This document shows, in pieces, positions 1 to 64,000 of a stretch of DNA of 64,000 nucleotides. The notes beneath the pieces were generated by a model, which had not been told where the DNA came from, searched no databases, and worked only from the letters and a program-made list of their open reading frames with translations. The position numbers were made by a program, and so were the translations under genes. Location: positions 740,001-804,000 of the forward strand of contig BROG01000032.1 in assembly GCA_030159075.1 (NCBI GenBank), in the 5' to 3' direction. The stretch is from Atrina japonica (lineage: Eukaryota > Mollusca > Bivalvia > Pterioida > Pinnidae). The stretch's first letter is position 1. Every line of letters begins with the position of its first letter.

Positions 1-1302
1 TTGACTTATTATATCGTAACGTATTTGCATAAAATTATGTCATCGCGTAAATACTTTAAAATATAACAATTACTGGAAGTTTATAACTCGGCATGGATTC
101 AACAAGAATACATGAGATCTCAAATTTATTAATGACACAGTTGCAAAAAGTCGCCTACTTCTTTTAAGTGTTTAAATTGACATTTGTGCAAAATTTGGAA
201 AACTGGATTTTATGTTCATACAGAATGGTATACGAGATAATGAATGGAAATTAAGGGATGTAAACTTTGAGTACATTACAAAATTGATGATAAAATATAT
301 CATTTATTGCATTATTAATTTTCTTTTAAGAGGAAATATGTATAGGTTATTGAATGTGTATCTTTAAAAATGTATGTCCGAGTTCGGTTATTGGCGCAGA
401 AAAGGACCTCGCAAATTGAGAAACATGTTATCGCTATAGCGTGTATGAATATAACATTAAAGTAGTCCCGGAAGCTCAAAACTGGTCCCGGGCGTATATG
501 GTAGTATATTTCACATTTTCATCTTATGTTTATTAAATGGAAAACGCATTTACGATACACAATGATGACACTTACTGAATAACTTCACACAACATTGCGA
601 ACTGTGCATTTTTAAGACCTCTCTTTCGCTGGAGTATTTTGACTATATCAAATTTATAAAACTCAAGCTACCAAAATTGAAATAATTACGACTACAAATG
701 CACATTGTGTTTGTATAAACAAATTCTCGTTATCGTTATATTGAAATAATCGTTACATTGATAAAATATGTTTCTTACCATAATGCAAATGGCTGGTGCT
801 TCGAACCTATACCATTGAATCATAATTTCTTTATCGTGTTATAAAATCCATTATCGTTACTTTTGATGCTTAATATTTCAAAGTAATATGTAAATTCTGC
901 GCCAGTTTAGTAAACCGCTTTAGTAACCGCATCGCACTGCACGTTACATAATGCATTCGTGGTAAAATGTATTATTTTCATTAAAATAAATATTTTTTTA
1001 TTCCAACAATTCTTTTAAATGCATCTTTTCAAAAGTAACTACATGATATCGATTTTATACAAAATGTACGGTATCTCAATAAAATCTTATTAAACAATAC
1101 CAAAGTTTATTTCTGTTTAGGCGTCCACTTTGTCGTCATGTCACAGTAAGAATCTAAGAAATGACCGCAGTCAATACCCAAAAGAACGATTTTATGTCAC
1201 GAAAAAATTATCCTGAAAATTGTAGTCATAAAGAAATAACTTGGATTCAGAACATATAGTTTACTAAATTATATTGACGCCTACAACATATTTTATGCCA
1301 GT

Positions 1303-1303
<1 letters not shown>
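1..1303. other. AT-rich stretch without recognised gene
   Basis: No convincing ORF, splice-framed exon or repeat family member was recognised here on either strand. Confidence 0.5.
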
Positions 1304-1400
<97 letters not shown>

Positions 1401-1468
1401 GTAGGATAGTAGTAGGTAGGTAGATAGGTAGGTAGGTAGATAGATAGATAGTAGATAGATAGATAGTT

Positions 1469-1540
<72 letters not shown>

Positions 1541-1575
1541 TTAGAGAAAGAGAGATAGATAGGTAGGTAGGTAGG

Positions 1576-1654
<79 letters not shown>

Positions 1655-1709
1655 GTAGGTAGATAGATAGATAGATAGTTAGAGAAAGACAGATAGATAG
1701 GTAGGTAGG

Positions 1710-1744
<35 letters not shown>

Positions 1745-1800
1745 TTAGAGAAAGAGAGATAGATAGGTAGGTAGGTAGGTAGGTAGATAAGTAGACATAA
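1304..1800. repeat. GA microsatellite followed by GATA/GGTA compound array
   Basis: About 95 bp of pure (GA)n passes into interleaved TAGA and TAGG tetranucleotides. A longer unit, tagttagagaaagagagat followed by a TAGG run, recurs several times inside the tetranucleotide tract, so the array has a crude higher-order structure. The long open frames across it (SIYLSIYL type) are translated repeat. Confidence 0.95.
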
Positions 1801-2243
1801 AGATAGTAGTAACATATATATAGTATCATATACACGGGGAATTTGAACGTACAAGAATTATATAGATATTTAATACAAGGAAAATAACAGTACACGTCAG
1901 ATGAATGGAAATGAACGTAATGCAATGCCAGTTTATTATTAAATGTCACACTCAAAGCGCACGCTTCGTTTTTATTAATATATCAAACATCATTTGACAC
2001 TATATGTCATTTCAACATTTGAAATTATTTGTATTTGCATATGTAAATTAATAGTGACGCATTTATATATATATAGAAAACAACTTGGTAGCACACATTA
2101 ACTGGGAAATTAAAAATCATCTATGACACATACAATTTGTCAGCCCATTTCGAGAGAATATTTTTTTTACCATTGGTTTAATCACTGACTTTTATAAGAA
2201 CTAGTATAAATGGGTGGTAATTCCGTTTATGAAATAAACCGTT

Positions 2244-2254
2244 ACACACACACA

Positions 2255-2325
<71 letters not shown>

Positions 2326-2336
2326 ACACACACACT
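2244..2336. repeat. CA/TG microsatellite
   Basis: Nearly pure (CA)n with two TACA interruptions. Confidence 0.95.
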
Positions 2337-3870
2337 GCTATATATTTTGTGAAAATACAATTAATAAAACAGAAGGAAACCTATCGTTAAAACTTTATAC
2401 ATTTTGATAAATTTACTCAAAGCTCTTTAGACAAAATGTATGATAATTTACGTTTATTCAAGCGGATTATTTGAATACAGCAATCTTGAAGAACCAAACG
2501 TTTATTATTTTCTTGCTCATTTAATGAATATTAACCATGTTGATTCTTGTGGCTAATGATAATAGAATGCATCAATTCATTCAGACAAAACGTAATACTG
2601 GAACAAAGGAAAATACCCATATGTATCAGAATCCAAGTCCTCCTTTAGTGTTGAGATAAATATAGTTTAAATCTAATGAATGTCTAAAGAAATATATTGG
2701 CAAACAAATCAAAATACAAAAATCCGGATTTGCTGATTCAAACGAGTTAAGAAATGTAGTCTTCATACACTTTTCAATTAAGCTGTAGTTTCCAGATATA
2801 TCTAGTATCGCCAGGTTTAACACTCTTTATACGTTGTAAGGGTTCAGTGATGTCTCCATATGCTGTAAGACTGGAATTTCAACTATGATTCTAAAGGCAC
2901 CGATCAGTAACATACACATTTCTTGTGATGACCATGATGAGAATGTAATAGAATAATTTCTAAAGAAATTACTGATAAGCCTTTTTGCTTTGGTAAGTAA
3001 ATAAATTTATAGTAAGACTCCATGATATATCTTAATATATTGTCATGTTGTAAATTTACTGGGTTACTTACAAAATCATCCAATCAACTAACAATTTACA
3101 ACAGGATAATTTTATAAAATTTTCAAAACAACACAAACCATTATCTGTGTTACCCTAAATGGACAGTGGGTCAAGAGAGTGAGTGTCGTTCAATAAATGT
3201 CATTTATGCTGGGCTTCGCGGAAGGCAAAATTCGGTTAAAGTCACAGTCCATATCTATGCAATTGGCTTCCGCTCATACGACTCCCGTCAGTATCAGTAT
3301 TAAAGCAAATTTTGTCTACAAACAATCATTATTAACTGGTGTAAGCAAATTATAAGGAAGCAAATGAACATCAGGCTAATTTTGAGAAGAGCCAAATAAC
3401 AATATAATCTGTCTGAAAATAGATGAAGATGGACATCGCGGATTAATATATTACATTTCTGTGCGTCAGCAATATAATGCATGTTTGTCATTTCTAATGT
3501 ATCAAATTGTTTTGATATACCGTATTAAGATAACAGGAATACTTTTCTGATATTTCGTTGATATGTCTGTACTTCGATACTATTTAAGTCGTAATGATCG
3601 ATAATATTTTGAGCATTTTATATATTAAACTTCTACTTTTTAATTAGATTTATTTTGTTCAACTGTGACAATATTCATATTTGTATATTTCTTGCAAGAT
3701 GCAAATGAATTAACCGGTCTAGTTATCTACTTCACAAGGACCTTGTTTTGGTTCACGTGACCTTAACTGATAGAAATCGAGCCAGTCTTGTAAATATTAC
3801 ACACACAAAAGCGCGTCTGTACATTCGGACATCTTGCGAATAATAAAAATGTCAGACAGGAAACTGATAT
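2337..3870. other. AT-rich stretch without recognised gene
   Basis: Only short unsupported ORFs. Nothing recognised. Confidence 0.4.
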
Positions 3871-3872
3871 GC

Positions 3873-3990
<118 letters not shown>

Positions 3991-4931
3991 AATGTCTTTG
4001 ATATATACAAGTGATATAAAAGTGAATAAAGAGTTTTGGTTTTGTGCGCATTTTTGTAATAAAATGCGTGATTGGCATATATTTTTGCTTGGTTTGGAAC
4101 ACTGAAAATAAACATTTTTTCAGTAAAAAGTTTGTACCCTTTCTTGAAGTTGTTGAATAATATCCCTATAACAAATATGTATGAAACAGAATTTTTAATA
4201 TATTAATACTCGTATTATTTTGTTTTTTTTTCAAGTGTAACGAATGAAATCAACTTATGTACTTTAGTACTTTGGTAAAAATTATTTCTTCGACATACAA
4301 CAATGGTAATTGTTAAATCTTAAATGTGACTTAATCTCTCTGTTAAATACGACCGACTAATACATGGGTGACAATGTATTAAGGCGGCTATGTCATCAAC
4401 TTTGCATTTATATCATCATTTCAAATAAACCCTCTAGTCTAATAAACCTAAATATAAAAATCTAAAATTTATCTCTGAATTTCAAATCTCAAATTTTCTA
4501 AAATTTATTTCTGAATTTCAAATCGCAAATTTTACACGTACAAAATTGTAAAACCAACTTTTAGAAGAGTAACGTCTATAACCATCAGCTTGTTAAATAA
4601 ACCTTCTGATAAACTCAAATAAAAAGCCAACTTTCAGATGAGTAATATCTGTAAGTATTCCTTTGTTTTGGGGATTATTCTCAGCACTATCTTTTTTCCT
4701 GATATTTGTCCCAAACTGACAATCTTAATATGTTTTGTAAATTATAGCACCTTCTTCGGCCACAGATAATTCATACATACGTTTTTGGTCAAATAGCTTT
4801 TACGCAAGATAAACATAAATCAATTAAGAATCTCTTTGAACTAAATTAGTGTCGGATCAAAGTTTTTACAGTCACAGGTATACCCGATACTTAGCTTTTT
4901 GTACTTGGCCCACCATGGGATATTATTTGTA

Positions 4932-4935
<4 letters not shown>
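3991..4935. other. AT-rich stretch without recognised gene
   Basis: Nothing recognised beyond a short local repeat around 4450-4560 (tctaaaatttatctctgaat, twice). Confidence 0.4.

Positions 4936-5011
<76 letters not shown>
4936..5011. repeat. TA microsatellite
   Basis: Pure (TA)n tract. Confidence 0.95.
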
Positions 5012-5014
<3 letters not shown>

Positions 5015-5091
5015 TACACATAAGGAAATATATACCCTCCCTTTGTGACCCTTCCTAGACCAAATCGAGTTCCGTGAGGGGCACCCAGCGC

Positions 5092-6436
5092 GTCACTTAA
5101 TGCTGGAACCTCAACTAATAAACAGTGAACTTGAATTTCGATTTGGTCATCTTTTACGGGTATGAATTCTATAATTATTTTTGTTAAATTTACTATTACT
5201 TATGAATTGTAATATCTAATTATTTCGTTTTCATAATTTTTAGAAACTGGCTATTCTGTCTACAATTAGATTTATTTGATTGTAAACTATAGTGTTTCAC
5301 AAGTATCATTTCATATTGTTTTCACTCTTCTGTTCTTGTATTTTTGAACTACACTTATGAAATGTTTTATAAGTTTTGATTCTAGGGAAATGTTATTTTC
5401 ATTTTACAAGCTAGGTTTTAAATTTGTCAATTTACCATTTTCTGTGTAACCAATTTATACTATTTGTCTTTGAGTAGTCGCTCTCTGAAATTTTAATTGA
5501 ATATGTCTATCTGCAATCAAAATTTAGGGAATTTTTATGATCATTCTAATAGTTTGATAGACATAAATTAAACAGATATAACCTTTCACTTCATAGTTCT
5601 TTTTCCGGAAACTAAACTTCTTCCGTTTTCAACTTTATATTTACTTGTTGTTTACACTTCCGCCCAATGTGACTATCGAGCGGTAGGCAAAATTAGAAGA
5701 TAAACAGGCTTAGATCTTTAACATTTCTTAGTGATCACCTGTAAATTATGTTGTAAGTAATTACTACTTTTGTTTAAATTCTGTTTATATCATTTTCTAG
5801 TAATCTATCTATTCTAATACGTTTTATCAGTTACTTCTGCACACTGACTGAGTACACGTGCACTAGTGTTTACTTTGACTTACCGAAAGTATATCTTGTG
5901 CGACTTACTGTATAAATTTAATATTCTCATCAATTAATGAGTGAAACTTTTTACTTTTAGAGTTAGTTATTATTTTATAGTTTTTTATATTTCATTAGTT
6001 AGTTCAATGTCATTTTACACAGTTTACATGATCAGAACTGTATTTAAATATATTAATGAACTATAAATTACATAGGCATGTCCTATCACTTATTAATGTG
6101 GTTTGCTCATTTTCATAGTATACGTACCTATCCTGCCAAGTGTTCTTTCCATTTGACAGTTAATTCCCCCCATAATTCTTTGTTTAGATATTATATTTTG
6201 TATTTCATTTATATTTTCATTGAATTCGCATCTAATCTTAGGTACCCAATATATGTGGTCCATTAATATATTAGTACTCATGTATTAATTATTTGTTACG
6301 TAATATGTAAATGACTCATTGTACTTTGAGTATCCTACATTGTTTGTGTATTCTTATGTTTATAAATGTCACTTTATGCTGGAACCTCAACTAATAAACA
6401 GTGAACTTGAACTTCGATTTTGTCATCTTTTACAGG
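5092..6436 (+). repeat. 1.3 kb segment bounded by a 69 bp direct repeat
   Basis: Positions 5092-5160 and 6368-6436 are near-identical 69 bp blocks, both containing tgctggaacctcaactaata and an AATAAA within it. The interior is AT-rich with no coding potential. A polyadenylation signal inside a direct repeat could mean the 3' edge of LTRs or two copies of one transcript end, but neither LTR termini nor a primer-binding site was found. Confidence 0.55.
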
Positions 6437-7320
6437 ACCCAAACTCTCCTAAGGTTATCACTGCACCACAACAATACGCCACACCAGAAACCCCCGTAAT
6501 ATTTATACCATATATATAAATACTAACTAATCAAATATTGTTATTACCATCCAATTAGAATGCACAATATAAAACAACTGAGTAAAGTTCAAAACTGAAT
6601 GACGACAATATTTCTTGGAAATTAAAACCAGAAATAAAGTATATACACACGCGGATTCCGATGCACTCTCCGACTTTATATGCACTTATGGAAACGTATA
6701 CACTTGGACTTGTAAAACATATATAGCATGTGAATAAAGATTGAGTGATGACATTCAAAAAGCGAAAGGTATTATGCAATATCGTTTTTATTTCATTTGT
6801 TAATTGTTTATTTAATTGTTTAGATTGTTTTTCTTTTTGCATTGATAAAAATCATATATGGACGAACGACAGCTGGTTGCTTCTTGATTTCTAAATATAT
6901 TTTTTTATCAAATTTGTTACAAACAGAAATTGAAAAGATCATGATTGGAATAAATATACTGGACATGCTAACATGACTTCAAAGAAATGTAAATCGAGAA
7001 TTATTCAATTGGTATTCATGTGTTGCTCCACTGTCAATCACACATTATAAAAAGTCGATGGATAAAATGGATATTGTAACATATTTATTTGACCTCCATA
7101 GCATACTTTTATGAACGAAACCATTGTGTATTCTCTCCTTAATCACTTAATTTTTTGTATGGAAATAGATTTCACATAGATAATATGTACGAAAAAAAAA
7201 TCACTGCCATCACATAATGCCTTTAGTTGCAGAAAGAATTTATAATCCACTGCATAAAAACCGTTGTATTACTCCATTTGTAATGTAAGTGTATCTGATG
7301 TGGGTGGTATAAGTTCAGTT
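6437..7320. other. AT-rich stretch without recognised gene
   Basis: Short ORFs only; nothing recognised. Confidence 0.4.
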
Positions 7321-7324
7321 TGTA

Positions 7325-8376
7325 AAAACAATTCACAATATCAAACATACGACTTCTCTACTCTTTACACAACAATCCCACATAAACCCCATTTAGCATC
7401 ATAAACGACTGTTGTTTTTTTCACTAAATGTGATACCAGGAAATTTAAATACCTAGTGACTGGTTATCATGATACTTATTTTATCAAACACCACTCTGAT
7501 TCTACACATAAACACACTGAAGTTGTTATTACAAAAGATGCTGGAATTTCTAATAGACAATATATTTGTAATGTACGGAAACGTGGTCTTTCAACAAACT
7601 ATCGGCATTCCTATGGGAACCAAATGTGCTTCTTTACTTGTTGACCTGTTCCTTTATTCATGTGAAGCAGACTTCATTCAGAAGCTGCTGAATCAAATGA
7701 AGACAAGGTTAGCGGTGTCCTTTTATTTGACATTTAGATATATCGACGAAGTTTTGTCAATTAACAATTTTCATACATATATCAATGCAATATATCCCGA
7801 CAAACTAGAAATTAAAGATACAACAGAATCAAGCACACACGCTTCATACTTAGACATTTATTTACTATAGAGACAGCTATACGGCAAACGCGACGATTTC
7901 GGCTTTCCAATCGTTAATTTTCCACATTCAAAGCTGAAATAGGATACTAAAAACCTGATGAACTTTTAATAAAAAAGTGGTGTGGAAAAAAAGATTTGTT
8001 GCTGATTGTATGTTGCAGAAAACTTACAATATACAATATAACTAATCCGCCTTTTATACCCGTTGTAGGACTTGTTTTCTGGTGAAAAAAAAAATAAAAT
8101 AAGAATGCAGTGTGGGGAGATGAAGTGGGAATATTTCAAAACATTTTTTCAACACATGATCCTGGTTCAGCTTTAAGTAGTAATATCCCACAATCACCCT
8201 CATATGGATTTTATATTTCACAAATGATCCGATATACCAGGGTGTGTTCAACAAATGAACAATTTATATGCAGAGGTAAACTACTCACTGAGGAATTATT
8301 GAAACAGGGATATCGAAATCCGCGTTTGATGTCAACGTTCCGCAAATTTTACGGTCGGTATAATAGTCTTGTTTGA
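7325..8376 (+). pseudogene. Decayed Penelope-type reverse transcriptase copy 1
   Basis: Conceptual translation shows the reverse transcriptase core in broken frames: STLYTTIPH near 7360, then 7469-7870 with IGIPMGT (fingers/palm) and FRYIDEVLS, which stands for the catalytic YxDD motif with D replaced by E at the second position. The C-terminal part (SSNIPQSP to KFYGRYNSLV) resumes at about 8178-8375 after an inserted element. The same protein is seen at 20.9-21.5, 29.3-31.0 and 52.0-52.3 kb. The TTIPH and GIPMGT motifs point to a Penelope-like or related non-LTR retroelement. No GIY-YIG endonuclease was recognised. Several frameshifts and stops make it inactive. Confidence 0.75.
7926..8177. 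mobile_element. Small TIR element inserted in reverse transcriptase copy 1
   Basis: The retroelement reads FPH...SSNIP without interruption in the copy at 30.5 kb, but here about 250 bp separate these parts. The insert has short inverted ends, AAAGCTGAA at left and TTCAGCTTT at right. It is therefore probably a non-autonomous DNA element. Superfamily not assigned. Confidence 0.5.
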
Positions 8377-9465
8377 CGTGAATCAGACTGGATATAAAAT
8401 GTTTCAAAGGAAGTAGATTTTTGAAGAACATACTTTTTAAAGGGGTCGTAACTGTGTTTATCAAAGAGCATTACCTCATATTGGAATCAAGGTACTGAAA
8501 GCACACAAACGAGTGATGGCAATCGTAAATTTTAATGAGGTATAATACACTCAGTATACCGAGTACTTTTTAATTCTGTAAAATTAGGTTTTACAAAAAG
8601 TAACTAAAAATTGGGTCAAACATTTGGCCTAACGTACGTACTGGAGGCTTATTTATTATACTTCAAACTACATAGATCAGCAATATGATTATAAAATCTT
8701 GTGCTTATAAACATCGTTTCATCGATGTTAATTAAATTTCTGTGCGACACGGCAGTATTATACCCTTACGCTATATTTCCTATCAGTAGCCTTAAATTTC
8801 TAGGTTAATACGTGTACATGTAAAACTTTTTCCTAACTTCAAAGACTGTCTCTAGTTTTTCATCAGTTAAGATCACGTGAATGAGGAATGACGCAACTTC
8901 TATATCCAATTTCACAGACAGATCTTGCCAATACACAGTAAGGGAAACTTGACCAAAAGTCATTTGCATATTAATCGTGCACAAGATTTGTTAACAGTCC
9001 AGTCTATCGCTTTTAATGTCAATTCTATCACAAGAGTGTAATTGTAAAAAATAATTGAAAAGTAACATTATAAAGCAAATTTATTATATCTTAAAATTCA
9101 TAAAAGACGCCGAACTGACCTTTAATAGCATTTATTTCAACAAGTCTTGTAGACCTATATTTTTCCATCCTCTGTGCCGCCTCGTAGTATAGTTTAAATG
9201 GATACATTAGGTTTTTGCTTAAAATTCTTTAGGAGTTATCTCTCTTAACCAGATATATAACCACATGTATAAGTCAACGTTTCGAAGACAAAGATTGTTT
9301 GTTTTCTGACTTCATGAACATCTATGCAATACTCGACCCTGGACTGGTGTCAATGGCGCTTCAACTGTATAACATTGTCTACCTTCAAGCGACATTAACT
9401 GGAGAGTTTTTGTTTCCTCTTTTCTATGTTAATTGATAATTTTGAAAAAATGACCAAATAAATGA
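8377..9465. other. AT-rich stretch without recognised gene
   Basis: No supported ORF or repeat recognised. Confidence 0.4.
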
Positions 9466-9640
9466 TATACACAGGCGTAAAAATTCTTAAATTCCAAAGA
9501 TGATTTGAAAATAATTCCAGAAACCTAGATGTGTCACTTTTTCAATTGCAATTGATTAACTCAATACTATTTGTATACAAACACCACACTGGGCGTGACC
9601 TCATAAATCATATAGGAATATATGATTGTTTATGTCATAG
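9466..9640 (+). mobile_element. Foldback MITE, family M1, copy 1
   Basis: Left end tatacacaggcgtaaaaatt and right end are imperfect inverted repeats of about 40 bp. The core (accacactgggcgtgacct) matches copies near 15.7, 16.8, 19.3, 32.7 and 47.7 kb. No coding capacity. Confidence 0.65.
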
Positions 9641-9968
9641 CTCTTATTTGTTTTTGTACATCGAGTACAAGTAGTAAAAGTAGAACAAATCGAAATAATA
9701 TTTTTTGCAGTCACTTGTGTACAGGACGTAACAAAAACATGACATGACATTCACAAAAACATCAACACAAACATACATTATTAATTTTATCTTCATAGAC
9801 TATAACAATAATTAAACCTACATGTATTACTATTAACAGTTAATATTTACAAAGGTGAAAGTCTATTGTGCAGTCCAATTCTGTTTCTTCAGCCGTACAC
9901 ACAATGAATAAGAAAGAAGCGGGAAAATTATACAATATAGAATAGTATGTATAAAATATATATATACA

Positions 9969-10043
9969 GTGGGTGTGTGTGTGGGTGTGTGTGTTTGTGT
10001 GCGTGTGTGTCTGTCTGTGTTTCTGTCTGTCTGTCTGTCTGTC
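9969..10043. repeat. GT / CTGT microsatellite
   Basis: (GT)n passing into (CTGT)n. Confidence 0.9.
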
Positions 10044-10365
10044 GACGAATGCTCGCGGTATTTTAATGCTCGTGGTATTTTTAAATTTGATCTGAAATTT
10101 AATCACTGTGGACAATTAATTCTAAGACATGTAAAAATACAGTACCACTAGTAATGGTACACTTACAGGAAAACAAAACAAAAAAATTCGTTTCAGCTAC
10201 CCCTAAATACTAACAGCTCTCTATGAATACATATCGCCAAGACAGTTGCCAGTGACATGCTGCGTTTCAAATATATCCTGATATATTAAAAGCAACTGGT
10301 GCCTATAATAAAATAATAGCGCAGAATTGCTGTTTTTACACGTACATTAATCCACCCAGTATATG

Positions 10366-10377
10366 TATGTATATATA

Positions 10378-10458
<81 letters not shown>
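10366..10458. repeat. TA microsatellite
   Basis: (TA)n tract. About 480 bp between it and the opsin start hold no recognised feature. Confidence 0.95.
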
Positions 10459-10460
<2 letters not shown>

Positions 10461-10938
10461 ACAGAACTTAACATAGAGTGAATGCATCATAGTGAATGAA
10501 AGAGGAGAAAATCAATGTTTGAAAAACATGTGAAATTGATATCCAATTCCTAGAAAAAACCCAAACTTGAATTACATATCAATGTAGATGTAAATCGGCT
10601 TTTGTGACAATCTTACAGAGAACAAATGAAAGAGATGCATCACGTGAGACTTACATATTTAGATTTATTATTTGGCCTTGCATTATACCACTTTCCCTCT
10701 AGAAAATATTTTTAAAATTTGAGCTCAACTTATGAAGTCTAATTGACTGAAACGATCGTTTTGAGCATTATAACTGTGGTATTATGTTTATATATATGTA
10801 ACCACAAGTCGTTGTCACTGCTTGTTGACCGTTTGAAGCAGTAAATCAGCAGTTAATTATCACATTGCTTCTCTCGTATTGATGCAGGTGCGTCATACGC
10901 ATAGCTGTCTTAATATTTGTCTCAGATTTGATCAAAAG

Positions 10939-14953
<4,015 letters not shown>

Positions 14954-15097
14954 TTTTGAGCAGACCCGTGTCCATAAAACACATGTTATGTTATTAGAAG
15001 TCACTATTCTAAACTATCATCTGAAAGGTGATTTTGTTAGATCTCGTACTTACTTACGTCATTTATTTCCGGTTGGTAATTTTTTTTATTAGTGACA

Positions 15098-15103
15098 AAT
15101 AAA
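15098..15103 (+). terminator. Opsin polyadenylation signal
   Basis: AATAAA 145 nt after the opsin stop codon, on the coding strand. Confidence 0.5.
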
Positions 15104-15182
15104 TGTCATAGACGTTGTACTTGTCTCTATTACACCCATGTATTTAATTAATTCATTCACAAGACATATTGTTATTATTTCA

Positions 15183-15290
15183 AAGTAAAAATGAAGAAGT
15201 ACCAATGGATATTCGAAACTCCAAGTCCATTACAATACGACAGATTATATATAAAAATGGCCTTAACATGAGGGACAATTGCGAATCCCA
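15183..15290 (+). repeat. Dispersed repeat R1, fragment 1
   Basis: Shares aagtaaaaatgaagaagtac and the downstream block with acaattgcgaatccca with copies at about 26.2, 34.7 and 46.8 kb. Not coding and not assigned to a class. Confidence 0.6.
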
Positions 15291-15694
15291 CACCAGAACG
15301 TTGTTTATTAAGTTATAAGAGACAAATCTAACTTGATCGATTCATAAATAACCTACGGAAGTTTCATCCTCACAAAGGGGGATAGAAGATATCTTTATCC
15401 GGGCAAATTCTAAATGAATCATTCCCTTTAGATGATGAATAGAGATCTTTACAACTGATCACTTGAAAGGATCTGTTCATACATATGTAGATATCAGAAA
15501 TCAAGTACTGTTCATTCACCTGTAAGTAACACATAATACATGTTTAACATCACAATTAACATCAATCAATAGTTTTCGATTGTAAACGGACATTAGCTGT
15601 GTTTACAAAAACAAAAACAAACGAAAAAAAAAAAACAACAATTCGATGTTTTCTAATTTTACTACTTTAACTTGATGTACAATTAAAAATAAGC

Positions 15695-15872
15695 TCTATA
15701 CATAAGAAATATTATATTTTGTGAAAATAAGGTCAGATCCAGTATGCATATACAAGTGGTGAGGTAGAATTAATCAATTGCAAGTAAATAACTGCCAAAC
15801 TGTGTTTCTCAAACATTTTTCACAAAATATATAGGAATTTAAGAAATTTTATGTACCGGTACGTGTATATCT
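15695..15872 (-). mobile_element. Foldback MITE, family M1, copy 2
   Basis: Core in inverse orientation (aaggtcagatccagtatgca) with diverged inverted ends ctatacataag and cacaaaatatatagg. The surrounding 15.3-16.3 kb contains no recognised gene. Confidence 0.5.
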
Positions 15873-16360
15873 TTCTTGGTATCTACACTTTAAACATCAT
15901 GGATGAATTGCTTAACGACCATGTAACATAAAACAACTTTTCAACTTGGTTGTCAAGGTTATCGAATTGTTAGTAAACAGGTAAATAATATATGAATGTG
16001 GTGAATGTGTAAATGTTCAAGTGTCCATGTATATAGATAATTATGCAATATGATTTTATAAAATAGTCGATATTTCAAATTTTCAGCTAAATAGACTCTA
16101 TCGGAAAGGAGTGAACTTACTGCTTCCTGATGAAAGCTATTGAGTCAAATTTTTTGCATTGATTTTTTTTATAATCATATTGTTCTAACTGTGTTTTAAC
16201 CCATGTAAATTTTTAATATATTGGATATGTAGAATTTAATCATTTGATCAATTATCTTGGTCAACTTTATGTTCCGCTGCGCATATATTTTAGATGTTGT
16301 TTGTTTCATTTTACGCCTTTTCGCACTGATTGATATATACTGAGATTAACAAATGCATGT

Positions 16361-16706
16361 GGTATCATTTCCCTTTGTGAATCAATAATATTTATACTGG
16401 CATCATAGCCTAAGACTATTTAAGACCCTGTAGTTATGGCATTAAGTAATTAGATAAGTTAAGCAGTGTGTTTTGTTATTATTTTATTGTTTCTCTTAAC
16501 TCTTTGATAAATTGAATTTATAAAGATTTGTTTTATACCAGCCCATGCTATATACTTCAAATTACAATGTCGATTAAATATATTGAAATATAATACGTTG
16601 GATATTTTTGTTGTAAATTAATATTTAAGAACTTCTTGTACTTAATTCTAATTCGAATGTTTGTCTTACGCTGTGTAAATGATCATTTTGTTTGTTTGTC
16701 TTTTTT

Positions 16707-16744
<38 letters not shown>

Positions 16745-17870
16745 CTGTCTAGTATATTTGGATCCTGGACATCCTAAAGATTTATACTTTGCAACTGAAA
16801 AACTCGTCAATAATATCTGTATATGAATACCACACTGGACCTGACCTAATTTTCACAACATATATAGGAGTATAAGGTTTTTTTTAAATACATTTGTATA
16901 GTTCTTAGTTGTTATTGTACATCAAGTTCAAGTGGTGAATGTAGAAAAGATCGAAATAAGTTTTCTGAATAATTACAGGTAATCTCCCTTTACTGTATTG
17001 TAAATAACATTCAGAGCAGCTCATGCATATTTAACCATTAATATTTACCGAGAGAAATTTCATCTCCAAAATTGAGATCAGAAAGTGTACTTTCATCAAC
17101 ATAAAAAAATAAGGAGATATGGGAGGTAAGTAGCCAACCTATCATAGGTGACAGATCGATTTTTCAGTAATAAGATCAATGATGCACTTATCACATTTCA
17201 TTAAAACCGTGATTTAGCGATTGTTATAATGATCTATTATCGAATCGTTTATCATTGATGTCATTTTGTATCTAGGGGGTGTACGTGTGTTAAGGTTTCC
17301 TGTTATACACCTTCTGTTTGGATATACATTTACAACACAATTGTAAAAAAAAGGAATTCCTTTCTTTGATGTGGTATACGGCCTTCCGTTAATATAATTG
17401 GTCAACGGAGCATCTGTGTCCGTCAATTTCACCATTGATTTTTAATAGTGTTTTACGCCACACTCAACAATTTTTCAGTTATATGGTGGTGGCCAGTTTT
17501 TATTGGTGGAAGAGAGAACTCGGTTACAATGTACCTTGCCTTCCGCAAGTATTCACCATCGATAATGGGCCAATTCTTACTCACGTAACATACCAAAGGA
17601 TATATGTTTACTTTAAATTCTAAGATACATTTTATTTCATGTCTCACAAAAGTCACTTATGTTAAAAACGGGTATCGCATCTCGTGATCGTTTTATACCA
17701 TATTTATCTAACACACGTCACTTAATTTACAAAATTTGAAATTCAAGTTATCACATTCGCTGAAGCTTGTACCCATTTAAACATTATGAATTAAGTAACT
17801 CTGACTAGTTTGATAAATATGACAGTGAACCTGTATATACATTCGGTTAGTTACAGTTCACATATATATA
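16361..17870 (+). repeat. Tandem segmental duplication, copy 1
   Basis: Begins gtatcatttccctttgtgaa and ends at the TA run before the same sequence restarts at 17871. Compared with copy 2 it lacks about 1 kb (junction after atttatactttg near 16787) and has about 230 bp extra (17396-17626). Identity in shared parts is visually above 95 percent. It contains a (GT)n tract at 16711-16742 and the right half of an M1 MITE (16790-16912). Confidence 0.9.
17440..17560 (-). repeat. tRNA-derived SINE body fragment (family S)
   Basis: Reads, inverted, the conserved SINE 3' body (caatttttcagttatatggt, then the gaacycggttacaatgtacc block). It lies within the 230 bp present only in duplication copy 1. Confidence 0.7.
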
Positions 17871-20149
17871 TGTATCATTTCCCTTTGTGAATCAATAATA
17901 TTTATACTGGCATCATAGCCTAAGACTATTTAAGACCCTGTAGTTATGGCATTAAGTAATTAGATAAGTTAAGCAGTGTGTTTTGTTATTATTTTATTGT
18001 TTCTCTTAACTCTTTGATAAATTGAATTTTATAAAGATTTGTTTTATACCAGCCCATGCTATATACTTCAAATTACAATGTCGATTAAATATATTGAAAT
18101 ATAATACGTTGGATATTTTTGTTGTAAATTAATATTTAAGAACTTCTTGTACTTAATTCTAATTCGAATGTTTGTCTTACGCTGTGTAAATGATCATTTT
18201 GTTTGTTTGTCTTTTTTAAGTGTGTGTGTGTGTGTGTGTGTGTTTCTGTCTAGTATATTTGGATCCTGGACATCCTAAATATTTATACTTTGGTATCTGA
18301 GATCTTTTTATATTTATCGATATCTGAAAAATGGGCAAATGTTTCAACTGGCATTCCTGTGTTCTGATAAGTTTAAACCAAATGTTTTACACTTCTGATG
18401 ATGATGATCATTTAACACGGTATTACTCGATACCATTTCAGATTTAATGGTTTCAGTTAATCGGCATCCAATATCGAACGTTCCACGCTTTAATATTGAG
18501 TTATCATAATATGTCAAAATGACAATAAATTAGTTCTAATCAATTTTTCTATTTCATAAAGTAAGGTCAAAACAGTTTCTTAATTTAGATCCCTGGATAC
18601 CAAAACATTTGGAATTTTGGACATTGGGATTAAGTTACCTCATTACTGAGAACAAGATTCGAATATAACACAATTTTTGAATTATGAAGACTTCTTAGAA
18701 GTAAACCGAATACTAAATAGATACATTTTGAAGAATAAAATGCATGAACATCCATTTGCCTAAAATAAACATTAAAATAAATATATCGGTCAAACGATCT
18801 TTAAATTATTATCGGCTTATGTGATCGGTTTCAGTAATTAGTCATCTGTTTTAATGAATAAGATCGCTGTTTCAGGAAATATTGGACTAGAAATGTATTG
18901 AAGTAGAAAGGGGAAAGCCAAATTAACATCGATTGCAACAAACGTTTTACGATTTGACGAAAATTTAAACTCAAAAAATTATTCATAAAGTCATAAGAAA
19001 ATAAGGTTATTTCTAAAACTTTCATTATCTATCTTAATGTATTTTTGTGTTTAAGAGAATAATTATTTATTTGAAAACTTCATTTCTTTCGATGCCGACA
19101 AAACGATAAGTGTTGCAGCTGAGGAAATGGTTTGCAAATCTGAAATTTCGTGAAATATCATGCTTATATATACATTAAATGGGCATTACCTGTGTTTTTT
19201 TTTTCAAATTTTTACAACTTAGATTCATATACAATAATAAAAAAGAGATACACACAGGCAAAAAATCTTCAATTCCTATTTATTTTGTGAAATTTACTTG
19301 AGAAATTTAGGTTTGGCACATTTTCATTTGCAACTGAAAAACTCATCAATAATATCTGTATATGAATACCACACTGGACCTGACCTAATTTTCACAACAT
19401 ATATAGGAGTATAAGGTTTTTTTTAAAAATACATTTGTATAGTTCTTAGTTGTTATTGTACATCAAGTTCAAGTGGTGAATGTAGAAAAGATCGAAATAA
19501 GTTTTCTGGATAATTACAGGTAATCTCCCTTTACTGTATTGTAAATAACATTCAGAGCAGCTCATGCATATTTAACCATTAATATTTACCGAGAGAAATT
19601 TCATCTCCAAAATTGAGATCAGAAAGTGTACTTTCATCAACATAAAAAATAAGGAGATATGGGAGGTAAGTAGCCAACCTATCATAGGTGACAGATCGAT
19701 TTTTCAGTAATAAGATCAATGATGCACTTATCACATTTCATTAAAACCGTGATTTAGCGATTGTTATAATGATCTATTATCGAATCGTTTATCATTGATG
19801 TCATTTTGTATCTAGGGGGTGTACGTGTGTTAAGGTTTCCTGTTATACACCTTCTGTTTGGATATACATTTACAACACAATTGTAAAAAAAAGGAATTCC
19901 TTTCTTTGATGTGGTATACATTTTATTTCATGTCTCACAAAAGTCACTTATGTTAAAAACGGGTATCGCATCTCGTGATCGTTTTATACCATATTTATCT
20001 AGCACACGTCACTTAATTTACAAAATTTGAAATTCAAGTTATCACATTCGCTGAAGCTTGTACCCATTTAAACATTATGAATTAAGTAACTCTGACTAGT
20101 TTGATAAATATGACAGGGAACCTGTATATACATTCGGTTAGTTACAGTT

Positions 20150-20150
<1 letters not shown>
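17871..20150 (+). repeat. Tandem segmental duplication, copy 2
   Basis: Repeats copy 1 in order: 17871-18290, then a 1 kb segment unique to this copy (about 18290-19328), then 19329-19917, then 19918-20150. The 1 kb segment opens with the retroelement end sequence ggtatctgagatctttttat and includes the left half of an M1 MITE. The unit ends in an expanded (TA)n at 20149-20178. Confidence 0.9.
19247..19442 (+). mobile_element. Foldback MITE, family M1, copy 3
   Basis: Left end gatacacacaggcaaaaaat, core accacactggacctgaccta, right end close to the inverse of the left. Copy 1 of the tandem duplication retains only the right half of this insertion. Confidence 0.65.
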
Positions 20151-20178
<28 letters not shown>

Positions 20179-20180
<2 letters not shown>

Positions 20181-20852
20181 AGAACGATAATAACATATAA
20201 TGGTAGAATGCTAGTAAATTTGCATCTTAAAGTATGTGTGAATTGATAACGATTTTACGTAAGAACTTAACTGTTTATGTGTTTTGACTCTTTTATTATA
20301 TGCCATAAATGCGTTCTTATTAGCAAGAATTTTCGACTTTGAATAACAAGAATAAATACAATAGTGTATATTTGCGAACTGATATTGTCACATTTTTTTT
20401 CACAATCGCTTTTCATTACACGTTCTCAGATTTAATGTCTCTCCCAAATATGTGATTTTCTTTTTTAATGTAACCTCTATCTTTAGATACTTTGATTCTA
20501 TTAGCCACGAATTGACTGATTCAATTTACCGAACGATAATTGAGGAAAAATATTTCATTGTAAATCAACCAAGAAACGAATCCAGTAGCCTTATCATACA
20601 GCAATAATAATACAATCAGTAAAATCTATTTATTACTTATCATACACAATAATATGCACTCAGCTTATTTAAGATTAAATTTCATTACATTTCTCACCTT
20701 TAAACAAAGCATAACGACGTCATTTTTCACCCCAGATTCAATTGCACTTTTAAATATCTTCATCTGTAATACAAAATACGATTTCCTTTATGTCAGAATT
20801 TTTATATAATTGAAGGACATTATCGTTGCTATAAAGTCATTCTTTCCGATAT
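20179..20852. other. AT-rich stretch without recognised gene
   Basis: Both strands were searched for the missing last exons of the truncated RNase T2 gene at 22.9-27.0 kb; none was found. Confidence 0.4.
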
Positions 20853-21540
20853 AAAAAATTTCAGATGCCAAAGTATAAATCAATAGATTGTCAAGGACAT
20901 CGATACAAATCCGCTAAAAATGGACAAACACGGACGTCTGGAGACCAAGAGGTGGGATCAGGTGCCATGGAGGAGTAAGCATCCCCTGTCGACCGGTCAC
21001 ACCCGTCGTGAGTCCACAGTCAAGTCCAATGAAACACGTGAGGCGTGTATCCTCGTCACAATTGGTACAGACGTCTCAACAACCGCCAACGAAAAGGCAA
21101 CTCAACATTTCACTTAGTGAAACAGAGTACTCGCAAACAAGACAATTGTTTGTCATTTTCGGCAGCTATTACAAACATGACAAAGGAACGTTTAAAATAC
21201 TACCTTGCAAATCATGATTGAAGTACATATTACCGCCTACGAAAAGGCAACTCAACATTTCACTTAGTGAAACAGAGATGTCGCAAAGAAGACTATTATA
21301 CCGACCGTAAAATTTGCGGAACGTTGACATTAAACGCGGTTTTCGATATCCCTGTGTCAATAATTTGTCAGTGAGTAGTTTACCTCTGTATATGAAATCT
21401 TCATATGTTGTACAAGCCCTATCATATCGGATCATTTGTGAAATATAAACTCCATATGCAGGTAACTTAGGGATATTACTACTTAAATGTGTAAAATTTA
21501 CGATGGGAAAGTCCAAATCCGAAATTCCCATTTAGGTCAT
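20853..21540 (-). pseudogene. Penelope-type reverse transcriptase copy 2 (3' part)
   Basis: On the minus strand 21169-21531 encodes the C-terminal region (LSSNIP, GVYISQMIRY, RGKLLTDKLLTQGYR, KFYGRYNS). Below it lies the element's 3' region with the aaaatggacaaacacggacg block (20918) and the end sequence that recurs at 18.3, 31.0 and 49.4 kb. A 50 bp block (aaaggcaactcaacatttca...) occurs twice, at about 21093 and 21238, which marks an internal duplication. 5' truncated. Confidence 0.7.
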
Positions 21541-21567
21541 ACAATAAAGAAAACTTATATTCAGTAT

Positions 21568-21800
21568 CAGGACCTCGGTGATCAAATGGTTAGAGCATCG
21601 CGCATTAAACTATGAAGTTTCTCAGCTCTTGTCAGCACAGGTTCGAGTCCCACTGGAAGTTGATATTGTGAGAAAGTCTTACAGGCCGGCGGTCTCTTAC
21701 CGAATACGTTAAAACGGGGTTCTCTCCCCACCATTTAAAACGGGCCACCACCATATAACTGAAAAATTGTTAAGCGTGGCGTAAAATACCAACATCAAAC
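21568..21800 (+). repeat. tRNA-derived SINE (family S), best-preserved head
   Basis: The head reads like a tRNA gene: an A-box-like gtgatcaaatggttagagca and a perfect B box ggttcgagtcc. A body follows with ggtctcttaccg, ccaccatataactgaaaaat and the end gcgtggcgtaaaatacc. Related bodies lie at 17.5, 34.1, 36.4, 43.8, 48.4 and 50.4 kb. Confidence 0.75.
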
Positions 21801-22200
21801 ATATGAGATATACAACACGTACCGGATACATATTGGGCTCTACAACACTTACGGGATACATATAGATCTACAACACTTACCGGATACATATGGATCTACA
21901 ACACTTACTGGGTACATATAGCTCTACAACACTTATTGGATACATATAGATCTACAACACTTTCGGGATACATATAGATCTACAACACGTACCGGATACA
22001 TATAGATCTACAACACGTACCGGATACATATAGATCTACAACACTTACCGGATACATATGGATCTACAACACTTATTGGATACATATAGATCTACAACAC
22101 TTACTGGGTACATATAGCTCTACAACACTTATGGGATACATATAGATCTACAACACGTACCGGGTATATATAGATCTACAACACTTACCGGGTAGGAGGT
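21795..22200. repeat. 28 bp minisatellite, about 14 units
   Basis: Unit tacaacacttaccggataca plus tatagatc, with variants at the cc/tt and g/a positions. No coding potential. Confidence 0.9.
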
Positions 22201-22268
22201 GTTCGTTCTCAGATGTTTTGCATCCAAATATCTACAAGAAAAACCAAAAGTATTATATATAATAAAGA

Positions 22269-22520
22269 ATGGTATTGGACACAAAACAACTTGAGCAACA
22301 TAAACAACGAGAACTTAAACAACGTGAACAACGAGAACTTAAACAACGTGAACGTGTACAACGAGAACTTAAACAACGTGAACGTGAACATAGAGAACTT
22401 AAACAACGTGAACGTGAACAACGAGAACAATGTGCACAACGAGAACAACGTGAACAACGAGATCAATGTGAACAAAATGAAAAACGAAAAACTCAAGCAA
22501 ATAAACACAAGTCAAAGTAA
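22269..22520 (+). repeat. 30 bp minisatellite open in several frames
   Basis: Unit aacaacgagaacttaaacaa plus cgtgaacgtg. Because 30 is a multiple of three, overlapping frames stay open and give a KQRE-rich 83 aa frame and an Asn-rich 127 aa frame (22213-22596). No codon bias, splice context or homology supports translation. Confidence 0.8.
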
Positions 22521-22853
22521 TTACGCGAAGGATGAGAAAAATTCTGAACATTTGTTTATGTCTGCAACGCTACATGAATATTTTACTTCTGAATAATATG
22601 CTACACCACATGTACATTTTTATTTTACAACTTATCGTAAAAAGATATATTTTATAAATGTTTTGATAGTTTTCTGGATATGCACGCAAACTTTTGGTTC
22701 ATTGATTGAGAAAGTTGCACAACACAGACTTATGTATATATTTACATGAATAAGAAATAAGGGATGTACACATGGCATTACACTCCAGTACATGGCAGAT
22801 AGAAAAAGTTGAAGAGAGATTGAAAAAAGAGAGAATAAGAAACAAAGTAATAC
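22521..22853. other. Spacer where the last exons of the truncated RNase T2 gene would be expected
   Basis: No acceptor-framed exon matching the penultimate or last RNase T2 exons was found here. Confidence 0.4.
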
Positions 22854-27030
<4,177 letters not shown>

Positions 27031-27910
27031 CTGTAAGGAAAATATACGTTCGCAGTGATCAAACCACAAGTATCTTTAAAAGAACTACAATCACTATTTT
27101 GTCTACTGTTTGGTATACATCTAGTTTAATGTGTATCATAATTCATATAGTAACATGTCATAACCGCGTGGGAATCTTATATATTTACTTTTTTAATAAA
27201 AGTTAATAGCACTATTTATAATATATTGTTACAAAGCTAAACAAAATCAGGATCAAAACAATGCTGCAGCCACTAGTATTCATACTGACATACTGATATG
27301 TTCCAGTAATTTGAACCTACCAAGACGGAAGTATTTCATGTGATAGATGTCTACTTTTTTTTAAACCTTTAACTGTATGATAAAATATCTGAGGATGCGT
27401 TTTATGCATTCACAGTCGATTTTCCCCACTAACTGATACGGTCTACATAGTCGAAACCTATAATGTAAAAATCCTAAGGTAGTGGATGTTCCTTCGGCAA
27501 GCGCTTGACATATACAGTGAAGGCCATTGTTGATGCCTCAGTCTATATAACAAATCGAATATGTTTTTGTATTCTTGTATTTGGGGCTATCCATAGATAA
27601 AATATGCTATTTTAAAAAACTCAACAGGTAATATATTTAAACTAAAGTATACATAGTAAAAATCATATAACAAACAAATGGGAATTTTACATTTTGATGT
27701 GACATCAGCCTTAATGTCTTATATTTGCAGACGGAGTTGTTGAATGATAGTACAACATTGTTAATTATCGGATGCTGTGTTATTGTTATACAAGTGTCTG
27801 AGTCATATGTAAAATATGCCTTGTCACTTTGTTGAGTCACACATTATCTGATTGGTGACCCGATCACGTACATGCACACTTCATATCATAGGAATTCAAG
27901 GCCGTGTAAA
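27031..27910. other. Upstream region of RNase T2 gene B
   Basis: A signal-peptide exon ending in phase 2 is expected on the minus strand here or beyond; none was convincing. No other gene recognised. Confidence 0.35.
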
Positions 27911-27914
<4 letters not shown>

Positions 27915-28009
<95 letters not shown>

Positions 28010-28090
28010 AGTGTCTGTTTGTCTGCCAATCTCCCTCTCTGCTTCTCCCTGTCTTTCTCTTTTTGTCAGTGTCTGTCCCTACATGTCTCT

Positions 28091-28163
<73 letters not shown>

Positions 28164-28165
28164 AG
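27915..28165. repeat. Two CT microsatellite tracts
   Basis: (CT)n at 27915-28005 and 28096-28160 separated by a C/T/G-rich linker. All long SLSL and ERER frames here are translated repeat. 28166-28660 holds nothing recognised. Confidence 0.95.
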
Positions 28166-28664
28166 TGCCTGTTTGTCTCCCAATCACCTCGGCCTCTCTC
28201 TGTCTCTCTTTCTCTCTCTTACACACACACACACTATTTCATTATCACAAGTGTATGAATAATGAAGCTGTCCCATGATTGCTTTCATATGTATTCTTCC
28301 TGATGATACTATTCGTATATTTCCCCATTTTATCAAACAGCGTAATTTTGAAATACTTCCTGTCACATTTAGTTTGTTCTTTCAAGTGTTTATGTAAATG
28401 TATTGTTAAAGAATCAAGCAATATAAAAATTGCATGTGACATTTTGAAAACTACATATAAACATGTTTTAAAGGTCATACCATATACAAAAAAAAAATTC
28501 CCATCTTATCATTTATATACATTTCGATAAAACCTATATGAACTTGAAATACGGAAGCAATTAAAATTTTAAAAACATATTATAGCCAAAAGTAGGATAC
28601 AAACTGTAGACATACAGAAATATCAAACTTCGTATTGATATTTAAACCAATTAAAAGTAAAATG

Positions 28665-29315
28665 TATAGGGAAAGTACATTAATTAACAGTTAAAATGTT
28701 TGCAGAATGTACATTAATTAACAGGTAAAATGCTTGGAAAAGGCAAATTCATTTTAAACAGGTTAAATATTTGGATAAGGTAATTTAATTTTAAATAGGT
28801 AAAAAGGTGTATTAAATTACAGGTAAAATTTTGGAGAGGGTCGATATCTAACAGGCAAATATTGTTGTGAATATATTAATTAACAGGTGAAATGTTTGGA
28901 GAAGATAAATAAATTTCAAACTGGTAAAATGTTTGGATAAGGTAAAATAATTTTTAGTAGGAAAAGAGTTTTGGAAAGGTGCATTAATTAACGGGTAAAA
29001 TATTTTGAGAAGGTCGATATTTAACAGGTAAGATTTTGGGGCAATGCATTAATTAACAGTCAAATGTTTAAAGAGGTAAAATTTTTGTAGAAGTTTTTGG
29101 AGAAGGTGCAGTAATTGATAGGTAAAATGTTTGGAGAAGGTACATTAATTAATAGGTAAAGAGTTTGGAGACGGTGTATTAATTAACAGGTACAATGTTT
29201 GGAGATAGTAGTACATCAACTGACAGGTACAATGTTTGGAGAAGGCACATTAATTGAATGGTGAAGAGTTTGGAGAAGGCACATTAATTCAAAATGTAAT
29301 ATTTTGGAGAAGATA
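28665..29315. repeat. Degenerate 30-45 bp minisatellite
   Basis: Roughly 18 diverged units of cattaattaacaggtaaaat plus gtttggagaaggta. One more unit (attaacaagtaaaatgtttg) sits at 30988, just beyond the retroelement, so the retroelement probably landed inside the array. Confidence 0.85.
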
Positions 29316-29318
29316 CAT

Positions 29319-30985
29319 TCCAGATGATGGACCAAACATGAAGACGTGGAACCAGAAACTTTGTCTGAATGGCTAAACGCTATGCGATGTTTGATAAAAT
29401 CTCGTATTCGAAAACTTAAAGGAACTATGAAAACACGTTATGCCTCTGTATTTAGTGAGCCAGAAGTAGTAACCGAGCTGGATAGTTTACATGACCAATA
29501 TGTACTGGTCCCAGCAGACAAAGCCTCAAATAATATAGTTTTTTATTTGTAAGGCACATTACTATAATTGTTTATTAGAAGAACTAGGGTTTAACCCTTT
29601 CACCCCTGATTTTCTGAGTGGTATATTATTTTCTATTGTTTAAGACCAGTCTTCTGCGGTCTGTAGGGATGAAAGGGTTAATACGAATTCAGGTAACCCT
29701 ACATACACACGTAGCTCACTTTCAAAGAACGAAATCCTTTAAAATCACGTGTCCGTATCACGTTCTTTTGATGTACCTACAACCAATACTGATTTTGAGC
29801 CACCATATTTATATTGAATACCTAAACTTAATAAAAGCCCATATAAGCAGAGGTATATAGCAGGGTCCCGCAAATATTCTAACGAACCTTTAACTTTACT
29901 CCTTACCAAGATATTGACAATCGTTAAGGAGAATTTTCAGTAATACTGTACAGTTGCTTATTCCAGAGGCGGTGTAAATAAGATGTGGATACTTAAAAAT
30001 TCTGAACAACTTTTAGAAAATTTGAAGGCACACAATTTTTCTCAAATTCACAATATCAAAACATACGACTTCTCTACTCTTTACACAACAATTCCACACA
30101 CAAAAATTAAAAGGGAGACTTTTTAGCATCATAGACAACTGCTTTTTTTAACTAAAGGTGGTATCCGAAAATTTAAATATCTAGTGATTGGTTATAATGA
30201 TTCTACACATAAATACACTAAACAGAGACGTGGTCTTCTTAACAAACTGTCGGCATTCCTTTGGGGACCAACTGCGTCCCTTTATTGGCTGACCTGTTCC
30301 TTTATTCAAACAAAGCAGATTTTAGTCAGCTAGCGGTAACCTTGAATTTGACATTTAGATATATCAACGACGTTTTGTCAATACAATATATCCCGGCGAA
30401 TAGAAATTAAAGATACGACAAAATCAAGCACACACGCTTCATATTTAGATACAGACAAGAAATTGGCAAATAAGCTATACGACAAACGCGACGATTTCGG
30501 CTTTCCCATCGGAAACTTTCCACATTTAAGTAGTAATATCCCTCAGTCACCCGCATATGGAGTTTATATTTCACAAATGATCCGATATTCCAGAGCGTGT
30601 TCAACATATGAACATTTAATATACAGATATAAACTACTAACTGACAAATTATTGACACGAGGATATCGAAAATCGAGTTTGATGTCAACGTTCCTCAAAT
30701 TTTACGGTCTTATTTGCGATTACTCTATTTCACTAAGTGAAATGTTGAGTTGCCTTTTCGTTGGCGTCTGTACCAAATGTGACGATGATTCGTTCCTCAC
30801 GTATTTTATTTGGATTTGACGGTCTCGCGGTTGGTGTGACCGGTCGACAGGGGTGATTACTCCTTCCTGGCACCTGACCCCACCTCATCGTTTCCAGAGG
30901 TCCGTGTTTGTCCATTTTTACAAGATTTTATCTATATCCTGGACATTATAAAGATTAAACTTTGGTATCTGAGATTTTTTCATAT
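29319..30985 (+). pseudogene. Penelope-type reverse transcriptase copy 3, longest copy
   Basis: Starts near PDDGP at 29320. 29346-29552 encodes LSEWLNAMRCLIKSRI and VPADKAS. Later broken frames hold IKTYDFSTLYTTIPH near 30060, and 30463-30819 holds SSNIPQSPAYGVYISQMIRY through LSEMLSCLF. The 3' region includes the inverse of the aaatggacaaacacgg block (30905) and the end sequence near 30960-30985. Several frameshifts and an inserted MITE make it non-functional. The same protein core occurs in copies 1, 2 and 4. Confidence 0.78.
29595..29677. mobile_element. 83 bp piggyBac-like MITE flanked by TTAA
   Basis: TTAA at 29591-29594 and 29678-29681, with inverted ends CCCTTTCACCCCT and its near inverse AGGGATGAAAGGG. 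It interrupts the reverse transcriptase between its GFN and TNSGNPTYT codons; leaving it out gives a continuous reading phase there, which is what a clean TTAA insertion predicts. Confidence 0.8.
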
Positions 30986-31227
30986 TTATTAACAAGTAAA
31001 ATGTTTGGAGTAGTAATTTCTGTCTTGTCACTGCTATCATCAAAAAAGTATGGGAAATACACAATGTCACAGAAATAACAGTTTGTTATCAGTGAGGCTT
31101 GATCAATGGTATTTACATAAACAAATCATGAACATAAAAACAGCAAATGATTTATTCACATAAACATATAATACAACTCAAAACTGAAATGTAAAAGCAG
31201 ACGTATGTAAGTTTGAGTGAATGGATG

Positions 31228-31233
31228 TTTATT
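31228..31233 (-). terminator. Polyadenylation signal of RNase T2 gene C
   Basis: AATAAA on the minus strand about 100 nt past the gene C stop codon. Confidence 0.5.
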
Positions 31234-31334
31234 TATGTGTTATATATGTAAAAAAAATTAAAATATATAATACAATATGTCTACTGATCTTCATAAAAGG
31301 ATCGAACATTATTAAGCATTGCGTTACAAAGTAT

Positions 31335-36703
<5,369 letters not shown>

Positions 36704-36995
36704 CTGAAATAAGTATTTTCTCAACTCGTATAATGTATATTTCATACATATATCAAATACCATCATCATCATCATCATCACCACTTTGTCATTCTATTAT
36801 CAATGTCTGATTGATAAACTGATTACCAACAGCAAAGATTAATGGGTCGACATAACATCTCCTTTTCGTCATGATTTAAATATTCTTTGACAATATATAT
36901 ACAAATATACATAATAACAAAGATGTAGTTTTGCAAAAAGGGCCAAATCAAATGCTCAAGATGAACGTTTCTGACAATATAACAGTGTTTATATA

Positions 36996-37203
36996 CAGTA
37001 GAACTTCGATGAGTCGAATTTCTCGTTGTTTCGAACTTTTTACAAAGTCCCGATTTATTTCATTATATATCCTTACTAAAAAACAATTTATAAATCGAAC
37101 TTTCATGGGTCGAATTTCTCGGTGTGTCGAACAAAACTGGCAGTCCGATCGCTGTAAAAACATCGAAAAATCATACAAATAAATCGAAGTCGAAGTTTAC
37201 CTG
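36996..37203. mobile_element. 208 bp pogo/Tc1-mariner-like MITE (family P2)
   Basis: Starts CAGTAGAACTTCGATGAGTC, ends with the near inverse, TA on both sides (36994-36995 and 37204-37205). 37204-37677 has no recognised feature. Confidence 0.7.
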
Positions 37204-37677
37204 TATACAAGATGTAAATTACCCCGTGGCGATTTTCACACCTATCCGACTACGTTGAACAATGGACACGTGTTTATTGATAAACACCCAGGACAGTATC
37301 AAAATAACAACATGATTTAAGTAATTAATCGTAATAAGCAGTCGCTAATTGATTATTGATTGTTTGCGACTGTGTCAGACTCAAATATGCAAATTACCGG
37401 CGGTTGTGGTGGTTGTTTACCATCTCGTAGCTTGGGTCATTATAAGTTACCGATTTGTAAAAACAAAACGAAATGACCCGATAATAAACAGTAAGCATTT
37501 TCTACTCAAACTCAAAGTGTCACTTGTAAAGAAAAAACAGCATGAAATGAACGGTATCGGCAATTTGATGTGAAAAAAAAATTTAATGTGTAGTGACTAT
37601 TGCTGCATGATACATGTATTGACTTTCGTTTTGTGTTGATAATTAAATTGGTTAAAAATATTTTAGCTTCTGCGTTT

Positions 37678-38780
37678 CGCAGAAGGATAAATCTGTCGCT
37701 CAATGGGGACCTCTGGTCCCTCTGATATCACACACAAATGTCGTTCGTCTACGCAAATAAAAATAGTTCAATACTTCCGGAAACCATAAAATGAAAGTAA
37801 GATTAAATATAATATTAATGTTTTGAAAAGATAGTTATAATAATTTATTAAAGACGTTGGTACTTATTATATAATCTATACAATGAAAGAATCATGTTAC
37901 TAAATGAACAGTCAAATTAGAAGTAAAATAGGGGGAAAGGTTACACACAAGTTTTAATGAAATATCGAGAAGCGGGAGATTTGAACATTGGGTTACTCCT
38001 GGTCTCCTATCGAACAAAATTGGGTTACCTCTGGTCCACTATAGATATAACATTGGGTTACCTCTTGTCCCCTATAGATATATATACCTATAGATATAAC
38101 ATTGGCTTACCTCTGGTCCCCTATAGATACATATTATAGATATGACATTGGGTTACCTCTGGTCCCCTATAGATATAACATTGGGTTTACCTCTGGTCCC
38201 CTATAGATATGACATTGGGTTACCTCTGGTCCCCTATAGACACATACCTATAGAAATGACATTGGGTTACCTCTGGTCCCTATTAGACACATCTCTGGTC
38301 CCCTATAGATATAACATTGGGTTACCTCTGGTCCCCTATAGATATGACATTGGGTTACCTCTGGTCCCCTATAGACACATACCTATAGAAATGACATTGG
38401 GTTACCTCTGGTCCCCTATAGACACATACCTATAGAAATGACATTGGGTTACCCCTATAGATACATACCTATAGATATGACATTAGGTTACCTCTGGTCC
38501 CCTATAGACACATACCTATAGAAATGACATTGGGTTACCTCTGGTCCTCTATAGATATAACATTGGGTTACCTCTGGTCCCCTATAGATATGACTTTGGG
38601 TTACCTCTGGTCCCCTATAGACACATACCTATAGAAATGACATTGGGTTACCTCCGGTCCCCTATAATTATTACCTCCAAACAGAAGAGGTTGTATGTAT
38701 ATATAAATTACTACGCATTCGTCTGTACTATTTTCGAGGGACCACAGGTCCCCTTTCAGCGACAGATTTATCCTTCTGCG
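37678..38780. mobile_element. 1.1 kb TIR element filled by a satellite array
   Basis: Terminal inverted repeats of 45 bp: 37678-37722 and 38736-38780, about 41 of 45 identical (both hold aaggataaatctgtcgct). The interior from about 37980 to 38670 is about 17 units of roughly 40 bp with cattgggttacctctggtcc. The satellite's cctctggtccc also forms the inner end of the left TIR (ggggacctctggtccct), so the array may derive from the element's terminus. Continuous frames such as 38142-38435 are translated repeat. Confidence 0.85.
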
Positions 38781-39049
38781 GTTTTTTTTCTTAACTCTGA
38801 GTCAACGTTGTGTTTCTCGTATAGGCGCTTGGATTACGATTTTTCTGCAGAATGTTTGGATTTATTATCTGAGTACAAAATAAATACACTGTATCTACAT
38901 TAAATAGGCCGTAAATGATTTTAGTTGATTCGATTCTAAGTCATGATCCCAGCACCTATACAGTTACACAGTCACGTACAATAGATTTTTTGTGTGGCAT
39001 GTCGTTATGGAGATAGTGCACCGAGTAAATTTTAGATTTCTCGATCACC

Positions 39050-39223
<174 letters not shown>

Positions 39224-39589
39224 TTTTACGTGGTAACGTGTAACAAGCCTAGTTAAAATACAATAGCCCATGCTAATGAATTAATGTTTTGCAGGTCTTC
39301 TATTTTTTAAATCAATAATGATCTTTTTAATTCATAACAGGTTTTTTAACATGATGAAAGCATAGCTCATACCTTGTGATCCGAAACATCAAACAAAGAA
39401 GAAACATAAGTCGACACTTCATGATCAACATTTACTCACAAATGTTGTAATTGCCAAAATTTACTTAGATAATAAAATTGATCATTTAGTACTTGTGCAA
39501 TTAAATTATTATTTCCGTTATGCATATATCAGGAAGTAATTATAAGTACAGGAGGAATCACATACATTATAAACATTATAATGCATACA

Positions 39590-39592
<3 letters not shown>

Positions 39593-39668
<76 letters not shown>
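39593..39668. repeat. TA microsatellite
   Basis: (TA)n tract adjoining the left, lost end of the P1 copy. Confidence 0.95.
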
Positions 39669-39670
<2 letters not shown>

Positions 39671-39885
39671 CTTGAATAACAAATTTCCTTTCATATGCCC
39701 CCCTTATCATAACGCCAAAATCCACCGCCGGTACAAATTGTCACTTATACATGTAAAATCCCTCGACCATATAACCATACATGGTGAATAAGCAGGTGAG
39801 AGAAAAACTGTTAGGCAATAATTGTTGAATAATCTTCGTCCCGAGTAATCAAATTGACATGTCCTGTGTTTTTGGACAATTTGAA

Positions 39886-39965
<80 letters not shown>

Positions 39966-40285
39966 CAACAAGGGAGTTAACTCGAACATCGCGTGTCACT
40001 TTTTTCAAATCTCGTTTTTTGTTAGAGTTGGAAAGAAATTGTCACATAATGTGCGTACACAGCAATTATCACACCTCAAAACATAATTATGAGTATAACC
40101 ATAAATCTGTTATATTTCCAACCTGTTAGTTATTGATTTTAAACAGAAATAATGACTTCAACAAAACAATCTTTTCTAAACAGGATATGATATACAGCAG
40201 GGACGATATTTATTTACATAAAAATGACCACACTTCGAAAATAATGAACGTCGATATATTACAAGACCTGTTATACCGAAAAATT
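39669..40285. mobile_element. P1 element, copy 2
   Basis: Shares cataacgccaaaa, cacttatacatgtaaaatcc, acacagcaattatcacac and acctgttatacc with the copy at 24150-25648. It lacks the nested Mutator-like insert. A (TA)n tract at 39886-39963 replaces part of the interior. Confidence 0.65.
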
Positions 40286-40975
40286 AAGGAAAACAAAAGA
40301 TAGAGGTATGACGGGAAGAACTATCTATATAGTGAACTCCACTTACAACAATGACGTCAAAGGTAGAACTTTTAGATTAATACAATCTAACACCACTTCG
40401 AGTGCACATAATTTTGTTTGTCCATGAAAAGGCTTGCTGAGTCATGCACTAACAAAATTTTGTGCACGATAATTGATATTACGCCACCCTCCCTCCAAAT
40501 TTTGACTGTTTTTCTCCCACACTGAAACAGTAAAGAGGAGCGACAACACCCATCTGCAGACGACAACTTTCTAGCACTTCCAGAATGGGCTTATTTCACC
40601 CTGCAGTGTAAGATAACATTTTTCCTGACATCTAAATTCGCGAACAAATCAATCTCAAGCGAGAGAAAAAGGTCAAATATACTTAAACCAAAATTGTAAA
40701 ATTAGAGAATGTCTGCCATCTTTCAGTTTTATCGTATTTTCACTCTTTATTTAGCATGGTTTATACCAAAAAGTGCAAACATGGTACATGGGTACTAGAT
40801 TTTTTCATTGCCGTACGTATGATTTAAAAATAGTTTAAAGGTATAATATAGAATGAATAGCAGCCCTAGTCTTTTTATGTTGAAACGAATTTTTAATTTA
40901 TTTTAAACACATGTAGCTCAGTAACTGCGCTGTAATTGCATATATCTGTGATTTAAATAGGTTTGTTCCTTTTAC
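40286..40975. other. Spacer without recognised gene
   Basis: Nothing recognised on either strand. Confidence 0.35.
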
Positions 40976-41025
40976 CAAAGTCCGATGACCTCCGGTGTAA
41001 ACAGTATATGCTGTCATTGGTTACC
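40976..41025 (-). pseudogene. Possible decayed RNase T2 CAS I exon
   Basis: On the minus strand AG then GGTA...AATG at the start, and aggtcatcggactttg followed by gtaaaa at the end, parallel the CAS I exon of gene C (ends aggttcacggactttg then gtaaga). The reading frame has a stop and the length is 50 instead of 56. It lies between genes A and C. Confidence 0.3.
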
Positions 41026-41381
41026 CTTGTAAATCTTATGTTTGCTGAAAGTCAATTCAATGTGGTTGCGTAAGCTGTCTGTCAATATGTACGTCTGAGT
41101 AACAGACCGCGATTGAAAAAATCTTTTCCCGCTTTCCAAAATGAAGATTTCTGGGGAGCATATCCCGTATCCTTAGCTTTGTGTATTGTAATAATTCAAA
41201 ATGTACCGAGTACAAACCTTCATCATTCGGCATTTTTCTTGTGAATTCCCCTGTTTTTTGTAATTTATCAATATAACAATGTGATAGTTTGATACGATGA
41301 ACAGATTCTAATGTAGTAGATGAAATCTACAAAATTGTCTGCCAGGGTTGTAAAATATTTTTAAAAAATGTTCGGTAAATA

Positions 41382-42611
41382 CGGAAGCGTATTGGGGCCG
41401 CCTTAATTTTGTCGTTTTGCCTACTTTAAAGTTGGCTTTTCCAGCTTTTTTCTTAGAATTTTCAACTTTTTTCTTGGCTTTTCCAACTTTAGAATTTCCA
41501 TCTTTAAAGATGGCTTTTCCAACTTTTTTTCTTTTTGTCAAGATTGATTTAAATATGGCCTACATTTATAATCAGGCACCGTGAAAGTGTGTATTGAATA
41601 CATTTGAACACCTACAACATGGTTTTCAATTCTAAGATACCGTGTAAAATATCACGAAACGGTACAATTACTGATTAGCAATCAGGCGAGTATTCGCTAA
41701 AATGGTGGAGGTAAAAGGAAAATGATGATACATCTATATCGAAACTACCCTGAGAGGCTATGGTAGTGACTCATATTACCAGAAATTGTGCATATATTTG
41801 GTGAAATGTAGCACTGATACAAATAAATTAAACATTTGGAACATAATGAATTATTTAAAACCGTAGTTTATTAAATGGATGCATTTTAAGTTTCTTTTCG
41901 ATGATTCTTAAATTTTATATTGCTCAAAGCGTTATATAACTTCAGGGGTTGACATTTTTGGGTCAGCATTGCAAATTTTGTCAAGTCGGATTATTTATTT
42001 CCAGTACGTTACAAGACAGAGTATTTAATTTTAATCTTTTTAAGGAAAGATTTTTTCAGTTTCTTTGCCTTTGTGATGAAGATTGTAGTATAACGTAATG
42101 ACAGATCTAGACATGTTCAAAGGATTAACATAAATTTATACTAACTCGAAACTCAGTTACTGCACATTAGATTAATTAAAACGTATCTTTTAGTGGTTTT
42201 CTCAACAACCAGAAATGAAACTAAACCTCCAACTGCTAATATGTCAAATTGATTATACATCTCAAACGAAGATTATCTCAGCAAACATAATGCATATGAA
42301 ATAAATGTTAAGGAGTATTCTCCCCGGAATCTTTTTATTATGATTTTACAAGGCATAACAATGGGTTTTTTTTTTCGCTTGTAGACACTAAATTGTGGCA
42401 TCTTTATTCTTCAAAAATATTGCATTGTCATACTAATGAACTCTGAAAACAAAGAGAAATTCAGCAGACATAAGCTGAATACTCCATTGTTTCTTTATGT
42501 AATGCGCACAGATACATATTGTTTTTTGATAGGAATGCCTAAGATTTAACTCGTACAAAGTTGCCAAACGAGAAATAAAAAAAAAATTAAGTTGGCCTTA
42601 ATACGCTTCCG
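41382..42611. mobile_element. 1.23 kb TIR element with TA target duplication
   Basis: Left end CGGAAGCGTATTGGGGCCGC, right end the approximate inverse (ggccttaatacgcttccg), TA at 41380-41381 and 42612-42613. A Lys/Gly-rich minus-strand frame (41308-41541, KVGKA repeats) runs from the interior through the left terminus and is probably translated repeat. No transposase recognised. Confidence 0.7.
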
Positions 42612-42852
42612 TAGGTGAAACATACTCAGATCTCCTCGGGATTTGTCTCTTGTGTTTGACTCTATTCTATTGCTTTATGAGGTTAGTCTACAATACAGGC
42701 CAAACATTATATATTATGTGAATAGGCATAAATTTATTATTACAGTATTATTCTAATTCGCCCAGGAACCCTTGAAGCGTCTAAAAGGCGCCTTGCATGA
42801 TGTTATCATTTCATATGACGTCAGGACATCGTCAGAACGTCGTTTCAACGGT

Positions 42853-42858
<6 letters not shown>

Positions 42859-42892
<34 letters not shown>
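42859..42892. repeat. CT microsatellite
   Basis: (CT)n. 42893-43429 contains no supported gene; a minus-strand frame starting at 43215 has a signal-peptide-like start but no usable donor site. Confidence 0.9.
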
Positions 42893-42896
<4 letters not shown>

Positions 42897-43429
42897 TGTT
42901 TGTGTAATATTATATATGTATATATATGCGGGAAAGTGTGTGTGTGTGTGTGTTATGTAAAAGAACCAACCAATTCTAAACAATTAAACATTGCATTTAT
43001 ACTTGACTTATATCTTACTACAGATTTAAGCAATTACTTCCCTTTATGATAACACTGGAATAAGTCGTTGCAGTTACACGAAAGTTTACAAAACCTGTTT
43101 TTTTATTCAAAACACCAAAATGGGTGAAAGAGCACCCTCTTTTTATCCGTAGTGACATGAAACGATTAGTATAAAAAGAATAACAAAGAAACAAACACAA
43201 TAATACCAACGGCATTACAATATTAACTTGTATTTCAAGAATAAATTCTCAAATCAAAAAGGAGGTATAATACTAATGATAATATATTATACTATTTAGA
43301 AATATATATACAAAAATGAGTGAAAACGAATCAATACATTTACAACAGAAGTATTCTCTAATAAAAAAAATCCATATACTTAATTGAACATAACTGTATG
43401 AATATTCATTACAAGGGATGTCGGAAATG

Positions 43430-51256
<7,827 letters not shown>

Positions 51257-51504
51257 TTTGACACAGGTGCTAACAGATGTATACTCATTAAACACTTGTT
51301 TTACACTTAGTCGTGTTATCTACAGTTATATCTTTATACATCCTGAATAAGGAAGTTAAATCATGAACGAGGAAGATTTTATATTGTATGATGATGCATA
51401 TTTGTTCTATCCACTGAAAAATAGGAAACACGAAAATTTATAAAATGTACTTGTATTGACAAAATTATCTCTACAATTGTGCTACAATACATATTGTACA
51501 TATA

Positions 51505-51622
<118 letters not shown>

Positions 51623-52009
51623 AATCAATACAAAAAGTGAGAGAGACTTGATCTTCCTGGTGTAAGTTTACTCTTAAGGTAGGAGTACGGGATTTAACTG
51701 ATAATGGGTAACTGATTTGTAGTCGACTAGGGCGACATATATATCTACGAGATTTGAAAATTAAATTCTGTTTTCTTATATCTTGCATAACTTAAAATTT
51801 ATGTATTTTTATATACAGTTTATAATTTTCCATTTCATGTGATCTATTGTTCGAATAGGCATAAAGTCATATTTCAGATCAACGAAACGAACCGTCAAGT
51901 GTAGAGTCATAATACTATATACCTGGATATTTTCACTCACGTCTAATTTTCGTCGTTTTCACTCTTAGAAGAAGAGGTGATTATTATAACATTTTCAAGC
52001 TTAATTAAT

Positions 52010-52340
52010 AAATCAAGAGGTGGGATCAGGTGCAGTGGAGGAGTAAGCATCCCCTGTCGACCGGTCACACCCGCCGTGAGTCCACAGTCAAATCAAAATG
52101 AGATACGTGAGGAACAAATCTTCGTCACAATTGTTACAGACGTCTCTACAACCGCCACCGAAAGGATAATTCAACATTTCACGTAGTGAAACAGATTAAT
52201 CATAAACAAGACAATTATACCAACCGTAAACTTTGCGGAACGTTGATATCAAACGCAGTTTTCGATATCCCTGTGTCAATAATATGTCAGTGAGTAATTT
52301 ACCTCTGTATATAAAATGTTTATATGTTGAACTCGGCCTG
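52010..52340 (-). pseudogene. Penelope-type reverse transcriptase copy 4, cut by the Polinton
   Basis: The minus strand gives the C-terminal region of the retroelement protein (RGKLLTD, TQGYRK) and its 3' segment (inverse of cctgtcgaccggtcacaccc). Homology to the other copies continues to cggcctg at 52340 and then stops where the Polinton begins. The missing half should lie beyond the right end of the Polinton. Confidence 0.65.
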
Positions 52341-52350
52341 AGTAGTTATA

Positions 52351-52473
52351 GGCAGCTCTCCGACGCGCCATTTGAATTTTGCCGCCAGGGGGCGCTTTTT
52401 AACGGTTTTTGATGACGTCATCAGAATGCTGGCTTCTGATTGGTCAATTCAAATGGCGCGCCGGAGAGCCGCC
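52351..52473. repeat. Terminal palindrome (28 bp arms, 67 bp loop)
   Basis: 52351-52378 (ggcagctctccgacgcgcca...) and 52446-52473 are inverted with 26 of 28 matches. Located 10 bp inside the Polinton terminus. It could form a cruciform or act in end recognition. Confidence 0.8.
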
Positions 52474-52644
52474 TGTGACGTCACAACCGGAAGTGCGTCA
52501 TACCGGAAGTGGAGGTCATACCGGAAGTGCGTCATACCGGAAGTGAGGTCATGTTGTCATGGCAATAAGGAGAAAGAGCCAATCGTTGAGCTTGGAGGCG
52601 TGTCTATGACCGGAAGTGGAAGGTTGCGGGGGCGGCCATCTTGG
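52413..52644. promoter_or_regulatory. Compact enhancer-promoter: CRE, ETS, YY1, CCAAT sites
   Basis: Two full CREs TGACGTCA (52413-52420, 52476-52483). Five ETS sites CCGGAAGT at 52487, 52503, 52521, 52537 and 52610; the first four are spaced 16, 18 and 16 bp with GCGTCATA or GAGGTCATA between them. One YY1-type GGCGGCCATCTTGG (52631). Inverted and direct CCAAT at about 52439, 52579 and 52650. Density is far above the surrounding AT-rich DNA. Direction is not certain; both pairs of left-end genes lie to the right. Confidence 0.6.
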
Positions 52645-52744
52645 TTAAGGAGCCAATGAGAGCCTTCGTTACAAGAGGTTGGGGTCACGAGAGGTCGCGA
52701 GAGGTCACGTGAGTTCCCGAGAAGTCAACGGGAAGAGAGAGAAG

Positions 52745-52865
52745 TTGGGTTTTTCCAGTTTTGAGCTGAGAGTGAATCTATTTTTAGAACCGAAACTTTG
52801 GGGTTTTTCCAGTTTTGAGCTGAGAGTGAATCTATTTTTAGAACCGAAACTTTGGGTTTTTCCAG
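52745..52865. repeat. Two tandem copies of a 57 bp unit with CTATTTTTAG
   Basis: Unit gggtttttccagttttgagc...gaatctatttttagaaccga, twice. The CTATTTTTAG core also precedes the BIR and zinc-knuckle genes (inverse strand). Confidence 0.85.
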
Positions 52866-53024
52866 GTTTGTGAAACTAGCAGTTGGTGGCGCTACCGTCG
52901 GTGAAACTAGTAGTTGGTGGCGCCACTGTCGTTGAGAGTTGTGTATCATGCGCATGCGCGAGAAGCGATAGGCCGAGCTCGATTCAAGCTTGAACTAAGA
53001 CTTGTACTAAGGCTTGTAGAGTGA

Positions 53025-53335
53025 CGAGTATGTACAAAGGGAGATCACTCTGTATAGACTTTACAGGTGAAACAAAGGGAGATTACTCTGTATAGCTTGT
53101 ATGAGTAGGACTAAAGGGAGATCACTCTGTATAGACTGTATAGGTGAAACAAAGGGAGATTACTCTGTATAGACTCTATAGGTGGAACAAAGGGAGATTA
53201 CTCTGTATAGAGACTGTAGAGATGGGGCAAAGGGAGATCACTCTGTATAGACTGTGTAGGCGAAACAAAGGGAGATTACTCTGTATAGACTATAGGGTGG
53301 AACAAAAGGGATGATGACTCTTTATGGGCTGTAGG
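53025..53335. repeat. Minisatellite with gggagatcactctgtataga
   Basis: About seven units of 38-48 bp, aacaaagggagattactctg plus tatagac. 53336-53620 continues with shorter caaagtttg/aagtgatcaagtg repeats and one more YY1-like gccatcttgg (53398). Confidence 0.85.
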
Positions 53336-53630
53336 CATTAAACCAAAGGGGTGGGTGGGTAGTGAAATAGAAAGTATAGGAAGGGTAGCCATCTTGGGTA
53401 TGGAATCATGGGACTGACTAATCTCACGGCAGGATAGAAAACTATAGAACATGAAAGTGTGTAACGTACTCAAAGTTTGCAAAAGTGATCAAGTGTTTGT
53501 GTCGTTCTCAAAGTTTGTCAAAGTGATCAAGTGTGTACCGTTCTCATGTTTCAAAGTTTGCAACGTGTGCAACGTTCTAAGTTATGAAGTCTCAAAGTGA
53601 CAAAGTGACACAAGTAGTAAAGTGTAAAGT

Positions 53631-53828
53631 ATGAAGTTGTTCACTTACATCGTTTCAACAAGTATCAAAGTTCAGATAGTGAAAATAGTATCTGTATTAT
53701 TTTATATTATTTCTTGTACTACTGTATATAAAATAAAAAAAATTAAACACTCACCCAGAGAGAGTTTTTCTGACGATGTTGACTCTTCGAGCTTCGGCTG
53801 CCAAATGAGCTATCAGAGGTCTAACTGA
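53631..53828 (+). CDS. Possible small membrane protein
   Basis: 65 aa frame with a hydrophobic segment at about residues 14-34 (VQIVKIVSVLFYIIS) and a charged tail. ATG start. A TATAAAATA sequence at 53711 lies inside the frame, which argues that this stretch may be promoter DNA for rightward transcription rather than coding. No homology recognised. Confidence 0.25.
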   Translation: MKLFTYIVSTSIKVQIVKIVSVLFYIISCTTVYKIKKIKHSPRESFSDDVDSSSFGCQMSYQRSN

Positions 53829-53990
53829 ACTTATTCTCAAGTTTTTTATGTTACTATTTTTAGAATTGCCTCGTTTTGAATTTCTATCTCATAAAATTTG
53901 TTCAATCAAGTACAAGAAATAAATTACTTACTATAGACTAGACTTACCGCTACAGTATAACACAACACAAAAACTGCATAGTTTCAGTTA

Positions 53991-54031
53991 AGGTTTCTTT
54001 TCGTGTAAGTTAGGTGGCCCTTAAAAGGGCC
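53991..54031 (-). terminator. Histone-type 3' stem-loop and purine-rich element, gene a
   Basis: Minus strand: stem-loop GGCCCTTTTAAGGGCC at 54031-54016, preceded by CAAC and followed by ACC, then cgaaaagaaacct at 54003-53991. It fits the histone mRNA consensus GGYYCTTHTNARRRCCAC with a U7-target-like block about 12 nt downstream. It starts 26 nt after the stop at 54058. Confidence 0.85.
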
Positions 54032-54057
54032 GTTGGTATAATGGGTTGTTAAACCCC

Positions 54058-54292
54058 TTATAGGCAGCAGCAACAGCAGGCCCGGCAGCACACCATTTTT
54101 TCTCGTTCTCTTGCTGCTGCACGGGCCGCAGCAGCTTTACAAAATCTTTCCATTCCGGCTTTCTGGCGTTCAAAATATTCCCACTCGTCGCTGGGTGTCT
54201 TCAGGGTCTTCAGTACATAATCAGGCTTACTTGCCCAAAAGAGAGTGGTATCAATCGCAAGTTCTGAACTTTGCTTAGTTGGGCTGTGCCAT
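54058..54292 (-). pseudogene. Small left-end gene a (Cys-rich tail), probably frameshifted
   Basis: TATA box TATAAAAAG at 54351-54343 and CCAAT boxes at 54408 and 54441 precede an ATG at 54292-54290 with good context. That frame stops after five codons, while the adjacent frame is open to the TAA at 54058, so one indel is inferred. The long frame ends in an Ala/Arg-rich segment and a CCRACCCCCL tail, perhaps a lipid or metal anchor. The apparent 151 aa ORF reaching 54513 begins with TTG and overlaps the promoter, so it was not used. A histone-type stem-loop follows the stop. Function unknown. Confidence 0.5.
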
Positions 54293-54342
54293 CTTTGGTT
54301 TTGTCTTCTGGAAGGAAGCGCAGTGAAATGAGACGCGCACGG

Positions 54343-54506
54343 CTTTTTATATGAGCAGTATAGTGCACGCGACGTACTCCGTCTCGTCAACTTTGACCTC
54401 TTTGATGATTGGCCTATGTATCTTTGGCAACGTGATTCCACCAATGAAAACGTCAAGAGTGATAGACGCCTAGGAGAAATCAGTCTAAGAGTGATAAAAA
54501 TAAAAA
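54343..54506. promoter_or_regulatory. Bidirectional promoter between genes a and b
   Basis: Leftward: TATA 54351-54343, CCAAT boxes (ATTGG 54408-54412, CCAAT 54441-54445). Rightward: gataaaaataaaaa at 54492-54505 is the only TATA-like sequence. Confidence 0.5.
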
Positions 54507-54776
54507 ATGTCAAACATGGCGTATACTATGGAGTACACTATGGAACAAGAAATCGAACCTGTTCTAATCGAGCCTGTATATGATACTAGGCAGATTATTC
54601 GTGATACTAAAGATAAGTTACGAAAGATTGATCTGAACTTTCATCGGGGAAAAGAAGATGTTCGCCTGAGACGAATTGTACTTCTCAATTCTGTTTTACG
54701 GTTTGGTAGAGAAGAGAGAAAACGTAAGCAGATGGATGAGAAGTGTTTGCCGTTTAAAAAGAGATTCTGTACATGA
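54507..54776 (+). CDS. Small left-end gene b, basic protein with SERTA-like segment
   Basis: 89 aa from the first ATG; four in-frame ATGs (54507, 54516, 54528, 54540). The TATA-like stretch just upstream may favour the last. Residues 37-67 (HRGKEDVRLRRIVLLNSVLR within) resemble the SERTA motif of cell-cycle co-regulators (basic, LRR.VLL.N.LR pattern); this is a visual match only. The C-terminus is a likely nuclear signal, KRKQ...LPFKKRF. A slightly degenerate histone-type stem-loop follows the stop by 27 nt. Gene c ends in a similar LPLKKRR tail. It could be an early regulatory protein. Confidence 0.6.
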   Translation: MSNMAYTMEYTMEQEIEPVLIEPVYDTRQIIRDTKDKLRKIDLNFHRGKEDVRLRRIVLLNSVLRFGREERKRKQMDEKCLPFKKRFCT

Positions 54777-54803
54777 ATCATGGCAGATATGCCAAAAAAC
54801 AAC

Positions 54804-54843
54804 GGTCTTTTCAGGACCACTTATATCTTACGAGAAGAAACCT
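54804..54843 (+). terminator. Histone-type 3' stem-loop and purine-rich element, gene b
   Basis: GGTCTTTTCAGGACC (54804-54818), one nucleotide shorter than consensus, flanked by CAAC and AC, then acgagaagaaacctt at 54830-54844. AATAAA occurs further on (about 54867 and 54922) as a possible backup. Confidence 0.7.
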
Positions 54844-55022
54844 TAAACTGAATGTGCAGTGTATATAATAAAATGAGTTATAGGGTTTATGAGACAAGAA
54901 TATGAGTTATAGGGTTTATGACACAATAAAATGAGTAATAGGTCTATGTTTTATAGAGTAGTAGTAGTAGTAGATGTAGCATATCTCAATACAGTTTAGA
55001 TTACTTTTCTAATGAGTTGGGT

Positions 55023-55038
55023 GGCCCTGAAAAGGGCC
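55023..55038 (-). terminator. Histone-type 3' stem-loop, gene c
   Basis: Minus strand GGCCCTTTTCAGGGCC preceded by TAAC and followed by ACCCA, 13 nt after the TAG at 55052. The purine-rich block is weaker here (attagaaaag). Confidence 0.85.
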
Positions 55039-55051
55039 GTTAGTTAGGTTA

Positions 55052-55412
55052 CTAATATTGATAGTAACATCTTCTCTTTTTCAGAGGTAAACGGCGTTCT
55101 GCTTCCAGTAGATCATCTGTCTTTCTCTTGATCGTCATGATGATCGGTATTTGTTGTTGACGAAAACTAGCTCTAATCTGTTTTCTAGTAGAAACATACT
55201 GAGCTGTCAAATACTCTAAGCCCTGTCGGTACTGCCTATCGAAATCATCTCCTGACTTTCTGCGAGGTTTGCTGATGTTTCAGTTGCCTCCATCTCAGAT
55301 TCAGTTTTGTCAGTAGACTCTGATAGTAACGATTACACTTCATGGTACGCCACTTGGTCTTCTGTTGTAACAGAATAATTTTGTAAATAGCTTCTGTATA
55401 GATACTCTCCAT
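55052..55412 (-). pseudogene. Small left-end gene c, frameshifted
   Basis: ATG at 55412 opens a frame (MESIYTEAIYKIILLQ...) that ends after 55 codons. A different frame then runs open to a TAG at 55052 and ends LPLKKRRCYYQY, close to gene b's LPFKKRFCT. The 361 nt span is not a multiple of three, so at least one indel is inferred. Basic and Gln-rich; no family recognised. Confidence 0.5.
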
Positions 55413-55490
55413 TTTGGTTTTTGGTTTTTCACTAAGCGATGTTCAACAAGAAGGAGAAGAAGAAACGCTCACGCGACGTGTGACGTCACA

Positions 55491-55498
55491 CCCTGCCG
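55491..55498. promoter_or_regulatory. CRE in the divergent promoter of genes c and d
   Basis: TGACGTCA within gtgtgacgtcacacc, 35 nt before the gene d ATG and 80 nt before gene c. It is the same octamer found twice in the terminal enhancer. Confidence 0.6.
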
Positions 55499-55532
55499 AG
55501 TATGTCTCAGAGTCTATAGTCATTGTTTGATC

Positions 55533-55739
55533 ATGGCTGACTGTGTAGTAACCATGTGGGGCGAAGTACAAGACAAAGAAGAATGGCTGATATGTGCCGA
55601 TACAGTGGGAAGAAAGGTGGGCTGGTTATCGAATATCGACGAATGGATTGAGCTCGTGAAGCTTGAAAAAAGAAAAAGAGAAAGACGGCAGAGAGAAAAC
55701 GGACAAAATGCTTTTTATGCCATGGCCTATAAAGCCTAA
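55533..55739 (+). CDS. Small left-end gene d, 68 aa
   Basis: ATG with good context (gatcATGGct); an upstream in-frame TTG was discounted. Tryptophan-rich first half with LICAD at residues 19-23, reminiscent of but not equal to the LxCxE Rb-binding motif. Lys/Arg-rich helix at 44-56 (KLEKRKRERRQRE). No homologue recognised. A perfect histone-type stem-loop starts 9 nt after the stop. Confidence 0.6.
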   Translation: MADCVVTMWGEVQDKEEWLICADTVGRKVGWLSNIDEWIELVKLEKRKRERRQRENGQNAFYAMAYKA

Positions 55740-55748
55740 AACACAAAC

Positions 55749-55789
55749 GGCCCTTTTCAGGGCCACCTAACTTTTACGAAAAGAAACCT
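55749..55789 (+). terminator. Histone-type 3' stem-loop and purine-rich element, gene d
   Basis: GGCCCTTTTCAGGGCC (55749-55764), AAAC before, ACC after, then acgaaaagaaacct from 55776. The best of the four: it satisfies every position of the metazoan histone stem-loop consensus as I know it. Confidence 0.88.
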
Positions 55790-55799
55790 ATGACTGATT

Positions 55800-56540
55800 A
55801 GAGCAGTTTTAAAACACAGATCCTTTGTATACCCTTATTCTGTATCTCTTTCTCTGTATCTCACTCTAAGTGTTACACTTTTACTCTTGATCTCCTTCTG
55901 CTCATAGTTTTGTTTTTACATTAGATCACTCCTTTATGTCTACCTTGTAGATACTAGAGCAGGACTCTTAAGTGTACTCTTAGTGTACACCTTATACCCA
56001 GTAGGTTTAAACTCTAAGTGTACTCTAAACGTATACACCTTTTAGTCATAAAATACACAAACACCAGATTCAATTTTAATAAGTTTAATGCCCCGCTAAA
56101 AACTTTTTAGATAGTCGACAGAGGATTAGGGCCGTCCCTCTGTGACTATGTACAATACATAAGCATGAACTATGAGAACATTAACTATCAGAACATTAAT
56201 TATGAGAATACTGATTCACTTTCTGTGACTATGTACAAAACATAAAGCATGAACTATGAGAACATTAACTATGAGAACATTAACTTTGAGAACACTGATT
56301 CACTTTCTGTGACTATGTACAATACATAAGCATGAACTATGAGAACATTAACTTTGAAAACATTAACTTCATGTTAAAACGTTCATCACAAAAACTTTGA
56401 GTCACTTTGTCTCACTACTACGGTTGATCTTGCCCATACAGCACGGAGCAAAAGAACGTTAGCTTTTGTCCTAGATCGGTCGGTTCGGATTCCTTGACGT
56501 TGTGACACTAAACGTATTTACATGTTAACAGTACTAAAAC
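55800..56540. repeat. Intergenic region with minisatellite
   Basis: 56140-56370 contains three copies of a unit with gactatgtacaatacataag, and within it gaacattaactatga repeats. A 7 bp-stem hairpin (acagagg...cctctgt) is at about 56118-56143. No ORF. Confidence 0.7.
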
Positions 56541-56542
56541 AA

Positions 56543-57127
56543 TCACTGCTGTTCGGTTTCCACTTTCCCTTTCTTGGTGACTTTGCCTCCCTTCTTGAGC
56601 ATCAAGTTGAGTTTACGTTTGGCCCCTGTTGAAGTCTGTTCGGGACATTCATAAGCCCAATGACCTGACTGATGACATTTATAACACTGGTCCGATTGAC
56701 GAGATCGATTTTCTACTTTGTTCTCAGGCTCTACTTTTGTTGCTGTTGTTGTTGTTGTTGTTGCCGACTCGTTATTCTTAGGACATCTAGGAGACCAATG
56801 TCCAATTTCACCACAAATGAAACAAGGATGAGTCTGGGGCGTAGGCTTATATTCGTACCCCATATACGATGTTCTGACTCCTGGCTGTACTTTATCCTTC
56901 AATTCTTTCAGAGTAGTTGTAATAGTCGTGAGTTCTTCCCTCATTTTCTGTAATGTGAATAGCAAGCCATCACGTAACATTCCCTGGGTCGCATCATTTT
57001 CTTGTTTTTCTTGCAACTGGTCTAACGTTTTGAGAACTTCATCAAACTCATCGGCCCCTTCTATGTAAGGTGTAGTATTAGGTGAATAATTTGGGTACGT
57101 CTGTGACAACAAGCCTGGATAACTCAT
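56543..57127 (-). CDS. Double CCHC zinc-knuckle protein
   Basis: 194 aa from the first ATG (57127); the in-frame extension to 57169 starts with GTG. A predicted coiled coil spans about residues 27-82 (DEVLKTLDQLQEKQ, TLKELKDK). Two perfect CX2CX4HX4C knuckles follow: CFICGEIGHWSPRC (102-115) and CYKCHQSGHWAYEC (148-161), separated by a Thr-rich linker, then a basic tail. Such knuckles bind single-stranded nucleic acid in retroviral nucleocapsids and cellular CNBP-like proteins. It is not a standard Polinton core gene. TATA (57175-57180, inverse) and a CTAAAAATAG motif (57202-57211) precede it. Intact frame. Confidence 0.8.
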   Translation of the reverse strand: MSYPGLLSQTYPNYSPNTTPYIEGADEFDEVLKTLDQLQEKQENDATQGMLRDGLLFTLQKMREELTTITTTLKELKDKVQPGVRTSYMGYEYKPTPQTHPCFICGEIGHWSPRCPKNNESATTTTTTATKVEPENKVENRSRQSDQCYKCHQSGHWAYECPEQTSTGAKRKLNLMLKKGGKVTKKGKVETEQQ

Positions 57128-57201
57128 GTTGATGACTGATTCAAATGATGTTTGGTCACTGCACTTCACTTTACTTTATAGACGTTCTTCTTCTTCTTAA
57201 T

Positions 57202-57211
57202 CTATTTTTAG
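57202..57211 (-). promoter_or_regulatory. CTAAAAATAG motif upstream of zinc-knuckle gene
   Basis: On the minus strand CTAAAAATAG, about 21 nt before TATAAA. Identical to the MEF2-type consensus and to the motif at 57891. Confidence 0.5.
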
Positions 57212-57280
57212 AACGTCGTTGCCGTCAGTCACTTGGATGTTTCCAGAAGGGAGGCTCCACACAGGGGTTTTTGTTTTTGT

Positions 57281-57826
57281 TTATATCAGTAATTGACTGA
57301 AAGTACAATCTTTAGACCAACGTCGATGTTCTGTAAAAGCATTATCGCTCCATTCCCAATCTTTTAAACAGATGCCACAAGAAAAACACTGAACGTGGTC
57401 ACTGTTCCCTAAATACACAAATCCTGCTCTGGCTAATTCTGTCTGTTTAGGTCCCGGTAGATATTTGGGCCAATGATCTTTAAACGTCAGGTACCTGGAT
57501 TCATACGTACAAAAATTAGGCAAGGCTAAAGGTATTCTTAATTCCTGATGAAACGATAACCCTCTGTCGGTAGCAGGTCTTAGTTTAAAAGTGGTCACAC
57601 CTTGTCTCCTTTCGGAAGGTGGAGTCCTTGTCACTTCTATCAGATTGACTCTCGGTACGCTATCCACTTCAACCCGATGAGCTCGTGGTACACTATCTAC
57701 TTCTACTCGATGAATTCGTGGTACACTATCCATCATGTCTCGGTTCGTGGGAGCACTATCCGTGACAATCTGACTAGCATCCATCGTCGATGAAAATAAA
57801 GTTTCCATACTTGATGTTCTTTCCAT
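57281..57826 (-). CDS. BIR-domain (IAP-like) protein
   Basis: 181 aa. The start at 57826 was chosen because TTATAAAAAG (57879-57870) would place the RNA start downstream of the earlier ATG at 57859. Residues 33-65 are three 11-residue repeats (DSVPRIHRVEV type). A complete BIR zinc fold spans about 109-176: RYLTF, W, LARAGFVYLG, D, then Cys147, Cys150, His167 and Cys174 (CX2C, HX6C). No RING domain, so it cannot itself be an E3 ligase; single-BIR proteins can bind caspases or inhibit apoptosis, and viruses carry them for that purpose. Frame intact although neighbouring genes are broken. Confidence 0.88.
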   Translation of the reverse strand: MERTSSMETLFSSTMDASQIVTDSAPTNRDMMDSVPRIHRVEVDSVPRAHRVEVDSVPRVNLIEVTRTPPSERRQGVTTFKLRPATDRGLSFHQELRIPLALPNFCTYESRYLTFKDHWPKYLPGPKQTELARAGFVYLGNSDHVQCFSCGICLKDWEWSDNAFTEHRRWSKDCTFSQLLI

Positions 57827-57890
57827 CGTGTCTGAGAGTGAATGGTCCCTGATGTGCATTCTCACTTCCTTTTTATAAGGTCCATAAAAT

Positions 57891-57900
57891 CTATTTTTAG
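57891..57900 (-). promoter_or_regulatory. CTAAAAATAG motif upstream of BIR gene
   Basis: Minus strand CTAAAAATAG, about 12 nt before the TATA box of the BIR gene; the same order as in the zinc-knuckle gene. Confidence 0.5.
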
Positions 57901-57915
57901 ATCAGAACTAAACAA

Positions 57916-58493
57916 TCATATTTTTCTACGTTTTTTGTCCTGAAACACAAATTGTATCATCGGTACGTCTACATGATGACCAAAAGGATCCCATGCTACT
58001 GGTCGTTGTTCTTTATGCACATGATACATCATACCTGCTCGATTACCATTATTATCATTTAATTGTAAATGAAAAGTGTCACCGTACATGGGAGACTGAC
58101 GACAATCGCTTAAACCATTGTCGTAGAAACATTAAAATATCATGAGGTATTTCTTCCTGTTCTACTTTTCGTGGTCGTCCCCTTTTCACTCCTTCCCTCT
58201 GTCCTTCTTCTTCTCTTTGTTCTTTTGTTCTCTCTACGGATACTTTGCGTGGACGTCCCCTCTTTCTTTTCATTCTCTGTTCTTTTCCTTCATCTCTCTG
58301 TCCTTCTGACTTTTTTCTCTCCTTCTATCTTTTCCTGTCCTTCCATCGTCTCCCCTATTCTTTCTCTCTGTTCTTCTTCTTCTTCTCTCTGTTTCTCTTC
58401 TCTCTGTTTCTCCCCTTTCCACCCCTTTCGTCTTTTCATATCTTCTTTTCTTACGGCTTTAGTCATGCCATTTTCTCTTTTCGTCGGATTCAT
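57916..58493 (-). pseudogene. AT-hook protein gene, frameshifted
   Basis: ATG at 58493 (MNPTKREN) opens a highly charged Lys/Glu/Arg frame to 58290. The next frame (58273-58079) holds two AT-hooks KRGRPRK near 58262 and 58180, and a third frame ends KKRRKI at 57916. AT-hooks bind the minor groove of AT-rich DNA, so a role as DNA-packaging or chromatin-directing protein is plausible. At least two indels separate the parts. 50-80 nt gaps to neighbours on both sides suggest a compact transcription unit. Confidence 0.6.
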
Positions 58494-58569
58494 ATTGATA
58501 GATAATACAAGATGTGAACACGATGACTCTCGGTCATCAACTGACCCAAGTCCTGTGTTGCACTTCATT

Positions 58570-59604
58570 TTAAATGACACGACGAAAATGAAGTTTGGCA
58601 ATCACTTTTCCTCCTAGAAAATGAATTTTACGTCCCATGTCATCTCTCATTGTATTTCAATGGTATCAAAATACTTTTTATTTAAACCCACATAATTGTA
58701 ATGAAAAGGTTCCCAATGTTGATGATTGAGCGATTGACCCGTTTGAAAAGGGACCACACGTAATAACGGTAACGATTGTGAACCTACAATTTGACTTTCG
58801 GCAATGTTACTGTAGACATAGATACCACTCATACCAATATTTAAATCGGGTGGATACTTTGGCATGTGTGTGACATCGACCCATTTCGTCATCTCCTCAT
58901 TCATGTCAACGGCTTCAAAGCCAAGCTTATAACCTAGTAGACTTGGAAAACGTATTAAAAAGGGAACGGAATAGATGGATCGGCCTTTAAACTCAATCAT
59001 GAATCGATCTAAAGCTGAGTCATATCTGAATTTAATAGTATTTTTATGAGAGAGATCTTCTATCCCATCAATGACATATTGAAAGGCTCTAGAAAAACCA
59101 ACTTTCATCTCTTCTATTAAAGCGACAGGAGACGCATAAAACCCCGAACGAAATTTAAGTCTCCAAATACTTCCTACAAAAGCGATCCCCGATTTCGTAT
59201 CAGTTTTAGAGATGACATGATCAAATTGGGGATCATCTAACGAGACGTGTTTCTTTATCAATTCTACAGTAAAACGTTCATGTTGGCGATATTTCATTTC
59301 CTTTTTCTTAGGATACGTAGAGGGGTCCTGGGGATTTTTTAGGTGTCACGACGGATTCCAAAGGAACGTGAAGGGGAACCAGGACATCTATGTAATTCTC
59401 ATCTGATGTTATCGATTCTATTAAGTTGGGAAAGATCAATTCACTCAACGCTATATTTCCCACTCACTATCCATCATACTTAAAGCTTGAGGTAAATGAG
59501 TTTTGAATTCTGTTAAGGTATTATCGGGAAAGACTTTTTAAACTAGCATCGCTAGGTAAAGTCATGTAAAAACTACCATGATCTTTAGAATCGAGAGTCG
59601 CCAT
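58570..59604 (-). pseudogene. Polinton penton / minor-capsid-type protein, frameshifted
   Basis: ATG at 59604; near it SFYMTLPSDAS, then FPDNTLTEF and EWEIALSEL in shifted frames, a long open part at 59297-58647 (QSLPLLRVVPF, FDTIEI), and KVIAKLHFR in a last frame to the stop at 58570. This order of motifs is what I associate with the Polinton single-jelly-roll (penton-like) protein, which sits at capsid vertices. About 345 codons, the expected size. At least three indels. TATAAAAA at 59673-59666 is a fitting promoter. Confidence 0.65.
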
Positions 59605-59731
59605 GATGCGTGTACTTGAGATCCAACTGTATCAATGAACCCCTACCCTTCACTGTCTTCTGTTTTTTTTATATCATCAACACCAACACCAAAGTCAAGT
59701 TTCATACATTTTATTACTCAAAAAACTTTAT

Positions 59732-62700
59732 TCAATAACCATAAGGTAAAGTACAAAAGTTTTCAATGCGATGTCTCTTATCATACACGACACGCACTTC
59801 TTTAGTCATCGCCTGTGTTTTGACTTTATGTTGTTTCGTTCGCATGATCTTATGAGGGTACGATACTATCACTTTCTTTTGTTGACCACGTAACAACTGT
59901 TTCAATGTATCTACGTTGACTGTAGAAGTGGTACGACTATCAAAAGTGATTCCTTTGACTCTACACACCGTTTTGTCCTGACGAGTCTTGTACGCATAAT
60001 TTTTAGGACCTCCCGAGACAAAGGATAAGATAGAATCCCCATCTAATTCGTCTGTCCATCCTCCTAAACTGTTTATGATAGTAGGATTCCACTGCTGTGG
60101 ATCGTGTTGATAAATGATACTGTCTGTATCAAAATATAATACACGTTCTCCCAAACGTTCTAGGGTGACATAGAGATGTAACCGTGCTAAAGACGTCGTA
60201 AAGGCTGCTAGCACTACATTGCTGAAACCATTGGGTTCATCAAAGTCATCCTTCGGTTTTGAATTCACCAGCATCATGTCAAGCTCATCATGGCCTTCGT
60301 CATTTGGAATCAGTTCTAAATGTAATATATCACGAGTATCATCTTGAAGTAACTGTTGTAATGCTTCGTAACTCTCCACATACTGTGTCTGAGGTAAATT
60401 AGTTCGTTGAGCAAATTTACCCCACAAACAGTTCAGAAACAGTTTAGCAATGGTCCGTAAGATAGGATTCTTCTCTACATCTTCTTCTCGTATGATCAGT
60501 TGTTCTCTCGTTTCAATCTCTTTGAGGTACTGACGACGATCTTCTACTGTTTGACAGGAAGCAGGAAAACCACTAGCTTGTTGCTTAATCTGGAGAAACT
60601 GATCAATATAGCTACGAAATAAAGTATTGGACTGATCAGGGAAATGCCATATTTCAAAGATACGATCGATCACATAACCTTTTTCTATAGCTTTATTCAA
60701 TTCACACGTCGTCCATGTACCTAACAAACGTCGTTCTTGATTCGTATGAGAGCATCGATAACTCATACCCAACTCCTGTTCGATTCCTTGTTGAGCACAA
60801 GTACGACATAAAGGAAAAAGTAGCTTTCCTCCTGCAAACCGATAAGGTAACACAGGATGAAACAGCTGACGAGGGGGAATAACTCGACATTGTACCAGTC
60901 CAAAATATTGATCTAGACTTTTGAAATCATGTGTAATCACGTCTGGGTGTCCAATGGGAAAAGTCCCATGTTTCAAGACAAATGGGTACAAAGAACATAC
61001 ATCCACGTAACGAATGTCTCCTTCTTCACAGAGCAAACGAGTAGCATTCGTTCGACCTCCAAATAAAGCATCTTTAGGAACTAACGGATCGGGAAACTCC
61101 TCATACGTTTTATCAATGAAATGTTGAAACTGTGGATCCGTCTTGTACCTTTGACGATAGTCATGTTCCCACAGCGGTTTCTACTTGATAGTGTTGACGC
61201 AAATACTGATCTCTCTCTAAGGTCTTTTGATACACTTTTTCATACGTCAAAGAAGGATGAAACGGGTGTTGCTCTTGCTTTAAGTTAGGAAAACACAAGG
61301 GGCATCCGTGCCAAAAACAGCCATGAAACTCGTAAATGGTGCGAGAGTCTTCATGATAACCATCCACGCGATAAGATTCTACTTTGGACTTCCCCTCCCT
61401 GACGAGCATGTCTAATCGTTTGACCAGTTTCATGTTCTTTCCAACTCAACCAGCGTAATGCTAGGGTGGAATACTGTCGTGGTGAAGGATATCCCCGCGG
61501 AGGTATGATACCAATCGTATCTTTTTGCATATGATTGCGACGATAGGCTATATTCCCCGTACTGGCAAACGTAATCGATTCAGCAAAGGGGTCCACATCG
61601 GTTAGTTTCAAACACATGCTTTGGAAATGCATGCAAGCTTGTCGCAAAATAGTCACGTCCGATTCACAGTATTCTTCTAATTCGCATTGCAAATGAAAAA
61701 TCTCACCCTTCTGAATTTGGTCTTGATACCATGCTTCAAAATCACGACGGACATCAGGTTTCATACCTTCTGGGTTGTAATACATAGCTGGGGGATATAC
61801 TCCTATGTAATCAGCATTAGCTTCTGTATTGAACAAATGCGGAAAGTAGCCTTTCTTCAGTTCAGTCAATCCAAAAGCTTTAGGTAACGAAGCTAAAGGA
61901 AATGCCAAGAAATTACATGAGTCTTTAAACCTGATGTTTCCAGCCGTCATAGACATAATCTTAGAAACCGTTCATGATCACATCAGGTTTTTCACAGGCA
62001 TGATGTACCAGATGATGTAAAATAAACTGTCCATCGTACCCTTTAAAGTTATGAGCAATAGCTATAGCTCCATCATGTAAAAGTTTCTCCCTTTGATGTA
62101 TGTCATCATACACGGTCGTTTGAAATAACCAAGTCAAAAAAAATCAGTGAGTGTCGTGGGACCTCGGAATGTAAATACGATGATCTTCCATGGTTTTAAA
62201 TTGCTCACACCAATCATTGGATGTACACTGGGGACATACACGATGAGCAATACATAGATTAGGTTTGTGTTCTCCGGTATCCTGGGTACACTCAAAATCA
62301 TAGAAAATGTAATAAGGGGGTGAAGATGATTCATCCTGAGAAGGGATCCGTTGTATAAAACAGCGATGATCTAAATCCACGATCTGTTTACAATGGCGAC
62401 ATTTTTTCTTCTTTTCTTGACAACAGTGTTGTGTGAATTGTTTCTTACTCAGCCATACTTGACAAGTGGGACATCGAGTCATTAGCTGACATGGAGTAGT
62501 GGTTGTATTACTACTATAAGGCTTCAAATGATTCTCGTAACACCGAGTCGATGTGAATGTCCCCTGACAATGTGTACATTCTATAGGTTTTATCGTGTTG
62601 TCGGGAACACAGGGCGACGGTGCAAAACAACGAAAGCAGCATTGAGGACATCGGTGATCTTCTATATGATCATAACCCACATCACAACGGTCGCAATAGT

Positions 62701-63690
62701 AATTACATTCCAAGAGTCCAGGCATAGATACGATACAATCATAATGGTGATCATCGTACAAAACGTGAATGGGGGCCCCGGATCCCACACCACTATACAG
62801 TACATTTAATGTCAATCGTTTTGTGTTGGTATTCAACTCGTAGATTTTCAAACGATAGCGGGGTAACAATGCGGCCTGAAAACGTTGCCATTCTTCAGGT
62901 CCACTCTCTTGCTGGGGATCACATCCAGTTTGTTGCATTAAGGTATGAGCTTCTCGTCGTTGAAGAGTATGTCGACTTGCATCACCATAAATCAAATTTT
63001 GCCAATAGCGTTTCCAGTTTTTGTACTTGTCTCCATCTCCAAGTCCAGGTTTCTGACAATGAAAACGACCAACTACAATAGCACGAGCTAAACAGGTCTT
63101 GTCTGTATTCTTGATCTGTATCAAACTTTGCTTTTTGTTCACAAACACTTTCTTATCAACACTGAGATGATATTTTCGTTTTCCACCCCCGCTACCTACA
63201 GGTTGTATGACATGGATTACTGACAGGGTGGTAGACCCATCTTCTATTCTAAAATTTTCATTACTCTGTTGCACTTTCTCAATTTTTTCCATGAGTAGAT
63301 CAGCATTCAGGTCTTTAGCATCTGTAAATTCTACCACACTTCACTTTTTTAACGATGGATGATGTATATTGACTCGCATCTTATCCCGATCTTCACACTG
63401 TAGTTTGTTCTTAATAGAAGTCAACATATGATCTATTACTTCTGATACTAAGTGTATGGCATCTTTAGAAAAAATGCTTAAACTTGACTTGGTTACACAT
63501 TCGAGGCCGTTTTAAACTTACGTGATTTACGCTCACTCAGAGTGTCTACTTTATAGTAATCACTATAATCGGTGAGTTGCCTATTGGCATTAAATCCCCC
63601 CCGTTGATCTCTCTGCTGAGCTTGCCTTTGACTTCTCGCCTGTTCTTGTCTTTCATTTAACAATAAATCAAAGTTTGGTAAATTAGCCAT
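59732..63690 (-). pseudogene. Protein-primed family B DNA polymerase (pPolB), frameshifted
   Basis: Replication polymerase of the element. Start ATG 63690, TATA box 63754-63747, stop TGA at 59732 overlapping an AATAAA. In order: N-terminal part (63690-63493), zinc-binding Cys/His clusters (about 62,700-62,400), Exo I FYDFECT (about 62,295), Exo II region with AHNFKGYDGQF near 62,030, Exo III YCESDV near 61,660, a VSR-like YEFHGCFWHGCP (about 61,320), Pol A DVCSLYP (about 61,000), Pol B NCLWGKF (about 60,420) and Pol C YFDTDS (about 60,125). The parts lie in different frames with breaks near 63.49, 63.34, 62.15, 61.95, 61.4 and 61.16 kb. About 1,320 codons, full-length for the family, but not translatable as is. 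Confidence 0.88.
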
Positions 63691-64000
63691 TCCGTGCGTA
63701 TGCTTCCGTGGTCAAATCTAAAATGAAGTACGGTTACTGTAGACTGTATTTATAATGAAAAGAAAAGAACTGTATAGATACTCAAACGAAGTATCATCAC
63801 ATTTATATAGTCTTTAATATTCTAGTCTTGTATGTTTTATAGATTCATAAAACTAGAATGTATTGTATTTCGTTTTATTTTCATATAGAATAAGAAATAT
63901 TAAAAAGGAGTGACAGTTTCTGTCTTATAAAACAAGTGGCCAAATATCTAGACGTAGATGTCTAGACGTAGATGTCTAGACAGACTACAACAACAGGTGC
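63691..64000. other. Upstream of the polymerase gene
   Basis: Holds the polymerase TATA box (63747-63754) and at 63,950-63,980 a short direct repeat tctagacgtagatg. No ORF; the rest of the element continues past the window. Confidence 0.6.

Follow-up and report, generated by a model that had tools for sequence, protein, structure and literature searches.

The window analysed here, a 64-kb stretch of DNA from the bivalve Atrina japonica, carries a virus-like mobile element whose left terminal inverted repeat (52341..52981, + strand) starts with AGTAGTTATAGG and is preceded by the left copy of a target-site duplication, GGCCTG (52335..52340, unstranded). The right terminus was located beyond the window, at position 1914 of the neighbouring 6 kb (locus L013), where the repeat recurs in inverted orientation (L013:1914-1226) next to the right copy of the duplication (L013:1915-1920). 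The two repeats were 90% identical over 693 columns; AGTAGTTATAGG, with its AG start, stands at both termini, and the 6-bp direct repeat GGCCTG flanks both, so that the window copy measures 13,574 bp (13.6 kb). Its - strand encodes a CCHC zinc-knuckle protein (56543..57127) and a BIR-domain (inhibitor-of-apoptosis) protein (57281..57859), both from genes without a histone hairpin. The same strand holds a 216-aa frame (58647..59297) that was 83% identical to an unnamed protein and that may resemble Polinton minor capsid (penton) proteins, and a type-B DNA polymerase (PolB) gene (59732..63292) in several broken frames, two of which matched DNA_pol_B_2 (PF03175). The closest named relatives of this polymerase came from oysters, with 51-59% identity. 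No integrase or capsid gene was recognised in the window copy among nine scanned frames, all lying outside L013, and a retrovirus-like integrase with chromodomain was absent from the same nine frames; the window copy was therefore taken to be internally deleted, which is probable.

The Polinton/Maverick group is defined by a long terminal inverted repeat beginning with AG and by a 6-bp target-site duplication; its further marks are a protein-primed type-B DNA polymerase and a retrovirus-like integrase with chromodomain. By its inverted repeat, its duplication and its PolB the element is a Polinton, as the first-pass annotation had called it, and it was not filed as an adintovirus. It shares with the group the AG-starting repeat, the 6-bp duplication, a type-B polymerase of the viral/organellar family and a multicopy state, but it differs in that the copy in the window is 13.6 kb long with no integrase or capsid gene recognised, and in having histone-type gene ends that are undescribed for the group in the literature searched. 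The first-pass annotation had known of no report of such ends in Polintons or adintoviruses, and no published histone stem-loop in either was found in open full texts. Adintoviruses are animal viruses with PolB, hexon and integrase, and the element is like them in that it integrates into an animal genome and carries PolB together with small genes. Some adintoviruses are reported to have zinc-finger 'Ziftr' genes, which may be compared with the zinc-finger gene before the hairpin of the contig L003 described below, whereas the main text of a survey that treats adintoviruses has 0 occurrences of stem-loop and 0 of polyadenylation (PMC11071296).

Four small genes were found in the element: A at 54058..54300 (- strand, approximate), B at 54507..54776 (+ strand, an open frame of 89 aa without a Pfam family), C at 55052..55412 (- strand, broken in the window copy) and D at 55533..55739 (+ strand, 68 aa, where most of the other copies that keep the frame open have 62-64 aa). 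Each is followed by a hairpin, located at 54031-54016 (hairpin A, GGCCCTTTTAAGGGCC, - strand), 54804-54818 (hairpin B, 15 nt in the window copy, + strand), 55038-55023 (hairpin C, GGCCCTTTTCAGGGCC, - strand) and 55749-55764 (hairpin D, + strand). The first-pass annotation had listed the four at 54016, 54804, 55023 and 55749, one of them 15 nt long, and these positions and the sense orientation were verified on the sequence. The distance from stop to stem was 26, 27, 13 and 9 nt for A, B, C and D, respectively, all four being sense to the upstream frame. The claim that every hairpin stands 9-27 nt past the stop of a small gene thus holds for the distances; full-length ATG-to-stop frames are lacking for A, which has no such ATG-led frame in the window copy, and for C, and both are intact in other copies.

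The histone-type identity proposed for these hairpins was examined with the covariance model RF00032 (Rfam Histone3), which has a gathering score of 34 bits. Hairpins A (match 53990-54036), C (54998-55043) and D (55744-55789) scored 40.3, 37.9 and 39.0 bits, respectively, with E-values of 2e-8 to 1.6e-7 in a search of 4227 families, and hairpin B scored 20.4 bits, under the cut-off, so that the identity is upheld above the cut-off for three of the four. There was no further RF00032 match above the cut-off in the 64-kb window. A strict hairpin pattern was found three times in a 12-kb region compared to none in 300 dinucleotide shuffles of the same region. A fifth hairpin, E (L013:600-615), lies just outside the window near the right end of the element, past a decayed gene E; it has one mismatched stem pair and scored 31.3 bits, again under the cut-off. 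All four stems in the window are flanked by AAC on the 5' side and AC(C/T) on the 3' side, and loop and flanks agree with the RF00032 consensus. The likeness to the 3' end of metazoan replication-dependent histone mRNA, the substrate of SLBP and the U7 snRNP, comprises the 6-bp GG...CC stem, the 4-nt U-rich loop, the AAC/ACC flanks, a purine block downstream and a position close behind the stop of a short gene with a single frame. The difference is that the genes of the element are not histones (they have no Pfam histone domain) and are part of a mobile virus-like element.

The purine element that had been noted downstream of three of the four hairpins was found as described. It resembles the histone downstream element and reads acgaaaagaaacct 3' of hairpin A (53991..54005, - strand) and of hairpin D (55776..55789, + strand) and acgagaagaaacct 3' of hairpin B (54832..54845, + strand); the sequence downstream of hairpin C is tagaaaagtaatct. 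In A, D and E, as in L003, the motif AAAAGA begins exactly 14 nt past the stem, and AGAAGA in B and AAAAGT in C take this place. The PolB gene of the window carries AATAAA 16 nt past its stop, in agreement with the first-pass annotation, which had contrasted PolB with the small genes on this point. The contrast fails for B, which likewise has AATAAA, 63 and 121 nt from the start of its stem. In A, C, D and E, neither AATAAA nor ATTAAA was found up to 500 nt from where the stem starts.

When the host genome (832 Mb) was searched with the window PolB, at least 121 matches were obtained, a few being fragments that belong to one and the same copy, and the longer ones were 68-100% identical to the query. 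From high-ranking matches that reached or nearly reached the end of the query, 20 copies were taken, with the window's own left out, and 4.5 kb on the small-gene side of each was analysed. Eighteen of the 20 copies carried a total of 51 RF00032 matches above the cut-off, each of them located at one of the four gene ends (14 at A, 12 at B, 12 at C and 13 at D), and no other Rfam family exceeded its cut-off on the small-gene side of these copies. RF00032 matches were also present in five of eight chosen divergent copies (eight above the cut-off and two below); the other three contain little or nothing of the small-gene region. In one copy, L068, whose aligned region was 73% identical to the window, the A and B stems were intact. 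Of 28 other copies, 17 have the full 16-nt form of hairpin B, GGTCCTTTTCAGGACC, and none has the 15-nt form. In the 16-nt form the third pair is U-A in place of C-G, which makes a compensated pair (GGTCC/GGACC) in these 17 copies.

In a genome-wide RF00032 search, the best 75 of 155,611 first-look candidates were scored; all 75 matched, 72 of them above the cut-off. For 20 of these hairpins a listed PolB match lay no more than 12 kb away and for 55 none did, the PolB list being incomplete. Ten of the 55 were retrieved, and seven aligned to the small-gene regions of the window over 125-716 nt and three over approximately 60 nt at the hairpin, with no likeness to H4 or H2B in any of the ten loci (tblastn, typed queries). 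A loose hairpin pattern was not found at all in the 120,501 bases of 30 PolB regions from the family, and it gave two matches in the 52-kb flank, in which RF00032 scores none.

A scan of the window together with the 28 copies gave frames of the length expected in 7 cases for A (69-81 aa), 9 for B (86-89 aa), 8 for C (116-122 aa) and 12 for D (62-68 aa). The gap between stop and stem clustered across copies at 23-29 nt for A (10/15), 25-27 nt for B (14/16) and 13 nt for C (12/17), and for D it was 16 nt in 10 and 9 nt in 6 of 18 copies, window included. The copies of A to D outside these clusters have decayed frames or different gaps. No Pfam family was found above the cut-off for one example each of proteins A to D, and no homologue of gene B was found in a set of 5.8 billion proteins. 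The codon N/S ratio was 0.49 for A, 1.16 for C, 1.99 for D and 2.73 for B; the neutral value is approximately 2.5-3. These ratios suggest coding constraint on A and C, little on D and none on B.

The comparison of the stems drew on alignments of as many as 28 copies to the window. Stems A, C and D together had 9 changes in 673 sites (1.3%) compared to 6.4% across the region, a conservation equalled by three random placements with a P of approximately 0.018; stem B was omitted from this test since the window's own B is altered. Taken singly, stem A had no change in 192 sites, which was reached by 1.1% of placements, and C and D were unexceptional at 33% and 18%, respectively; against non-coding placements alone, the ranks were 1.8% for A, 38% for C and 23% for D. 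When whole 22-nt windows including loop and flanks were ranked in the first 20 copies, A stood at 46%, B at 12%, C at 18% and D at 11%. Every change in the 22-nt window of hairpin A is at one loop base. Among 12 distinct 22-nt hairpins, the pair counts came to 95.8% paired and one double change was seen, with no excess of covariation over shuffles. Given the modest significance for the stems and the null covariation result, selective constraint on the stems is suggested, not proven.

Outside the host, a similar arrangement was found in L003, an 8.9-kb contig that is filed under a Bacteroidia MAG and has Polinton content (a polymerase, a chromodomain integrase and a TBP-like gene), one frame of which we take to encode a capsid protein. 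Its PolB is approximately 37% identical to that of the window, and its integrase had 143 matches in the host genome. The L003 hairpin (RF00032, 35.8 bits) lies near the contig end, in sense orientation, 28 nt past the stop codon of a C2H2 zinc-finger gene that encodes 89 aa, and AATAAA occurs 86 nt from the start of its stem. This gene looks unrelated to the genes of the window, with the 3' element alone common to both. The presence of stem-loops in related elements, on which the first-pass annotation had made its reading depend, was thus observed in 18 of the 20 host copies and in L003, but not in L002 or L004, the other two of the three related-PolB contigs found outside the host. L003 and L004 came from genome contigs and L002 from viral contigs; L004 is a 3.6-kb PolB fragment, and no hairpin was found in a search of its MAG. 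The viral contigs yielded no relative with the window PolB alone, one (L002) by PolB alignment and none with the capsid-like protein of L003. Stretches of IMG/VR that fitted two hairpin patterns (one and eight, the one being within the eight) were dismissed as chance, none of the eight reaching the RF00032 cut-off, and the hairpin of L001, also from IMG/VR, was rejected as lying within a long phage-like coding frame. In L010 (IMG/VR), a similar hairpin is followed by T-runs and is perhaps another kind of terminator.

In the host genome, the SLBP domain (PF15247) was represented by two adjacent matches on C97 that span the domain, with 53.7 and 38.6 bits, and was found in none of 14 control genomes. 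No convincing U7 gene was seen among the best 65 of 236,992 first-look candidates scored; the sole candidate, at 26.9 bits, was below the cut-off and was rejected on sight. Histone H4 had no match in the host genome (two candidates), PF00125 had 12, some of them as adjacent exon-like pieces, and no replication-dependent histone gene was identified in the host by the H4 and PF00125 searches.

Support for the hairpins as histone-type 3' elements comes from an independent covariance model, from their position after the stop codon, from the fixed purine spacing, from their recurrence in 18 of 20 copies and from the distant Polinton L003, where the arrangement stands on an unrelated gene. We consider it quite likely that the small genes end in 3' elements of the replication-dependent histone type and give rise to SLBP/U7-processed, poly(A)-less, S-phase mRNAs, and that PolB mRNA is polyadenylated. 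SLBP would bind the hairpin at the 3' end of a small-gene transcript and the U7 snRNP would read the purine block 14 nt past the stem, after which cleavage by SLBP, the U7 snRNP and CPSF73 of the host would take place a few nucleotides past the hairpin; histone mRNA is described as being cleaved 5 nt past the stem (PMC6303110). The resulting mRNAs would lack poly(A) and would be made, stable and translated chiefly in S phase, when the element would replicate, and the PolB transcript, with its ordinary poly(A) signal, would be polyadenylated. The small genes may be 'early' ones, as the first-pass annotation has it. The AATAAA past the hairpins of B and L003 leaves a poly(A) route open for these two transcripts.

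The same AATAAA signals, which lie 63 and 121 nt past the point where stem B starts and 86 nt past the start of the L003 stem, are what would be expected if the hairpins acted through SLBP in the RNA, in stability, translation, export or titration of host SLBP, with the 3' ends polyadenylated further downstream. It speaks against this that A, C, D and E have neither AATAAA nor ATTAAA up to 500 nt from where the stem starts, and so does the purine block at its fixed 14-nt spacing, which cleavage requires and which would not be needed for SLBP binding alone; such a role without cleavage is unlikely. Several hairpins do lie near the ends of the element in inverted orientation, as a protein-binding, replication or packaging site in the DNA or a strand-symmetric near-terminal repeat might. 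Yet the hairpins of the window and of L003 are each sense to a gene and 9-28 nt past its stop, the block they share extends downstream into the purine element, and loop and flanks fit the RF00032 consensus, which makes a function as DNA very improbable indeed.

A histone 3' end of the host might also have been captured once, duplicated among the genes of the element and retained without function. The 30 nt downstream of A, B, D and E do resemble one another, A and E are at mirror-image ends of the element, conservation is modest and covariation is not significant, all of which would fit such a history. Against it stand the unchanged 192 sites of stem A, the compensated pair of hairpin B in 17 of 28 copies, the intact A and B stems of L068 despite 73% identity, and, most strongly, L003, whose PolB is only distantly related and which has the same arrangement behind an unrelated gene, yet L003 is a single contig. 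A functionless passenger is on this evidence improbable. The reading as processed histone-type ends remains the one we favour, and it suggests that the element may borrow the S-phase machinery of its host for expression of the small genes.

According to one paper (PMC6303110), no metazoan coding mRNA other than histone mRNA is known to have a stem-loop at its end in place of poly(A). A multigene virus-like element with such ends would, if the reading is true, break this histone-only rule, and transcripts of its small genes would go unseen by oligo-dT RNA-seq. It is a tentative extension, somewhat short of an even chance, that histone-type, SLBP/U7-processed ends are an ancient and widely shared means of gene expression among animal Polintons and adintoviruses, in which terminal regulatory genes would yield S-phase mRNAs without poly(A) and replication genes would yield polyadenylated ones, giving the element a built-in cell-cycle switch. 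The histone-type ends of the present element would, if the reading is true, suggest a route by which such elements may couple their expression to S phase.

When the integrase of L003, a Polinton contig of 8.9 kb filed in a Bacteroidia MAG, was compared with the Atrina japonica host assembly, 143 matches were found, the best of which (loci L073-L076) reached 42-45% over almost the full protein. The host integrases akin to that of L003 perhaps belong to more complete Polintons. Histone-fold matches in the same assembly numbered only 12, some of them present as adjacent exon-like pieces, and a search of this assembly for histone H4 gave no match. Replication-dependent histone genes may be absent from the assembly or masked in it.

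The clearest host-gene candidate noticed in the flank of the Polinton was a set of frames at window positions 11400-14950 that resemble, by a sequence motif, exons of a putative opsin-type receptor. A 331-bp repeat lies immediately left of the element (window 52010-52340) and recurs in the same direction and at 94% identity approximately 0.9 kb right of the element's right end, at 2810-3140 of the neighbouring 6-kb stretch L013; dispersed relatives of it were seen at other places in the window. Tandem repeats with units of approximately 38 bp and of exactly 84 bp were observed at window 53036-53333 and 56139-56369, adjoining the small-gene cluster, and are possibly the Polinton's own replication or promoter elements. 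Also within the element, the gene at 57281-57859 encodes a BIR (inhibitor-of-apoptosis) domain (PF00653, E 4e-22), a hint that host cell fate might be manipulated.

In the IMG/VR viral contig L010, a GGCTCTTTTTAGAGCC hairpin at 1892 on the minus strand is followed by T-runs and scores under the cut-off of the Rfam Histone3 model RF00032 (34 bits). It is perhaps a viral transcript end of the hairpin type. L003 carries a TATA-binding-protein-like gene at 7189-7695 on the minus strand (PF00352, E 1.2e-27), and a general transcription factor carried by a virus could affect this Polinton's own promoters.
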